NCBI GenBank assembly: GCA_029779475.1
Contig: JAKPAN010000196.1
Location: 1-57,602, forward strand
DNA: 57,602 nucleotides
Direction: 5' to 3'
Source of the DNA: Pseudomonadota bacterium
GTDB lineage: Bacteria; Pseudomonadota; Gammaproteobacteria; Xanthomonadales; Rhodanobacteraceae
Notes under the pieces: generated by a model
Told to the model about the DNA's origin: nothing
The model's input: the letters and a program-made list of their open reading frames with translations, nothing else
Database searches by the model: none
Part shown: positions 1-57,602 of the stretch, one piece after another
How positions within the stretch are numbered: position 1 is the stretch's first letter
Layout: each line of letters starts with the position of its first letter
Translations under genes and position numbers: made by a program

Positions 1-340
1 GCGCGAGGTCGGCGTCGCCGGCAATCTGCACCTTGCCCGCGGGCACGCCGTCGTCGCGGCGCAGCGCGAGCGCGAGCAGGGCGCCCGGCGTCGACGCGAC
101 GCGCAGCGCGCTGTCGCCTTCGAACGCGGGGCCGACGCGCAGGCGTTCGCCATCGACGCGCAGGCGCACGGCGGGCGCGGCCGCGCCGAGGTCGAGCGTG
201 ACCGCGCGGCCGTCGAGCGCGCGCAGTCGCGTGCGCGTCTCGGCGTCGAGGTCGACGACGCGGTTGAGCGCGGTTTCGAGCAGCCGGCCGAGTGTGGCGA
301 ACAACGGGCGCGGCGTGCGGGGCGAGGTGGCTTCGGGCAT
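1..340 (-). CDS. ubiJ: Ubiquinone biosynthesis accessory factor UbiJ (C-terminus outside window)
   Basis: The reverse strand reads from an ATG at 340 to the window edge, giving 113 residues that start MPEATSPRTP. The pattern (two alpha segments around RLLETALNRVVDLD, then RLRALDGRAVTLDL, then a strand-rich part with LRVASTPGALLALAL and KVQIAGDADLAR) is that of the SCP2 sterol-carrier fold of UbiJ. UbiJ is a lipid-binding member of the cytoplasmic Ubi complex that acts late in ubiquinone synthesis. No signal peptide is visible. UbiJ is usually about 200 residues, so roughly half is missing. Its usual partner ubiB would be expected downstream, outside the window. It diverges from the hydrolase at 443. 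The family call is fairly sure, although other SCP2 proteins look similar. Confidence 0.72.
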   Translation of the reverse strand, partial: MPEATSPRTPRPLFATLGRLLETALNRVVDLDAETRTRLRALDGRAVTLDLGAAAPAVRLRVDGERLRVGPAFEGDSALRVASTPGALLALALRRDDGVPAGKVQIAGDADLA

Positions 341-442
341 AAGCGCCGATTCTACCTTGCGCCCGCCGCGCGCGGCCTTCAGGCGTGCCTCAGCCGAGGC
401 TGCCTAGTGTCCGTAACCGCTGCATCCACTGGGATTCGCGCC

Positions 443-1852
443 ATGCGCCGATGGGCTCGCTTCGTCTTCATCGCTTGCACGTTGTTGCTTGGCGCGCAGG
501 CGCACGCGGCGACGCGCGAAATCACGGGGCAGACGCCGGCGGGCGCTTGGTATCGCATCGACGTGCCCGATGGCTGGAAGCCCGGCGGCGCGGTGGTGTT
601 CTACCAGCACGGTTTCGACTTCTCCACGCCGAGCGGGCCGCCCGGTCTCGGGCCGCTCAAGGACATCGCGCTCAAGGAGGGCTACGCGATCGCCGCGTCG
701 AGTTTCCGCGAGCGTGGCTGGGCGCTGTTCGACGCGATCGACGACAACCGCGACCTGCTCGCCGCGTTCACGCAGGCGTTCGGCGCGCCCGGCGAGATGA
801 TTCCGTTCGGCGGTTCGATGGGCGGCCTCGTCGCGCTCAAGCTCGCCGAAGCGGACGGGTTTCCGCCCGTGCGCGGCGCGCTCGCGATGTGTCCCGCGGC
901 GGCGGGCGCGCGATTGTGGGATTCGGGCATCGACCTGCGCCTCGCCTATGCCGTCATCTGCAACGGCGCAGGCGACCTCACGCGCGGCGATGCGCCGCTG
1001 TGGTGGGCACTGAACCTCGACATGATTCCCGACAATCTCGGCGACCTGTCGAACCTGCCCGGCCTCGTCGACAATGCCGACGTGATCAACGCGCTGGCGC
1101 AGGTCAACCGCTGCACCGGCATCAACCTGCCGACTTATCTGCGCAACGATGCAATGAATCGCCGCCGCGAGGAGCTGATGGCGTTCGCGCACATCACCGA
1201 CAAAAAATTCTTCCTCACCAACATCGGCTACTCGACCTTCGTGCTCGCCGATCTCGTGCGCGCGCCGGACAAGCTCGCTGGGCTCAATCCGTTCACGACG
1301 ATGGGCGTCGACTACAGCTCCGATCCGCAGATCGCCGCCGGCATCGACCGCTTCGACGCCGATCCCGTCGCGGCGCAAGCGCTGCGTGCGTCATCGGATT
1401 TCAACGGCCGTATCGGCAGCGCGAAGATCCTCTCGATGCACACGAGCCGCGACCAGCTCGTCATTCCCGGCAACGAGGATTTCATCCGCGCGGTGGTGCC
1501 GGCGAGCCAGTTGACGAGCGCGATCGTCGACGAAGACGCGCCGACCCATTGCGGCTTCAACACCGCCGAAGGTCTTGCCGGTTGGGAAGAGTTGCGTGCG
1601 TGGAAGGACGGCGCGCCGCAGCCGAGCGTGGCGAATCTGCAAGCCGCCTGCCAGACGATCGTTTCGCGCGGCATCGCCGCCGGGCCTTGCCGTTTCGATG
1701 CGAATGCGCAAGTCGTGCCGTTCGACGAGATCGTGCGGCCGCGCGATGTCATGGCGCAGCGGCCGCGCGGACACTCGTTGCACGCGCAACCGCCGTCGCC
1801 GCGCGTGCGGCCGGACGACGCGACGCGACGCGCGCGTCGAATCAATCCTTGA
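443..1852 (+). CDS. Secreted alpha/beta hydrolase
   Basis: A 469-residue protein. I start it at the second in-frame ATG (443) because it opens directly with a signal peptide (MRRWARF, a hydrophobic stretch, then QAHA-A as the cleavage site); an ATG at 407 would add 12 residues. The hydrolase fold is shown by the oxyanion segment YQHGFD near residue 54, the nucleophile elbow GGSMGG with Ser at about 125, and a late His in PTHCGF. Several cysteines fit a periplasmic or extracellular enzyme. Substrate is unknown; esterase or lipase activity is the likely class. The tail (RPRGHSLHAQPP onward) is low complexity and rich in Arg and Pro. The 3' end overlaps the convergent lipoprotein gene by 11 bases. 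Confidence 0.75.
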   Translation: MRRWARFVFIACTLLLGAQAHAATREITGQTPAGAWYRIDVPDGWKPGGAVVFYQHGFDFSTPSGPPGLGPLKDIALKEGYAIAASSFRERGWALFDAIDDNRDLLAAFTQAFGAPGEMIPFGGSMGGLVALKLAEADGFPPVRGALAMCPAAAGARLWDSGIDLRLAYAVICNGAGDLTRGDAPLWWALNLDMIPDNLGDLSNLPGLVDNADVINALAQVNRCTGINLPTYLRNDAMNRRREELMAFAHITDKKFFLTNIGYSTFVLADLVRAPDKLAGLNPFTTMGVDYSSDPQIAAGIDRFDADPVAAQALRASSDFNGRIGSAKILSMHTSRDQLVIPGNEDFIRAVVPASQLTSAIVDEDAPTHCGFNTAEGLAGWEELRAWKDGAPQPSVANLQAACQTIVSRGIAAGPCRFDANAQVVPFDEIVRPRDVMAQRPRGHSLHAQPPSPRVRPDDATRRARRINP

Positions 1853-2249
1853 TCGGATAGGTCTGCGTCGTCGTGCCGTTCGCGTCGCGCTGCTCGATGC
1901 GCGTGCGCGGCGCGGCGCCGTTGGCGACCGTGCGGCCGCAATGGAACGCGGAAAAACTCTGCTCGCCGTCGCGCGGATCGCCGAGCGGCTTGATCGTGTC
2001 GGCGCCGAGGTCGGCAGCTTCGTTGCGCGCCATCACTTCGAGCTCGTCACGCACCTTGAGGTCGTTGCGGTTCATCGGCCCGACGTGGTCGAGCACGGAG
2101 ACGGTGACGCGGCCCTTGTCGACGCAACCGTTCACGTCGCCGTTCCAGGCGGTGTGCACCTTCTGGCCGCCCGAGTCGAGGCGGATGCCCCAACTGCATG
2201 CGCCGAGCGGCAGCGTGGCGGCGAGGACGATGGCGAGCGTGCGCTTCAT
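1842..2249 (-). CDS. DUF4156-type small lipoprotein
   Basis: A 135-residue protein with a lipoprotein signal peptide: MKRTLAIVLAATLPLGAC, with lipobox LGAC and Cys18 as the lipidated residue. The mature part contains VHTAWNGDVNGC, a pattern resembling YjeI/DUF4156 lipoproteins (V-x-V...C...G), then a charged segment ELEVMARNEAADLGADTI. These are outer-membrane-anchored proteins of unknown function; the helix plus ADT motif is what suggests DUF4156. The ATG at 2249 follows a GGAG ribosome binding site. It lies on the same strand as the M16 protease and downstream of it, with a strong GC hairpin between them, so it may be transcribed separately. Confidence 0.65.
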   Translation of the reverse strand: MKRTLAIVLAATLPLGACSWGIRLDSGGQKVHTAWNGDVNGCVDKGRVTVSVLDHVGPMNRNDLKVRDELEVMARNEAADLGADTIKPLGDPRDGEQSFSAFHCGRTVANGAAPRTRIEQRDANGTTTQTYPIKD

Positions 2250-2309
2250 GGGAGTCTCCGGAGGATTGGCGGCGATGTTGCCCGCGATCGGCTGAATTGG
2301 TGGTGAGGT

Positions 2310-2337
2310 GCCGCGCGCCCCGGCGAGGGCGCGCGGC
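2310..2337 (-). terminator. GC hairpin after the M16 protease gene
   Basis: Perfect 11-base inverted repeat (2310-2320 against 2327-2337) with a six-base loop. It begins 8 bases past the stop codon of the reverse-strand protease gene. There is no T run after it on either strand, so it is terminator-like or an RNA-stabilising hairpin rather than a textbook intrinsic terminator. Confidence 0.45.
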
Positions 2338-2344
2338 TTCGGAC

Positions 2345-5179
2345 TCACTTCTGCGGGACGGGCTTGCCATCCGCGTCGATGATCTTGAGCTTGCCGATGC
2401 CGAGCTTCTTCACCGGCTCCTCGATCTTCTTGAGGTCGCCGACGACGATCCAGGTCAGCGCGTCGGGGCGGATCACTTCTTTCGCGGCGGCGCGCACGGC
2501 GTCGTCGGTCTGCGCTTCGGTGCGCGCCTTGAGCGTCTGCACGTAGTCGTCCGGACGATCGTAGAGCGTGATGCCGGAGATCGCGCGCAGCACGGCGGCG
2601 GTGGTCTGGAACGCGCCGGGCAGGCTGCGCACGTCGCCGACCTTGATCTTGTCGATTTCCTCGTGCGTGAGCGGCTTGCTGCCGATCACGTCCTTGGATT
2701 CGCGCAGGATTTCGGCGACGGACTCGGCCGTCTTGTCGGTCTGCACCGGCGCGTAGAGCATGAAGGGACGTTGGCCGATCGCGTTGCTGAGGAAGCTGCC
2801 CGCGCCGTAAGCCCAGTGCTTGTCCTCGCGCAGGTTCATGTTGAGTCGCGAAGTGAAGCTGCCGCCGAACGCACCGTTCATGGTCGCGATTTCGAGGTTG
2901 TTCGGCGCTTTCGTCGAGGGCGCGACGACGCCGGCAAGGATCAGCGACTGCAACGCGCCGGGCTTGTCCATGAGGAACACGCGCGGCTGCTTGGGCGCGG
3001 CGACTTCGGCGATGTTCTTCTTCGGCACCGCGGAGGACGGCGCCGTCCAATCGCCGAACACCTTGTCGAGCTGGGGGACGATGCGCTCGAGCGTGGTGTC
3101 GCCGGCGACGAGGATCGTCGCGTTGTCGGGGCGGATGAAATCGCGCACGTAGCCGCGCAGGTCGTCGGGCGTGAGCGAGGCGATCGACGCCTCCGTGCCG
3201 GAACCGGTGAACGGAATCGCATAGGCATGGCCGTCGCCATAGAGCAGCGGCGGCAGCGTGCGCAGCGCGAGGCCGGTCGGCTGCGTCTTTTCCTGCGCGA
3301 TGCCGGCGAGCCACTGGCCGCGTACGCGCGCGATGTCCTCGTCGCGGAACGCGGCGTTGCGCACGATGTCGGCGTAGAGCGCGAGCGAGGGTTCGATTTC
3401 GGAACCGAGCGCGTTGAGGCTCACGGTCGAGCTGTCGAGCGCGGCCGACGAGCCGACGATCGCGCCGATGCGCTGCGCGCGGCGCGCGATCTCGACGGAG
3501 TCGAGCGTTTTCGTGCCCTCATCGAGCATCGACATCGTGAACGAGGAGGTGCCGAGCTTGCGGCCCTGGTCGGCGGCGTAGCCGGCGTCGAACTGCATCT
3601 GCACTTGCACGACCGGGATCGTGTGGCGCTGCGCGAGCACGACCTTGATGCCGTTCTTGAGCTTGCCGTGTTCGAGCGTGGGGAAGGTGAGATCCGGGAA
3701 CGACGCGACGACGGGCACGCCCTTGCTGCGGTCGACGTCGGATCGGACGACGTGGAATTCCTGCTTCGGCGGCAGCTTCGCGGCGGGACGCCCGGGCGCG
3801 GCGGGCAGGCCGGCTTTTTCCATTTCGTCTTCGGCGGCGACGCTCTCGCCCTTCTTTGCGGGCACGACGGTCAGCGTGTAGTCGCCTTTCGCGAGCCACT
3901 TCTGCGCCGCCGCGCGCACGCTCGCGGGCGTGGCCGCGTCGAGGCGCGCCAGATCGGTCTTGTACGCGGCCGGATCGTTGCGATAGACCTGACCCTCAGC
4001 GAGGATCGTCGCCTTGTGGTTGACGTTTTCGAGCGTGCGGATGAACGATGCGCGCGTCGAGGTCTTCACGCGCGCGAGTTCGTCGTCGCTCGGGCCGTCT
4101 TTCAGGAACTTCGCCCATTCCTCGGCGATGGCGGCTTCGACCTTGGCCGGATCGACGCCGTTCTTCACGTCCGCGCTGAGCTGGAACAGCGAGGCGAGCG
4201 CGAACGGCTGCACGCCGACGGAGACGGAATCGACGAGCTTGTCCTTGTAGACGAGGCGCTGGTAGAGGCGCGAGGTCTTGTCGCCGCCGAGCACCGCCGC
4301 GGCGAGTTCGAGCTGCGCTTCGTCGGCGTCGGCGAGGTCGGGCGCGTTCCACGTGCGCACGATGCGCGACTGCGCGACCGTGTCGGTCATCGTGTCGCGC
4401 GTGGAGGTCGTGCGCGGCGCGGCCCACGGCCGCTGGCGCGCGACCGGCGGGCCCGCAGGAATATCGCCGAAGTAGCGCGTCATCTTTTCCTTCGCCACTT
4501 CCGGCGTGATGTCGCCGACCAGCGCGACGGTGACGTTCGACGCGCCGTAGTAGTTCTTGAACCAGTTCTTGACGTCATCGAGCGAGGCGGCATCGAGGTC
4601 CTTCATCGAGCCGATCGTGTCGTGATGGTAGGGATGGTTGGCCGGATAGACGTTCGCCGAGACGCGTTCGTCGACGCGGCCGTACGGCTGGTTCTCGCCC
4701 TGGCGCTTCTCGTTCTGCACGACGCCGCGTTGTTCGTCGAGTTCGTGCTGGCCGATCGCGCCGAGCAGGTGGCCCATGCGGTCGGATTCCATCCACAGCG
4801 TCATGTCGAGCGCCGTGGTCGGCACCGTCTCGAAATAGTTCGTGCGGTCGTACCACGTCGTGCCGTTCTGGTCGGTCGCGCCGGCCAGCTCGAACGGACG
4901 GAAGAATTCGTCCTTGTGGTTCTCCGAGCCCTGGAACATGAGGTGTTCGAACAAGTGCGCGAAGCCGGTCTTGCCCGCCAGCTCGTCGGCCGAGCCGACG
5001 TGATACCAGACGCTGACGGCCACGACGGGCGCCTTGTGGTCTTCGCTGACGACGACGCTGAGCCCATTCGGCAGCGTGAAGCGCGTGAAGGGAATGTCGA
5101 CCGTGTCGTTGGCAGCCGCAGCGGCGAAACCGGAGCCGAGGCAGATCGCAGCGAGCAGCGACGAAAGCAGGTGGCGCAT
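2345..5179 (-). CDS. M16 family zinc metalloprotease, two-domain
   Basis: A 944-residue insulinase-family (M16) protease with a Sec signal peptide (MRHLLSSLLAAICLGSGFAAAAA). The first M16 domain (about residues 30-230) carries the inverted zinc motif H75-L-F-E78-H79 and the distal ligand region GVVQNEKRQ (Glu157), so it should be active. A middle helical domain is followed by a second M16 pair (about residues 520-720, beginning FPTLEHGKLKNGIKVVLAQRH) that lacks HxxEH and presumably only closes the chamber. It probably degrades peptides in the periplasm, as known for PqqL/YhjJ-like proteins. The ATG at 5179 starts the signal peptide. Upstream is a long gap shared with the divergent small gene at 5649. 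Confidence 0.9.
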   Translation of the reverse strand: MRHLLSSLLAAICLGSGFAAAAANDTVDIPFTRFTLPNGLSVVVSEDHKAPVVAVSVWYHVGSADELAGKTGFAHLFEHLMFQGSENHKDEFFRPFELAGATDQNGTTWYDRTNYFETVPTTALDMTLWMESDRMGHLLGAIGQHELDEQRGVVQNEKRQGENQPYGRVDERVSANVYPANHPYHHDTIGSMKDLDAASLDDVKNWFKNYYGASNVTVALVGDITPEVAKEKMTRYFGDIPAGPPVARQRPWAAPRTTSTRDTMTDTVAQSRIVRTWNAPDLADADEAQLELAAAVLGGDKTSRLYQRLVYKDKLVDSVSVGVQPFALASLFQLSADVKNGVDPAKVEAAIAEEWAKFLKDGPSDDELARVKTSTRASFIRTLENVNHKATILAEGQVYRNDPAAYKTDLARLDAATPASVRAAAQKWLAKGDYTLTVVPAKKGESVAAEDEMEKAGLPAAPGRPAAKLPPKQEFHVVRSDVDRSKGVPVVASFPDLTFPTLEHGKLKNGIKVVLAQRHTIPVVQVQMQFDAGYAADQGRKLGTSSFTMSMLDEGTKTLDSVEIARRAQRIGAIVGSSAALDSSTVSLNALGSEIEPSLALYADIVRNAAFRDEDIARVRGQWLAGIAQEKTQPTGLALRTLPPLLYGDGHAYAIPFTGSGTEASIASLTPDDLRGYVRDFIRPDNATILVAGDTTLERIVPQLDKVFGDWTAPSSAVPKKNIAEVAAPKQPRVFLMDKPGALQSLILAGVVAPSTKAPNNLEIATMNGAFGGSFTSRLNMNLREDKHWAYGAGSFLSNAIGQRPFMLYAPVQTDKTAESVAEILRESKDVIGSKPLTHEEIDKIKVGDVRSLPGAFQTTAAVLRAISGITLYDRPDDYVQTLKARTEAQTDDAVRAAAKEVIRPDALTWIVVGDLKKIEEPVKKLGIGKLKIIDADGKPVPQK

Positions 5180-5594
5180 GAAGATTCCTTTTGGCGTGGC
5201 CGTGACGGCGCGGCGGCGAGACTACGTCGCGCGCGTACACGCGCGCAACGCGCGAAGGTCATGGCTCCACGTCGGCGACACGAAGGTTCGCGATCGCGGG
5301 AAAGGCGTCGCCGAGGCGTCCGCCGCGCATTCGTCCGCTGTCCGCGAGTGTCCGCGGGCGTTTGCGAACAGCGCTTCGCGACGCGTGCGGGCGCCACGGA
5401 GTTCGCTCCGTCTTCGCTTGTTCGAAAAGCGTGAAGCGCTTCCGAACGAATCGATGTGCGCGGAAAAACGCGGGTTTTTCCGCGCATTTCCGCAAATCCG
5501 TAAACGAGGCTTTACGCGGACCCATGACTTTCGGCCTGCAACTTTCCGCCTGCACGACGCATCCGAATAGAGGCTTCCGCAACCGTTTTCGCAG
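5180..5594. other. Hairpin-rich intergenic region, no gene seen
   Basis: No convincing gene lies in this stretch between two divergent genes. It has short direct repeats of TGTCCGC around 5339-5357, an imperfect inverted repeat near 5420-5447, a perfect 13-base inverted repeat at 5457-5486, and a shorter stem (GTAAA/TTTAC) near 5500-5515. It should hold the protease promoter and the activator sites for the sigma-54 promoter that follows. Confidence 0.5.
5457..5486. repeat. Perfect 13-base inverted repeat
   Basis: Left arm 5457-5469 and right arm 5474-5486 are exact reverse complements, separated by four bases. The arms contain A5 and T5 tracts flanked by GCGCGG/CCGCGC. The dyad is about 110 bases upstream of the -24 element, a distance suited to an enhancer-binding protein, or it could form an RNA hairpin. 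Confidence 0.6.
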
Positions 5595-5611
5595 TTGGCA
5601 CGACCCTTGCG
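5595..5611 (+). promoter_or_regulatory. Sigma-54 (-24/-12) promoter
   Basis: The sequence TTGGCACG-N4-TTGCG matches the RpoN consensus (TTGGCACG-N4-TTGCW) at all conserved positions, with the GG at 5597-5598 and GC at 5609-5610 exactly 12 apart. Transcription would start near 5622, giving a leader of about 27 bases before the ATG at 5649, with an AAGGAG ribosome binding site in it. The activator is unknown. Confidence 0.85.
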
Positions 5612-5648
5612 ATAGACCTCCACGGAATCCCGAAACAAGGAGCACATC

Positions 5649-5954
5649 ATGAAATTCCAGACACCCATCCGCCGCGCCGCGATAGCCGCGAGTCTGCTTG
5701 GTGGTTTCTACCTGTTCGCGCAGCCGGTCGACGCGAACCTGCCGTTTTCCATCGCCGCGGAAACACCGATCGCAGCGACCCTGCTCCCGACAGTGAGCGT
5801 CACCGCGAACGCGAACGGCGATTCGTCGATGCAGTTGTCGAATGCCCAGCCGCTGCCGGTGACGTTGTTGCCGACCGTGCACGTGACTGCACCGCGCGGC
5901 CGTGCGGAGACGTCGGCGCCGATCACGGCAATGCGCGTGGCCAGCGCCAACTGA
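5649..5954 (+). CDS. Small exported protein with duplicated LLPTVxVTA motif
   Basis: A 101-residue protein I cannot assign to a named family. It has an N-terminal signal-like segment ([23 protein letters not shown], possible cleavage after VDA). The mature part contains two near copies of A/V-T-L-L-P-T-V-x-V-T-A (about residues 44-52 and 74-82) separated by a Ser/Asn-rich linker, and ends TAMRVASAN. It has a good ribosome binding site (AAGGAG, 5638-5643) and is preceded by a near-consensus sigma-54 promoter. The export and promoter are seen; the function is unknown. Sigma-54 control suggests a nitrogen, pilus/flagellum or envelope-stress link, but nothing decides which. Confidence 0.75.
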
Positions 5955-5993
5955 TGCAACGGTGCTCGGCAACGCGCACATCGTGTGCGCGCC

Positions 5994-6021
5994 TTGCGGG
6001 ACGGCGACGCGTCGCGATAAT
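5994..6021 (+). promoter_or_regulatory. Possible promoter for leaderless trmL mRNA
   Basis: TTGCGG (5994-5999), 16-base spacer, then GATAAT (6016-6021), six bases before the GTG start. If used, transcription would start at or next to the start codon, giving a leaderless mRNA. No ribosome binding site is visible, which agrees. Confidence 0.4.
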
Positions 6022-6027
6022 GCGCGC

Positions 6028-6492
6028 GTGCTGCACGTCGTCCTCCACCAGCCGGAAATCCCGCCGAACACCGGCAACGTCATTCGCCTTTGCGCGAACA
6101 GCGGCGCTGCGCTGCATCTGATCCGGCCGCTCGGCTTCGAGCTCGATCACGCCAAACTGCGCCGCGCCGGCCTCGACTACCATGAATTCGCGCGTGTCGA
6201 CGTGCACGACAATCTCGACGCGTTCGTCGCGGCCGTGAAACCGAATCGCCTGTTCGCGCTGTCCACGCGCGGCGTCGCGCGCTACGACACGATCGCCTAC
6301 GCCGATGGCGACGCGGTGATGTTCGGTTCGGAAACGCGCGGTTTGCCGCAGTCGGTGATCGACGCGCTGCCGATGGAGCAACGCCTGCGCTTGCCGATGC
6401 AGCCCGGCAATCGCAGCCTCAACCTTTCCAACGCGGTCGCCGTCGTCGTCTACGAGGCGTGGCGGCAACTCGGCTTTTCTGGCGCGGACTGA
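6028..6492 (+). CDS. trmL: tRNA (cytidine(34)-2'-O)-methyltransferase TrmL
   Basis: A SPOUT-class methyltransferase that 2'-O-methylates the wobble nucleotide of tRNA-Leu isoacceptors using S-adenosylmethionine. Starting at GTG 6028 gives 154 residues, the usual family length; longer in-frame starts would add an unrelated Arg-rich tail. It opens [20 protein letters not shown], with the family motif PEIPPNTGN, followed by motif 2 ([10 protein letters not shown]) and motif 3 ([23 protein letters not shown]), which together form the trefoil knot that binds S-adenosylmethionine. It converges on gpsA, six bases apart; the gpsA-secB-trmL neighbourhood is also seen in E. coli. Confidence 0.93.
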
Positions 6493-6498
6493 ATCCGC

Positions 6499-7509
6499 TC
6501 AAGCCAGCGGCGGATATTCCGGTTTCTGCTCGCGCGAAAGCAGCGCGACCATGCCTTCGGCGGGCGTGAGTTCCTCGTGCAGCACTTTCTGCACGAGTGC
6601 GGTGATCGGCAGTTCGACGTCGTGCGCGTTGGCGAGTTTCATCACCGTGTCGACGGTTTCGATGCTTTCGACGACCTGGCCGATTTCTGCGACGGCTTGC
6701 TTGAGGCCGACGCCGCGGCCGAGCGCGAGGCCGAGCCGGCGATTGCGCGAAAGGTCGCCCGTGCAGGTCAGCACGAGATCGCCGAGACCGGCAAGACCCA
6801 TCAGCGTTTCCGGTTTCGAGCCGAGCGCGGCGCCGAGGCGCAGCATTTCCGCCAGTCCGCGCGTGATGAGGCCGGCGCGCGCGTTGAGTCCCATCTGCAT
6901 GCCGTCGGCGACGCCGGTGGCGACGGCGAGCACGTTCTTCATCGCGCCGCCGAGTTCGGCGCCGAGCACGTCGCTGCCGGTGTAGGCGCGGAAGCGCGGC
7001 GAATGCAGTTGCTGCGCGACGCTTTGCGCGAACGCGGCGTCGGCGGAGTGCACGGTGAGCGCGGTCGGCAAGCCCTGCGCGACTTCGCGCGCGAACGACG
7101 GCCCGGTGACGACCGCAGCCGGATGGCCGGGCAGGCGTTCGGCGACGAGTTCGTGCAGGAAGCGGCCCGACTTCGGATCGAAGCCTTTCGTCGCCCATGC
7201 AATGCCGACGCCGGGCGACACCCATGGCGCGATCGTCGCGAGCAGTTCGTCGAAGGCGTGGCTGGGCACCGCGATGAGGATCGTGCCCGCGTCGCGCGCG
7301 AGCGGTTCGACCATCGCGGTCAATTGCAGCGTGTCGGGGAACTTGAGATCGGGCAGGTAACGCGCATTGCTGCGCGTGGTCGCCATGTCGACGACGGCTT
7401 GCGGCGAGCGGCCCCAGAGCGTGGTCGGCACGCCGTTGCGTGCGAGTTGCACGGCGAGCGCCGTGCCCCAGGAGCCTGCGCCGAGGACGGCGGTCGCGGC
7501 GACGCTCAT
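6499..7509 (-). CDS. gpsA: Glycerol-3-phosphate dehydrogenase [NAD(P)+]
   Basis: Reduces dihydroxyacetone phosphate to sn-glycerol 3-phosphate, the first committed step of phospholipid synthesis, in the cytoplasm. The 336-residue protein starts with the Rossmann motif [12 protein letters not shown]. It then shows WGR, the region PSHAFDELL, the conserved TKGF and [15 protein letters not shown], the catalytic lysine region [13 protein letters not shown] and [13 protein letters not shown], all hallmarks of GpsA. The ATG at 7509 is chosen; a GTG one codon upstream is possible. It lies downstream of secB on the same strand with a 60-base gap, a conserved arrangement. Confidence 0.96.
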
Positions 7510-7569
7510 CACGTCACCGCGCCGGCCGTGCGCGCTTCGATGCGGCGGATTGCACGCATCGCGCGGCTA

Positions 7570-8061
7570 TCAGGCGTTGGCGGCCTGCGCGGCGCCGCCT
7601 TCGGCGCGGCGGCGCTGCTGTTCGGCGTACAGCGCGTCGAAGTTGATCGGCTGCAGGAAGAACGGCGGGAAGCCGCCATTCTGCACGAGGTCGGAAATGA
7701 TCTGGCGCACGTACGGGAACAGCACGTTCGGGCAGTAGGTGCCGAGCACGGCGTCGCGGTTGGCGTCGTCGAAGCCGGCGATGCCGAAGATGCCGGCCTG
7801 TTCGACTTCGGCGAGGTAGGCGGTCTTGTCGCCGACCTTGCAGGTCGCGGTCACGCTGAGCACGACTTCGTAGACGTCCGTGCCGAGCACGTTCGTGCGC
7901 TGGCTCAGGTTGATCTCGACGTTCGGCTGGCCCTGTTCCTGGAAGATGTGCGGCGCGCCCGGCGCTTCGAACGAAACGTCCTTGACGTAGATGCGCTGGA
8001 GGTTGAGCTGCGCCTGCGGGAGCGCCTGGCCGTTGGCCGCGCCGTTGCTGTTCTCTGCCAT
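7570..8061 (-). CDS. secB: Protein-export chaperone SecB
   Basis: A 163-residue cytoplasmic chaperone that holds preproteins unfolded and delivers them to SecA. Family motifs are present: LQRIYVKDVSFEAPGAPHIF near the start, INLSQRTNVLGTDVYEVVLSVTATCKVG, and the signature CPNVLFPYVRQIISDLVQNGGFPPFFLQPINFDALY. The acidic C-terminus typical of enterobacterial SecB is replaced by an Ala/Glu/Arg tail. It sits between the rhodanese gene and gpsA on the same strand. In E. coli a glutaredoxin (grxC) lies between the rhodanese and secB; here it is absent. Confidence 0.96.
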   Translation of the reverse strand: MAENSNGAANGQALPQAQLNLQRIYVKDVSFEAPGAPHIFQEQGQPNVEINLSQRTNVLGTDVYEVVLSVTATCKVGDKTAYLAEVEQAGIFGIAGFDDANRDAVLGTYCPNVLFPYVRQIISDLVQNGGFPPFFLQPINFDALYAEQQRRRAEGGAAQAANA

Positions 8062-8138
8062 TGTGATGATCCGTTGTAGAGGGAAAAGACGACGATTATT
8101 TCATGCCGGCCGTGCCGGCGCGAGCGTGCGGCGCGGCG

Positions 8139-8582
8139 TCAGGCGCGACCGCGCGCGAGCGGCATCTGGGCCTCGCTCCATGCGGCGATGCCGCCGTCGA
8201 GCCAGAACACCTTGGCGAAGCCGGCTTTCTTGAGCTTCTGCGCGACCTGCGCGGACGCCTGCCCGTTGCGGCAGACCAGCGCGACCGGCGTCTCGCGCGA
8301 CTTGGCCAGTTCCTTGTTCTCCGGATCGACCTGGCTCGGCAGCAGGTGGCGCGCACCGGGCACGTGGCCCTTCTCGAACTCGGCCTGCGATGAGACGTCG
8401 ATGACCAGCGCGTTCTCGCGGTTGATGAGCTGGGTCAGCCCGGCCGGCGTCAGCGCGACGTAGCCGCGCATGAAACGCTGCGCCTCGGTCACCAGCAGCG
8501 CGACGAGCACGCCGACGAAGCCGATCGTCAGGTAGAAATGGTTGCCGAGAAACTCGGGCAGGCGATGCAGGATGTCGGACAT
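8139..8582 (-). CDS. Membrane-anchored rhodanese-like protein (YibN type)
   Basis: A 147-residue protein with one N-terminal membrane segment (FYLTIGFVGVLVALLVTEA, about residues 16-34) and a single rhodanese domain. The active-site loop is C104-R-N-G-Q-A-S, so the catalytic cysteine is present, and the helix GHVPGARHLLPSQ and terminal WLDGGIAAW are typical. It is probably an inner-membrane sulfurtransferase facing the cytoplasm. YibN occupies the same place upstream of secB in E. coli, and there has been linked to protein export and membrane insertion. It may be cotranscribed with secB, with 77 bases between them. Confidence 0.88.
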   Translation of the reverse strand: MSDILHRLPEFLGNHFYLTIGFVGVLVALLVTEAQRFMRGYVALTPAGLTQLINRENALVIDVSSQAEFEKGHVPGARHLLPSQVDPENKELAKSRETPVALVCRNGQASAQVAQKLKKAGFAKVFWLDGGIAAWSEAQMPLARGRA

Positions 8583-8689
8583 GCGATTCGGATCGGCGGA
8601 AGTCGGCCGCCGATTATCCCGGAAATCCGCCCCGGAAATTCATCGCGGAAACCGGCGCGCCTGGAGTGTCGCCGCGTCCGCCGCGCCGC

Positions 8690-9115
8690 TCACTCGCGCC
8701 GGCTGATGTCCGGCAGTCCGGAAACGAGCCACCAGCGCTTGGTCGCCGCGTCGTATTTCCACGTCTGGCGGTCGACGACGCTGCGCGCGACCTGCGTGTT
8801 CACGTTGAGCAGGTCGAGCTTGACGGTCTGCTGCACTTCGTCGTCGTTGACCGGGACGACCGGCGCGTCGTCGTAGCCGGTCACGCGCACCTGCTTGAGC
8901 CGTTCGATGTCCAGCGAAGTCAGCGGATGCTCGGCGAGGGTCTTCGGATCGATGAAACCGATCGCCTGGTCGAACTCGCCCCAGCGGATCGTTTGCGCAT
9001 AGGTGCGCAGCGTGTCGGTCAGGATGGTTTCCTTGCTGCGCATTTTTTCGGTTGCACACGCGGACAACAGCGCGCAAGACGCGGCGAGCAAGGTAAGCGG
9101 CAACGAGCGGCGCAT
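8690..9115 (-). CDS. Small lipoprotein of unknown function
   Basis: A 141-residue protein that starts with a lipoprotein signal (MRRSLPLTLLAASCALLSAC, lipobox LSAC, Cys20). I use the ATG at 9115 rather than a GTG 13 codons upstream, because the shorter form puts the signal at the N-terminus. The mature part (ETILTDTLRTYAQTIRWGEFDQAIGFID, LKQVRVTGYDDAPV, then alternating strands ending WWLVSGLPDI) looks like an NTF2-like or cystatin-like fold: a helical N-terminus followed by a curved sheet. Similar lipoproteins are common in xanthomonads as hypothetical proteins. It lies 55 bases downstream of the thioesterase gene. Confidence 0.72.
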   Translation of the reverse strand: MRRSLPLTLLAASCALLSACATEKMRSKETILTDTLRTYAQTIRWGEFDQAIGFIDPKTLAEHPLTSLDIERLKQVRVTGYDDAPVVPVNDDEVQQTVKLDLLNVNTQVARSVVDRQTWKYDAATKRWWLVSGLPDISRRE

Positions 9116-9169
9116 GGCGATCCCCAAGGGCAAGGTTGGCGGATTGTGCAACAACGCGCGCGGCGTCGC

Positions 9170-9637
9170 TCAGGGCTGCTTCACGAGCGCGACGAATCGC
9201 GCCGCCAACGTCGCCGCGTCGCCGCCCTCGGCCAGCGGCACGCGGCATTCGATGTTGAGCCGCGCCTTGCCGCGCGTGGCCAGCGTCGCGAAGAACGCGT
9301 CGAACGATTCGCCGTCGGCGAGCCGCGAGACCGCGTCGAAATCGCCCCATACCGGCGCGAGATAACGGATCGCGCTGTCCTGCACGTAGATGTCGCAATC
9401 GAGTCCGCGCGCCGCGACGGCAAGCCGGATCACGCCCCAGCCCGCGAGCGTCATCAGGCTTGCAAGGCTGCCGCCGAACGCGCAGCCCTTGTCGTTGATG
9501 TTCGGCGCGAGCGGTGCGGCGAGCGTGAGCGAATCGCCGTCGTGCGCGGCCACGCGCAGCGCCATTGCGCGGGCGAGCGGGATTTCGTCGAGCAGTTCGT
9601 GCTGCAGCTGCTCGATCAGGGATGTCGCGTCGGTCAT
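9170..9637 (-). CDS. YiiD C-terminal-type thioesterase (hotdog fold)
   Basis: A 155-residue protein from the ATG at 9637. The pattern LLDEIPLARAMALRV (N-terminal helix), then APLAPNINDKGCAFGGSLASLMTLAGWG, is the hotdog-fold signature of the YiiD_C putative thioesterase domain: an Asn-x-N-x-K-G-C/T-x-F-G-G loop leading into the central helix. It probably hydrolyses an acyl thioester, with substrate unknown. The ATG overlaps the stop codon of the upstream repeat-protein gene (ATGA, 9634-9637), implying translational coupling. Longer reading frames upstream were discarded because they run antisense-like into the repeat gene. Confidence 0.82.
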   Translation of the reverse strand: MTDATSLIEQLQHELLDEIPLARAMALRVAAHDGDSLTLAAPLAPNINDKGCAFGGSLASLMTLAGWGVIRLAVAARGLDCDIYVQDSAIRYLAPVWGDFDAVSRLADGESFDAFFATLATRGKARLNIECRVPLAEGGDAATLAARFVALVKQP

Positions 9638-11850
9638 CGTTTTGTCCGCGCGGAGCGCAACACGGAGGCTGCTTCGAAGCCGTTCGCGAATATCGGATCG
9701 GGACGCGTCAGCGAGAAATCCGCGCGCGACAGGGCGGGCGTCGTCGGAAAGGCGACGGCGGTCGCCCCGGTCAATGCGCATTGGCCGAGATAGGCCGGTC
9801 CGTTCGGACAGGCGATGCCGGAAAAAACCTGATCGACATGGCCCGTTCCGGCGTCGGTGGAAAGCCATCGGGAATCGGACGTGCAAGGTCCGCTGTCGTC
9901 GATCGCGTAATAGCCGTCGAGATCGGTCGACGCATCGTCACAATGCGCGCCGCCTTGCGTGTCCCAAGCGTCGACGACGACACCGGGCACGCCTTGGCCC
10001 GACACGGCGTCGACGACGCGGCCGACGAGTCGGCGCGCATGGATCAAGCTGAAATCGATATTGGTGCGCTGCGTGCCTTGGGCCAGCGTAATGGAAGTGC
10101 CTACCGATGGATCGCATGCCGTGCCAACGCTCGGGCAATCGATGCCCGAATAGATCTGCGAGAACGAGGATGCATCGATGGCTTGGACGAAGTACGTGCC
10201 GGCCGGGAGGTCGTTGAAGATGTATTGGCCCGATGCGTCCGCGGCGGCATAACGCAATTGAGTACCGATCGAGTCGTACAGCGAGATCGAAGCCCACGCA
10301 GGCGTGGGTGACGTGAGGCTGGCGTCGCCTACGCGCCCCGCAATGCTGCCATTCAGCGGCAGTGTCATGTCGATGCCGGCGAGGTCGACGGCGCCGACCG
10401 CGATGGGCGTCGCCGCGGTGAGCTGGCAACCCGACGTGAAACCCGGCCAGTTGTCGCTGCATGGCGCGTTCGCGTAGACAAGGTCGTGGTGATCCGCGCT
10501 CGATGCGCGCAACCAGTAAGTGCCAGGCGGCACCCCGGTGAACGTGTAGGTTCCATCATCCATCGTGAAGATCGAGAATTGGAGGAAACCACCTGTCGTC
10601 GGCCAAAGCATCAATGCGACGCCTCCCAAGCCCTGGCCCGTCGATCTGTCGGCGATGCGGCCACTCACGTTCGCGAGCGCACGCAAGTCGAATGCCGCGG
10701 TCGGTTCGGTCGTGCCGGTCGACACTTGCAATGGCCTTCCTGCGGCGGCCGATTCGTTGACGCAGTCCGTGGCGCAATCGACGTGGTCGTACAGCTGCGA
10801 CACGTGATTGCGCAGGGATACGGCGAAACGATACGAGCCCGGCACGAGAGGTCCCAGATCGGTAGCTTGACCGATGGCCGCGTAGCCGATGGGGAGTTGC
10901 GTTCCGGCACTGTCGAACGCGGTGACGTTGGCGAAATCCCACGGGGTGGTTCCCGCCGCGTTGACGACCACCCGCAAGAACGCTGCGGGATGCAGGTTGA
11001 AGTCTGCATGGTCGAAGGTGCCTTGTTGCGCAAGCGTGATCGCGGCGCCGGTGTTGCCGCCGCAGGATTGTCCCGTCGGGCAATCCACGCCGTCGAACGC
11101 CTGCACCAGGTAACGATTCGAGGTCGCCAGGACGTGATAATCGCCGGCGGCAAGCCCATCCAGGGTGAAACGGCCAGCGCCATCGGACTGCGTGGTCGGC
11201 AAGGTGAAGTCGACGGGATGCACGGGCACGGCTTGGATGTTCACGTTGGCGATCGCCAGGCCCGTCTCGGCATCGCGGACCCGGCCGCTGATTCGTGCGC
11301 CCTGGTTGAGCGAGAAATCGATGCCCGTGATGAAGTCCGTGTTGGCGACGGTCAGCATCTGCGCGGGTGAGCCCACGCAGTTTTGTGCATAGAACGAGCC
11401 ACATTCGACATCGGGCCACAGCTTGGGGAGGTTGCCACTCGCCGATGCGGCCACGTAGTAAGTACCGGGAGCGACAGCCAGTTCATATTCCCCGCTCGCG
11501 GACGTCTGGGCGCCACTGGTGTAGAAGCCGGACGAATTGATCGCATCGACCTGCGCTGAGGCTGGATAAGAAGACGTGGCGACCCAACTGACTGTGCCGC
11601 TGATTGTCCCGGTCTCGTCCGCGACGATGCCGACCTCGCCGCGCGCGCCGATATTGCGCACGAGCAGCCAATATGCCTTGCGTTGCGCGGATGGTTCGAG
11701 AACTGCGGCCGCTGCGAGTCCGAAGGCATCGTCGCTCGTCGACAACGGCGCTTCGCCGTGGGTGGGACAGGTGCCGAACACGGCGATCTCCGTATCCAGC
11801 GGACTCACCGCAGTATCGACCTTGATCGCGTGCGCGGCGGACGCTTCCAC
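9634..11850 (-). pseudogene. Secreted carboxypeptidase-regulatory repeat protein, part after in-frame TAG
   Basis: The larger part (about 738 residues) of a gene whose first part lies at 11857-12354 in the same frame. It has no signal peptide of its own. It opens with the rest of a pre-peptidase C-terminal (PPC)-like beta domain (HVEASAAHAIKVD, TEIAVFGTCP), followed by about six beta-sandwich repeats of the CarboxypepD_reg/Cna-B type. Each repeat has G-x-I/V-x-G-x-V/I (GTISGTV, ARISGRV, GSIAGRV, RLVGRVVD), a T-x-D-D/G-x-Y-x-F/I strand, and an A-G-T-Y-x-V-x-A ending. Between repeats are paired cysteines (IDCPSVGTAC, VDCPTGQSC). It ends DPIFANGFEAASVLRSARTKR. The intact protein was probably a cell-surface or extracellular adhesin-like protein. 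Translation from GTG 11850 would give an unexported fragment. Confidence 0.8.
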
Positions 11851-11856
11851 ATGCAG

Positions 11857-12354
11857 CTAGACTTCCGCGCCGGTTTCGAGCATGCCATCGAGTTCGTGGC
11901 CTGCGCCGAGTCCGAGCGCTGCCTCGCAGCGGCCGCCGTGGTGCGCGTCGAGCCGCGTGAACGTCGAGCGCGCATTCGCCGGCTTGTGTTCCGGCACGAG
12001 CGCTTGCGCGACGGTCGAGGCGCCGAACGCACGGGCGTGTTCGAGGTTGCCGACCAGCATCGACACGCTGTGCAGCTTGCGTGCGAGCACGCTGGCATCG
12101 GCGCTGCCGATGCGGTGCACCTGGGTGAAGGCGTCGACCTGTTTGCGCAGATCGGCCGCGCGCGAATCAAGAATGGTAGATGTTTGCGCAGGCGAGTTGC
12201 GGCGCGCTGCGTCGATTTCCCGGCTGGCTTCGTAGGTCTGGGTGGACAGGATTCGCAGCGTGCCGAGCGCTGCGCCTTCTTCCGTTGCCTGCACGATTCC
12301 GCTGGCCGATATCCCGCCTGCAGCGATCAGCAGGCCCGCAACGAACATTCGCAT
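11857..12354 (-). pseudogene. Secreted repeat protein, N-terminal part ended by in-frame TAG
   Basis: Begins at the ATG at 12354 after a clear AAGGAGG ribosome binding site, with a signal peptide (MRMFVAGLLIAAGGISASGIVQA). It continues as a helical region (EIDAARRNSPAQTSTIL, ADLRKQVDAFTQVHRIG) and a segment ETGAEV that stops at TAG (11857-11859). The next codons in the same frame read LHVEASAAHAIKVD, the expected continuation of a PPC-like beta domain. This and the 9634-11850 frame are therefore one gene of about 906 codons with a single nonsense codon after residue 165. The 165-residue product would be exported but lack the repeats. A sequencing error, a recent mutation or amber readthrough would each explain it. 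Confidence 0.82.
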
Positions 12355-12413
12355 CCTGTCCTCCTTCGTCCCCGGGAGTCGGCAACGTTCGGAAGCCGCC
12401 AACGATCGGCGCG

Positions 12414-12419
12414 TATGAT
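12414..12419 (+). promoter_or_regulatory. Possible -10 element for the hem operon
   Basis: TATGAT in a GC-rich context between divergent genes, 30-70 bases before the possible hemD starts. No matching -35 is visible 17 bases upstream, so this is tentative. Confidence 0.3.
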
Positions 12420-12487
12420 GCATCAACGAATGGCCGCGCGTGATCGACATGGAATCGGCGACTGAGAGCGCACGACGAAGAACGGAA

Positions 12488-13246
12488 ATGCTGCGCGGCG
12501 CTGTCGTCGTCATCACTCGCCCCTCCGGAACTGCCACCGCGCTCGCGCGTGCGACGCTGCGCATGGGCGGCTCGCCGCTGCTGCTGCCCGGCCTGAGCGT
12601 GCGCGCGACGCGTGACGCCGCCGTCGCATCGTGTCTGCATGCGCCATCGTTCGACGACTGGATCTTCACGAGCCCCGCCGCGGTGCGCGCGTGTTTCGCG
12701 CTCGCGCCGTCGTTGCGCCTGCCGCGTCGCGCGCGCGCGTTCGCGGTCGGCGCGGGCACGCGGCGCGCGCTCGCGCGGCGCGGCGTCGATGCATTCGCGC
12801 CGGGGTCGGGCGCGGACAGCGAAGCGTTACTTGCCTTGCCGATGCTCGCCGACGTGCACGGTCATCGCATCGCGCTGGTCGGCGCGAGCGGCGGCCGCAA
12901 CCTCATCGCGCCGACGTTGCGCGAGCGCGGCGCGCTCGTCGAGGCGATCCACGTATACGAACGCCACGCAGCGCGGCTGACGCGTCGTCATTTCGATGCG
13001 CTGGCCGCCGCGCCGCAACCGTGGATCACGCTGCTGTCGAGCGCGGAAGCGCTCTCCCACCTGTGCGCATGCCTGCCGGCCGATCTTGCCGCGCGTTGGC
13101 GCGCGCAACCCATCGTCGTCGCCAGTGAACGGCTCGCCGCGCTTGCGCGGGCACAAGGCTTCGACGACGTCGGCGTCGCACGCAGCGCGCTCGGCGAAGA
13201 TCTGCTCGACGCCGCCGCGCGGCGCCTCGCGCGTCACCGACTTTGA
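12488..13246 (+). CDS. hemD: Uroporphyrinogen-III synthase
   Basis: Closes and isomerises hydroxymethylbilane to uroporphyrinogen III in heme/siroheme synthesis. The protein is very divergent, as is usual for HemD. It has GAVVVITRPSGTATAL at the start, FDDWIFTSPAAVRACF, AFAVGAGTRRAL, HRIALVGASGGRNLIAPTLRERGALVEAIHVYER, and the segment WITLLSSAEALSHL, which corresponds to the family's S/T-S-x-x-A/S motif. I use ATG 12488 (252 residues, weak purine-rich ribosome binding site); GTG 12440 or ATG 12449 would add 13-16 residues. The hemX and hemY genes that follow support the call strongly. Confidence 0.85.
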   Translation: MLRGAVVVITRPSGTATALARATLRMGGSPLLLPGLSVRATRDAAVASCLHAPSFDDWIFTSPAAVRACFALAPSLRLPRRARAFAVGAGTRRALARRGVDAFAPGSGADSEALLALPMLADVHGHRIALVGASGGRNLIAPTLRERGALVEAIHVYERHAARLTRRHFDALAAAPQPWITLLSSAEALSHLCACLPADLAARWRAQPIVVASERLAALARAQGFDDVGVARSALGEDLLDAAARRLARHRL

Positions 13247-13292
13247 CCGGTTCCGGAATGCCGCCGCGCGGCAGTTCGGCTAGCATGCACGC

Positions 13293-14360
13293 ATGAGCGA
13301 AACCATCGAGGACAAGGGGATGTCCGACGCGCAGCCGCTCGTCGTGCGTCCGTCGCAGGCATCGGCGCCGCGTGGCGGTTCGGCGGCGGCGTTCGTCGTC
13401 GCGTTGCTGGCGTTGCTGCTGGCCGGCTGGACGGCATGGCGGCAGTACGCGGGCAGCGCGCAGGACGACGCGCTCGCGCAGCTGTCGTCGCGCGTCGACG
13501 TGCTGGCACGAGGCGTCGAACAGCGCAGCCATGACGTCGACAGCCTGCGTTCGCGGCTCGGCGACGCCGACAACGTCAACAAGGGCGTGCGCGAGGAAGT
13601 GCTCGGCCTCGGCGAACGCGTGCGCCATGTCGAGGACGCGATCGCGCATCTCGCCGAGCAGCGCCTGTCCGGGCGCGATGCGCTCGCGCTCAACGAGGCG
13701 GAATTCCTGCTCGTGCAGGCGCAGGAACGCCTCGCGCTGTTCCACGACGCCGACGCCGCGCTCGCCGCTTATCGCCTCGCCGATTCCGCGCTGGCCGCCG
13801 CGGAAGATCCCGCGTTCGCGCCCGTGCGGCGCACGATCGGCGCGGAACGCGAGGCGCTCGAAGCGGCGCGTCCCGCGGACCTGCGCGCGACCTTCGACGC
13901 ACTCGACCGGCTGCGCGCGAATTTGCCCGCACTCGCCGCGATGCCGTCGACGCCGAATCCCGAAACGCCGTCGCGCTGGCGCGCCTTCATCGACCAGTTC
14001 GTGCGCATCAGCCACGACGACGCGCACGACGCGACGCACGAACCCGCGTTCGCGCGCGCGCTCATCGCGCTCGACCTGCGTGACGCACAGGCCGCGCTGC
14101 TCGGCGGCGACGAGGCGCGCTACAAGGCCGCGCTCGGCCGTGCGCGCACCGGCATCGCTGCGGCACCGGATGCGCAATCCGTGCCCGTGAAAAACGCGCT
14201 TGCCGACATCGACCGTCTCGCTGCTGCGCCATTCGCGCCGGCGTTGCCGGAACTCGGCAGCGCGCTGCGCGAGTTGCGCAACCTGCGCACGACGCGCGCG
14301 CTCGCGCAGCCGGCGCCGATCGCGCCGCCCGCGCCTGCTGCCGAAGGAGCCGGAACATGA
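13293..14360 (+). CDS. hemX: HemX family membrane protein
   Basis: A 355-residue protein with one N-terminal membrane segment (AAAFVVALLALLLAGWTAW, about residues 28-46) and a long periplasmic part that begins with a coiled coil (LAQLSSRVDVLARGVEQR to LGERVRHVEDAIAHL). It continues LSGRDALALNEAEFLLVQAQERLALFHDADAALAAYRLADSALA, a hallmark of the HemX domain. HemX was once annotated as uroporphyrinogen-III methyltransferase, but it has no methyltransferase motifs and its role is uncertain. It sits between hemD and hemY and overlaps hemY by four bases (ATGA), so the three genes form an operon. Confidence 0.92.
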   Translation: MSETIEDKGMSDAQPLVVRPSQASAPRGGSAAAFVVALLALLLAGWTAWRQYAGSAQDDALAQLSSRVDVLARGVEQRSHDVDSLRSRLGDADNVNKGVREEVLGLGERVRHVEDAIAHLAEQRLSGRDALALNEAEFLLVQAQERLALFHDADAALAAYRLADSALAAAEDPAFAPVRRTIGAEREALEAARPADLRATFDALDRLRANLPALAAMPSTPNPETPSRWRAFIDQFVRISHDDAHDATHEPAFARALIALDLRDAQAALLGGDEARYKAALGRARTGIAAAPDAQSVPVKNALADIDRLAAAPFAPALPELGSALRELRNLRTTRALAQPAPIAPPAPAAEGAGT

Positions 14361-15616
14361 GGCTGTGGCGCTGGGTGTTCGTGCTGCTCATCGTTGCCGT
14401 CGCCGCCGCGTTGGCCTGGCATTGGCTCGCCGCGAATCCCGGCTATGTGCTCGTGCGCCTGGGCCAGACCACGCTCGAAACGAGCGTCGTCGTCGCGCTC
14501 GCGCTGCTCGTGCTCGCGTGGCTCGCCGTCGGCATCGTCTGGCGGCTCGTGCGCTGGCCGTTTCGCGCCTGGGGACGTGCGGTCAAGCGGCGTGGTCGCG
14601 AACGTCTCGCCAGCGGCCTCACCGCGTTCGCGGAAGGCGACTACTCGCAAGCCGAGCGCGATCTCGGCAAGGCCGCGCAGCACGAAGCGTTCCGCACGCC
14701 CGCGCTGCTCGTGCTCGCACGCGCAGCGCACGAACGGGGCGCCGAGGATCGCGCGACGCAGGCGCTCGGCGACGTCGGCGCCAGCGGCGAACGCGCGGCC
14801 GACGCGCTGCGCGCGCGCTTCCTCATCGAAAACGGAAAACCCCGCGAGGCGCTCGACCTGCTCAAGGCGAAGGGCGCGCAGGACGCGCTGTCGCTGCGCG
14901 GGCGTCATCTGCTCGTCGACGCCGCGCTCGCGCTCGGCGAGCCGCAGGTCGCGCTCGACGCGCTGCCGCCGCTCGCGCGCAGCCAATCGCTGACTTCGGA
15001 CGCGCAGGCCGAACTCGAAACGCGCGTGCTTGCCGCCGCGCTTGTGGCCGCGCCCGACGTCAACGCGCTCAACGCGTTGTGGAGCCGCGCGACGCGTGCG
15101 CAGCGCCGTCGTCCCGAACTCGTCGAAGCCTTCGCGCGGCGCAGCGCGGCGTTCGGCCAGACGCTCGCGGCGATGGACGAAATCGAATCCGCCCAACGCC
15201 GCGAATGGAGCGACGCGCTTGCCGCCGCCTATGGCGAACTCGGCGACGCGGAAGCCGCCGCGCGCCTGCGCAACGCGCAAGGCTGGCTCGCGCTGGCGCC
15301 GAACAGCGCGCCGCTGCTGGTCACGCTCGGCCGTCTGCAGGCGCAGCAGAACAACGTCGCCGGCGCGGAAGAATCGCTGCAACGCGCGCTCGCGCTGGCG
15401 CCGTCCGCGTCGGCATGGGAAGCGCTCGGCGACGTGCGCCGTCTGGCGGGCGATGCGACCGGTGCTGCCGCGGCGTATGCGAATGCGCTGCGCGAACCGC
15501 GCGGCGACAGGGTTCTCGCGGTCGAACCGCTGCAGGCGCGCGGCGCCGTCGACACCAAACCGATCGCGTTCGAGGAGCGCAGCGAACACGGCGTGCCGCG
15601 CCTGCCGGCGCATTGA
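14357..15616 (+). CDS. hemY: HemY family TPR membrane protein
   Basis: A 419-residue inner-membrane protein of the enterobacterial HemY type (not protoporphyrinogen oxidase HemY). It has two N-terminal membrane segments (WVFVLLIVAVAAALAWHWLA and SVVVALALLVLAWLAVGIVW), with GYVLVRLGQTTLETS between them, which is the HemY_N signature. TPR repeats follow: GLTAFAEGDYSQAERDLGKAA, a mid region, and LLVTLGRLQAQQNNVAGAEESLQRALAL near residues 315-345. The function in tetrapyrrole metabolism is not settled. The ATG overlaps the hemX stop. It converges on the DUF2845 gene. Confidence 0.92.
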   Translation: MRLWRWVFVLLIVAVAAALAWHWLAANPGYVLVRLGQTTLETSVVVALALLVLAWLAVGIVWRLVRWPFRAWGRAVKRRGRERLASGLTAFAEGDYSQAERDLGKAAQHEAFRTPALLVLARAAHERGAEDRATQALGDVGASGERAADALRARFLIENGKPREALDLLKAKGAQDALSLRGRHLLVDAALALGEPQVALDALPPLARSQSLTSDAQAELETRVLAAALVAAPDVNALNALWSRATRAQRRRPELVEAFARRSAAFGQTLAAMDEIESAQRREWSDALAAAYGELGDAEAAARLRNAQGWLALAPNSAPLLVTLGRLQAQQNNVAGAEESLQRALALAPSASAWEALGDVRRLAGDATGAAAAYANALREPRGDRVLAVEPLQARGAVDTKPIAFEERSEHGVPRLPAH

Positions 15617-15623
15617 TCGCGCG

Positions 15624-16190
15624 TCAGCGCGACAGCGGTTCCACCGAATCGACGCGTCCGTTGCGCAGGTGCATTTCGCGCAGCAGGCGGCCTTCGCCGA
15701 AGTCGTAGACCCAATCCTCGCTGCGCAGGTCGCGCCAGCGTTCGACGCCGGGCGCGGGTCGGCGCACGACATAGCCGCTCGCCGCGCGGCGCGACATTGG
15801 CTCGCCGCAGTGCGCGTACAGCTCGCCGGCGCTCATGCCGGTGAAAGGCAGGTTCGGATGGCAGTTGTCGCCGATCTCGTCGACGCCGTAGCCGAGCGTG
15901 TCTTCGGCGACGAGCATGCCGTCGCGAAAGACGAGGCGGCTGATCAATCGGCGCGGGCCGAAGTTGTAGTACCAGATCTCGAAGGGCACTTCTTTCTGGA
16001 GCTGGATGGGACGATCCGTGCCGACGACTTCGGTGTCGACGAAGCGGTCGACCCAATACGGCGCGCCGCATCGATCGCGCGCCTGGAAATCGCGGTCGCC
16101 CGTGCCGACGATGCGGCCGTCGCAACGCAGGGCGAATGCGCTCGGCGCGAACGCGACGAAGGCGAGGATCAGGGCGGCGCGAATCCACAT
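15624..16190 (-). CDS. DUF2845 secreted protein
   Basis: A 188-residue exported protein with signal peptide MWIRAALILAFVAFAPSAFA-L, from the ATG at 16190. The mature part begins LRCDGRIVGTGDRDFQARDRCGAPYWVD, and has FEIWYYNFGPRRLISRLVFRDGMLV, which is half of a duplicated module. A second C-GEP module (LYAHCGEPMSRR, then EDWVYDFGEGRLLREMHLRNGRV) makes a tandem DUF2845 arrangement: CG-P followed by a W-Y-x-F/Y strand. The four conserved cysteines fit periplasmic disulfides. Function is unknown. It is convergent with hemY and upstream of nothing obvious in its own operon. Confidence 0.82.
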   Translation of the reverse strand: MWIRAALILAFVAFAPSAFALRCDGRIVGTGDRDFQARDRCGAPYWVDRFVDTEVVGTDRPIQLQKEVPFEIWYYNFGPRRLISRLVFRDGMLVAEDTLGYGVDEIGDNCHPNLPFTGMSAGELYAHCGEPMSRRAASGYVVRRPAPGVERWRDLRSEDWVYDFGEGRLLREMHLRNGRVDSVEPLSR

Positions 16191-16252
16191 GACGGCGGTA
16201 ACTCCGTGGCAGGTGACGCATCGACCGCGCGGCGCGGACAAGGTTCGAGCGC

Positions 16253-17305
16253 TCAACCGTGGGCCAGCCCGGCGCGTCCGCGCAGGATCTGCGCGATGAC
16301 CTCGGGCGCGTATTCGAACGAATCGTAGAACAGGCGTTCCTCGGGCAGGCCGGCGTCGACGAAGGCGTGGCGGCCGGCGTCGATCATCGCCGGCGGGCCG
16401 CTCATGTAGAGATCGAACGCGGACAGATCCGGATGGTCGCGCAACAGTTCCTCGTGGACGAGGCCATGACGTGCTTTGTCGTCGATGCTTTCGCCCGAGA
16501 CCACGGGCACGAAGCGGAAGTGCGGCACCTCGCGCGCCCAGCGTTCGGGCAATTCGCGCAGGTAAAGATCGCCCGCTTCTCGCGCGCCCCAGTACAGCGT
16601 CATCGGCCGTCGCGCGCCGAGTTCGACGAAGTGCTCGACGAGCGCCTTGATCGGCGCGAAGCCGCTGCCGCCGGCCATGAACAGGATCGGTCGCTCGCTG
16701 TCCTCGCGCGGCACGAAGGTGCCGAGCGGGCCTTCCACGCGCAGCTTCGCGCCGACCGCGAGCGTGTCGAACACGGTCGCGGTGAAGCCGCCGCCGGCGA
16801 CGCGGCGCACGTGCAGCTCGATCGTGTCGTCCTCGTGCGGGGCATTCGCGATCGAGAACGCGCGGCGGCGGCCGTCGTCGAGCAGCACGTCGAGATATTG
16901 GCCGGCGAGGCGGCGCATGCGTTCGCCGGGCGCGGTGCGCAGGACAAGGCGCACGATGTCGTCGCGCAGCCGCGTTTTTTCCGCGACGACGACGTCGAAC
17001 TGCCGGCGCGGAATGTCGGCGACCGACGCGACTTCGCGCGCTGCGACGACGAGGTCGCTCGCCGGCACGGCCTGGCAGAGCAGCACCTTGCGGTGCCGGC
17101 GTTCGTCGGCGCTGAGCGCGCTCGGCGGATTGCGCGGGTACGTGCATTCGCCGGAAACGAGCGTCGCCTTGCAACTGCCGCACACGCCGGCGAGGCACGA
17201 ATACGGCAGCGCGAGTCCGGCGCGGCGCGCGGCTTCGAGCACGCTTTCGCCGGGCGCGACGTCGAAGCGTTTGCCGCTCGCTTGCAGGGTGACGGTGTGG
17301 GACAA
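16253..17305 (-). CDS. 2Fe-2S ferredoxin / FAD-NAD(P) reductase (CDP-6-deoxyglucoseen reductase-like)
   Basis: A 350-residue electron-transfer flavoprotein with fused ferredoxin. Plant-type [2Fe-2S] ligands are Cys37, Cys42, Cys45 (CLAGVCGSC) and Cys77. A ferredoxin-reductase module follows: FAD-binding RRAFSIANAP (about residues 147-156), GPLGTF, NAD(P)-binding MAGGSGFAPIKALVEH, YWGARE, and the terminal YMSGPPAMIDAG and FYDSFEYA. The order ferredoxin-FAD-NAD is that of CDP-6-deoxy-delta-3,4-glucoseen reductase (AscD) and of oxygenase reductases. No sugar-pathway or oxygenase gene is nearby, so the partner is unknown. It diverges from the thioesterase at 17407. Confidence 0.88.
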   Translation of the reverse strand: MSHTVTLQASGKRFDVAPGESVLEAARRAGLALPYSCLAGVCGSCKATLVSGECTYPRNPPSALSADERRHRKVLLCQAVPASDLVVAAREVASVADIPRRQFDVVVAEKTRLRDDIVRLVLRTAPGERMRRLAGQYLDVLLDDGRRRAFSIANAPHEDDTIELHVRRVAGGGFTATVFDTLAVGAKLRVEGPLGTFVPREDSERPILFMAGGSGFAPIKALVEHFVELGARRPMTLYWGAREAGDLYLRELPERWAREVPHFRFVPVVSGESIDDKARHGLVHEELLRDHPDLSAFDLYMSGPPAMIDAGRHAFVDAGLPEERLFYDSFEYAPEVIAQILRGRAGLAHG

Positions 17306-17371
17306 GGCGAAGTCCGCGAAGGATCGCCGCCATTGTCGCCGAGCGGGTGCGCCCGCGAAAAGCGCCGCCGC

Positions 17372-17377
17372 TATAGT
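17372..17377 (+). promoter_or_regulatory. Possible -10 element before the hotdog thioesterase
   Basis: TATAGT, 30 bases before the ATG at 17407, with a GGGAG ribosome binding site between. No good -35 is visible. It lies in the divergent gap with the reductase gene. Confidence 0.35.
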
Positions 17378-17406
17378 GAGGCGCTTTCTCGCAACGGGAG
17401 CGCCGC

Positions 17407-17844
17407 ATGGCCCTCTGGAAACAAAGCACCGACCTCGACCGCATCAACGCGTGGAACCGCGGCTGCATGGTCGAGCATCTCGGCATGCTCGTCACCGAAG
17501 TCGGCGACGACTGGCTGCGCGGCACGATGCCCGTCGACGCGCGCACCAAGCAGCCGTTCGGACTGCTGCACGGCGGCGCCTCGGTCGCCCTCGCCGAGTC
17601 GCTGGGCAGCCTCGCCGGCAACCTCTGCCTCGACGCGAGCGAGATGGCGGTCGGTCTCGACATCAATGCCAACCACGTGCGCGCCGTCACCGACGGCGTC
17701 GTCACCGGCACCGCGCGTGCGCTGCATGTCGGACGCAGCACGCAGGTCTGGGAAATCCGTATCGAAGACGAACGCGGCAAGCTCGTCTGCATCTCGCGGC
17801 TCACGCTCGCCGTCGTGCCGCGCGCGACGCCGAAGGCGATTTGA
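17407..17844 (+). CDS. Hotdog-fold thioesterase (PaaI/YdiI type)
   Basis: A 145-residue single-hotdog thioesterase. It starts MALWKQSTDLDRIN, and residues 10-40 (CMVEHLGMLVTEVGDDWLRGTMPVD) and the core LLHGGASVALAESLGSLAGNLCLD are typical of the YdiI/MenI/EntH group. The active-site elements are the His-Gly-Gly loop, with Glu in the following helix (ALAESLG) as the general base. These enzymes hydrolyse aryl- or acyl-CoA thioesters; some act on 1,4-dihydroxynaphthoyl-CoA, but no menaquinone gene is nearby, so proofreading or general acyl-CoA use is equally likely. Two bases separate it from the kinase gene, suggesting an operon. Confidence 0.9.
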   Translation: MALWKQSTDLDRINAWNRGCMVEHLGMLVTEVGDDWLRGTMPVDARTKQPFGLLHGGASVALAESLGSLAGNLCLDASEMAVGLDINANHVRAVTDGVVTGTARALHVGRSTQVWEIRIEDERGKLVCISRLTLAVVPRATPKAI

Positions 17845-17846
17845 GC

Positions 17847-18797
17847 GTGTCGAGCGCGGGCGCACCCTACGAATCGTTGACGCCCGACACGGTGCTCGAC
17901 GCGGTCGAAGAAGCCGGCTTCGCCACCGACGGCCGCTTGCTCGCGCTGCCGAGTTACGAGAACCGCGTCTACCAGGTCGGCGTCGACGGCGGCGCGCCGC
18001 TCGTGGCCAAGTTCTACCGGCCCGCGCGCTGGAGCGACGAGGCGATCGAGGAGGAGCACGATTTCGCGCTCGAACTCGCGGAGGCGGAATTGCCCGTCGT
18101 CGCGCCGCTTGTCATCGACGGCGAAACGCTGTTCGAACACGGCGGTTTCCGCTACGCGCTGTATCCGCGCCGCGGTGGCCGCGCGCCGGAACTGGAGTCC
18201 GCCGACAACCTGCAATGGATGGGGCGTCTGCTCGCGCGCATCCACGGCGTTGGCGCGCGAGCGCGTTTCCACGAACGCGGCGCAATCGACACCGATACCT
18301 TCATCCGCAAGGCTGCGCGCGACGTGCTTGCGTCGGGCTTGCTGCCCGAGCGCAGCGCCGACGCGTATCGCGCGCGCACGGACGCGCTCGCGTCGGACAT
18401 CGACGCGCGTTTCGCCGCGATCGCACCCGCGCGCATCCGGCTGCACGGCGACTGCCACGGCGGCAACGTGCTGTGGACGGATTCCGGTCCGCACTTCGTC
18501 GACCTCGACGACGCACGCATGGGCCCGGCCGTGCAGGACTTGTGGATGCTCGCGCCGTCGCCGCGCGCGCTCGATGCGCTGCTCGACGGCTATCAGGAGT
18601 TCCGCGATTTCGACCACGCCGAACTCGCGCTCGTCGAACCATTGCGCATCATGCGCCAGGTGCATTGGGCGGCCTGGGTCGCCACGCGCTGGCACGACCC
18701 CGCGTTCCCGCGCGCGTTCCCGCAGGCCGGCGAGGCGCGCTGGTGGGAGCAGCATTGCAACGATCTCGCCGAGGCGCTGGGGCGTTTGCGCGAGTAG
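17847..18797 (+). CDS. srkA: Stress response kinase SrkA-like (APH-type Ser/Thr kinase)
   Basis: A 316-residue protein from the GTG at 17847, two bases after the previous stop. It resembles SrkA/YihE, which phosphorylates proteins on Ser/Thr and protects against stress-induced death. It shows ALPSYENRVYQVG (nucleotide loop), VAKFYRPARWSDEAIEEEHDFALEL (ATP-binding Lys and helix-C Glu), and the catalytic loop RLHGDCHGGNVLW with Asp and Asn. The metal-binding segment HFVDLDDARMGPAVQDLWML is complete. The sequence ends ALGRLRE. SrkA is about 325-330 residues, so this is full length. The kinase fold call is firm; the orthology is likely. Confidence 0.87.
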   Translation: MSSAGAPYESLTPDTVLDAVEEAGFATDGRLLALPSYENRVYQVGVDGGAPLVAKFYRPARWSDEAIEEEHDFALELAEAELPVVAPLVIDGETLFEHGGFRYALYPRRGGRAPELESADNLQWMGRLLARIHGVGARARFHERGAIDTDTFIRKAARDVLASGLLPERSADAYRARTDALASDIDARFAAIAPARIRLHGDCHGGNVLWTDSGPHFVDLDDARMGPAVQDLWMLAPSPRALDALLDGYQEFRDFDHAELALVEPLRIMRQVHWAAWVATRWHDPAFPRAFPQAGEARWWEQHCNDLAEALGRLRE

Positions 18798-18947
18798 CGC
18801 CGGTTTGCCCGATCCGGCGCGCGGAGTTTTCTGGCTGAACCGCAGGCGCCATGGAAACGCACCGGTCTCGCCTCGAGCCGCCCCTCGCGTTGCGGGCGCC
18901 TCGCCGCGCACGTTAAGTTGAAGTCACCGCCGCCGCATTCGTATCCG

Positions 18948-20588
18948 ATGCAGTCAATCGAAGTCGTCCTGACCATGCTGCTGCTCGTGCTGGCGAGCGG
19001 CTATCTCGTACGTGTGCTGCCGTTCGCGTTGCCATTGCCGCTGGTGCAGATCGCGCTCGGCGCAGGCGTGGCGGCGGTATCGAGCCATGCGGTTGCGCTG
19101 GATCCGCAGATTTTCTTCCTCGTGTTCCTGCCGCCGCTGTTGTTCCTGGACGGTTGGCGCATTCCCAAGGACGGCTTGTTCCACGATGCGCGCACGATCC
19201 TGCAGCTCGCGCTCGGCCTCGTCGTGCTGACCGTGATCGGCGTCGGGTTCCTCATCCATTGGCTGATTCCGGCGATGCCGCTCGCGGTCGCCTTCGCGCT
19301 GGCCGCGATCGTCTCGCCGACCGACCCTGTCGCGCTGTCTTCGATCACTGCGCGCGTGCCGATGCCGCGGCGGCTCCTGCACGTGCTCGAAGGCGAGTCG
19401 CTGCTCAACGACGCCTCCGGTCTGGTCTGCTTCCGCTTCGCGGTCGCGGCGGCGATGACCGGACAATTTTCCGCGCTGTCGGCTTCGGCGACTTTCCTCT
19501 GGCTCGCGCTCGGCGGGGTCGGCATCGGCGCGCTGGTGTCGCGGGGCGTGAGTCAGGCGCATGTGCTGATCACGCGCCGCTTCGGGCAGGACGCGGGCTT
19601 GCCGATCCTGGTCAGCCTGCTGACGCCGTTCGGTGCCTATCTCGCCGCGGAGCATCTCGGCGCTTCGGGCATTCTCGCTGCGGTTGCCGCGGGTATCACC
19701 ACGAGCTACGTCGAACTCACCGGCACCGCGCTCGCCGCGACGCGCGTTCAGCGCACGGCGGTATGGGACGCGGTGCAGTTCACGCTCAACGGCATCGCCT
19801 TCGTGCTGCTCGGCGAGCAGTTGCCGGGCATCCTTGCCGGCGCGGCGGCATCGGTGGAGCAGAGCGGGCACCTCAATCGATGGTGGCTGGTGCTGTACGC
19901 ATTCGCGATCACGGCGGGCCTGGCCGTGCTGCGGCTGCTCTGGGCGTGGATGTCGCTGCAGGTAGGCCGGCTCGCGGCGCAGCGGCGCGGCGAGGCGCCG
20001 GGCAAGCTGTCGTGGCGGCTCGTGGTGGCCACCGCGCTGGCCGGCGTGCGCGGCGCGATCACGCTGGCTGGCGTGCTGACCTTGCCGATGGCGCTGCCGG
20101 ACGGCAGTCCATTTCCGGCCCGCGACCTTGCCGTCTTCCTGGCCGCCGCCGTCGTGCTGCTGTCGCTGCTGGCGGCCAGTTTCGGTTTGCCGCGCCTGCT
20201 GCGCGGCCTGCAGGTGCCGGCCGCGCCGGACGGCCAACTCGAGGAGCGTCGCGCGCGACAGGCCGCGGCGCAGGCCGCGCTCACCGCCGTCGAGCACGCG
20301 CGCCAGAGCCACGTCGACGCGCTGCCTGCCGACGCGCAGGTCTACACCGACGCCGCCTCGCGCGTGCTGGCGCTCTATCGCAGCCGGCTCGAGCGCGGCG
20401 ACACCGACATCGACGCGCAGCGCCTGCAGAAGGCGGATGCCGCCGAACGCGACCTGCGTCTGGCCGCGCTGCGCGCCGAGCGTGCCGAGATCTTTGCGCT
20501 GGCGCGCCGCGGCCGGCTCGCCGACGATGTCGCGCGCCGGCTGGTGCGCGAAATCGACCTGGTCGATGCGCGCTACCAGCAGGCCTGA
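18948..20588 (+). CDS. Na+/H+ antiporter, CPA1 (NhaP) family
   Basis: A 546-residue cation:proton antiporter with about 12 membrane segments. I start at the ATG at 18948, since the hydrophobic first helix (IEVVLTMLLLVLASGYLV) follows at once; an upstream GTG or ATG-like start at 18918 adds ten polar residues. Family motifs are FFLVFLPPLLFLDGWRIP, the ion-binding IVSPTDPVALSSI, and GESLLNDASGLVCFRFA (the NDA motif of CPA1 transporters), then GVRGAITLAGVL. The last 110 or so residues are a charged cytoplasmic helical domain (LEERRARQAAAQAAL, LRLAALRAERAEIFALAR), as in Nha proteins of the YjcE/NhaP type. It likely extrudes Na+ in exchange for H+. Confidence 0.9.
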   Translation: MQSIEVVLTMLLLVLASGYLVRVLPFALPLPLVQIALGAGVAAVSSHAVALDPQIFFLVFLPPLLFLDGWRIPKDGLFHDARTILQLALGLVVLTVIGVGFLIHWLIPAMPLAVAFALAAIVSPTDPVALSSITARVPMPRRLLHVLEGESLLNDASGLVCFRFAVAAAMTGQFSALSASATFLWLALGGVGIGALVSRGVSQAHVLITRRFGQDAGLPILVSLLTPFGAYLAAEHLGASGILAAVAAGITTSYVELTGTALAATRVQRTAVWDAVQFTLNGIAFVLLGEQLPGILAGAAASVEQSGHLNRWWLVLYAFAITAGLAVLRLLWAWMSLQVGRLAAQRRGEAPGKLSWRLVVATALAGVRGAITLAGVLTLPMALPDGSPFPARDLAVFLAAAVVLLSLLAASFGLPRLLRGLQVPAAPDGQLEERRARQAAAQAALTAVEHARQSHVDALPADAQVYTDAASRVLALYRSRLERGDTDIDAQRLQKADAAERDLRLAALRAERAEIFALARRGRLADDVARRLVREIDLVDARYQQA

Positions 20589-20639
20589 ACGGTCGGGCAC
20601 GCCGCCGCGCGGGCATGCGGCGGCGCACCAAGCTTCGGC

Positions 20640-20645
20640 TACTAT
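20640..20645 (+). promoter_or_regulatory. Possible -10 element for leaderless plsC-like mRNA
   Basis: TACTAT seven bases before the ATG at 20653. Spacing would put the transcript start on the start codon. No ribosome binding site is visible for either candidate ATG (20644, 20653), which favours 20653 with a leaderless message. Confidence 0.4.
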
Positions 20646-20652
20646 GCGCCGC

Positions 20653-21459
20653 ATGGCTCGCGTCATCGAAACGCCCGAAGACTCCACCGTGTCCGACCGC
20701 CTGCGCCCGCTGCGTTACGCATGGCGCGTGCCGCAGTTGTTGCTGCACGCGATCATTGCCGTGCCGCTGTCGCTGTTCGCGCTCAATCCGCTCGCCGCAC
20801 GCGTGCGCATCGGCGCGACGACGTTCGAGAAGGCGATGATCCGCTGGTGGTCGGGGCGGCTCGTGCGCATCTTCGGTTTCCGTCTGCGCCGCTTCGGCGA
20901 GCCCCTGCCGGGCGCGGTGCTCTACGTTGCCAACCACATTTCGTGGCTCGACATCGAGCTCATGCACAGCCAGCGCCCGGTGAGTTTCGTCGCCAAGAGC
21001 GAGATCGCGGGATGGCCGTTCGTCGGCTGGCTCGCGTCGCGCGCGGGCACGATCTTCCATCGCCGCGGCAACACCGATTCGCTCAACGCGGTGATGGCCA
21101 AAGTCGTCGAACGCCTGCGCGAAGGCGAGCCGGTCGGCGTGTTCCCCGAAGGCGGCAGCGGCCACGGCGAAACGGTCGGCACGTTCCACGCGCGCATCTT
21201 CCAGACCGCGCTCGACGCGGGCGTGCCCGTGCAGCCCGTCGCACTGCGCTACGGCCGCGGCGGCGTGCAGGATCCGCGCGTGCCGTTCGGCCGCAAGGAA
21301 AGTTTCTTCGCCAACTTCCTGCGCGTGCTTGGCAATCCGGGCATGGACGCGGAAGTGCATTTCCTCCAGCCCGTCGCGGCCACGCCCGACGCGCGGCGCA
21401 AGATGGCTGAGGAAAGCCGCGCGCGCATCGTCGCGGTGCTGGGTTATGGCGACGACTGA
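20653..21459 (+). CDS. Lysophospholipid acyltransferase (PlsC family)
   Basis: A 268-residue membrane acyltransferase that probably transfers an acyl chain to 1-acyl-glycerol-3-phosphate or a related lysolipid. It has an N-terminal hydrophobic segment (LLLHAIIAVPLSLFAL), catalytic motif I NHISWLD (H-x4-D), motif II GTIFHRRGN, motif III VGVFPEGGSGHG (FPEG) and motif IV GVPVQPVALRY. The order and spacing are those of the PlsC/YihG group. ATG 20644 would add three residues. The 3' end overlaps the next gene by 14 bases, which suggests coupled translation with the YheT-like hydrolase. Confidence 0.9.
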   Translation: MARVIETPEDSTVSDRLRPLRYAWRVPQLLLHAIIAVPLSLFALNPLAARVRIGATTFEKAMIRWWSGRLVRIFGFRLRRFGEPLPGAVLYVANHISWLDIELMHSQRPVSFVAKSEIAGWPFVGWLASRAGTIFHRRGNTDSLNAVMAKVVERLREGEPVGVFPEGGSGHGETVGTFHARIFQTALDAGVPVQPVALRYGRGGVQDPRVPFGRKESFFANFLRVLGNPGMDAEVHFLQPVAATPDARRKMAEESRARIVAVLGYGDD

Positions 21460-22495
21460 AGCCGCGCTCGCCGCGTCGAAGCCCGTTTCCTCCATGGCCG
21501 GCGACATGTTGTTGCGTGCCGCGCAATTCGCGCCGCCGCGCTGGCTGCGCAACGGCCATGTGCAGACAATGCTCGCTTCCGCGGGATGGCGACGCAGGTT
21601 GTTGCGCGACGATCGCCGCGCCGTCGAGGAAGGCGCCGTCGAACATCTGCTCGACGGCGGCGACGGCGTGCGCCTGCAATCGTTCGTCACGCGCCAGCGC
21701 GTGCAAGCGAGTGCGCGCGGACTCGCCGTGCTCGTGCACGGTTGGGAAGGCAGCGTGCAATCGACCTACGTCGTTGGCCTCGCCGCGCGCCTGCTCGAGA
21801 ACGGCTGCGACGTGCTGCGCCTCAACCTGCGCGACCACGGCGACACGCACGCGCTCAATCCCGGGCTGTTCCACTCCTGTCGCATCGACGAGGTCGTCAA
21901 TGCCGTGCGCACGGCGTGCCGCGATTTCGCCGATGCGCCGGTCGCGCTCGCCGGTTTCTCGCTCGGCGGCAACTTCGCGTTGCGCGTCGCGCTGCGCGCG
22001 CCGGAAGCGGTCGCCTACGCGTTCGCCGCGTGCCCGGTCGTGAGTCCCGCGGCCGGATTGTTCGGCCTCGAAAACGGGCCGTGGATCTACCAGCGCTATT
22101 TCCTGCACAAATGGCGGCGTTCGTTGCGCCGCAAGCGCGACGCGTTCCCCGACGTCGAATGGTTCACGCGCGAAGACCTCGCCGGCGACCTGCGCGGCCT
22201 GACCCGCGCGCTCGTGTTGCGCCACACCGATTTCGGTTCGCTGGAAAATTATCTGGACGGCTATTCGATCGCGGGCGACCGCCTCGCCAGCCTGCGCGTG
22301 CCGGCGACGATCCTCACCGCCGCCGACGACCCGATCATCCCTGTCGCCGACTTCCATGCGCTGCGCCTGCCGCCGAATGTCGAACTCGACATCGCCGCGC
22401 ACGGCGGCCACTGCGGCTTCCTCGACGGCGCGTTTCCGCACAGCTTCGTCGAGCCGTATGCGACGCAGCGCGTGCTGCGCGCGTTCGTCGGCTGA
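21446..22495 (+). CDS. YheT-family alpha/beta hydrolase
   Basis: A 349-residue cytoplasmic hydrolase. It shows the YheT/UPF0017 signature: PRWLRNGHVQTMLAS near residues 31-45, oxyanion VLVHGWEGS, nucleophile elbow ALAGFSLGGNFALRVA (Ser), ILTAADDPIIPVADFH (Asp) and AAHGGHCGFLDG (His). In this family (AB-hydrolase with two-helix insert, also ABHD1/3/15) lipid esters are the known substrates. The neighbour is a phospholipid acyltransferase whose reading frame it overlaps by 14 bases, which fits a lipid role. The start ATG is 21446; no independent promoter is apparent. Confidence 0.9.
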   Translation: MATTEAALAASKPVSSMAGDMLLRAAQFAPPRWLRNGHVQTMLASAGWRRRLLRDDRRAVEEGAVEHLLDGGDGVRLQSFVTRQRVQASARGLAVLVHGWEGSVQSTYVVGLAARLLENGCDVLRLNLRDHGDTHALNPGLFHSCRIDEVVNAVRTACRDFADAPVALAGFSLGGNFALRVALRAPEAVAYAFAACPVVSPAAGLFGLENGPWIYQRYFLHKWRRSLRRKRDAFPDVEWFTREDLAGDLRGLTRALVLRHTDFGSLENYLDGYSIAGDRLASLRVPATILTAADDPIIPVADFHALRLPPNVELDIAAHGGHCGFLDGAFPHSFVEPYATQRVLRAFVG

Positions 22496-22612
22496 GCACG
22501 CCTGCGCGGATCGTCCGCGCCGCGGCATCAGGCATAATTCCGCGCTTGCGCCCGGCGTTCTGCCGGCCACATTCCTTTGGTTCGCCTTCCCTTTCGTTTT
22601 CCGGGTTCTCTC

Positions 22613-24688
22613 ATGCTCACGCTCAAGGATTCCATCGAACTGCATCGCCAGGGTCGCCTCGAAGAGGCCGAACACGGCTATCGCGCGCTCGTCGCCAGCG
22701 AGCCGGACAATCTCGACGCGGTGTTCATGCTTGCCGTCGCGCGCCGCCTGCGCGGCGACACGGTCGAGGCCGAGCAGTTGTTCGAGCAGGTTGCGCAGGC
22801 GCGGCCGAACGAGGGCGACGTGCAATTGCATCTGGCGTCGACGCGCTACCTCAACGGCAAGATCGAGGAGGCGCGCGTCGGTTACGCGCGCGCGCTCGAA
22901 CTCGATCCGAACCTGATCGGCGCGCACATCGGCCTCGGCCAGCTCGCGCTCAACAGCGGCAACGAGAATCTCGCCGAGAACCATTTCCGCATCGCGCTGC
23001 GCGCGGGCGAGGACGGCCACGCGCTGACCGGACTCGGCAACGTCGCCGCGCGCCGCGAGGACTGGGACGCCGCGCTGCGTTATCTCACTCGCGCCGCCGA
23101 ACTCGTTCCCGAATACGCGCTGACCCAGCTCCTGCTCGGCCAAGCGTTCGCACGCAAGGGTCTGACCACGTTCGCGCTGCAGGCGCTCAACCATGCGCTG
23201 CGGCTCGACCCGTCGATGCATCTCGTGCATCCGTGGCTCGCCGAGGTGTACATGCACACCGAGCAGCCGCGCGCGGCGGAAAAGCACTATCTCGCGATGC
23301 TGTCGATTCCCGGCTACGAGACGCGCGCCTACGCCGGACTTGGCGATGTCGCTCGCGCCGAGAACCGCATGGAAGATGCGGTCGCGCATTACCGCGCCGT
23401 GCTCGCCATCGAGCCGCGCGAGAAAATCCCGATGCGCATGCTCGCCGCTTCGCTGGCCGCGCTCGGCCGCAACGACGACGTCATCGCCACGTTCAGCGAC
23501 TACCTGGCGCGCGTGCCCGACGACGACGAAGTCCGCGAAATCCGCGCCGACGTGTTCGCCGCGCTCGGCCGCAACGACGAAGCCGCCGCGGACTGGGACG
23601 TGTTGATCCGCCGCCGCCCCGCCGACGCGCAAGGCCACGCGCGCATCGCCGTGCTCGAAGAACAGCTGGGCCATCTCGACAAGGCGCTCGATCACGCCGA
23701 ACGCGCGCTCAAATTCGATCCGACGCAGATCGACGCGCGCCTCGTGCTTGCGCGCGCGCAGACGCGCAAAGGCGAGCATGCCGCCGCGCGCGCGACACTC
23801 GACGGTCTCGCGCGCGAAACGCTGGCGGCTGAGCAGTCGCTGCAGCACGCGCGTGCGCTGGGGTTTGCTCAGGACGCAGCGGGCGAGTACGCCGATGCCG
23901 TGCGCAGCTTCGCCGACGCGCAGCGCGGCCTTGCGATCTCAATGCCGCCGCTCGCCGATCCGCGCCCCGAACTCGCGGCCGCGCTCGAAGAGCCGAAGGG
24001 CGAGCCGTGGCCGCACGCGCCCGTGCTGCTGCTCGGCGCGCCCGGCAGTGGCGTCGAACAGGTCGCCGCGCTGCTTGCCGACCAGCCCGGTTTGCAGGTG
24101 CTGCGTGGCCGCGCGTCGTCGCTCGATCGTCCCGACGACTTCAACCATCCGCGGTTCCAGCTCTATTGCGGCGAACTCGACGAAGCGGCGCGCGAAGCGC
24201 TGCGTGAGCGTTATCTGCGTCCGATGAAGGAATCGGGCATGGACATCAGCCGCACGATCGTCGACTGGCTGCCGCGCTGGGACGCGCACCTGCTCGCGCT
24301 CGTGCGCCGCGCGATGCCGGGCACGCGGCTCGTCATCGTCGACGCCGATGCGCGCGACGAACTGCTCAACTGGCTCGCATTCGGCTGGGCGAACGGCTTT
24401 GCCTGCGCCGATGTCAACGCCAGCGCCGACTGGCTCGCGCGTGCGCGCCAGCACATCGCGCATGGCGCGCAGCTCGACGATCCGCGCCGGCTTGTCGTGC
24501 ATGCCGACGATCTCGTCGCCGACGGCGATGCCGCGAAAAAGCTCGCGAAATTCCTCGGCCTCGACGCGCTCGACTTCGGCGCGCAGGCGCAGCGTCTGCG
24601 CGGCCGTCCGCGCGGCCGCTTCGCCGCGGGCCATTGGCAGCAATACGGCGACGCGCTCGCCGGCCCGTTCGCGCGTTTGGCCGTCTAG
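22613..24688 (+). CDS. TPR-repeat protein with degenerate sulfotransferase-like C-terminus
   Basis: A 691-residue protein. Residues 1-430 are about eleven TPR units (for example ALVASEPDNLDAVFMLAVARRL, YARALELDPNLIGAHIGLGQLAL, HAERALKFDPTQIDARLVLARAQ). Residues 470-690 resemble a tyrosylprotein sulfotransferase domain: VLLLGAPGSGVEQVAALLADQPGL is the 5'-PSB-like loop and GRFAAGHWQQYGDALAGPFARL is the conserved end. The 3'-PSB Arg-x-x-Arg-x-P stretch is replaced by VIVDADARDELLNWLAF. It therefore may no longer bind PAPS, and may act as a scaffold. The ATG at 22613 starts the first TPR; an upstream GTG (22577) seems less likely. Many similar TPR-sulfotransferases exist in proteobacteria. Confidence 0.82.
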   Translation: MLTLKDSIELHRQGRLEEAEHGYRALVASEPDNLDAVFMLAVARRLRGDTVEAEQLFEQVAQARPNEGDVQLHLASTRYLNGKIEEARVGYARALELDPNLIGAHIGLGQLALNSGNENLAENHFRIALRAGEDGHALTGLGNVAARREDWDAALRYLTRAAELVPEYALTQLLLGQAFARKGLTTFALQALNHALRLDPSMHLVHPWLAEVYMHTEQPRAAEKHYLAMLSIPGYETRAYAGLGDVARAENRMEDAVAHYRAVLAIEPREKIPMRMLAASLAALGRNDDVIATFSDYLARVPDDDEVREIRADVFAALGRNDEAAADWDVLIRRRPADAQGHARIAVLEEQLGHLDKALDHAERALKFDPTQIDARLVLARAQTRKGEHAAARATLDGLARETLAAEQSLQHARALGFAQDAAGEYADAVRSFADAQRGLAISMPPLADPRPELAAALEEPKGEPWPHAPVLLLGAPGSGVEQVAALLADQPGLQVLRGRASSLDRPDDFNHPRFQLYCGELDEAAREALRERYLRPMKESGMDISRTIVDWLPRWDAHLLALVRRAMPGTRLVIVDADARDELLNWLAFGWANGFACADVNASADWLARARQHIAHGAQLDDPRRLVVHADDLVADGDAAKKLAKFLGLDALDFGAQAQRLRGRPRGRFAAGHWQQYGDALAGPFARLAV

Positions 24689-24706
24689 ACTTCCTGGAGA
24701 TCGACC

Positions 24707-25342
24707 ATGCAGATCCGCAGCAACGATGTCGCCGACGGCCAGCCGATTCCTGCAACGTGCGCGTTCGGCAAGCCCGGTGCCGACGGCGAGCCTTGCGTGC
24801 TGTCGGACTATCGCAATCCGCTTCTGGCGGGGAGCGACGCGCCGGCCGGCACGCGCTCGTTCGCGATCGCCTGCATCGACATCGACGTGCCTTCGCGCGG
24901 CGACGACGTGAACCAGCCTGGCCGCGTCGTTCCGGATTCGCTGCCGCGCGTCGAGTTCGTGCATTGGTTGATCGCGAACATTCCGGCGAATGTCGCCGAC
25001 ATCGCGCAGGGCGCTTGCTCTGACGGCATCGTCGCACACGGCAAGCAAGTGCCGAACGGCCCCGCCGGATCGGTGCAGGGCCGCAACGACTACACCGCGT
25101 GGTTTGCCGGGGACGCTGACATGGGCGGTGAATACCGCGGCTACGACGGCCCGTGCCCGCCGTGGAACGACGAGCGCGTGCATCGTTACGGATTCACGGT
25201 CTATGCGCTCGATGTCGAACACCTCGACCTTTCGCCGGGTTTCGATCTCGCGCAACTGCGCGAGGCGCTGCGCGGGCATGTGCTTGGCGAGGCGACGTTG
25301 ACGGGGACTTACACGCTCAATGCTGCGCTGCGCGAGCAATGA
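24707..25342 (+). CDS. YbhB/YbcL-type PEBP family protein
   Basis: A 211-residue cytoplasmic protein (no signal peptide) of the phosphatidylethanolamine-binding protein family, as in RKIP and YbhB/YbcL. Family features are AIACIDIDVPSRG (the D-P-D region), FVHWLIANIPANVADIAQG (H-W-x-x-x-N-I-P), then GPCPPWNDERVHRYGFTVYALDV (the GPCPP motif and H-x-Y/F-F-x-V-Y-A-L). These bind anionic groups such as phosphate and may regulate kinases; the bacterial role is unknown. An insertion at QPGRVVPDSLPRVE makes it slightly longer than YbhB. RBS GGAG precedes the ATG. The stop overlaps the next gene's ATG (ATGA). Confidence 0.88.
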   Translation: MQIRSNDVADGQPIPATCAFGKPGADGEPCVLSDYRNPLLAGSDAPAGTRSFAIACIDIDVPSRGDDVNQPGRVVPDSLPRVEFVHWLIANIPANVADIAQGACSDGIVAHGKQVPNGPAGSVQGRNDYTAWFAGDADMGGEYRGYDGPCPPWNDERVHRYGFTVYALDVEHLDLSPGFDLAQLREALRGHVLGEATLTGTYTLNAALREQ

Positions 25343-25695
25343 ACGCTCTTCCGAACGATGTAGAAGTTTCGATTACGTTTCTTGGCGCAGACGAGGGCGG
25401 TCGTACGATGTCGCCTACTCGCATGACCAGCTACCGTCCGCAATTTCACTATGAGGGTGAAGATTGGGATTGCGCCATTGAACTGCCCGCGCCGATAACG
25501 CTGGGAAAGTCCGCGAAGGTATTCGTGTCGTTTCAATCTCCCGAAAAGCACCACGGCAAGCTGCAAATCGGAACTCCGTTCCTATTGAGGGAGGGGGCGA
25601 AGATCGTTGCTTATGGAGCGATTTCTCAAATAGTGAATCTGCCTCGCTCTGCACAAAGAGCGCTTGAGAGACAAGCAGCGAAAGCAAACGGCTAA
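25339..25695 (+). CDS. Stand-alone EF-Tu domain III-like protein
   Basis: A 118-residue protein with start ATG 25339 overlapping the PEBP stop. It looks like domain III of elongation factor Tu by itself: EVSITFLGADEGGRT corresponds to EF-Tu's x-x-x-x-L-x-x-x-E-G-G-R, then TSYRPQFHY corresponds to the YRPQF motif, AIELPAPITLGKSAKVFVSFQSP to the following strands, and TPFLLREGAKIVAYGAIS to the FxxREGxxxVGxGxVxxI end. There is no GTPase domain and no tuf gene here. Its codon use and base composition are visibly more AT-rich than the genes on both sides, suggesting recent transfer. Role unknown; it might compete with EF-Tu for aminoacyl-tRNA or EF-Ts contacts. Confidence 0.72.
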   Translation: MNALPNDVEVSITFLGADEGGRTMSPTRMTSYRPQFHYEGEDWDCAIELPAPITLGKSAKVFVSFQSPEKHHGKLQIGTPFLLREGAKIVAYGAISQIVNLPRSAQRALERQAAKANG

Positions 25696-26483
25696 TTCGC
25701 TGCCGGCAGCGCCAGCAACAATGCCCCAAGCACGATGCGATACGCCGCGAACGGCGTGAAGCGGTGCGTGCGGATGTAGCCGAGCAGCCACTTCACGGCG
25801 ACGAACGCGGTGACGAGCGAGACGGCGAAGGCGATGCCGAGCGCGCTCCAGTCCTCGTGCGTCGCGTCGCCGCCCTTGATCGCCTTGAGCAACTCGTAAC
25901 CGCTCGCCGCGAACATCGTCGGGATGCCGACGAGGAACGCGAACTCGGTTGCCGCGGCGCGGTTGCTGGCGCCGGCGAGCATGGCGACGAAGATCGTCGC
26001 CGCCGAGCGCGAGGTGCCGGGGAAGACGCCCGCGACGACCTGTGCGAGTCCGACGAGGATCGCGACGCGCCAGGTGATCGCGCTGCGGTCGGGTTGCTTC
26101 GCCGCGAGCCATTCCGCCGCAATCATCCACACGCCGCCGATGATGAGTGCCCACGCGACCGGCGTGATCGATTCGGGCAACTTGAAGCCGAGTTTCGTCG
26201 CCGCGAAGCCGAGTGCGGCGGTGATGAGGAAGGCGACGAGGAGTTTCGCCGTGTAGTCGCGATTCTCGGGTTTCGCAAAGCCGGTGGCGAGTTGCCACAG
26301 CCGTTCGCGGTAGATGAGCACGACGGCGAGGATCGCGCCGGCCTGGATGACCACGTTGAACACATCCGAGCGCGCGCCGAGCCAGTGTTCGGCGATGAGC
26401 AGGTGGCCCGTGCTCGACACCGGCAGGAATTCGGTGATGCCTTCGATGAGGCCGAGCAGGATCGTGGCGGCGAGGTCGGACAC
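25692..26483 (-). CDS. uppP: Undecaprenyl-diphosphatase UppP (BacA)
   Basis: An inner-membrane enzyme that recycles undecaprenyl diphosphate to the monophosphate carrier for peptidoglycan and other polymers. The 263-residue protein begins (GTG) MSDLAATILLGLIEGITEFLPVSSTGHLLIAEHWLG, containing motif EGxTEFLPVSSTGH. It also carries the second motif FPGTSRSAATIFVAMLAG (PGxSRS-A), and about eight membrane segments. The stop overlaps that of the convergent EF-Tu-like gene by four bases. The NtrC box at 26555 is about 70 bases upstream of this start, so this gene could be affected by it too. Confidence 0.95.
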   Translation of the reverse strand: MSDLAATILLGLIEGITEFLPVSSTGHLLIAEHWLGARSDVFNVVIQAGAILAVVLIYRERLWQLATGFAKPENRDYTAKLLVAFLITAALGFAATKLGFKLPESITPVAWALIIGGVWMIAAEWLAAKQPDRSAITWRVAILVGLAQVVAGVFPGTSRSAATIFVAMLAGASNRAAATEFAFLVGIPTMFAASGYELLKAIKGGDATHEDWSALGIAFAVSLVTAFVAVKWLLGYIRTHRFTPFAAYRIVLGALLLALPAAN

Positions 26484-26554
26484 GGCGTGGGTCTCGGGGG
26501 AAAAGGGCGGGGCATTCTACGGCGGGGCGATGGTGATCGTGGGCGCCACAGAGC

Positions 26555-26569
26555 GCACCAATTTGGTGC
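26555..26569. promoter_or_regulatory. NtrC-type box in the uppP-glnA gap
   Basis: GCACC-N5-GGTGC with perfect arms, i.e. GCAC-N7-GTGC, the NtrC (NRI) consensus. It lies about 225 bases upstream of the glnA -24 element and about 70 bases upstream of the divergent uppP start. A single perfect site is seen here. Confidence 0.78.
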
Positions 26570-26786
26570 TTTTGTCGCACGCATATGGGGCGCTCAAGGC
26601 GGAGGGCGCCGCTGCGCGTGTTGGTAAAGATCGTCGTTCCGATAGCCGATGACGTGCCGTTTCGAACCTGCACTTGCCGGAACTCATTGAAAAAGCAGGA
26701 TTCCTGACTTCGACGGAACGACGGCGCTGGGAGGCCGGCCGATCATCCGGGCCAATGGCTGGCGGACGGTTCGTGCCTGCGGCGGC

Positions 26787-26802
26787 TGGCACGGCGCTTG
26801 CT
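26787..26802 (+). promoter_or_regulatory. Sigma-54 promoter of glnA
   Basis: TGGCAC-N5-TTGCT matches the RpoN consensus; GG at 26788-26789 and GC at 26800-26801 are 12 apart. Transcription would begin near 26813, about 26 bases before the glnA ATG. glnA is a classic sigma-54/NtrC target. Confidence 0.88.
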
Positions 26803-26838
26803 CCAGTCGGTCGATCCTTTCACTCATCGGACACCGCC

Positions 26839-30364
<3,526 letters not shown>

Positions 30365-30367
30365 CCT

Positions 30368-30383
30368 TCCGCGGCGCCGCGGA
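30368..30383. repeat. Perfect 16-base palindrome after amtB
   Basis: TCCGCGGCGCCGCGGA reads the same on both strands, 4 bases after the amtB stop and before the 27-codon gene on the other strand. It could be a GC stem in the convergent gap but has no loop and no T run; role not clear. Confidence 0.5.
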
Positions 30384-30410
30384 CGCCGCGCCAAGGCGTG
30401 GTGCCCGCCT

Positions 30411-30494
30411 TCAGAACAAGTGCGTGAACAGATAGATGAGGATGAGCAGGCCGGCGGGTACGCCGAGCAGCCATGCCAGAAAATATTTGCCCAT
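30411..30494 (-). CDS. 27-residue membrane peptide
   Basis: A very short reading frame: MGKYFLAWLLGVPAGLLI then LIYLFTHLF, 27 residues, with one hydrophobic helix. Its ribosome binding site is strong (TCCGGAGGATTCCGAC before ATG at 30494). It follows csbD on the same strand and is separated from it by a strong hairpin (30512-30540). A signal-sequence-free single helix with a Lys at position 3 suggests an inner-membrane peptide. Family not recognised with confidence; such peptides are often paired with CsbD and other stress genes in xanthomonads. The convergent amtB ends 47 bases away. Confidence 0.65.
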   Translation of the reverse strand: MGKYFLAWLLGVPAGLLILIYLFTHLF

Positions 30495-30511
30495 GTCGGA
30501 ATCCTCCGGAA

Positions 30512-30540
30512 AGCAGGGCGGCGTGACGCGCCGCCCTGCT
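30512..30540 (-). terminator. Strong hairpin between csbD and the 27-residue peptide gene
   Basis: Perfect 12-base stem (30512-30523 with 30529-30540) and a five-base loop. On the reverse strand it follows the csbD stop by 22 bases and is followed by a short TTT, then the ribosome binding site of the next gene. It could terminate or attenuate csbD transcription, or stabilise its 3' end. Confidence 0.55.
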
Positions 30541-30562
30541 GCTCGTGATTGCCGCGATGTGA

Positions 30563-30760
30563 TTACAGCAAGCGGTCGAAGTCGCGGATCTGCTTGTCCG
30601 CCTCGTCCCTGGCGATGCCGTAGCGCTCCTGCAGCTTGCCGGCCAGATATTCCGAATTGCCTTCGGCGATCTTGAGATCGTCATCGGTCAACTTGCCCCA
30701 CTTCGCCTTGAGCTTGCCGGCGAGCTGTTTCCACTGACCTTTGATCTTGTCTTCGTTCAT
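30563..30760 (-). CDS. CsbD family stress protein
   Basis: A 65-residue soluble protein of the CsbD/YjbJ family. It starts [54 protein letters not shown]... (motifs [20 protein letters not shown] and GK-x-Q-x-x-Y-G), which is the standard single-domain form. Members rise with general stress and osmotic shock, but their biochemical role is unknown. A GGAG ribosome binding site precedes the ATG. The BON-domain gene lies 61 bases upstream on the same strand and the 27-residue peptide gene downstream, forming a small envelope/stress cluster. Confidence 0.93.
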
Positions 30761-30821
30761 GTCATGTACTCCGTTGGTTGGGGTGTTGCATCGGCCCGAC
30801 TCGCGGAACCCGATGGATCGA

Positions 30822-31166
30822 TCATTCCCTGGACTTCAGGCCCGAGGAGTCGACGCTCTTGACGCCCTTGATGCTCTGCGCGGCGGCAACGGCCTTCTTT
30901 ACGGCCGTATCGTTGGCAAGCACGCCGGTCAGCGTGACCACGCCGTCGACGGTCTTGACGCTGATGTCCATGCTTTTCACGCCGTCGGTCGTCGCCAGTT
31001 CGGACTTGACCTTGGTCGTGATCCACGTATCGGTCACCGGCTGATCGGACTTCATGCTGGAGTCGTCGTCGCCAGCGGCCATCGCGGAGGTCGCGAACGG
31101 CGCCGCCGCCACGGCGAACAGCGAAGCCAGCGCAACGGTCGAAAAACGTGCGGTATGCAGCTTCAT
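30822..31166 (-). CDS. BON-domain periplasmic protein (OsmY-like)
   Basis: A 114-residue exported protein: a signal peptide ([30 protein letters not shown]) and a single BON domain ([48 protein letters not shown], ending A-x-x-I-x-G-V-K-S-V-x-S). OsmY has two BON domains; this has one. BON proteins bind phospholipid and help envelope stability under osmotic or other stress. The ATG 31166 has a GGAGATCACC leader. Likely in the same stress group as csbD; the regulator is not visible in the sequence. Confidence 0.9.
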
Positions 31167-31320
31167 GGTGATCTCCTCGTACGCCTTGATGCGGGGAATC
31201 CGCAGGTCGTGGGGAAACCGTAGGCGTCGCTTCGCAACCCTCGGATGAACAACGTTTTTTTCACGATGGCTTGGGTTCAGACTGGCGGCGGCCGCGGCGA
31301 CAATTTCCCTGAACCGGCTT

Positions 31321-31337
31321 CGCACTAAACTGGTGCA
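31321..31337. promoter_or_regulatory. NtrC box at the ntrB start codon
   Basis: GCAC-N7-GTGC (31322-31336) with AA following, very close to the E. coli NtrC consensus TGCACTAAAATGGTGCA. It ends one base before the ntrB ATG, where bound NtrC would block transcription or initiation. This suggests negative autoregulation, as for glnL in enterics. Confidence 0.8.
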
Positions 31338-32354
31338 ATGGACTTTTCCGCCGCCACGCTGTCGCCCGCCGCCGTTGCCGACGGCGAGGGCTGCGCGACG
31401 CCGATGGGCCGCATCGACCGCGCGCTGACGCTCGACGCCGCCAACCAGTCGCTGCGCGAATGGCTGGGCCGCGGCAGCGAGGCCGTGCGCGGCCTGCCGC
31501 TCGACGCGCTCGACGCGCGGCCACCGAGCCTCGTCGACGGCGCGCGCCGCGCCTTCGACGACGAACGCCGCATCTGGTTGCGCGAGACGCGACTGCGCAC
31601 CGCGCTCGGCGACCGCGCCGCCGACGTCGCCCTGACGCCGCACGGCACGGCCTTGCTGATCGAGGTGCTGCCCGTGTCCGGCGAAACCGCCGTCACCACG
31701 CGCTGGTCGGAAACCCTGCGCGGCTTCGCCCACGAAGTGCGTGGTCCGCTCGCCGGCATGCGCGGCGCCGCGCAACTTTTGCAGCGTCATCTGAATGGCG
31801 ACGGCGACCGCGAGCTCGCGCAACTCGTCATCGACGAAGCCGACCGTCTGGCCGCGCTGGCGCAGCGCCTGCTGCACAGCGGCGCCAAGCCGCGTCTCGT
31901 GCCGACCAACGTGCACGAGATCGTCGAGCGCGTCCTCGCGCTGGTCGCGGCCGACGATGCCGGCGCCGCCATCCGCCGCGACTACGACCCGAGCCTGCCC
32001 GTGGTGCGCATCGACGCCGACCGTGTGCAGCAGGCGTTGCTCAACCTCGCGCGCAACGCGCTCGAAGCGGGCGCGCGCACGCTCACGCTGCGCACGCGCA
32101 TCGAGCGCAACCTGCGCGTCGGCGATCGCGCCGCGCGGCTCGCGCTGCGCATCGACATCGACGACGACGGTCGCGGCGTGCCCGCCGAACTCGCGCACAC
32201 GCTGTTCGAACCGCTCGTCTCCGGCCGCGCCGAAGGTAGCGGGCTCGGACTCGCCATCGCCCGCGAGATCGCGCGCGAACATGGCGGCGACCTCGTCTAC
32301 GCGAGCCGGCCCGGCGCGACCGTGTTCACGCTGCTGTTGCCGGTGTCGGAATGA
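31338..32354 (+). CDS. ntrB: Nitrogen sensor histidine kinase NtrB (GlnL)
   Basis: A 338-residue soluble kinase/phosphatase that phosphorylates NtrC and is switched to phosphatase by PII. The first 115 or so residues are a PAS-like region (RIDRALTLDAANQSLREWLG, degenerate). The H-box is RGFAHEVRGPLAGMRGAAQLL with phospho-acceptor His132, then an N-box ALLNLARNALEAGA and G-boxes DDDGRGVPAEL and GSGLGLAIAREIAREHGGDL. No membrane segments, as expected. The stop overlaps the ntrC start (ATGA). The ATG 31338 lies immediately after an NtrC box, and there is no space for a ribosome binding site of its own except inside the box. Confidence 0.95.
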   Translation: MDFSAATLSPAAVADGEGCATPMGRIDRALTLDAANQSLREWLGRGSEAVRGLPLDALDARPPSLVDGARRAFDDERRIWLRETRLRTALGDRAADVALTPHGTALLIEVLPVSGETAVTTRWSETLRGFAHEVRGPLAGMRGAAQLLQRHLNGDGDRELAQLVIDEADRLAALAQRLLHSGAKPRLVPTNVHEIVERVLALVAADDAGAAIRRDYDPSLPVVRIDADRVQQALLNLARNALEAGARTLTLRTRIERNLRVGDRAARLALRIDIDDDGRGVPAELAHTLFEPLVSGRAEGSGLGLAIAREIAREHGGDLVYASRPGATVFTLLLPVSE

Positions 32355-33769
32355 ATCCATCCGCGCCGCCGCCGGTGGCATGGATCGTCGAGGACGATCG
32401 CGCCGTGCGCGTCGTGCTCGCCGCCGCGTTGCGCGAAGCCGGGTTCGCGACGCGCGACTTCCCCGGCGCCGAGCAAGCCACGCAAGCCTTCGCCGACGCG
32501 AAACCCGACGTGCTGTTCACCGACGTGCGCATGCCGGGCGCGAGCGGCCTCAAATTGCTCGAACGCATTGCCACGGGCGATGCGCGCGTGCCGGTCATCG
32601 TCATGAGCGCGTTTACCGACGTCGCCACGACCGCGTCCGCGTACCGGCTCGGCGCGTTCGACTATCTCGCCAAACCTTTCGACCTCGACCAGGCCGTCGC
32701 GTCCGCGCGGCGCGCGCTTGCGCACGAGGCTGCCGCGGCGCCTGCGCCGGAAACGCAGGGCGCGAACGAACCCTCGCTGCTCGGCCGCAGCGCCGCAATG
32801 CGCGAACTGTTCCGCGCGATCGGCCAAGTCGCCGCGAGCGGCCTCGGCGTGCTCGTCACCGGCGAAACCGGTACCGGCAAGGAACTCGTCGCGCGCGCGC
32901 TGCACCGCGAAAGCGCGCGTTCGTCGCGTCCGTTCGTCGCCCTCAACACCGGCGCGATTCCCGCGGAGCTCCTCGAGTCGGAACTGTTCGGCCACGAGGC
33001 CGGTGCGTTCACGGGCGCGACGCGGCGTCATCCCGGCCGCTTCGAGCAGGCGGCCGGTGGCACGCTGTTCCTCGACGAAATCGGCGACATGCCGCTCGCG
33101 CTGCAGACGCGCTTGCTGCGCGTGCTCGCTGCCGGCGAGTTCTACCGCGTCGGCGGCCGCGAACTGCTGCGCGCCGACGTGCGCGTGATCGCGGCGACGC
33201 ATCAGGATCTCGACGCGAAGGTCGCGCGCGGCGAATTCCGCGCCGACCTACTGCATCGCCTCGATGTCGTGCGCCTCGATGTGCCGCCGCTGCGCGCACG
33301 CGCCGACGACGTGCCGTTGCTCGCCGCGCACTTCCTCGAACGCGCCTGCGTCGAAGCCGGCATAACGCAAAAACGTTTCTCGCCCGCTGCGCTCGCCGCG
33401 CTGCGCGAGCGCACGTGGCCCGGCAACGTGCGTCAGCTTGAAAACCTGTGCCGCCGCGTCGCCGTGCTCTCGACCACGCGCACGATCGACGTCGCCGACT
33501 TGCCGCCCGCGCATACGCAGGCCGTTGCCGCGAATGCCGAATGGGACGACGTTCTGCGCGCCTGGGCCGCGCAGCGACTCGCCGCCGGCGCCGTGGACCT
33601 GCACGGCGAAGCACGCGAGCGCTTCGAGCGCGTCCTTCTCGACGCCGCGCTCGAAGCGCACCACGGCCATCGCCAGAACGCGGCGAAGGCGCTCGGCCTC
33701 GGGCGCAACACGCTCACGCGCAAGCTCGGCGGATCGCGGCCGCGCCGTGATGGGACGCCACGGCGTTGA
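32351..33769 (+). CDS. ntrC: Nitrogen regulator NtrC (sigma-54 activator)
   Basis: A 472-residue response regulator and enhancer-binding protein. Receiver: [11 protein letters not shown] with phospho-acceptor Asp58 and the K of YLAKPFD. AAA+ domain (about residues 145-380): Walker [10 protein letters not shown], sigma-54 contact loop GAFTGA (residues 218-223), Walker [13 protein letters not shown], and R-fingers region. C-terminal Fis-type helix-turn-helix: [21 protein letters not shown]. It activates sigma-54 promoters such as glnA and binds GCAC-N7-GTGC boxes, two of which are seen in this window. The gene is coupled to ntrB by a four-base overlap. Confidence 0.97.
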
Positions 33770-33890
33770 CGCGTCACCGGCGGATTGATGCGTAACGTGC
33801 AAGGCAAAACGAGACGCTCAAGCCCAGCCTCGTGCAGGCTGCGTGTACCATAGACGGATCGGGCATAGACGCCTTGCCGCTTGAGTTTCC

Positions 33891-34823
33891 ATGCAACCTA
33901 CCAACTACAAAGCTTTCTGGGATCACAAAGCCAGCACCAAGACCGGTGCGTTCCTCGCCGTCGACGGCAGCTCGAACGAGGAAGTTGCGCGCTTGACGGG
34001 CGCGTACACGGCGCGGCAGGTCGAGTGCGCGTTGGCGCTCGACGCAAACGATCGCGTGTTCGAGCTGGGCTGCGGTGTTGGCCGCATTGGCATGGAGCTC
34101 GCGCCCAAGGTCGCGCATTGGCAGGGCGCGGACATCTCCGCGAACATGTTAGGCGTCGCGCGCGAGCGACTCGCCGATATGTCCAACGTCGGATTTACCG
34201 AATTGTCGAACAGCAGCCTGCGTGCGCTGGCCGACGGCAGTTTCAGCAAGGCGTATTGCGTTGCGGTGTTCATCCACATGGACAAGGAGGATTTCCTCCT
34301 TTATCTCGAGGAACTCGCGCGCGTGCTGGAGCCGGGCGGTTTGCTGTTTTTCGATACCTGGAACCTTGCGCACCCGATAGGCTGGCGCCGTTTCGCGCTG
34401 GAAGTCAGGCAATACCGCGGCGTGGACCTCGCGCAACGCAAGGACGTCGCGCGCAATCAGTTCGCCACGCCCGAGGAAGTACGGATCTATCTCGAGCACT
34501 GCGGTTTCGAACTCCTGCAGATGTACACCGACTCGCCGTGGGTGCAGAGCGTCGCCATGAAGCGGGGCGGCAATCGCGACGTGGCCGCGGAGCGTGCGCG
34601 CTTGCAGCGTGATGCCTCGCGCATTGCCTACCCGCCGCTGTGGACCGAGTTGTTCGATGCGTTCATCCGCGTCACCGACGAAGGCCAACCGCCGCAGGCC
34701 ATGGTCGATGCCCTCGGCGAGGACTCGCGCGGGGAGGAAATTGCGATGTTCCGTATCTGGTATCGCGAGTTCTGGCGTCTCAACGAGGCTCACTGGGGTC
34801 CGCCACCTGCATCGCTGGGTTGA
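33891..34823 (+). CDS. Class I SAM-dependent methyltransferase
   Basis: A 310-residue protein with a class I Rossmann methyltransferase core: motif I VFELGCGVGRIGMEL (about residues 56-70), motif II GADISANMLGVARERL, motif IV AYCVAVFIHMD, and motif VI LEPGGLLFFDTWN. The C-terminal 100 residues are unusual, with GFELLQMYTDSPWVQSV and a helical part ending FWRLNEAHWGPPPASLG. The base composition looks slightly lower in GC than the flanks. No substrate clue is given by the neighbours (ntrC upstream, thiolase downstream). Not recognised beyond the fold. Confidence 0.82.
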   Translation: MQPTNYKAFWDHKASTKTGAFLAVDGSSNEEVARLTGAYTARQVECALALDANDRVFELGCGVGRIGMELAPKVAHWQGADISANMLGVARERLADMSNVGFTELSNSSLRALADGSFSKAYCVAVFIHMDKEDFLLYLEELARVLEPGGLLFFDTWNLAHPIGWRRFALEVRQYRGVDLAQRKDVARNQFATPEEVRIYLEHCGFELLQMYTDSPWVQSVAMKRGGNRDVAAERARLQRDASRIAYPPLWTELFDAFIRVTDEGQPPQAMVDALGEDSRGEEIAMFRIWYREFWRLNEAHWGPPPASLG

Positions 34824-34892
34824 GTGCACGCAGCATTCTCCGGCATATAGAATCCCGAGGAATCAGGCTGGCAAGCCGCGAAGGGTGAAGCA

Positions 34893-36173
34893 GTGATTCC
34901 GAAACGTGCAGGCATCATCGGCGGCGTACGCATTCCGTTCTGCCGCAACAACACCGCCTATGCCGACGTCGGCAATTTCGGCATGGCGGTGAAAACGCTC
35001 GGCTCGCTCGTCGAACGCTTCGATCTGCACGGGCTCGAACTCGGCGAAGTAGCCTTTGGGTCCGTCATCAAGCACGCGTCCGACTGGAACATCGCGCGCG
35101 AGGCGACGCTGTCCTCGGGCCTCGCACCGACGACGCCTGGCATCACCACGGCGCGCGCCTGCGGCACTTCGCTCGACAACGCGATCGTCATCGCCAACAA
35201 GATCGCGGCCGGACAGATCGAGGCCGGCATCGCCGGCGGCGCGGACACCACGAGCGACGTGCCGATCGTCTACTCGCGCGCGCTGCAGCAGCGCTTGCTC
35301 GCGGTCAATCGCGCGAAGACGCCGCTGGACAAGGTCAAGACCGCGCTGCGCGGCTTCTCGCTGTCCGAGCTCAAGCCGTCATTTCCCGGCGTCGCCGAGC
35401 CGCGCACGGGCAAGTCGATGGGCGACCATTGCGAAATGATGGCGAAGGAGTGGCACATCGCGCGCGAGGATCAGGATCGCCTCGCGATGGAAAGCCACAA
35501 GAAGCTCGCCGCCGCGTACGACCGCGGTTTCTTCAAGGATCTCGTCGCGCCGTTCCGCGGCGTCGAGCGCGACAACATCCTGCGTCCCGACACGACGATG
35601 GAAAAACTCGCCGCGCTCAAGCCCGCGTTCGACAAGATCTCCGGCCAAGGCACGCTGACCGCGGGCAACTCGACCGCGCTGTCCGACGGCGCCGCCGCGG
35701 TGCTCATCGCCAGCGACGAATGGGCCGCCGCGCGCGGCCTCAAGGTGCAGGCCTACGTCACGCATGCGCGCGTGGCGGCGGTCGATTTCGTGCACGGCGA
35801 AGGCTTGCTCATGGCGCCGACGATCGCCGTGCCGCGCATGCTCGCGGAAGCCGGCCTGACCTTGCAGGACTTCGACTTCTACGAAATCCACGAGGCCTTC
35901 GCCGCGCAGGTGCTGTGCACGTTGCGCGCGTGGGAATCGGCGGACTATTGCAAGAACCGGCTCGGCCTCGACCAGCCGCTGGGTTCGATCGACCCGGCCA
36001 AGCTCAACATCAACGGTTCGAGTCTCGCCGCCGGTCACCCGTTTGCCGCCACTGGCGCGCGCATCCTCGCCACACTCGCGAAGATGCTCGAAGATCGCGG
36101 TTCGGGCCGCGGCCTCATTTCGATCTGCACCGCTGGCGGCATGGGCGTCACGGCCATTCTCGAACGGCCGTAA
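34893..36173 (+). CDS. Acetyl-CoA C-acyltransferase (thiolase, FadI type)
   Basis: A 426-residue thiolase from the GTG at 34893. The catalytic residues are visible: nucleophilic Cys in TTARACGTSLDNAI, HEAFAAQV (His) and CTAGGMGV (second Cys), plus GNSTALSDGAAAVLIAS. The insertion around residues 140-175 (LLAVNRAKTPLDKVKTALRGFS) and the long form match the FadI/long-chain 3-ketoacyl-CoA thiolase group rather than short PhaA-type enzymes. It catalyses thiolytic cleavage of 3-ketoacyl-CoA in beta-oxidation. No fadJ partner is adjacent; the next gene is an RDD protein, so pathway context is missing. Confidence 0.9.
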   Translation: MIPKRAGIIGGVRIPFCRNNTAYADVGNFGMAVKTLGSLVERFDLHGLELGEVAFGSVIKHASDWNIAREATLSSGLAPTTPGITTARACGTSLDNAIVIANKIAAGQIEAGIAGGADTTSDVPIVYSRALQQRLLAVNRAKTPLDKVKTALRGFSLSELKPSFPGVAEPRTGKSMGDHCEMMAKEWHIAREDQDRLAMESHKKLAAAYDRGFFKDLVAPFRGVERDNILRPDTTMEKLAALKPAFDKISGQGTLTAGNSTALSDGAAAVLIASDEWAAARGLKVQAYVTHARVAAVDFVHGEGLLMAPTIAVPRMLAEAGLTLQDFDFYEIHEAFAAQVLCTLRAWESADYCKNRLGLDQPLGSIDPAKLNINGSSLAAGHPFAATGARILATLAKMLEDRGSGRGLISICTAGGMGVTAILERP

Positions 36174-36200
36174 CGCGGGCATCCATCGAAGGGGAAAGGC

Positions 36201-37388
36201 ATGGCGGGGGGAAGCTACGCACTGGTGCTCACCGGGGACATCCTCCCGGCTTTCACCGAAGACGCGGTCTGGCCGCGCCTCGCCGCCTGGTTCCGCCTCG
36301 ACGAGGCCAAACTACGCAGCCAGCTCGTCCAGCGCGCGCCGCTGACCATCAAGCAGGGCGACGACCTCGGCAAGCTGCAGACGCTCGCCACCGGCATCGC
36401 CGCGATCGGCGCGGAAGCGGAAATCTGCGCACCGGACGAGCGCGCCGACCTGTTCGTCGTGCAATCGGGCGGCGCGCGCGGGCCGATGCCGCGCGTGTTC
36501 GTCGACGACCGCGTCGAACGCGGACTGTGGCCGCGCACGATCCAGGTGGCCGAAGTCGGCAGCACGGCGTGGCACGCCTACGGCGAGCGCGACGACATCG
36601 CGCCGCCGCCCGTGCGCGACGAAGTGCCCGCGCAAGCCTTCGACGCCGACACCTCGATCGCGCGCGACACCGCGCGTGCTTATCGCCCGACCGCATCCAT
36701 CGACACCGGCCACAGCCTCGCCGCCGCCGCGACGCCGACCACCGACGAACTCGGTGCGCTGCGCTTGCCGCCCGGCCGGACGATCCACGCCGGTTTCTGG
36801 CGGCGCTGCGCGGCGATGGCGATCGACGGCCTGCTCATCGGCATCGTCGCGGGCGCGTTGCAGGTGGGGCTGGCGGGCGCGGGTTTCGCTGCTCTGATGC
36901 CGCGCTCCGACGGCGGCATGCCGAACGTGCTCGCGCTGATGCCGATGCTGATGTCCGTGATGCTGATCGCCTTCGTCGGTCAGTGGCTGTATTTCGCGAT
37001 GTTCGAATCGAGCGCGGGCCAAGCCACGCCGGGCAAGCGTGCGATGGCTCTGAAAGTCGTCGGCGAAACCGGCCATCGCATCGGTTTCGGCAAGGCCAGC
37101 GCGCGTTATTTCGCCAAGATCCTGTCCGGCATGCTCTTCAACATCGGCTACCTCATGGCCGGGCTCACCGAACGCAAGCAGGCGCTGCACGACCTCGTGG
37201 CCAACACGTTCGTCGTGTTCCGCACGGTCGAGCCGGGCAGCCCGCCACCTGCCGAGCGACCGCCGATGCCGTGGTATGGCTGGCTCATCAACCTGCTCAT
37301 GTTCGGCCTGCCGATCGCGATCGCCGTGGTCGTGATCCTGCTCGGCGGCGCGCAGTCGGGATTGCTGTCGCAGATCTCGACGAACTGA
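36201..37388 (+). CDS. RDD family membrane protein with N-terminal xanthomonad module
   Basis: A 395-residue protein. Residues 1-75 (YALVLTGDILPAFTEDAVWPRLAAWFRLDEAKLRSQLVQRAPLTIKQGDDLGKL...AIGAEAEI) form a small module I recognise from xanthomonad proteins that fuse it to RDD or DUF805 membrane domains. After a polar linker comes an RDD domain (about residues 200-345): RTIHAGFWRRCAAMAIDGLLIGIV, MFESSAGQATPGKRAMALKVV, and the R-Y-F-A-K-I-L segment, with three or four membrane helices. A last helix lies near residues 368-388. Function unknown; RDD proteins have been linked to ion transport. It is followed by a clear terminator. Confidence 0.85.
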   Translation: MAGGSYALVLTGDILPAFTEDAVWPRLAAWFRLDEAKLRSQLVQRAPLTIKQGDDLGKLQTLATGIAAIGAEAEICAPDERADLFVVQSGGARGPMPRVFVDDRVERGLWPRTIQVAEVGSTAWHAYGERDDIAPPPVRDEVPAQAFDADTSIARDTARAYRPTASIDTGHSLAAAATPTTDELGALRLPPGRTIHAGFWRRCAAMAIDGLLIGIVAGALQVGLAGAGFAALMPRSDGGMPNVLALMPMLMSVMLIAFVGQWLYFAMFESSAGQATPGKRAMALKVVGETGHRIGFGKASARYFAKILSGMLFNIGYLMAGLTERKQALHDLVANTFVVFRTVEPGSPPPAERPPMPWYGWLINLLMFGLPIAIAVVVILLGGAQSGLLSQISTN

Positions 37389-37407
37389 CGGCGTTTCCCG
37401 GGCAATG

Positions 37408-37435
37408 AAAAAGGGCCGCTTTCGCGGCCCTTTTT
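37408..37435. terminator. Bidirectional intrinsic terminator
   Basis: AAAAAGGGCCGC, a four-base loop (TTTC), GCGGCCCTTTTT: a stem of GC pairs flanked by A5 and T5, which gives a T run on both strands. It sits between the convergent genes ending at 37388 and 37458 and would end both transcripts. Confidence 0.92.
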
Positions 37436-37457
37436 GTTGGTTTCGTCGTCGAGGCAA

Positions 37458-38039
37458 TCAGCCGCCGAAGGAGAACAGCGCCGGCTTCCAGCCGCCGCCG
37501 CTGGACTGGTAGCTCTGGCCGCGGCGCTTGCGCATGCGGTCGATGACTTCGACGCGGCGCGCTTCGGCCCAGTCGACGCGCTGCGTCTTGAGTGTGGCCG
37601 GGTCGACGCCGCGCGCAGCCGCTTCGCGCTTGCGGAAATCGACGAAATCCTCGTAGGCCTCGATCTCGTAGCGCAGTTCGCGCACGCACAGCTCGATCAT
37701 GATCGCTTCGTCGAGAAAGCCGAGCACGGGCACGTTGTCGGGGATGATGTCCTGCGGATTGGCGAAGTAGGTCAGGCACGCCAGCACGCGTTCCTTGTCC
37801 TCGGCCGGCAGGCCGAAACCTTCGTCGTTGACCATGGAGATCATGTCGTCGAGCTTGTGCAGGCGCTCGGCAATGAAATGCGGCACCTTGACCTTGTGGC
37901 CTTCGACGAGCAGCTGCGCGGCAGCGTCGGCGATCTGCTTGGGCGAGAGGTTCTTCGCCTCCGCCTGCGCCTTTTTCATGGCGTCGACGAAGTGCTGGAG
38001 GTCGGCATCGCCGAGCTCGATGGTGATGGCGAGCGACAT
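37458..38039 (-). CDS. DUF1232 (YkvA-type) protein
   Basis: A 193-residue protein. The core about residues 88-115 (ERVLACLTYFANPQDIIPDNVPVLGFLDEAIMIELCV) is the YkvA/DUF1232 pattern (Y-F-x-x-P-x-D-x-I-P-D-x-x-P-x-x-G-x-x-D-D/E), normally a membrane-associated domain with a conserved Asp pair. N-terminal residues 10-70 are helical (LQHFVDAMKKAQAEAKNLSPKQIADAAAQLL). The C-terminus (RVDWAEARRVEVIDRMRKRRGQSY) is basic, and ends in a Gly/Ser-rich tail. Function unknown. It ends at the shared terminator; ATG 38039 has a weak ribosome binding site. Confidence 0.8.
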   Translation of the reverse strand: MSLAITIELGDADLQHFVDAMKKAQAEAKNLSPKQIADAAAQLLVEGHKVKVPHFIAERLHKLDDMISMVNDEGFGLPAEDKERVLACLTYFANPQDIIPDNVPVLGFLDEAIMIELCVRELRYEIEAYEDFVDFRKREAAARGVDPATLKTQRVDWAEARRVEVIDRMRKRRGQSYQSSGGGWKPALFSFGG

Positions 38040-38108
38040 GGCAGGACTCCACGGAAAAGAGCGGGACAGACTAGCCAGCCGGGGCTAGCGGCGTCAATCG
38101 CCGCGCAT

Positions 38109-39947
38109 CTAGAGGATGCCGACCAGCCCGGCGCCGAATGCGGTCACGATGCGCGTGTAGATCGTCTTCAGCGGCAGGTCGACCTCGGGGAAATCGCCGA
38201 CGTCGACGTGGCAGGCGTAGAAATCCGCGTCGCCGGGCAGCGAGGGCGCGCAGCCGGGCTTGAGTTCGAAGCTGCTCGCGTAGCGGAACGGCCACAGGTC
38301 GAACAGCGGCAGCGCGGTCGAGACGTCGGAAATCGCCTCGTTGACGCGCGCGAGCACGCCGCTGCGTTCGCGCGGCGCGATGGTCCAGGCATTCTGCGGT
38401 TCGGCATTGCGCAGCACCGCGCCGCGTACGCGTGCGGCGATTGCGGCATCGTCGATGATGAAGCCCGATTCGGTGTTGTAGTCGTCCGAGCGCGGATCGA
38501 AGTTGTGCGAGCCGATGATCGCGATCGCGCCGTCGATGACCAGCGACTTCGCGTGCAGGCCGAGGCGCACCCCGCCGCGTTTGAGCGGCGCTTGCGCGTA
38601 ACGCTTGTAGCGGCCGCCGTGTTCGCCGCCGGAGAGCGCGTCGTAGTCGGCGATGAAATCGGCGGCATCGGCCGGGAACGGCTTGAATTCGTGGATCTCG
38701 AAACCGTAGCGGCGCAGGTAGCGCTTCTTGTACTTGTACGACAGCGCGTAGACGTAGAACGCGTCCGTCGCCGCGAGCGAGTTCGTCGACACGATCACGC
38801 GCACCGGCGGCGCGCGCTTGTGCAGCGATCGGAACACCTTGCGTGCCTTGCCGCTGAGCACGAGATACGGGGTTTCCAGCACGATCTCGCGCTGCGCGTG
38901 GACGAGCAGGTCGCTGATGCGCGAGGTCAACGCGAGCAGCGCGGGATCGCCCGCGCGATCGGCCTTGTCCGGCGCGTCGGAGAAGTAGTCGACGCGGCCG
39001 ACGCGCAGCGCGCGCTCGGCGAGCAAGCGCATCGCCTTCGCGTCGAGCGCACGCGCGCGCAGCGCGTCGATGCGCGCGAGGTCGGCGCTTTCGGGCGCGC
39101 GCAGCGGGTTGTGCGAAATGCCGTCCTCGACGATGTAGCGGTTGACGTCGTTGAGCCGCGTCAGCGGCGTCGCGCGCGGATGCGTCCAGAAACGATCGAA
39201 CGAGGCCTGCATCTGCGCGCCGCTGCGCGGGCCGATGACGAGCACGTCGCGGTCGCGGTAATCGAAGGTCTGGTCCCAGTCGAAATAGCGGTTTTCGACG
39301 TTGCGCCCGCCGGCGATGCCGATCTCGCCGTCGACGAGGAACAATTTGTTGTGCATGCGCTGGTTGAAGCGCGAGAAGCAGCACAGCACGCCGGCGGCGA
39401 ATTCGACGGGCTGCGTGACCGCTTCGTCGAAGGTCGGGTTGTAGAGGCGGAATTCGAGGTTCGCGTGTGCGCGCGCGATGCGCGAGAGCCATTCCACGTC
39501 GTCGAGCGAGAACAGCTGGTCGGCGAGAATGCGCACCTTCACGCCGCGCCGCGCGGCGGCGACGAGTTCGTCGAGTACGAGCCAGCCGGCGTCGTCCTCG
39601 GCCCAGATGAAGGTCTGGATGTCGATGCTCTTTTTCGCCGCGCGGATCAGGTGGATGCGCAGCGCGAGCGATTCCTCGCCCTGTTCGAGCACGTCGACGT
39701 AGTGCGCGGGCGCGTTGGCACGATCTTCGTTGCGCGCGCGGTCGGCAAGGTCGGCGTACGGCGAGGCGATCGCGCAATGGTCGGCGCGATCGCAATCGAG
39801 ATCGCCGGGACGTTCCTGCGCGACGAGCGTCGCGGCCTGACGCGCGAGCGGCCGGTTAAGTCCGCAGGCGCCGACGAGCAACGCCAGCGCGGCGACCAGC
39901 GCGCGCGCGAACCAGAGCGTCGCGGCGCGATGCGTGCGGGCGCTCAT
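38109..39947 (-). CDS. Phospholipase D-family lipoprotein
   Basis: A 612-residue protein with two PLD-type active-site motifs: HNKLFLVDGEIGIAGGRN and HAKSLVIDGAIAIIGSHN (HxK-x4-D), so the catalytic pair is complete. It starts at ATG 39947, with an unusual long signal ending in lipobox VGAC (LWFARALVAALALLVGAC, Cys29). The fold is of the cardiolipin-synthase/ PLD type found in many Gram-negative lipoproteins; transphosphatidylation or nuclease activity are both possible. It overlaps the yceI-type gene by four bases (ATGA), so these two are coupled. The final 60 residues (PGCAPSLPGDADFYACHVDVGDFPEV) carry a cysteine pair. Confidence 0.86.
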   Translation of the reverse strand: MSARTHRAATLWFARALVAALALLVGACGLNRPLARQAATLVAQERPGDLDCDRADHCAIASPYADLADRARNEDRANAPAHYVDVLEQGEESLALRIHLIRAAKKSIDIQTFIWAEDDAGWLVLDELVAAARRGVKVRILADQLFSLDDVEWLSRIARAHANLEFRLYNPTFDEAVTQPVEFAAGVLCCFSRFNQRMHNKLFLVDGEIGIAGGRNVENRYFDWDQTFDYRDRDVLVIGPRSGAQMQASFDRFWTHPRATPLTRLNDVNRYIVEDGISHNPLRAPESADLARIDALRARALDAKAMRLLAERALRVGRVDYFSDAPDKADRAGDPALLALTSRISDLLVHAQREIVLETPYLVLSGKARKVFRSLHKRAPPVRVIVSTNSLAATDAFYVYALSYKYKKRYLRRYGFEIHEFKPFPADAADFIADYDALSGGEHGGRYKRYAQAPLKRGGVRLGLHAKSLVIDGAIAIIGSHNFDPRSDDYNTESGFIIDDAAIAARVRGAVLRNAEPQNAWTIAPRERSGVLARVNEAISDVSTALPLFDLWPFRYASSFELKPGCAPSLPGDADFYACHVDVGDFPEVDLPLKTIYTRIVTAFGAGLVGIL

Positions 39948-40540
39948 CCCGGCGTCAATGCGCCGTCGGCCGCGTCGCCTTGCGCGTAGATGCGGAAGTC
40001 GAGTTCGACCTTGTCGGCGATCGTGCCGCGGTTCGAACCCATGCCGAATAGCGAACGGCGGATCGTGCCGTTGACGCGAATCGGGCAATCGTAGGCCGGG
40101 CGCTCGCACTCGGACGGCAGCAGCGCGAACCGCACGGGCTGGGTGATGCCGCGCACGGTCAACTGGCCGGACAGGTCGCCGCCGCCGCGCAGGCGCGTAC
40201 GCGGGACGTCGTCGGAGGTGAAGCTGATCTGCGGGTGACGCGCGACGTCGAAGAATTCCTCCGACTTCGCCCAGTTCTCGTAGCGCGTGCTCGACATGCG
40301 CAGGCTCGTCGCGTCGACGCGCGCTTCCACGCGCAGCGCATTGCGGAACGGATCGAGGCGGACGTCGCCGTCGATGCGTCCGAAGTCACCGTTGATGCCG
40401 AGCAGCCAGACGACCTTGACGCGGAAGCCGCCGCTGGAGCGGCTTGCGTCGAGATGGATGATCTCGCCGTCCTGCGCGCGCGCATGGCCCGCCGCGCAGG
40501 CGCACAGCGCGGCGGCGAGCAGGAGCAGGCGCGCGTGCAT
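39944..40540 (-). CDS. YceI-family periplasmic protein
   Basis: A 198-residue protein with signal peptide MHARLLLLAAALCACAAGHARA, starting at ATG 40540. The mature part has the YceI lipocalin-like pattern: IIHLDASRSSGGFRVKVVWLLGINGDFGRIDGDVRLDP, then VEARVDATSLRMSSTRYENWAKSEEFFDVARHPQISFTSDDV and GQLTVRGITQPVRFAL. YceI proteins bind isoprenoid-type lipids in a long hydrophobic pocket; some carry polyprenols. A Cys pair (CERPAYDC) lies near residue 148. The stop overlaps the PLD gene start, so the pair may work on lipids together. The SixA gene lies 16 bases upstream. Confidence 0.9.
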   Translation of the reverse strand: MHARLLLLAAALCACAAGHARAQDGEIIHLDASRSSGGFRVKVVWLLGINGDFGRIDGDVRLDPFRNALRVEARVDATSLRMSSTRYENWAKSEEFFDVARHPQISFTSDDVPRTRLRGGGDLSGQLTVRGITQPVRFALLPSECERPAYDCPIRVNGTIRRSLFGMGSNRGTIADKVELDFRIYAQGDAADGALTPG

Positions 40541-40556
40541 GCGCGGTCGCGGCGGC

Positions 40557-41036
40557 TCAGGGCCACCAGAAGTGGCGCACCTGCGCCGTGCCCGGCTCGA
40601 TGTCGCCATGCGGAATCGTCAACCACGCGACCGCGCCGGGCGGCATGCCGCGGCCCGAGTCGGACGCGCCTTCGCTGAGCAGCGCGACGAGCGCTTCCAG
40701 GCCTGGATTGTGGCCGACGAGCATCAGGCAGCGTGAATCGGCGTTCTCGTCGAGGATGCGCAACAGCGTGGCCGGCGTCGCTTCGTAGATGCGCACGTCC
40801 TCGCGCGCGGTTGCGCTGCCGAGCGCGGCGGCGATGAGGTCGCAGGTGGATTTCGCGCGCACGGCGGGCGAACAGAGCACGCGGTCGGGTGTTGCGCCGT
40901 GCTGCTGAAGCCATGCGCCGGCGGCCTTGGCCTCGTCGATGCCGGTTGCGCTGAGCGCGCGGGCCATGTCGTCCTGGCCGAGCGTCGAGCTTTCGGCATG
41001 CGCGTGGCGTATGAGGATGATGTCACGCGAACTCAT
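40557..41036 (-). CDS. sixA: Phosphohistidine phosphatase SixA
   Basis: A 159-residue histidine-phosphatase-superfamily protein. It opens MSSRDIILIRHAHAESS with the RHG-like motif L-I-R-H-A-x-A (catalytic His and Arg), RVLCSPAVRAKSTCDLI, and the second catalytic His in LMLVGHNPGLEALVALL. SixA removes phosphate from histidine residues of phosphotransfer proteins (ArcB HPt in E. coli, PtsO/NPr). The start ATG 41036 is preceded by AGGAGCTTCCG. It is likely cotranscribed with the yceI and PLD genes, which lie downstream on the same strand. Confidence 0.88.
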   Translation of the reverse strand: MSSRDIILIRHAHAESSTLGQDDMARALSATGIDEAKAAGAWLQQHGATPDRVLCSPAVRAKSTCDLIAAALGSATAREDVRIYEATPATLLRILDENADSRCLMLVGHNPGLEALVALLSEGASDSGRGMPPGAVAWLTIPHGDIEPGTAQVRHFWWP

Positions 41037-41162
41037 CGGAAGCTCCTGTGCGGCGGAGCGTCGATGATGCCGCAATCGCGAGGGCGATGGTCAAGCCGCA
41101 TCGCATGAACAGCGTTCGAAGCGGATCGGCGGCGCGGGGCACGCCGCCGATCCCGCACCGCC

Positions 41163-41672
41163 TCACTGTCCCGAGCTGGGCGAGGCTGCCGCGGCGGGGC
41201 TTCCGCGGTGGTGCATGAACATGCCTCGCTTGGGCATGAGCTGGTCGGCGGTGACCGTGTCGCTGCCGCCGCTGATGCGATCGAAGCGCGCCATCTGCTT
41301 GGCTTCGAAATCCGCCTTGGTGACTTGCGTGGCGTCCTTGCCGCCGAAGCGTTTGACGAACTGCTCGGCGCGGCGCTCGTTGCGCTGCTGCGTCGCCGCC
41401 GAATGCGCGATTTCGTCGGCCGTTACGACGCCATTGCCGTTGTCGTCGAGCTTGGCGAAGCGGCTGTCGACCCAGGCTTGGTATTCGGCGCGGCTGATCA
41501 CGCCGTCGTGGTTGGTGTCGATCTGGTCGAGGATGGCCTGTTCGACCTGCGCGCGGCGTTCGGCGCGCGGATTGGCGCCGGCTGCGTCGTTGGCGTTGTC
41601 GGCGGCCATCGCCGAGCCGCACAGGCAGGCGGCGAGCGCGGTCAGGGCGAAGCGGCGGGAAAGGATGTGCAT
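41163..41672 (-). CDS. Exported EF-hand calcium-binding protein
   Basis: A 169-residue protein with a signal peptide (MHILSRRFALTALAACLCGSAMA). Two canonical EF-hand loops follow in tandem: DTNHDGVISRAE (about residues 51-62) and DDNGNGVVTADE (about residues 75-86), both with Asp/Asn at 1, 3, 5 and Glu at 12. A third, degenerate loop (DRISGGSDTVTADQL) lies near residue 135. A Gln/Arg-rich helix lies between. Such small periplasmic calcium-binding proteins are widespread in xanthomonads, with unknown partners. The ATG 41672 fits the signal; longer starts upstream add no recognisable sequence. Confidence 0.88.
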   Translation of the reverse strand: MHILSRRFALTALAACLCGSAMAADNANDAAGANPRAERRAQVEQAILDQIDTNHDGVISRAEYQAWVDSRFAKLDDNGNGVVTADEIAHSAATQQRNERRAEQFVKRFGGKDATQVTKADFEAKQMARFDRISGGSDTVTADQLMPKRGMFMHHRGSPAAAASPSSGQ

Positions 41673-41878
41673 GGCGTTCTCCAGGTTGCGGCCGGACCGG
41701 CCGTGCCTGTTGGAACGCGCGGCGGGCGCTTCGGCTGACCGGAACGCTGCAAAGGTTGCGCAAATGCGTGTTAACGGAGGTTTGCGAACGCGCTGGCAAA
41801 CATCGCGCGACGCAGGCTGGATCAAGCCGTGCAAGCGGCGGATCCGGCGTCTCGCGCCCCGATCCGCCGTGTCTCGAA

Positions 41879-42511
41879 TCAGCCGTTCTTCTTCAACCAG
41901 CGCAACAGTTTCGCCCAGTCGTCCTGGTGCGAGCGCACCTGTTCGGAGTGGTAGTCGAAGATGCTCTTGCCGAGCGCGTTGGCGAGCACGTAGCCCTGCG
42001 TGTCGCGCAGCTGCGCGACGAGCGGGAACGGCAGCGACTGCATTTCCTCGACGGCGAGCTGCGAGGCGTTCGTCCACGGTTTCAGGCGATTGGCGACGAG
42101 GCCGACTGCGGCCTTGCCCTTCTTCACACGCGGCAGTTCGGCGACTTCGTCGAGGAACGGCATCGTCGCTTCGAGGTCGATCGCCGACGGCAGCACGGGA
42201 ACGATGAGCACGTCCGCGAACTCCAACCATTCGCCGACTTCGCCGGCCGTGATGCCCGCCGCGGTGTCGATGACCACGCGCTGCGCATCATCCGGCACGT
42301 GCTTGGCCCAATCGCGGCGCAACCCGGGAACACCGAGCACCGCGTTCGGATGCACCGAGCGGCGCTCGCTCCAATGCAGGCTCGATCCTTGCCGATCCGC
42401 GTCGACGAGCACCGTGTTCTTGCCGTCGACCGCGAAATTCGCGGCGAGATTCGTCGCGATCGTGCTCTTGCCCGCACCGCCCTTGGAACTCGCAACCAAG
42501 ACCTTCAGCAT
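41879..42511 (-). CDS. Orphan ParA-family ATPase
   Basis: A 210-residue P-loop ATPase of the ParA/MinD type. Deviant Walker A: VLVASSKGGAGKSTIATNLA (residues 4-23, with signature Lys), then DADRQGSSLHWSERR (Walker A', DxDxQG). VVIDTAAGI is Walker B, and the switch region is FADVLIVPVLPSAIDLEAT. The length matches small partition-type ATPases that position protein cargo. No parB, plasmid or replication gene is near, so this is a chromosomal orphan; it may position a large complex (chemotaxis clusters, carboxysomes or pili use similar ATPases), but this is a guess. The ATG 42511 has a GGAGGCGAC ribosome binding site. Confidence 0.9.
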   Translation of the reverse strand: MLKVLVASSKGGAGKSTIATNLAANFAVDGKNTVLVDADRQGSSLHWSERRSVHPNAVLGVPGLRRDWAKHVPDDAQRVVIDTAAGITAGEVGEWLEFADVLIVPVLPSAIDLEATMPFLDEVAELPRVKKGKAAVGLVANRLKPWTNASQLAVEEMQSLPFPLVAQLRDTQGYVLANALGKSIFDYHSEQVRSHQDDWAKLLRWLKKNG

Positions 42512-42572
42512 GTCGCCTCCGATGGCTTGCACAGCGCGGGAAGCGTACACCGCGCCGCCGTGGCGATGAAGC

Positions 42573-43547
42573 TCAGCGTTCTCCGCGCGCCTTCGAGGCT
42601 TCGCGTGCGTGCTGGCCAGGGCTGACCCAGCCGTCGGGCGGCAACAAGGGCTGGCCATTGCGCTGCGCCAATCGCCGCATCACCTCGAACTCGCTGTCGA
42701 GCGTCGTCCAGTCGGCCAGAAAGGCGGCGTAGGCCACGTTGCCGGGTACGAAATTGCGATGGATCGGCATCGTCACCTCGCTGAGCCATTCCCGCTGGCG
42801 ATGCAGTTCCTTGTCGGCGGGTGTGAGTGCGTCCAGATCGCGCAGCAGCGCGAATCCGACTGCGCTCAACACCATCGTCTGGCTGTTTCGGAACATGTTG
42901 CGCGCGCCTGTTTCACATTGCCGGTGGTGCGGCGAATCCGCTGCCGTCGCCTTGCAGAAGTTCAGGATGGGCTGCGTGGCGGGAAACACGCTGGCTGCGG
43001 TAAACGCCATCGCGAGGAAGAATTCCCGCTCCGTGCGATTGCAGCGCTTCTCGTCGCCATCGCAGATGGGCGCTTCCGGTTCGGCCCGCAACGCGTCCTG
43101 CCACGCGTGCAGCAACTGGCCGTAGTGGTCGTCGAAGCGCGCGCTGGTGGAGAAGCCGGACAGCGCGGCGTCGATACCGGATTCGTCATCGCGCTCGATT
43201 GCCGATCGCAACATCGGCAGCCAAGATGCGCCGTTGTCGGGTTCGAGACGGGTCAGCGCCGTGGTCGCAGACTCGTTGCCTGCCGTCGCGGCGACCCATT
43301 GCACGAGCGCGTCGTCCGGTGCGGCGGCGACCGCCTTCGCAAGGGTGGCGGCGATTTCCGCCGACCGAGGTTCAGCGAACAACGCAGCGGACAACAGCCA
43401 ATCGCGCGGCTTTGAGCTCGCTGCCAGCGATTGCGCGAGATGTCCGCGCGTGGCTTTCCAGTTTGCTTCGTCGTCAGCGCCATTCGCGCAAACAGGCGTC
43501 GACGCGAATGCCGCAACAACAGCAAGAACCAGCGAAGCAAGTTTCAT
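42573..43547 (-). CDS. Exported protein of unknown function
   Basis: A 324-residue protein with a signal peptide (MKLASLVLAVVAAFASTPVCA). I do not recognise the family. The mature part is mostly helical with repeats of Ala-rich helices (LAQSLAASSKPRDWLLSAALFAEPRSAEIAATLAKAVAAAPDDALVQWV, then LTRLEPDNGASWLPMLRSAIERDD), which look like Sel1/TPR-type helical hairpins. Two cysteine pairs are present (ICDGDEKRC; NFCKATAADSPHHRQC), suggesting disulfides. It starts at ATG 43547 and lies 40 bases after the ggt stop on the same strand. Function not inferable. Confidence 0.65.
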   Translation of the reverse strand: MKLASLVLAVVAAFASTPVCANGADDEANWKATRGHLAQSLAASSKPRDWLLSAALFAEPRSAEIAATLAKAVAAAPDDALVQWVAATAGNESATTALTRLEPDNGASWLPMLRSAIERDDESGIDAALSGFSTSARFDDHYGQLLHAWQDALRAEPEAPICDGDEKRCNRTEREFFLAMAFTAASVFPATQPILNFCKATAADSPHHRQCETGARNMFRNSQTMVLSAVGFALLRDLDALTPADKELHRQREWLSEVTMPIHRNFVPGNVAYAAFLADWTTLDSEFEVMRRLAQRNGQPLLPPDGWVSPGQHAREASKARGER

Positions 43548-43587
43548 GGGACATGCCTCATTTCGAATCTGCGCAAACGATAGCGCA

Positions 43588-45282
43588 TCAATATCCAGCC
43601 GCCTGCCCATCCTTGCGTGACTCGGACGCACCGATGTACGTGCGGTTCTTCGCGTCCCATTCGATCGCCTGATAGCCGCCGTAAGGCCCGTCGGCAGAGC
43701 GCACGGAGTGGCCTTTCTGCATGAGGCCGCGCACGGTCTCGTAGGGGAAGCCGGATTCGAGGTCGACCCAGCCGCCGTCGGTCATTGGCGTGGCTTCGCC
43801 TTCGGGCGAGGTCGAACCTTCGTGCTGGATGCGCGGCGCGTCGCCGGCTTCCTGCAGGTTCATGCCGAAGTCGATGAGGTTCATGAGGATCTCGACGTGG
43901 CCCTGCGGCTGCATGTCGCCGCCCATGACGCCGAAGCTCAGCCACGGCGCGCCATCCTTCGTGACGAACGCGGGAATGATCGTGTGGAACGGCCGTTTGC
44001 CCGGCGCGTACGTGTTCGCGTGGCCTTTCTTGAGCACGAACATCTGGCCGCGATCCTGAAGGATGAAGCCAAGCCCGGGCGGCGCCATGCCCGAACCCAT
44101 GCCGCGATAGTTCGACTGGATCAGCGAGACCATGTTGCCCCACTGGTCGGCGGTGGTCATGTAGATCGTGTCGCCGCCGAGATTGGCCTGACCCGGATCG
44201 ACTTTGCGCGCAGCACGTTCGGAAATCAGCGCGCGGCGTTTCCCGGCGTAGTCCTTCGACAGCAGGGTCGCGATCGGCGCCTTGGCGAAATCCGGATCGG
44301 CATAGAACTTCGCGCGATCTTCGAACGCGAGCTTCTTCGCTTCGACGAAGAGATGCACGTGCTCGGCGCTGCCGAACGGGATCTTCGAGAAATCGTAGCC
44401 CTCAAGAATGTTGAGCATTTCCAGCGCGGCGAGGCCCTGACCGTTCGGCGGCAGTTCCCAGACGTCGTAGCCGCGGTAGTTGGTCGAGATCGGTTCGACC
44501 CATTCGCCGTGGTGCGCGGCGAGATCGTCATAGGAAAGAAAACCGTCGTTGGCCTTGAAGTAGTCGCCGATCACGCGCGCGATGCGGCCCTTGTAGAACG
44601 CGTCGCGGCCGCCATCGGCAATCGATTGCAGGGTGCTCGCGAGATTCGGGTTCTTCCAGATTTCGCCTTTCGCGGGCGCCTTGCCATTGAGCGTGAACTG
44701 TTCGGTGAAGCCGGGGAATTTCGACAGGCGCGGTACCGACAGCGCCCAGTAGTGTGCGATGAGTTCGGTGACCGGAAAGCCCTCGCGCGCGTAGCGGATC
44801 GCCGGCCCGAGCAGTTGCTTCATCGGCAACTTGCCGAAGCGATCGTGCAGCGCGAACCAGCCGTCGACCGCGCCCGGCACGCTCACCGGCAGCGGGCCGG
44901 TCGGCGGGATTTCCGTGTAGTGATGATCCCGGAACCATTCCAGCGTCAGCGATTTCGGCGAGCGGCCCGAACCGTTGTAGCCGTAGAGTTTTTTCGTCTT
45001 CGCGTCCCAGACGATCGCGAACAGGTCGCCGCCGACGCCGTTCGACACCGGCTCCATGAGGCCGAGCGCCGCGTTCGCCGCGATCGCGGCGTCGACCGCC
45101 GTACCGCCGGCCTTGAGCACGTCGAGTCCGACCTGCGTGACCAGCGGATGCGAGGTCGCGACCATGCCGTGCTGTGCGATCACTTCCGAACGCGTCGCGA
45201 AGGACTTTCCGGTGATGCGGTCGCCGGCGCTCGCGCCGCTGGCGAAGACGAGAAGCAGCGATGCGACGAGCGCGCGCAACAT
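43588..45282 (-). CDS. ggt: Gamma-glutamyltransferase
   Basis: A 564-residue periplasmic enzyme that cleaves and transfers the gamma-glutamyl group of glutathione and related compounds. It has signal peptide MLRALVASLLLVFASGASA. The proenzyme shows GMVATSHPLVTQVGLDVLKAGGTAVDAAIAANAALGLMEPVSNGVGGDLFAIV, and the autocatalytic Thr begins the small subunit in GGDTIYMTTADQWGNMVSLIQSNYRG. HTIIPAFVTKDGAPWLSFGVMGGDMQPQGH is also typical. It corresponds to the YwrD-like subgroup, whose specificity is less well known. The ATG 45282 fits the signal peptide. The AEC transporter gene lies upstream on the same strand. Confidence 0.93.
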   Translation of the reverse strand: MLRALVASLLLVFASGASAGDRITGKSFATRSEVIAQHGMVATSHPLVTQVGLDVLKAGGTAVDAAIAANAALGLMEPVSNGVGGDLFAIVWDAKTKKLYGYNGSGRSPKSLTLEWFRDHHYTEIPPTGPLPVSVPGAVDGWFALHDRFGKLPMKQLLGPAIRYAREGFPVTELIAHYWALSVPRLSKFPGFTEQFTLNGKAPAKGEIWKNPNLASTLQSIADGGRDAFYKGRIARVIGDYFKANDGFLSYDDLAAHHGEWVEPISTNYRGYDVWELPPNGQGLAALEMLNILEGYDFSKIPFGSAEHVHLFVEAKKLAFEDRAKFYADPDFAKAPIATLLSKDYAGKRRALISERAARKVDPGQANLGGDTIYMTTADQWGNMVSLIQSNYRGMGSGMAPPGLGFILQDRGQMFVLKKGHANTYAPGKRPFHTIIPAFVTKDGAPWLSFGVMGGDMQPQGHVEILMNLIDFGMNLQEAGDAPRIQHEGSTSPEGEATPMTDGGWVDLESGFPYETVRGLMQKGHSVRSADGPYGGYQAIEWDAKNRTYIGASESRKDGQAAGY

Positions 45283-45383
45283 GGGCGATCCCTTGGATGC
45301 GGAAAATCGCAGCATACGGCGCGGATCGCGGGCGCGCATGACGGACGCGCGTAAAGGTTTGCCATGAAGCGAAGCGGCCGGCT

Positions 45384-46292
45384 TCAGCCCGCGAGCAGCC
45401 AATGCCAAAGCGGCAGCGTCGCCATCGAGGCAAGCATGCCGAAGCCGACCAGCGCGGCGGCGAGTTCGGGTGCGAGCCCGGCGAGCGAGAGCAGAGCGCC
45501 GGCGGTGATCATCGGCGGCATCGCGGTTTCGTAGATCGCGGCGGCGCGCATCTCGCCGTGCAGGCCAAGCAGCGTGGCGAGGCCGAGTGCGAGCAGCGGC
45601 ATCAGGATCAGCTTGGCGAGCAGTCCATAGCCGAGCGGAACGAGGTGTTCGCGCGGCATCTTCAGCTGCAGTTGCATGCCGGCCGCCAGCGCGACCATCG
45701 GCAGCAGGCTGTCGGCGACGAGCTTGAGCGGCTTCGCGACCGCTTCCGGGTAGTCGCGTGGCATCACGGTCAACGCAACGACGAGCGCGATGAACGGCAC
45801 GAAGGTGACGATGCGGCGCAGGATCGAGCCCACCGTGTGCCGCTCGCCGCCGTAAAGCCCGAGCGTGATCAGGCCGAACGTGCACAGCATCGGGAACGTG
45901 CCGAACTGGTCGTAGGCGATCGCGTAGCGCAGCGCGCCTTCGCCGGCGAGTGAGGGCATCAGCGCGAAGCCGAGAAACGAAGTGTTGCCGAGCGCAATCA
46001 GGAGCAGAAGCACGGCCGTCACGTCGCGCGAAAAGCGCAGCAACTTCGACAGCGCGAGCGTGAGCGCAAGGCTCGCGACGAGGATCGACCACGGCACCGC
46101 GATCAGGCCGAGCAGGCCGCGCTCGAACGTCAGTTTCGGCGCGTAGAGCAGCACTGCCGCCGGCAGGCAGACGTAGAGCACGACGAGGTTGAGCGCGGCC
46201 GGCGCGCTGTCGGGCACGACGCGGCGCCACGTAAGCACGCGGCCGACGACGAGCATGGCGAGGATCAAACCGAAAGCGGAGGTGGCTGGCAT
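45384..46292 (-). CDS. AEC family transporter (auxin efflux carrier type)
   Basis: A 302-residue membrane protein with ten hydrophobic segments, beginning at ATG 46292 (MPATSAFGLILAMLVVGRVLTW). AEC/PIN-type features are DSAPAALNLVVLYVCLPAAVLLYAPKL, LALGNTSFLGFALMPSL (the N-x-x-F-L-G-x-P/A site), and near the end AMPPMITAGALLSLAGLAPELAAALVGFGM. Bacterial AEC proteins export or import small organic acids (malate, malonate) or amino acids; substrate not predictable. It is upstream of ggt in the same direction with 101 bases between, so a functional link to glutathione breakdown is possible but unproven. Confidence 0.88.
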   Translation of the reverse strand: MPATSAFGLILAMLVVGRVLTWRRVVPDSAPAALNLVVLYVCLPAAVLLYAPKLTFERGLLGLIAVPWSILVASLALTLALSKLLRFSRDVTAVLLLLIALGNTSFLGFALMPSLAGEGALRYAIAYDQFGTFPMLCTFGLITLGLYGGERHTVGSILRRIVTFVPFIALVVALTVMPRDYPEAVAKPLKLVADSLLPMVALAAGMQLQLKMPREHLVPLGYGLLAKLILMPLLALGLATLLGLHGEMRAAAIYETAMPPMITAGALLSLAGLAPELAAALVGFGMLASMATLPLWHWLLAG

Positions 46293-46388
46293 TAGATGGG
46301 TTGCTCGCGAATACAGTGGCATTTCAACGCCGCGCGGGGCGCGCTTGCGTGTGCGCACGTCGCGCGATGCCGCGTCGCGCGCACGAGG

Positions 46389-47345
46389 TCAATCTCGCGA
46401 TTCGAACGCATCGGCATGTCCGGCGACGTAGCGATGGACGGCTTGAAGCGTCGCATCGTCTTCGATCAGTTCGTGCAGGCGGTCGATCGTCGCGTCGAAT
46501 GCCTTCGCATCCGGGTTCGCGCTTTCCGGATGCGTCGCCCACGCGCGCTCGAACGCGCTCGCAAGCTCGTCGAGTCCGATGCCGCGCAATTGCGCGGCGA
46601 GCGGTTCGCGATAATCCGCGCCGAGATTGTCGAGCGCGGTTTCGACGCCCTCGTTGTCGATTTCCTCGAACGCGTGGAAGATCGTGCACACCGTCGTGTA
46701 GCCGTCCGGCAGCGGCGGCAGCGCGGATTCGTCGTAGTCGACGAGCGCGAGCAGGTGGCCGTAGAGGTATTGCAGCGCGGTCCACAGCACGACGGGGTCG
46801 GCGATTTTCCAGAACCGGACCGGGATGTCCGCTTTCGGTTTCAGCGGAAAAAGTCGATCGCGCAGGAAGTCGTTCAAGCTGTGCAGCGCAGGCACGATCG
46901 CGGCGGGAGCGCCGGAAACATCGTCGGCGGCTGCCAGCGCTTGCGGCGATTCCTGTCGCGCCTTCGCGGCGGCGTCGGCGGAAAACGCGAACGACCATTC
47001 GCCGATCACGCTGCCCGCGCCCTTGGCTTGCAGCGTCAGCACGTCCTGCGGGCTGAACTGTCCGGTAAACGATTTCACCGGGCCATGCGTCGCCTCGACC
47101 AGGCGCGACAGCGACAGGAGCAGCGACGGAATCTCGTACCAGTCGCCGCCGACGACGGCGAGTTCACCGCCTTTCCATTCGATGAGCTCCATGTCGACAC
47201 GGCCGCTCTTGAGCCGCGCCTTGATATGGCCCGTCGCGTGCGACGTGTGGCGGTGCGTATCGGGGAATGCGGGGTCGCGGCGGCAGAAATCGAGCGTGCG
47301 CGCGATCTCGGACAGGATGCCGTCAACGCTGCTTGGCGTTGCCAT
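46389..47345 (-). CDS. Protein of unknown function with DUF4375/DMP19-like tail
   Basis: A 318-residue soluble protein from the ATG at 47345. I cannot place the first 200 residues (DGILSEIARTLDFCRRDPAFPDT, GHIKARLKSGRVDMELIEWKGGELAVVGGDWYE, ...). The part near residues 195-280 (ALQYLYGHLLALVDYDESALPPLPDGYTTVCTIFHAFEEIDNEGVETALDNLGADY, ELASAFERAWATH) resembles the helical DUF4375/DMP19 type domain (E-x-x-N-G-G-F-x-x...A). No signal peptide is present. It is followed on the same strand by the AEC gene and preceded by speE; no function can be given. Confidence 0.6.
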   Translation of the reverse strand: MATPSSVDGILSEIARTLDFCRRDPAFPDTHRHTSHATGHIKARLKSGRVDMELIEWKGGELAVVGGDWYEIPSLLLSLSRLVEATHGPVKSFTGQFSPQDVLTLQAKGAGSVIGEWSFAFSADAAAKARQESPQALAAADDVSGAPAAIVPALHSLNDFLRDRLFPLKPKADIPVRFWKIADPVVLWTALQYLYGHLLALVDYDESALPPLPDGYTTVCTIFHAFEEIDNEGVETALDNLGADYREPLAAQLRGIGLDELASAFERAWATHPESANPDAKAFDATIDRLHELIEDDATLQAVHRYVAGHADAFESRD

Positions 47346-47380
47346 GCCCGGACTCCGGCGGATCGGCGCGCGACGCGGCG

Positions 47381-48247
47381 TTACTCGCCGAACGCCTCGC
47401 GCATGTACGGCGGCAGCGCGAGCGCGGCCTTGTGCGTTTCGACGCAGTAGTAGCGCGTGTCGAACTGGCGCGTCGCCGCGCCGCGTTCGCGGAAGTCGGA
47501 CAGATCCGCGCGCTTGCGCGCCATCGTGCAGCTCCACCAGCCGGTCGGGTAGATCGGCTGCGGGAACAGCAGCGTCTTCACGGTCTGGAAGTCGGCCATG
47601 CGCATCGAGGTGCGCATCGCCTTGATGAGGTCGAGGTGCACGAGCGGCGACTCGCTCTGTTGCACGAGGATGCCGCTCGGGCGCAGCGCGCGGAAGCAGC
47701 TCGCGTAGAACGCGGCGTTGAACAGGCCTTCGGCCGGGCCGACCGGATCGGTCGAGTCGACGATGATCACGTCGATCGATTCCGGCTCCTGCTCGGCCAT
47801 GTACTGGATGCCGTCGATGAACAGCAGTTCCGCGCGCGGATCGTTGTTCGACGCGCATAGCTCGGGGAAATACTGCTCGGCCAGGCGCGTCACGCGCTCG
47901 TCGATCTCGACCTGGACGGCGTGCTCGACTTCCTCGTGCTTGAGCACTTCGCGCAGTGTGCCGCAGTCGCCGCCGCCGATGATGACGACGCGCTTGGCGC
48001 GCGCATGCGTGAACAGCGCCGGGTGCGACATCATCTCGTGGTAGAGGAAGTTGTCGCGCGTGCTGACCATCGTGCAGCCGTCGATGACCATGAGCTTGCC
48101 CCAGTCGGTCGTGTCGTAGATCTCGATCGACTGGAACGGCGTCTGCTCGGCGTGCAGGCGCTCTTTGACGCGCAGGCCGAACGAGGAGCCCGAGCGCGCA
48201 TGCTTCTCGGTGAACCAGAGGTCTTCGGCGGACGAGTCGGCGGTCAT
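47381..48247 (-). CDS. speE: Spermidine synthase
   Basis: A 288-residue aminopropyltransferase that makes spermidine from putrescine and decarboxylated SAM. Motifs are DLWFTEKHARSGSSFGLRVKERLHAEQTPFQSIEIYDTTDWGKLMVIDG (substrate side), FLYHEMMSHPALFTHARAKRVVIIGGGDCGTLREVLKHEEV and VQVEIDERVTRLAEQYFPEL (SAM binding). VIIVDSTDPVGPAEGLF carries the catalytic Asp, and PTGWWSCTMARK is at the end. I start at ATG 48247 since AAGGA sits eight bases before it; ATG 48253 would leave no room. A tandem GAATAAC repeat lies in its leader. It diverges from speA, forming a polyamine pair. Confidence 0.95.
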   Translation of the reverse strand: MTADSSAEDLWFTEKHARSGSSFGLRVKERLHAEQTPFQSIEIYDTTDWGKLMVIDGCTMVSTRDNFLYHEMMSHPALFTHARAKRVVIIGGGDCGTLREVLKHEEVEHAVQVEIDERVTRLAEQYFPELCASNNDPRAELLFIDGIQYMAEQEPESIDVIIVDSTDPVGPAEGLFNAAFYASCFRALRPSGILVQQSESPLVHLDLIKAMRTSMRMADFQTVKTLLFPQPIYPTGWWSCTMARKRADLSDFRERGAATRQFDTRYYCVETHKAALALPPYMREAFGE

Positions 48248-48260
48248 CTTCATTTTCCTT

Positions 48261-48274
48261 GAATAACGAATAAC
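48261..48274. repeat. Tandem 7-base repeat in the speE leader
   Basis: Two abutting copies of GAATAAC (48261-48267 and 48268-48274), in the speE-speA divergent gap and just upstream of the speE ribosome binding site. The bases are AT-rich against a GC-rich background. Possible operator half-sites; no further evidence. Confidence 0.4.
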
Positions 48275-48371
48275 CCGGACTTCACCGGGGCGCGCGATTG
48301 TAGCGGCTCGCCGCGCCATCGACACGCAAGCTTGGTCACGCATCGTTACACTATGCGGCTCACAAGCGTGG

Positions 48372-50267
48372 ATGGAGCGCATCGTGGGCAATTCGCAGTG
48401 GAACATCGACGCGGCGCGCCACGCCTGGGCCGTGCCGCACTGGAGCGAAGGCTATGTCGACGTCGGCAACGGCGGCGCGCTCGTCGTGCGGCCGCGCCGC
48501 GACGACGGCCCGGCGCTGTCGCTGCCGGCGATCGTCGACAAGGCCGTCGCGGGCGGCGCGCGCCTGCCGCTGCTCGTGCGCTTCGCCGACATCCTGCTCG
48601 ATCGCCGCGAACGCCTGCAGCGCGCGTTCGCGCAGGCGATGCGCGACTGGGACTACGGCGGTGGCTACACGCTGATCTATCCGATCAAGGTCAATCAGCA
48701 GCAGAACGTTGCCGGGGCGCTGGCCGAAACCGGCCAGGAAGGTTTCGGTCTCGAAGCCGGGTCGAAACCCGAACTCATGGCCGTGCTCGCGCTGGCCAAG
48801 CCGGGCAGCACGGTGATCTGCAATGGCTACAAGGATCGCGAGTACATCCGCCTCGCGCTGATCGGGCGCAAGCTCGGCCTCGACATCTTCATCGTCGTCG
48901 AGAAACCGTCGGAACTGCGCCACGTCATCGAGGAATCGCACGCGCTCGGCGTCGAGCCGCTGCTCGGCGTGCGCATGCGCCTGAAGAGCCTCGGCGCGGG
49001 CAAATGGCAGAACTCCGGCGGCGACAAGGCCAAGTTCGGCCTCACGCCGCGCCAGCTGCTCACGCTGCTCGACGAACTGAAGGCGGCGAATCTTTCGCAC
49101 ACGTTGAAACTCCTGCATTTCCACATGGGTTCGCAGATGTCGAACGTGCGCGACATCGCCAACGGCATGCGCGAAGCGGTGCGCTATTTCGTCGAACTCT
49201 CGCGCCTCGGTCATTCGATCACGCACATGGACGTCGGCGGCGGCCTCGGCGTCGACTACGAAGGCACGCGCTCGCGTTCGGATTGCTCGATCAACTACGG
49301 CCTCGGCGAATACGCGTCCGCGATCGTCGGCGCGCTGTCCGATGCCTGTGCCGCACACGGCTTGAAAGCGCCGCGCATCCTCACCGAGTCCGGCCGTGCG
49401 CTGACCGCGCACCACGCCGTGCTTGTCGTCAACGTCAGCGAGATCGAAGCCGCGCCGCTCGGCGCGCTGCCGCCCCCGCGCGAGGACGAACCGGCCGTGC
49501 TGCGCCGCCTGCGCGAAGTGCATGCCGAGATCGACCGCACGCCGCCGACCGAGTCCTACCACGAGGCGCAATACCAGCTCGCCGAAGGCTATTCGCTGTA
49601 CGGGCTCGGCCAGCTCTCGCTCGCCGATCGCGCCGAACTCGACGACCTCTACTACGCGATCGTCAACGCCGTGCGCGAGCGCCTCAAGCCCGAAGAGCGC
49701 GTGCATCGCCAGGTGCTCGACGAGATCGCCGAAACGCTCGTGGACAAGTATTTCGTGAATTTCTCGGTGTTCGAGTCGATTCCCGACGTGTGGGCGATCG
49801 ACCAGGTCTTCCCGATCGTGCCGATCGAGCGCCTCGACGAAGCGCCCGATCGCCGCGGCGTCATCGCCGACCTCACCTGCGATTCCGACGGCCGCATCGA
49901 CCGCTACGTCGAAGCCGACGGCGTCGACGTCAGCCTGCCGCTGCACGCGCCGCACGCGGATGCGCCGTACCGGCTCGGCATCTTCATGGTCGGCGCATAC
50001 CAGGAGACGCTCGGCGACATCCACAACCTGTTTGGCGACACCGACGCGGTCAACGTCAAGCTCGACGGCGACGGCTACGTGTTCCAGCACACGCGCCGCG
50101 GCGACAGCACCGACCTCATGCTCGACTACGTCGGCTACGACCTCGGCGCGTTGCGCGCGGCCTACGACACCAAGATCGCCGCCGCGGGCCTCGCTGGCGA
50201 AGAAGCCAAGCGCCTGCGCGACACGCTGGAAGCCGGGCTCACCGGTTACACCTACCTCGCGGACTGA
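48372..50267 (+). CDS. speA: Biosynthetic arginine decarboxylase
   Basis: A 631-residue PLP enzyme that turns arginine into agmatine, starting polyamine synthesis. The fold-III decarboxylase features are GGYTLIYPIKVNQQQNVAGAL (PLP lysine), GLEAGSKPELMAVLAL, LLHFHMGSQMSNVRDIANGMRE, MDVGGGLGVDYEGTRSRSDCSINYGLGEYA, ILTESGRALTAHHAVLV, and late FMVGAYQETLGDIHNLFGDTDAV. It is full length; ATG 48372. It is divergent from speE, and a nearby agmatinase gene (speB) would be expected elsewhere. A weak -10 like TACACT lies at 48347-48352. Confidence 0.97.
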   Translation: MERIVGNSQWNIDAARHAWAVPHWSEGYVDVGNGGALVVRPRRDDGPALSLPAIVDKAVAGGARLPLLVRFADILLDRRERLQRAFAQAMRDWDYGGGYTLIYPIKVNQQQNVAGALAETGQEGFGLEAGSKPELMAVLALAKPGSTVICNGYKDREYIRLALIGRKLGLDIFIVVEKPSELRHVIEESHALGVEPLLGVRMRLKSLGAGKWQNSGGDKAKFGLTPRQLLTLLDELKAANLSHTLKLLHFHMGSQMSNVRDIANGMREAVRYFVELSRLGHSITHMDVGGGLGVDYEGTRSRSDCSINYGLGEYASAIVGALSDACAAHGLKAPRILTESGRALTAHHAVLVVNVSEIEAAPLGALPPPREDEPAVLRRLREVHAEIDRTPPTESYHEAQYQLAEGYSLYGLGQLSLADRAELDDLYYAIVNAVRERLKPEERVHRQVLDEIAETLVDKYFVNFSVFESIPDVWAIDQVFPIVPIERLDEAPDRRGVIADLTCDSDGRIDRYVEADGVDVSLPLHAPHADAPYRLGIFMVGAYQETLGDIHNLFGDTDAVNVKLDGDGYVFQHTRRGDSTDLMLDYVGYDLGALRAAYDTKIAAAGLAGEEAKRLRDTLEAGLTGYTYLAD

Positions 50268-50272
50268 AAACG

Positions 50273-51154
50273 ATGTTCGATACCAACGACACCAATATCC
50301 GTGCCGGTTTCATCGGCCTCGGCGCGATGGGCCTGCCGATGGCCGGCCACCTCGCGCGCGCCGGCCTGCTCTGCGCGGTGTGGAATCGCACGCCTGCGAA
50401 AGCGATGGAAGCGGCGCGGGAATTCGGCGTCGCCGCGCCGGCGGAAGTCGCCGAACTCGCGCGTGAGTGCAAGGTCATCGCGCTGTGCGTGCCGGCCGAC
50501 GGCGACGTGCTCGAACTGGCCAGCATCATCGCCGCGAACGCGAAATCCGGCACCGTCGTCGTCGATCACTCGACCGTATCGTCGGTGACCGCGAAAGCCG
50601 CGCATGCGGCGCTCGCCGCACATGGCATCGCCTTCATCGATGCGCCCGTTTCGGGCGGCGTCGAAGGCGCGAAGAACGGCAGGTTGTCGGTGATGGTCGG
50701 CGGCGACGCGGATGCGCTCGTGCGCGTGCGGCCCGTGCTCGACTGCTACGGCGCGAAGATCAACCACATGGGCGCGGTCGGCGCCGGCCAGAACACGAAG
50801 GCCGTCAACCAGGTGCTCGTCGCCGGCATTGCGCAGGCCGTTTGCGAGGGACTCGCGCTGTCGGAAAAGCTCGGACTCGATCCGCAGACGCTGCTGCCGA
50901 CGCTCGGTGCCGGCGCGGCCGGCAACTGGTTCCTCGAAAAACGCGGCGCCACGATGCTGGCCGACGAATTCAAGGTCGGCTTCAAGCTCGCGTTGCTGCA
51001 CAAGGATCTCAAGATCGTGCGCGAACTCGCGCGCGACGCGGGCACGGATCGCTCGGTCATCGAGAAATCGCTGTCGGACTACGCAGTGCTCATCGCGCAG
51101 GGCCACGGCGACGACGACATCTCCGCGCTGATCCGGCTCAAGCGCAAAGGCTGA
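50273..51154 (+). CDS. NAD(P)-dependent beta-hydroxyacid dehydrogenase
   Basis: A 293-residue oxidoreductase of the 3-hydroxyisobutyrate/tartronate-semialdehyde reductase family. Signatures are AGFIGLGAMGLPMAGHLARAGL (NAD binding), VVDHSTVSSVTAKAAH, FIDAPVSGGVEGAKNGRLSVMVGG (substrate-binding DAPVSGG), GAGQNTKAVNQVLVAG with the catalytic Lys (GxGxxxKxxNQ), and FKLALLHKDLKIVRELA (KDL). It starts at ATG 50273, five bases after speA's stop, so it is likely in the speA operon. Substrate cannot be given; garR/mmsB are the relatives. Cytoplasmic. Confidence 0.9.
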   Translation: MFDTNDTNIRAGFIGLGAMGLPMAGHLARAGLLCAVWNRTPAKAMEAAREFGVAAPAEVAELARECKVIALCVPADGDVLELASIIAANAKSGTVVVDHSTVSSVTAKAAHAALAAHGIAFIDAPVSGGVEGAKNGRLSVMVGGDADALVRVRPVLDCYGAKINHMGAVGAGQNTKAVNQVLVAGIAQAVCEGLALSEKLGLDPQTLLPTLGAGAAGNWFLEKRGATMLADEFKVGFKLALLHKDLKIVRELARDAGTDRSVIEKSLSDYAVLIAQGHGDDDISALIRLKRKG

Positions 51155-51230
51155 ACGGTGTGCGCGGCGCCCGCGTTCGCCGCGCCGCGAAGTGCTACAA
51201 CGGCCGTCCGTCCCCTGGGAGGTCGCCGTC

Positions 51231-52787
51231 ATGCAAGCATCGCGTTGGATCGGATCATTCCTGGCCGCGTTCGCGGCCTGCGCCGCGCATGCGGCGATCA
51301 CGCCGGCGGATCTGCATCTGGAGCGTTGGCCAACGTCTGCGACGACATTCAGCCAGCCGATCGCGATCCGCCACGCCAATGACGGCAGCGGGCGCGTTTT
51401 CGTCATCGAGCGCTGCAGCGCGATCCGCATCGTCAAGAACGGCGCGCTGCTCGCGACGCCGTTCTTGTCGCTGACGCCGAGTTGCGGCGGAGAACAGGGC
51501 ATCCTCGGCCTCGCGTTCGATCCCGACTACGCGAACAACGGCACGTTCTACGTGACCTACACCGCGCCGTCGACCGATCCCAGGCTCGGCGCGACCGCCG
51601 ATCAGGTACTCGCGCGCTACACGGTGTCGGCGAATCCCGACGTCGCCAATCCGACGGGCACGGTGATCCTGCGCGTGCCCGACATCGCCAACAACCACAA
51701 CGGCGGCGACCTGCATTTCGATGCACAGGGCTACATCAACTGGTCGATGGGTGACGGCGGCGTGCAGGGCGATCCGAACGGATTCGCGCAATGCACGGGC
51801 CGCAAGAAGGCCGACAACACACCGGGCACTTGCCATACGACCACGGGCAGCGGGCCGACGTATTACCTGCTCGGCAAGATCATCCGTTTGGACGTCCATC
51901 ACTCGACCGCGTCGGCGCCCGCGAACTTCTGCGGCGCGACGGCGGGACAGGCGGCGCCGTACGCGATTCCACCGGGCAATCCGTTCGCGGACGCGGCGCA
52001 GTATCCGAACGAATGCGCGGAAATCTTCAACTGGGGTTTCCGCAATCCGTTCCGTTTCAGCATCGACCGGCAAACCGGCGACATGCTGATCGGCGACGTC
52101 GGCCAGAACAAGTACGAAGAAATCGACTTCCAGCCGGCGGCGAGCGCGGGCCAGAATTTCCAGTGGAATGCCTGCGAAGGCTTGCACACCTATCCGGGCG
52201 GCGCCTCGGGTTGTTCGGGCCCGAGCGGCAGCGTGCCGCCGAAGATCGAGATGTCGCATTCGGGCGACGGCGTCTGCGCGATCGTCGGCGGCAACGTCTA
52301 TCGCGGGCCGATCATCCCGTTGCGCGGGCAATACCTGTTCAGCGACTACTGCACGGGCGTGATCTACGTCGTCGCCAATCCCGATCCCCCGTTGGCGATG
52401 TGGACGCGCGAAACGCTTGCCGGCACGCCGTCGATGTCGGCCTACGCATTCGGCGAGGACGACGAGGGCAATCTCTACGTCGCCGATGGCGGCGGCAAGG
52501 TGTATCGATTCGCCTCGGCGCAGACCGGCACGATGTTCACCGTCACGCCCGCGCCCGGCCCGCACGGTTCGATGACGCCGTCGACGCCGCAGACCGTGCC
52601 CGAAAACGGCACGATCGGCTTTACCGTGACGCCCGATCCGAATTACGCGATCGACACCGTCGGCGGTTGCGGCGTCACCTTGACCGGCAGCACCTACACG
52701 ACCGCGCCGGTCACCGCCGACTGCACGGTGGCGGCGACGTTCAAGCCGGACGACATCATTTTCGCGGACGGTTTCGACGGCGCGTGA
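51231..52787 (+). CDS. Secreted PQQ-type sugar dehydrogenase with InlB_B-like tail
   Basis: A 518-residue exported protein, start ATG 51231 (GGGAGG ribosome binding site) with signal MQASRWIGSFLAAFAACAAHA. The body is a six-bladed beta-propeller of the glucose/sorbosone dehydrogenase (Asd/YliI-type) family: FSQPIAIRHANDGSGRVFVIERCSAIRIV, EQGILGLAFDPDYANNGTFYVTYTA, NHNGGDLHFDAQGYINWSMGDGGVQGDP, FNWGFRNPFRFSIDRQTGDMLIGDVGQ. A C-terminal domain (TVTPAPGPHGSMTPSTPQTV to CTVAATF) resembles the InlB_B/bacterial repeat-2 fold. It ends DDIIFADGFDGA, a motif shared with another protein in this window. Sugar substrate unknown. Confidence 0.88.
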   Translation: MQASRWIGSFLAAFAACAAHAAITPADLHLERWPTSATTFSQPIAIRHANDGSGRVFVIERCSAIRIVKNGALLATPFLSLTPSCGGEQGILGLAFDPDYANNGTFYVTYTAPSTDPRLGATADQVLARYTVSANPDVANPTGTVILRVPDIANNHNGGDLHFDAQGYINWSMGDGGVQGDPNGFAQCTGRKKADNTPGTCHTTTGSGPTYYLLGKIIRLDVHHSTASAPANFCGATAGQAAPYAIPPGNPFADAAQYPNECAEIFNWGFRNPFRFSIDRQTGDMLIGDVGQNKYEEIDFQPAASAGQNFQWNACEGLHTYPGGASGCSGPSGSVPPKIEMSHSGDGVCAIVGGNVYRGPIIPLRGQYLFSDYCTGVIYVVANPDPPLAMWTRETLAGTPSMSAYAFGEDDEGNLYVADGGGKVYRFASAQTGTMFTVTPAPGPHGSMTPSTPQTVPENGTIGFTVTPDPNYAIDTVGGCGVTLTGSTYTTAPVTADCTVAATFKPDDIIFADGFDGA

Positions 52788-52798
52788 GGGACGCGCGA

Positions 52799-52822
52799 AG
52801 CCGGGGCGTCACTGCCCCGGCT
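52799..52822. terminator. Hairpin between convergent genes
   Basis: Perfect 9-base stem AGCCGGGGC/GCCCCGGCT around a six-base loop, between the genes ending at 52787 (+) and 52809 (-); the reverse gene's stop lies within the hairpin. No T run, so a weak or Rho-assisted terminator. Confidence 0.5.
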
Positions 52823-53456
52823 GTTCCTTCAGCGCGATCGCGCTGATGCCGTTGTCGGACAGCGCGCGCTTGGCGGTTTCGAGCTCGCTCGCGCTCGCGT
52901 ACGGGCCCACGCGCACGCGATGCCAGGTCTTGCCGTTGATCGTGACCGGCATGATCTGCGCGCTGAAGCCGGCGAGCGCGAGTTTCGCTTTCGCTTCGTC
53001 GGCGGCCTTCGGCTCCGGATAGGAGCCGGTCTGCAGGATGTAGCGGCCGCCCGCGGTCGGATTCGGCGCCGCACCCGGCGGCAATGCCGGGGCGCTCGGC
53101 GTCGCGCTCGGTGTGTTCGCGGCCGCGGCCGCCGCCGCGCGTGCCTGTTGCTCGGCTTTCGCCTTCGCCGACAGTTCCGCGTCGGGAATCACGACTTCGG
53201 CCTCCGGCAGCACCTGATAGAAGTCGTAGTTCTTCTTCGGCTTCGCTTCCGCGACGGGCGGTTCGCTTTCCTTCGGCGCGGTCGCCTGCGGGTTGGGCTG
53301 CGGCGTATCCTTCTTGCGCAACAGCGGCAGCCAATCCTTGGCGAACACGAGCGCCATCAGCGCCGCGCCGATCAGGATGCCGCCGAGCAGCCACTTCCAG
53401 CCCGCACTTTGGTCGCCGCCGCGCGTGGCCTGGCGTCCGTTCTTCTTCGCTGCCAT
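52809..53456 (-). CDS. SPOR-domain membrane protein
   Basis: A 215-residue bitopic protein: short cytoplasmic start, one membrane helix (WLLGGILIGAALMALVFA, about residues 22-39), a periplasmic Pro/Ala/Lys-rich linker and a C-terminal SPOR domain (GGRYILQTGSYPEPKAADEAKAKLALAGFSAQIMPV, HRVRVGPYASASELETAKRALSDNGISAIAL). SPOR domains bind denuded glycan strands of septal peptidoglycan, so it probably localises to the division site, like FtsN or DedD. It overlaps argS by one base (TGATG), a conserved argS-SPOR arrangement in proteobacteria. Confidence 0.93.
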   Translation of the reverse strand: MAAKKNGRQATRGGDQSAGWKWLLGGILIGAALMALVFAKDWLPLLRKKDTPQPNPQATAPKESEPPVAEAKPKKNYDFYQVLPEAEVVIPDAELSAKAKAEQQARAAAAAAANTPSATPSAPALPPGAAPNPTAGGRYILQTGSYPEPKAADEAKAKLALAGFSAQIMPVTINGKTWHRVRVGPYASASELETAKRALSDNGISAIALKEQPGQ

Positions 53457-55141
53457 CACATGCTCTCCGGCGCCGAGACGCCCAACAGGTCGAGTCCGTT
53501 CGCCAGCACCTGCCGCACCGCCGCGGCGAGCGCGAGGCGCGCGTCGCGCAGGTCGGCGTCGTCGACGAGGAACTGGCTCGTGTTGTACCAGCCGTGGAAC
53601 GCGGCGGCGAGTTCGCGCAGGTACGTCGCGATGAGATGCGGCTCGAGGCTCGCGCCCGCGGCTTCGACGACTTCCCCGTAGCGCGACAGTTCGCTCATGA
53701 CGACCTGCTCGGCTTCGCCGTCGAGGCGATCGAGTTTCGCGAGGCCGTTGTCGCGGCTCCACTCCAGCCTGCGTTCGCCGAGTTGGCGCATCACGCTGGC
53801 GACGCGCGCATGCGCGTACTGCACGTAGTAGACCGGGTTGTCGTTGGTCTGCGCGCGGGCGAGGTCGATGTCGAAGACGAGCTGCGAATCGCTCTTGCGC
53901 GCGATCAGGAACCAGCGCGTCGCGTCGCGGCCGACTTCGTCGATGAGGTCGCGCAAGGTGACGTAGCTGCCGGCGCGCTTGGAAATCTTCACTTCCTCGC
54001 CGCCGCGCATGACGGTGACCATCTGATGCAGCACGTATTCCGGCCAGCCCTTCGGGATGCCGCAATCGAGCGCTTGCAAACCGGCCTTCACGCGCGCGAG
54101 CGAGCCGTGATGGTCGGAACCGAGTTCGGTGATCGCGCGCTCGTAGCCGCGCTGCCATTTGCTGAGGTGGTAGGCGACGTCGGGCACGAAATACGTGTAC
54201 GTGCCGTCGGACTTGCGCATGACGCGGTCCTTGTCGTCGCCGAAATCGGTCGTGCGCAGCCACAGCGCGCCGCCTTCCTCGTAGGTGTGGCCGTGCGCGA
54301 CGAGTTCGCGCACGGTTTCCTCGACCTTGCCGTCGGCGTAGAGCGAGCTTTCGAGAAAGTAGACGTCGAAGCCGACGCCGAATGCGGCGAGATCCGCGTT
54401 CTGCTCGCGGCGCAGCCAGGCCACGGCGAAGCGGCGGATCGCGTCGAGGTCGTGCGCGTCCTTCGCGCCGACGACCGCGTGGCCGTCGACTTCGACGCTC
54501 GCGCCGTCGAGATAGGCCTGCGCGACGTCCTTGATGTAGTCGCCGCGATAGCCGTCTGCGGGCCAGCCTGCGTCGTCCGGGCCTTTGCCGAGCGCGCGCG
54601 CCTGCACCGAGATCGCGAGGTTGTCGATCTGCGCGCCGGCGTCGTTGTAGTAGAACTCGCGCTTGACGTTCCAGCCGTTCGCGCCGAGTACGCGCGCGAT
54701 GCAGTCGCCGATCGCCGCCGCGCGGCCGTGGCCGACATGCAGCGGGCCGGTCGGGTTCGCCGACACGTATTCGACGCCGGCCGTGTGGCCGCCGCCCGCC
54801 TTGCCGCTGCCGTAGCAGCGGCCCTGCGCGAAGACGCGCTGCACTTCCGCGTGATACGCGGCCGGGCTCAGGAAGAAATTGATGAAGCCGGGCCCGGCGA
54901 TCTCGACCTTCGCAATGCCGGCGTCGGCGGGCAGCGCGGCGACGAGCGCGGCGGCGAGGTCGCGCGGCTTCTTGCCCGCCAGCTTGGCGAGCAGCAGCGC
55001 GGCATTGGTCGCGAAGTCGCCGTGGTCGCGGCTCTTGGTGCGTTCGATGACGAACGCGGGCGCGTCACCGGCTGGCAGCGTGCCGTCCGCGCGCAGCGCG
55101 TCGAGCGCGCGAAGGACGAGGGAATGCAGGGAATCTTTCAA
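53456..55141 (-). CDS. argS: Arginyl-tRNA synthetase
   Basis: A 561-residue class I synthetase that charges tRNA-Arg. Motifs are the N-terminal Add1 domain ([37 protein letters not shown]), the HIGH-like signature in [25 protein letters not shown], the KMSK-like region [22 protein letters not shown], and the ending [22 protein letters not shown]-like anticodon-binding domain. Length fits the family (about 560-590). ATG 55141; argS overlaps the downstream SPOR gene by one base, implying coupled translation. Confidence 0.97.
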
Positions 55142-55240
55142 GGACGGTCATCGGAAAAACGGGGCCGCCTATTGTACGGCCTGCACTGCGGCGCGGTGCG
55201 TGGGCCCGCGCGTGAACAGGCGTGGCGAGCCGGGCATTCG

Positions 55241-56323
55241 TCAGCCGACGATTTCCTCGACCGTCGTGCGATACGCGGCGATGACTTCCTCGCCGCTGTG
55301 CGGCGGCCCGGCCAGCGCGAGGCGCGCGCGCATGCCCATGCTGAGTGCTTTCAGGCGCGGCGCGTTGGCGTCCTTGCCGGCGCCGAACGCGGCAAGGCCC
55401 GCTTCGGAATGGAAGCGGTGCAGTTCGAAGAAAAAACGATCCTGCCCGCTGCCGAGGAAGGCGAGCACGGGCAGCGCGCTTTCGCCCGCGTCGAGCGCGC
55501 GGCCGGCGAGCATTTCGCGCTCGCGGCAGAGGTTTTCGCCGCCGGCGGCGAAGCGCGCGAACGATTCGCCGACGTTCGCGGTGTCGATGTCGGCGGCGAT
55601 CAGCGCGAGCGGCAGCGCGGCGACGATGCGCGCGTCGGTGCGCCAGCCGCTGCGGCGCGCGTCGAGCACCGGGTCGAGCCGCGCCGCGAGCGCGCCGCCG
55701 CTGTGCACGAGGTCGGCGGCGTTGAGCGTCTGCGCGATGTGCGGCCGCGCGTCGAAGGTGCTGCCGGCAATCGCGAGTTCGAGCGCGATGCGCAGCGATT
55801 CGTCCTGCTGCGCGTCGAAACCGCACGTGGCGAGGATGCGCTCGGCTTCTTCCCAGCTCGCGCGTTCGTTGGCGCCGACGCCGTCGATGAGACGCGGCGC
55901 TTCGCGCTGGCGCAGGTCGTGGCAGGCGCCGAACAGGATCAGCGCGCACCAGCTGCGCAAGGGCAGGCGGCCGGGGCCGATCGTGTGCAGGAGGCGATCG
56001 AGCCGCGAGCCGCACAGGTCGAGGATGTGCGCTTCGTTGTGGTACGGATGGAAATCGCGGCCGAGGCGGCCGTGACGCAGCGCGAGCCGCGCGTAGCCGA
56101 GCGTCGCCGCGGCCTGCGTGCGGTCGACCAGGGCGCGGTCGGCGTCGTCGCGAAGCAGCGGTGCGAGCACACGGCGCAATTGCGAGAACAGCGCGTCGAA
56201 CGGCGCCGATCGCACGCCGAGCAGCGCTCGCGCGGCAGCGACGTCGGGCAGGCGGCGTTCGGTGTCGTCGGGCGGATATTCGCGTGGGAAACCCAGGATC
56301 ACGGGCGCTCGCCGCTCCCTCAT
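55241..56323 (-). CDS. HD/PDEase-like protein of unknown function
   Basis: A 360-residue soluble protein. An HD-like metal motif can be traced: YHNEAHILDLCGSRLDRLL (H-N-x-x-H as in phosphodiesterases), then LILFGACHDLRQ (HD pair), GANERASWEEAERIL and further on LNAADLVHSGG (the late Asp, about residue 205). This arrangement (Y-H-N-x-x-H ... H-D ... E/D) is that of 3',5'-cyclic nucleotide phosphodiesterase-type HD domains. No signal or sensory domain is seen; N-terminal 80 and C-terminal 110 residues are unassigned. The function may be nucleotide hydrolysis but this is inferred. It lies 100 bases upstream of argS in the same direction. Confidence 0.68.
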   Translation of the reverse strand: MRERRAPVILGFPREYPPDDTERRLPDVAAARALLGVRSAPFDALFSQLRRVLAPLLRDDADRALVDRTQAAATLGYARLALRHGRLGRDFHPYHNEAHILDLCGSRLDRLLHTIGPGRLPLRSWCALILFGACHDLRQREAPRLIDGVGANERASWEEAERILATCGFDAQQDESLRIALELAIAGSTFDARPHIAQTLNAADLVHSGGALAARLDPVLDARRSGWRTDARIVAALPLALIAADIDTANVGESFARFAAGGENLCREREMLAGRALDAGESALPVLAFLGSGQDRFFFELHRFHSEAGLAAFGAGKDANAPRLKALSMGMRARLALAGPPHSGEEVIAAYRTTVEEIVG

Positions 56324-56371
56324 CGGCTGGCCGCGAGTATAGGCGAGGCGTTGCGCGGTGGAAGATTCGCG

Positions 56372-57034
56372 CTAGAGCCAGCCGCGCCGCGCGAGCGAGG
56401 TCGGCTCGCCGTGGCCGATCACGAAATGGTCGAGCAGGCGCACGTCGACGAGGGCGAGGCTGTCGCGCAGTTTCGCGGTCATGTGACGATCCTCGGCGCT
56501 CGGTTCGGCGACGCCGGACGGATGGTTGTGCGCGGCGATCACCGCCGCCGCGTTGTGCGCGAGACAGCGCCGCACGACCTCGCGCGGATGCACCTGCGCG
56601 CCGTCGATCGTGCCGCGGAACAATTCCTCGAACGCGATCACGCGATGGCGCGTGTCGAGGAACAGGCAGGCGAAGACTTCGTAGGGATAGCCGGCCAGTC
56701 GCGACTTGAGATAGCGCGCGCTTTCCTCCGGCCCGCTCAGGCCGTCGCCGCTGCGCAGTTCCGCGTCGAGGTAGCGCTTGCCAAGTTCGAGGCCCGCGCA
56801 CAGGCGGCACCATGCGACCGGGCCGATGCCGGACTTGCCGTGCGAGGCGTCGAGCAGCGCCTTGAGGCTGCCGGCGCGCGCGAGCAGTTCGCGGCCGAGG
56901 TCGACCGCGCTCGCGCCGCGCCGCCCCGAGCCGAGGAACACGGCGAGCAGTTCGGCGTCGGACAGCGCGCCGGGGCCGCGTGCCAGCAGTTTTTCGCGGG
57001 GTCGTTCTTCGCTGGGCCAGTCGCGGATGGTCAT
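56372..57034 (-). CDS. radC: RadC family JAMM-type protein
   Basis: A 220-residue protein. The N-terminus [51 protein letters not shown] is a helix-hairpin-helix region. The C-terminal JAB1/MPN domain has E-x-n-HxH-x10-[25 protein letters not shown] then [19 protein letters not shown]. The length (222 usual) fits ATG 57034 best; ATG 57073 would add a low-complexity tail. Once thought a DNA-repair protein, its real function is uncertain (related proteins are putative deubiquitinase-like peptidases). It is divergent from coaBC (dfp), a typical arrangement. Confidence 0.92.
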
Positions 57035-57195
57035 GGGATCGCTCGATTCGGTGGGCGCGGCGGCGAAGTCCATGTCGTCATGCCGATATGCCTTCGCTGC
57101 TGCGCAGGTTCGGCGATCGCGTGACGCCGTTCGAGGGGCGATCGCCGCGAATTTCAGTAAGCTAGCCGCCCGTTTTCGCGTCAGCGGTTTCCTAC

Positions 57196-57602
57196 ATGAC
57201 CCCAGCATTGGCCGGCGTGCGCGTGTTGCTCGGTGTCTCCGGCGGCATTGCCGCCTACAAGGGCGCCGAACTCGTGCGGCGCCTGCGCGACGCGGGCGCG
57301 GACGTGCGCGTCGTGCTCACCGAGAACGCCGCGCGCTTCGTCACGCCGCTGACGTTCCAGGCGCTGTCCGGCAACGACGTGCGCACGAGCCTGTGGGACG
57401 AATCCGCCGAGCGGGCGATGGGCCACATCGAACTCGCGCGCTGGGCCGACGAAGTGCTCGTCGCGCCGGCGTCCGCGGATCTGATCGCGCGTCTCGCGCA
57501 CGGCCTCGCCGATGATTTGTTGACGACGTTGTGCCTGGCCACGACCGCGCCGCTGACGATCGCCCCCGCAATGAACCATCGCATGTGGGCGCACGCGGCG
57601 AC
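57196..57602 (+). CDS. coaBC: Phosphopantothenoylcysteine decarboxylase/synthase CoaBC (N-terminal part)
   Basis: Runs off the window end; 135 residues are visible, all from the N-terminal CoaC flavoprotein half. It starts [30 protein letters not shown] with the flavin-binding [10 protein letters not shown]. The catalytic His lies in [42 protein letters not shown], and [13 protein letters not shown] (PxMNxxMW) is the cysteine-peptide binding motif. The enzyme makes 4'-phosphopantetheine for coenzyme A; the CoaB half and stop lie outside. ATG 57196 fits; the divergent partner is radC, as is usual. Confidence 0.95.

What the first reader, a model, noticed from the sequence alone, without database searches (positions are those of the whole stretch)
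9634..12354. Large secreted repeat-protein gene interrupted by one in-frame TAG
Seen: frames 11857-12354 and 9634-11850 on the reverse strand are in the same phase, separated by only the TAG at 11857-11859 and two codons (CTG CAT) before a GTG. Codons on both sides read as one continuous PPC-like domain (ETGAEV-stop-LHVEASAAHAIKVD), the first part carries the ribosome binding site and signal peptide, and the second part carries all the repeats and the IFANGFE tail. Inference: a single-base nonsense mutation, assembly error, or amber readthrough. The C-terminal part and its terminator-free coupling to the thioesterase look otherwise intact, so the loss would be recent.
Basis: partly seen in the sequence, partly recalled or inferred. 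Interest (0 to 1): 0.72.

Follow-up and report, generated by a model that had tools for sequence, protein, structure and literature searches.

The report
Surface-protein gene cut by stop codon
A gene for a large exported protein in an environmental bacterium is cut in two by a single stop codon that the relatives found here lack at that place, most likely a recent and ordinary loss-of-function change, although two of those relatives carry a stop of their own elsewhere in the gene.

Summary
On the minus strand one frame runs from 12354 to 9634, broken only by TAG at 11857-11859. The genome is a draft (335 contigs, 86.7% complete) in the genus of Dokdonella sp. BIN16. All nine other full-length members found have a residue at that column; none ends there. 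The downstream part is coding, keeps the family's cysteines and shows no excess of changes at conserved columns, so the stop is recent or the sequence is still selected. RF1 is present; no CTA-anticodon tRNA was found, but the tRNA set is incomplete. No start tested after the stop has a leader. Best reading: a recent nonsense allele of a dispensable exported beta-repeat protein; the gene is absent between its flanks in 11 of 16 genus genomes. Less expected: 3 of 10 full-length members carry one internal stop each (TAG, TAA, TGA; three places, three genera), against 0 of 62 matches to a conserved enzyme. But the sample is small, all three lie in drafts of 270 or more contigs, and eight partial matches to longer homologues have none. 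Reads are needed to exclude an error. Known kind, modest interest.

The parts
12360..12366 (-). Shine-Dalgarno sequence AAGGAGG, 5 nt before the ATG
   Evidence: sequence
11860..12354 (-). upstream open part, 165 codons: hydrophobic leader (about codons 1-23, cleavage site judged by eye), helical stretch, start of a beta domain
   Evidence: helices and strands from the low-confidence model of the uninterrupted relative
11857..11859 (-). in-frame TAG, codon 166
   Evidence: a residue stands at this column in 9 of 9 other full-length members
9634..11856 (-). downstream open part, 740 codons plus TGA: rest of the split beta domain, then CarboxypepD_reg / prealbumin-like repeats
   Evidence: Pfam PF13620, 5 stretches, E 3.6e-41; codon bias
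9673..9693 (-). IFANGFE motif near the C-terminus; relatives end in varied forms of it
9634..9637 (-). ATGA overlap of the gene's stop with the start of the thioesterase gene
9170..9637 (-). YiiD-type thioesterase gene, downstream flank; matched in 16 of 16 genus genomes
   Evidence: TIGR02447, E 7.4e-38
12440..13246 (+). divergent upstream flank, uroporphyrinogen-III synthase-like (hemD; the name is recalled, no family search was made of it)
   Evidence: tblastn against genus loci

Best explanation
It is one gene for a large exported protein (leader, helical stretch, one beta domain, a row of CarboxypepD_reg-type repeats with cysteine pairs, GFE-type tail) that carries a recent single nonsense codon. 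Shown: one frame, one stop, a residue at that column in the other members found, no detected decay downstream. Inferred: ribosomes end at codon 166, the exported 165-residue stub is of no use, and the repeat part is made little or not at all because no restart offers a new signal peptide; the overlapping thioesterase may be translated less. The protein is dispensable, so such an allele can rise in a population and could later be lost for good or undone.
For: Stop and frame. 9 of 9 other full-length members have a residue at the column. All 14 cysteine columns (chosen as cysteine in at least 8 of 10 rows) are kept in this gene; it departs at 7 of 68 columns where at least 80% of the others agree (its own stop counted among the 7 if that column qualifies), against 8 of 70 to 19 of 77 in the seven uninterrupted members. 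Positive codon bias downstream. RF1 over its cut-off. No CTA tRNA among 28 found. None of 14 candidate starts in codons 167-450 begins a stretch as hydrophobic as the true leader (at most 1.51 against 2.32). Syntenic uninterrupted relative at 33% identity in G010 = Dokdonella sp. BIN16. Site without the gene in 11 of 16 genus genomes. Purifying selection in the family: dN/dS 0.235 over 244 codons in one close pair of other species.
Against: A 335-contig draft: a wrong base call or strain mixture was not testable. An intact downstream part fits readthrough too. Two other members with stops elsewhere show no clear decay either (11 of 69 and 8 of 71; at columns where all others agree 6 of 41, tied highest, and 1 of 36), which fits tolerated stops or errors as well as recent loss. 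The dN/dS value is from other species and covers only the N-terminal part.
Confidence: 0.72

Rival explanations
1. Sequencing or assembly error, or a minority-strain base in the draft genome; the gene is normal.
For: Draft of 335 contigs, 86.7% complete, 4.45% contaminated. One codon is affected and the rest looks intact. All three interrupted members lie in genomes of 270 or more contigs, and the two members from genomes of 20 and 30 contigs are uninterrupted.
Against: RF1 and the gamma-glutamyltranspeptidase of this same genome have no stop inside. Of 62 matches to that enzyme in 60 of 230 family genomes, fragmented drafts included, 0 have a stop inside, two of the matches being partial, so isolated errors of this kind look rare. 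Five other members from genomes of 290 to 860 contigs (G281, G299, G267, G279 twice) are uninterrupted.
Confidence: 0.17
2. Programmed or tolerated amber readthrough: a small share of ribosomes inserts a residue at the TAG and a low amount of full-length protein is made.
For: No detected decay downstream. Belinky et al. 2021 (PMC7918605; abstract and outline, part 1 of 2 of Results, part 1 of 2 of Discussion) argue that in-frame stops are widespread in bacterial genes, mostly short-lived, and may lower expression.
Against: RF1 present. No CTA tRNA found, though the set is incomplete. The RNA around and after the stop folds no better than shuffles, z 0.91. The three interrupted members have different stops in different places and, by eye, no common context. 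No other member has a stop at this column.
Confidence: 0.08
3. Two separate genes, the second starting at GTG 11850 by stop-restart.
For: The GTG begins six bases after the TAG, with a weak 4-of-6 Shine-Dalgarno match 11 bases before it.
Against: None of the 9 other full-length members ends or breaks here; the restart product has no leader although it is rich in cysteine pairs.
Confidence: 0.02

Closest known systems
Nonsense-interrupted bacterial genes with intact downstream frame (Belinky et al. 2021, PMC7918605)
   Same: single in-frame stop, relatives without it, downstream sequence without detected decay, apparently short-lived
   Different: no strains sharing the stop are at hand here, so persistence and dN/dS after the stop cannot be measured
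CarboxypepD_reg (PF13620) / SdrD_B (PF17210) repeat proteins
   Same: PF13620 over its cut-off in this protein and in 7 of 7 uninterrupted members scanned, PF17210 over its cut-off in this protein and in 5 of those 7; among the best PDB matches of the model are Gram-positive pilins and SdrD B-repeats
   Different: Gram-negative; paired cysteines in the repeats; GFE-type tail; a cell-wall anchor was not looked for; the fold matches rest on a low-confidence model (mean pLDDT 63.2) and have TM-scores of at most 0.17 by query length

Membership tests
Nonsense pseudogene / nonsense allele | in-frame stop within an otherwise continuous frame | tested here: met
Nonsense pseudogene / nonsense allele | relatives uninterrupted at that point | tested here: met
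   9 of 9 other full-length members; two of the nine are interrupted elsewhere
Nonsense pseudogene / nonsense allele | stop supported by reads | not testable with these tools
   no reads available
Nonsense pseudogene / nonsense allele | relaxed selection downstream | tested here: inconclusive
   no excess of departures at conserved columns; no close relative for dN/dS of this gene
Amber recoding / suppression | tRNA with CTA anticodon | tested here: inconclusive
   0 of 28 tRNAs found; none called Trp, Tyr, His, Ile or Asp was found either
Amber recoding / suppression | loss of RF1 | tested here: not met
   prfA 530.8 bits, cut-off 423.25
Amber recoding / suppression | conserved stop position and stimulating context | tested here: not met
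   no shared position or, by eye, context; z 0.91 for the RNA around the stop
CarboxypepD_reg repeat protein | PF13620 over its gathering score | tested here: met
   139.8 bits against 32.3
   only sub-threshold PPC matches, in the repeats; none within E 0.01 in seven uninterrupted members

The most novel reading that the evidence does not exclude
This exported repeat-protein family is repeatedly switched off by single nonsense codons that arise independently in different lineages and stay shallow enough to be undone, so the stop works as a short-term off or low-expression state of a surface protein rather than as final gene death.
Probability: 0.15. Interest if true: 0.55.

Novelty: new member of a known kind. 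Interest (0 to 1): 0.3.

Why it matters
By itself it is an annotation matter: one gene, not two. If the rate of 3 in 10 held in isolates, the family would be a compact natural case for asking how often surface genes pass through reversible nonsense states, the question that Belinky et al. raise from bulk data.

Tried and rejected
Two-gene reading: disfavoured, no other full-length member ends there. Suppressor tRNA: none found, weak because the tRNA set is incomplete. RNA structure around the stop: none beyond chance. Selenocysteine: a tRNA-Sec (TCA) was found, but it reads UGA, not UAG. Mobile origin: no match on plasmids for P0001 at E 1e-20, on phages for the uninterrupted relative P0004 at E 1e-10, or in viral contigs for A1.

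Counting. In one search two further 'stops inside' (G281, G299) proved to be terminal stops and were not counted. Left out of the ten full-length members (from nine genomes): G243, whose match ends short near a contig end, and G293, cut by a contig end. With those two in the denominator the Fisher value is 0.0034 instead of 0.0020. Eight partial matches to longer homologues (six, one each) have no stop inside; against 3 of 10 that is no clear difference (one-sided hypergeometric 120/816 = 0.15, by hand). The enzyme control is more conserved than this family, and the comparison was made after seeing the data.

Searches with little yield: the first genome-contig scan, with P0003, found no relative; the second, with A1, returned five loci, of which two are family members and three weak matches in other phyla. 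The 369 genomes drawn from the class gave only the own genome. Papers: seven searches. Three asked about the genus or the domain and listed 1, 0 and 0 papers; the one is a species description, seen as a listing only.

Full report
What is there. On the minus strand one frame runs from an ATG at 12354, preceded by AAGGAGG, to a TGA at 9634-9636. It is open except for TAG at 11857-11859, codon 166. The upstream 165 codons hold a hydrophobic leader; the downstream 740 codons hold the repeats. Pfam finds CarboxypepD_reg (PF13620) in five stretches with E 3.6e-41 in the downstream part, and nothing over a cut-off in the upstream part. By composition 740 open codons have a chance of about 9e-8. The codon score of the downstream part is positive and the best of six frames, but lower than that of the upstream part, and its third-position GC is below that of the seven reference genes.

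Where it is. The window is contig 144 of a draft genome of 3.23 Mb in 335 contigs, 86.7% complete and 4.45% contaminated. A genome of the same genus, G010, has the gene on a contig of the same length (1,233,864) as that of Dokdonella sp. BIN16, so the genus is that of BIN16. The gene lies between a divergent hemD-like gene and a YiiD-type thioesterase, whose start overlaps the gene's stop as ATGA. In 11 of 16 genus genomes a hemD-like match lies next to the thioesterase without the repeat gene (in two of the 11, L069 and L071, the hemD-like match is cut by the end of the stretch). Two (G000, G010) have the repeat gene between them; G003 and G015 show no hemD-like match (G003's contig ends, G015's locus begins at base 206 of its contig), and G014 has other neighbours. 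The gene is therefore dispensable in the genus, gained or often lost.

Relatives. With the read-through protein, 3 of 233 genomes of the family match at E 1e-30 or better. With a profile, 15 of 398 genomes of the order match at 1e-60, 5 of 10 and 4 of 9 in two other families, and of 369 drawn from the class only the own genome. Ten matches, from nine genomes, are full-length. The nine other than this one all have a residue at the column of the TAG. So it is one gene, and the stop is private to this genome among those searched.

Is the rest decaying? No sign by these tests. All 14 cysteine columns are kept in all 10 rows (columns chosen as cysteine in at least 8 of 10). At columns where at least 80% of the others agree, this gene departs at 7 of 68, the other two interrupted members at 11 of 69 and 8 of 71, the seven uninterrupted ones at 8 of 70 to 19 of 77. 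At columns where all others agree the figures are 3 of 38, 6 of 41 and 1 of 36, against 0 of 35 to 6 of 41. One close pair of other species (G299, G293) gives dN/dS 0.235 over the first 244 codons, so the N-terminal part is under purifying selection there.

Recoding? RF1 is present with 530.8 bits. Among 28 tRNAs none has a CTA anticodon, but none called Trp, Tyr, His, Ile or Asp was found either, so the set is incomplete. The 115 bases around and after the stop fold no better than shuffles, z 0.91. None of 14 candidate starts in codons 167-450 begins a stretch as hydrophobic as the true leader (at most 1.51 against 2.32).

The less expected part. Two more full-length members have one internal stop each: G223 (Rudaea sp. 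MAG_CA158) a TAA at codon 72, and G255 a TGA at codon 364. That makes 3 of 10, with three different codons, places and genera. In 230 family genomes, 0 of 62 matches to a 555-residue gamma-glutamyltranspeptidase had a stop inside (Fisher 0.0020). Against this: the enzyme is more conserved, the comparison was not planned beforehand, eight partial matches to longer homologues have none, and all three interrupted members come from genomes of 270 or more contigs while the members from genomes of 20 and 30 contigs are uninterrupted. Different places and codons speak against a programmed site and for repeated, recent loss of a dispensable protein, or for errors in fragmented drafts.

What the protein probably is. 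A low-confidence model of the uninterrupted relative (mean pLDDT 63.2, pTM 0.34, three sequences) shows helices at the N-terminus and then beta domains in a row; the residue at the stop column, 167 there, lies in a strand at 165-170. The highest-ranked PDB matches are the B. anthracis TIE protein, B. cereus pilin BcpA, streptococcal proteases of the SpyCEP kind and SdrD A2-A3-B1-B2, with TM-scores of at most 0.17 by query length among the 50 listed. A role as an exported stalk or adhesin is an inference.

Verdict. It is most likely a recent nonsense allele; an error in the draft cannot be ruled out; readthrough is possible but has no positive support.

Noticed in passing
L017/L094 (G223, Rudaea sp. 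MAG_CA158) and L051/L086 (G255): Two other full-length family members each carry one in-frame internal stop (TAA, codon 72; TGA, codon 364) with the frame intact afterwards.
   Followed up: yes
L087 (G293) 2234 against L052 (G299) 1865: Two close species match at 93% over the N-terminal part and then diverge sharply at the first repeat, as if the repeat region had been exchanged.
   Followed up: partly
G000:C48, L002 from 1177: A paralogue of 595 residues stop to stop with several nearly identical repeats and a RNGFE motif near its end, suggesting recent tandem expansion.
   Followed up: no
G000:C54, L047 1497-1592: A selenocysteine tRNA (anticodon TCA) in the genome.
   Followed up: no
window 9634-9637 and L007: The gene overlaps the thioesterase start (ATGA) here, whereas in G010 (Dokdonella sp. 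BIN16) about 90 bases separate them.
   Followed up: partly
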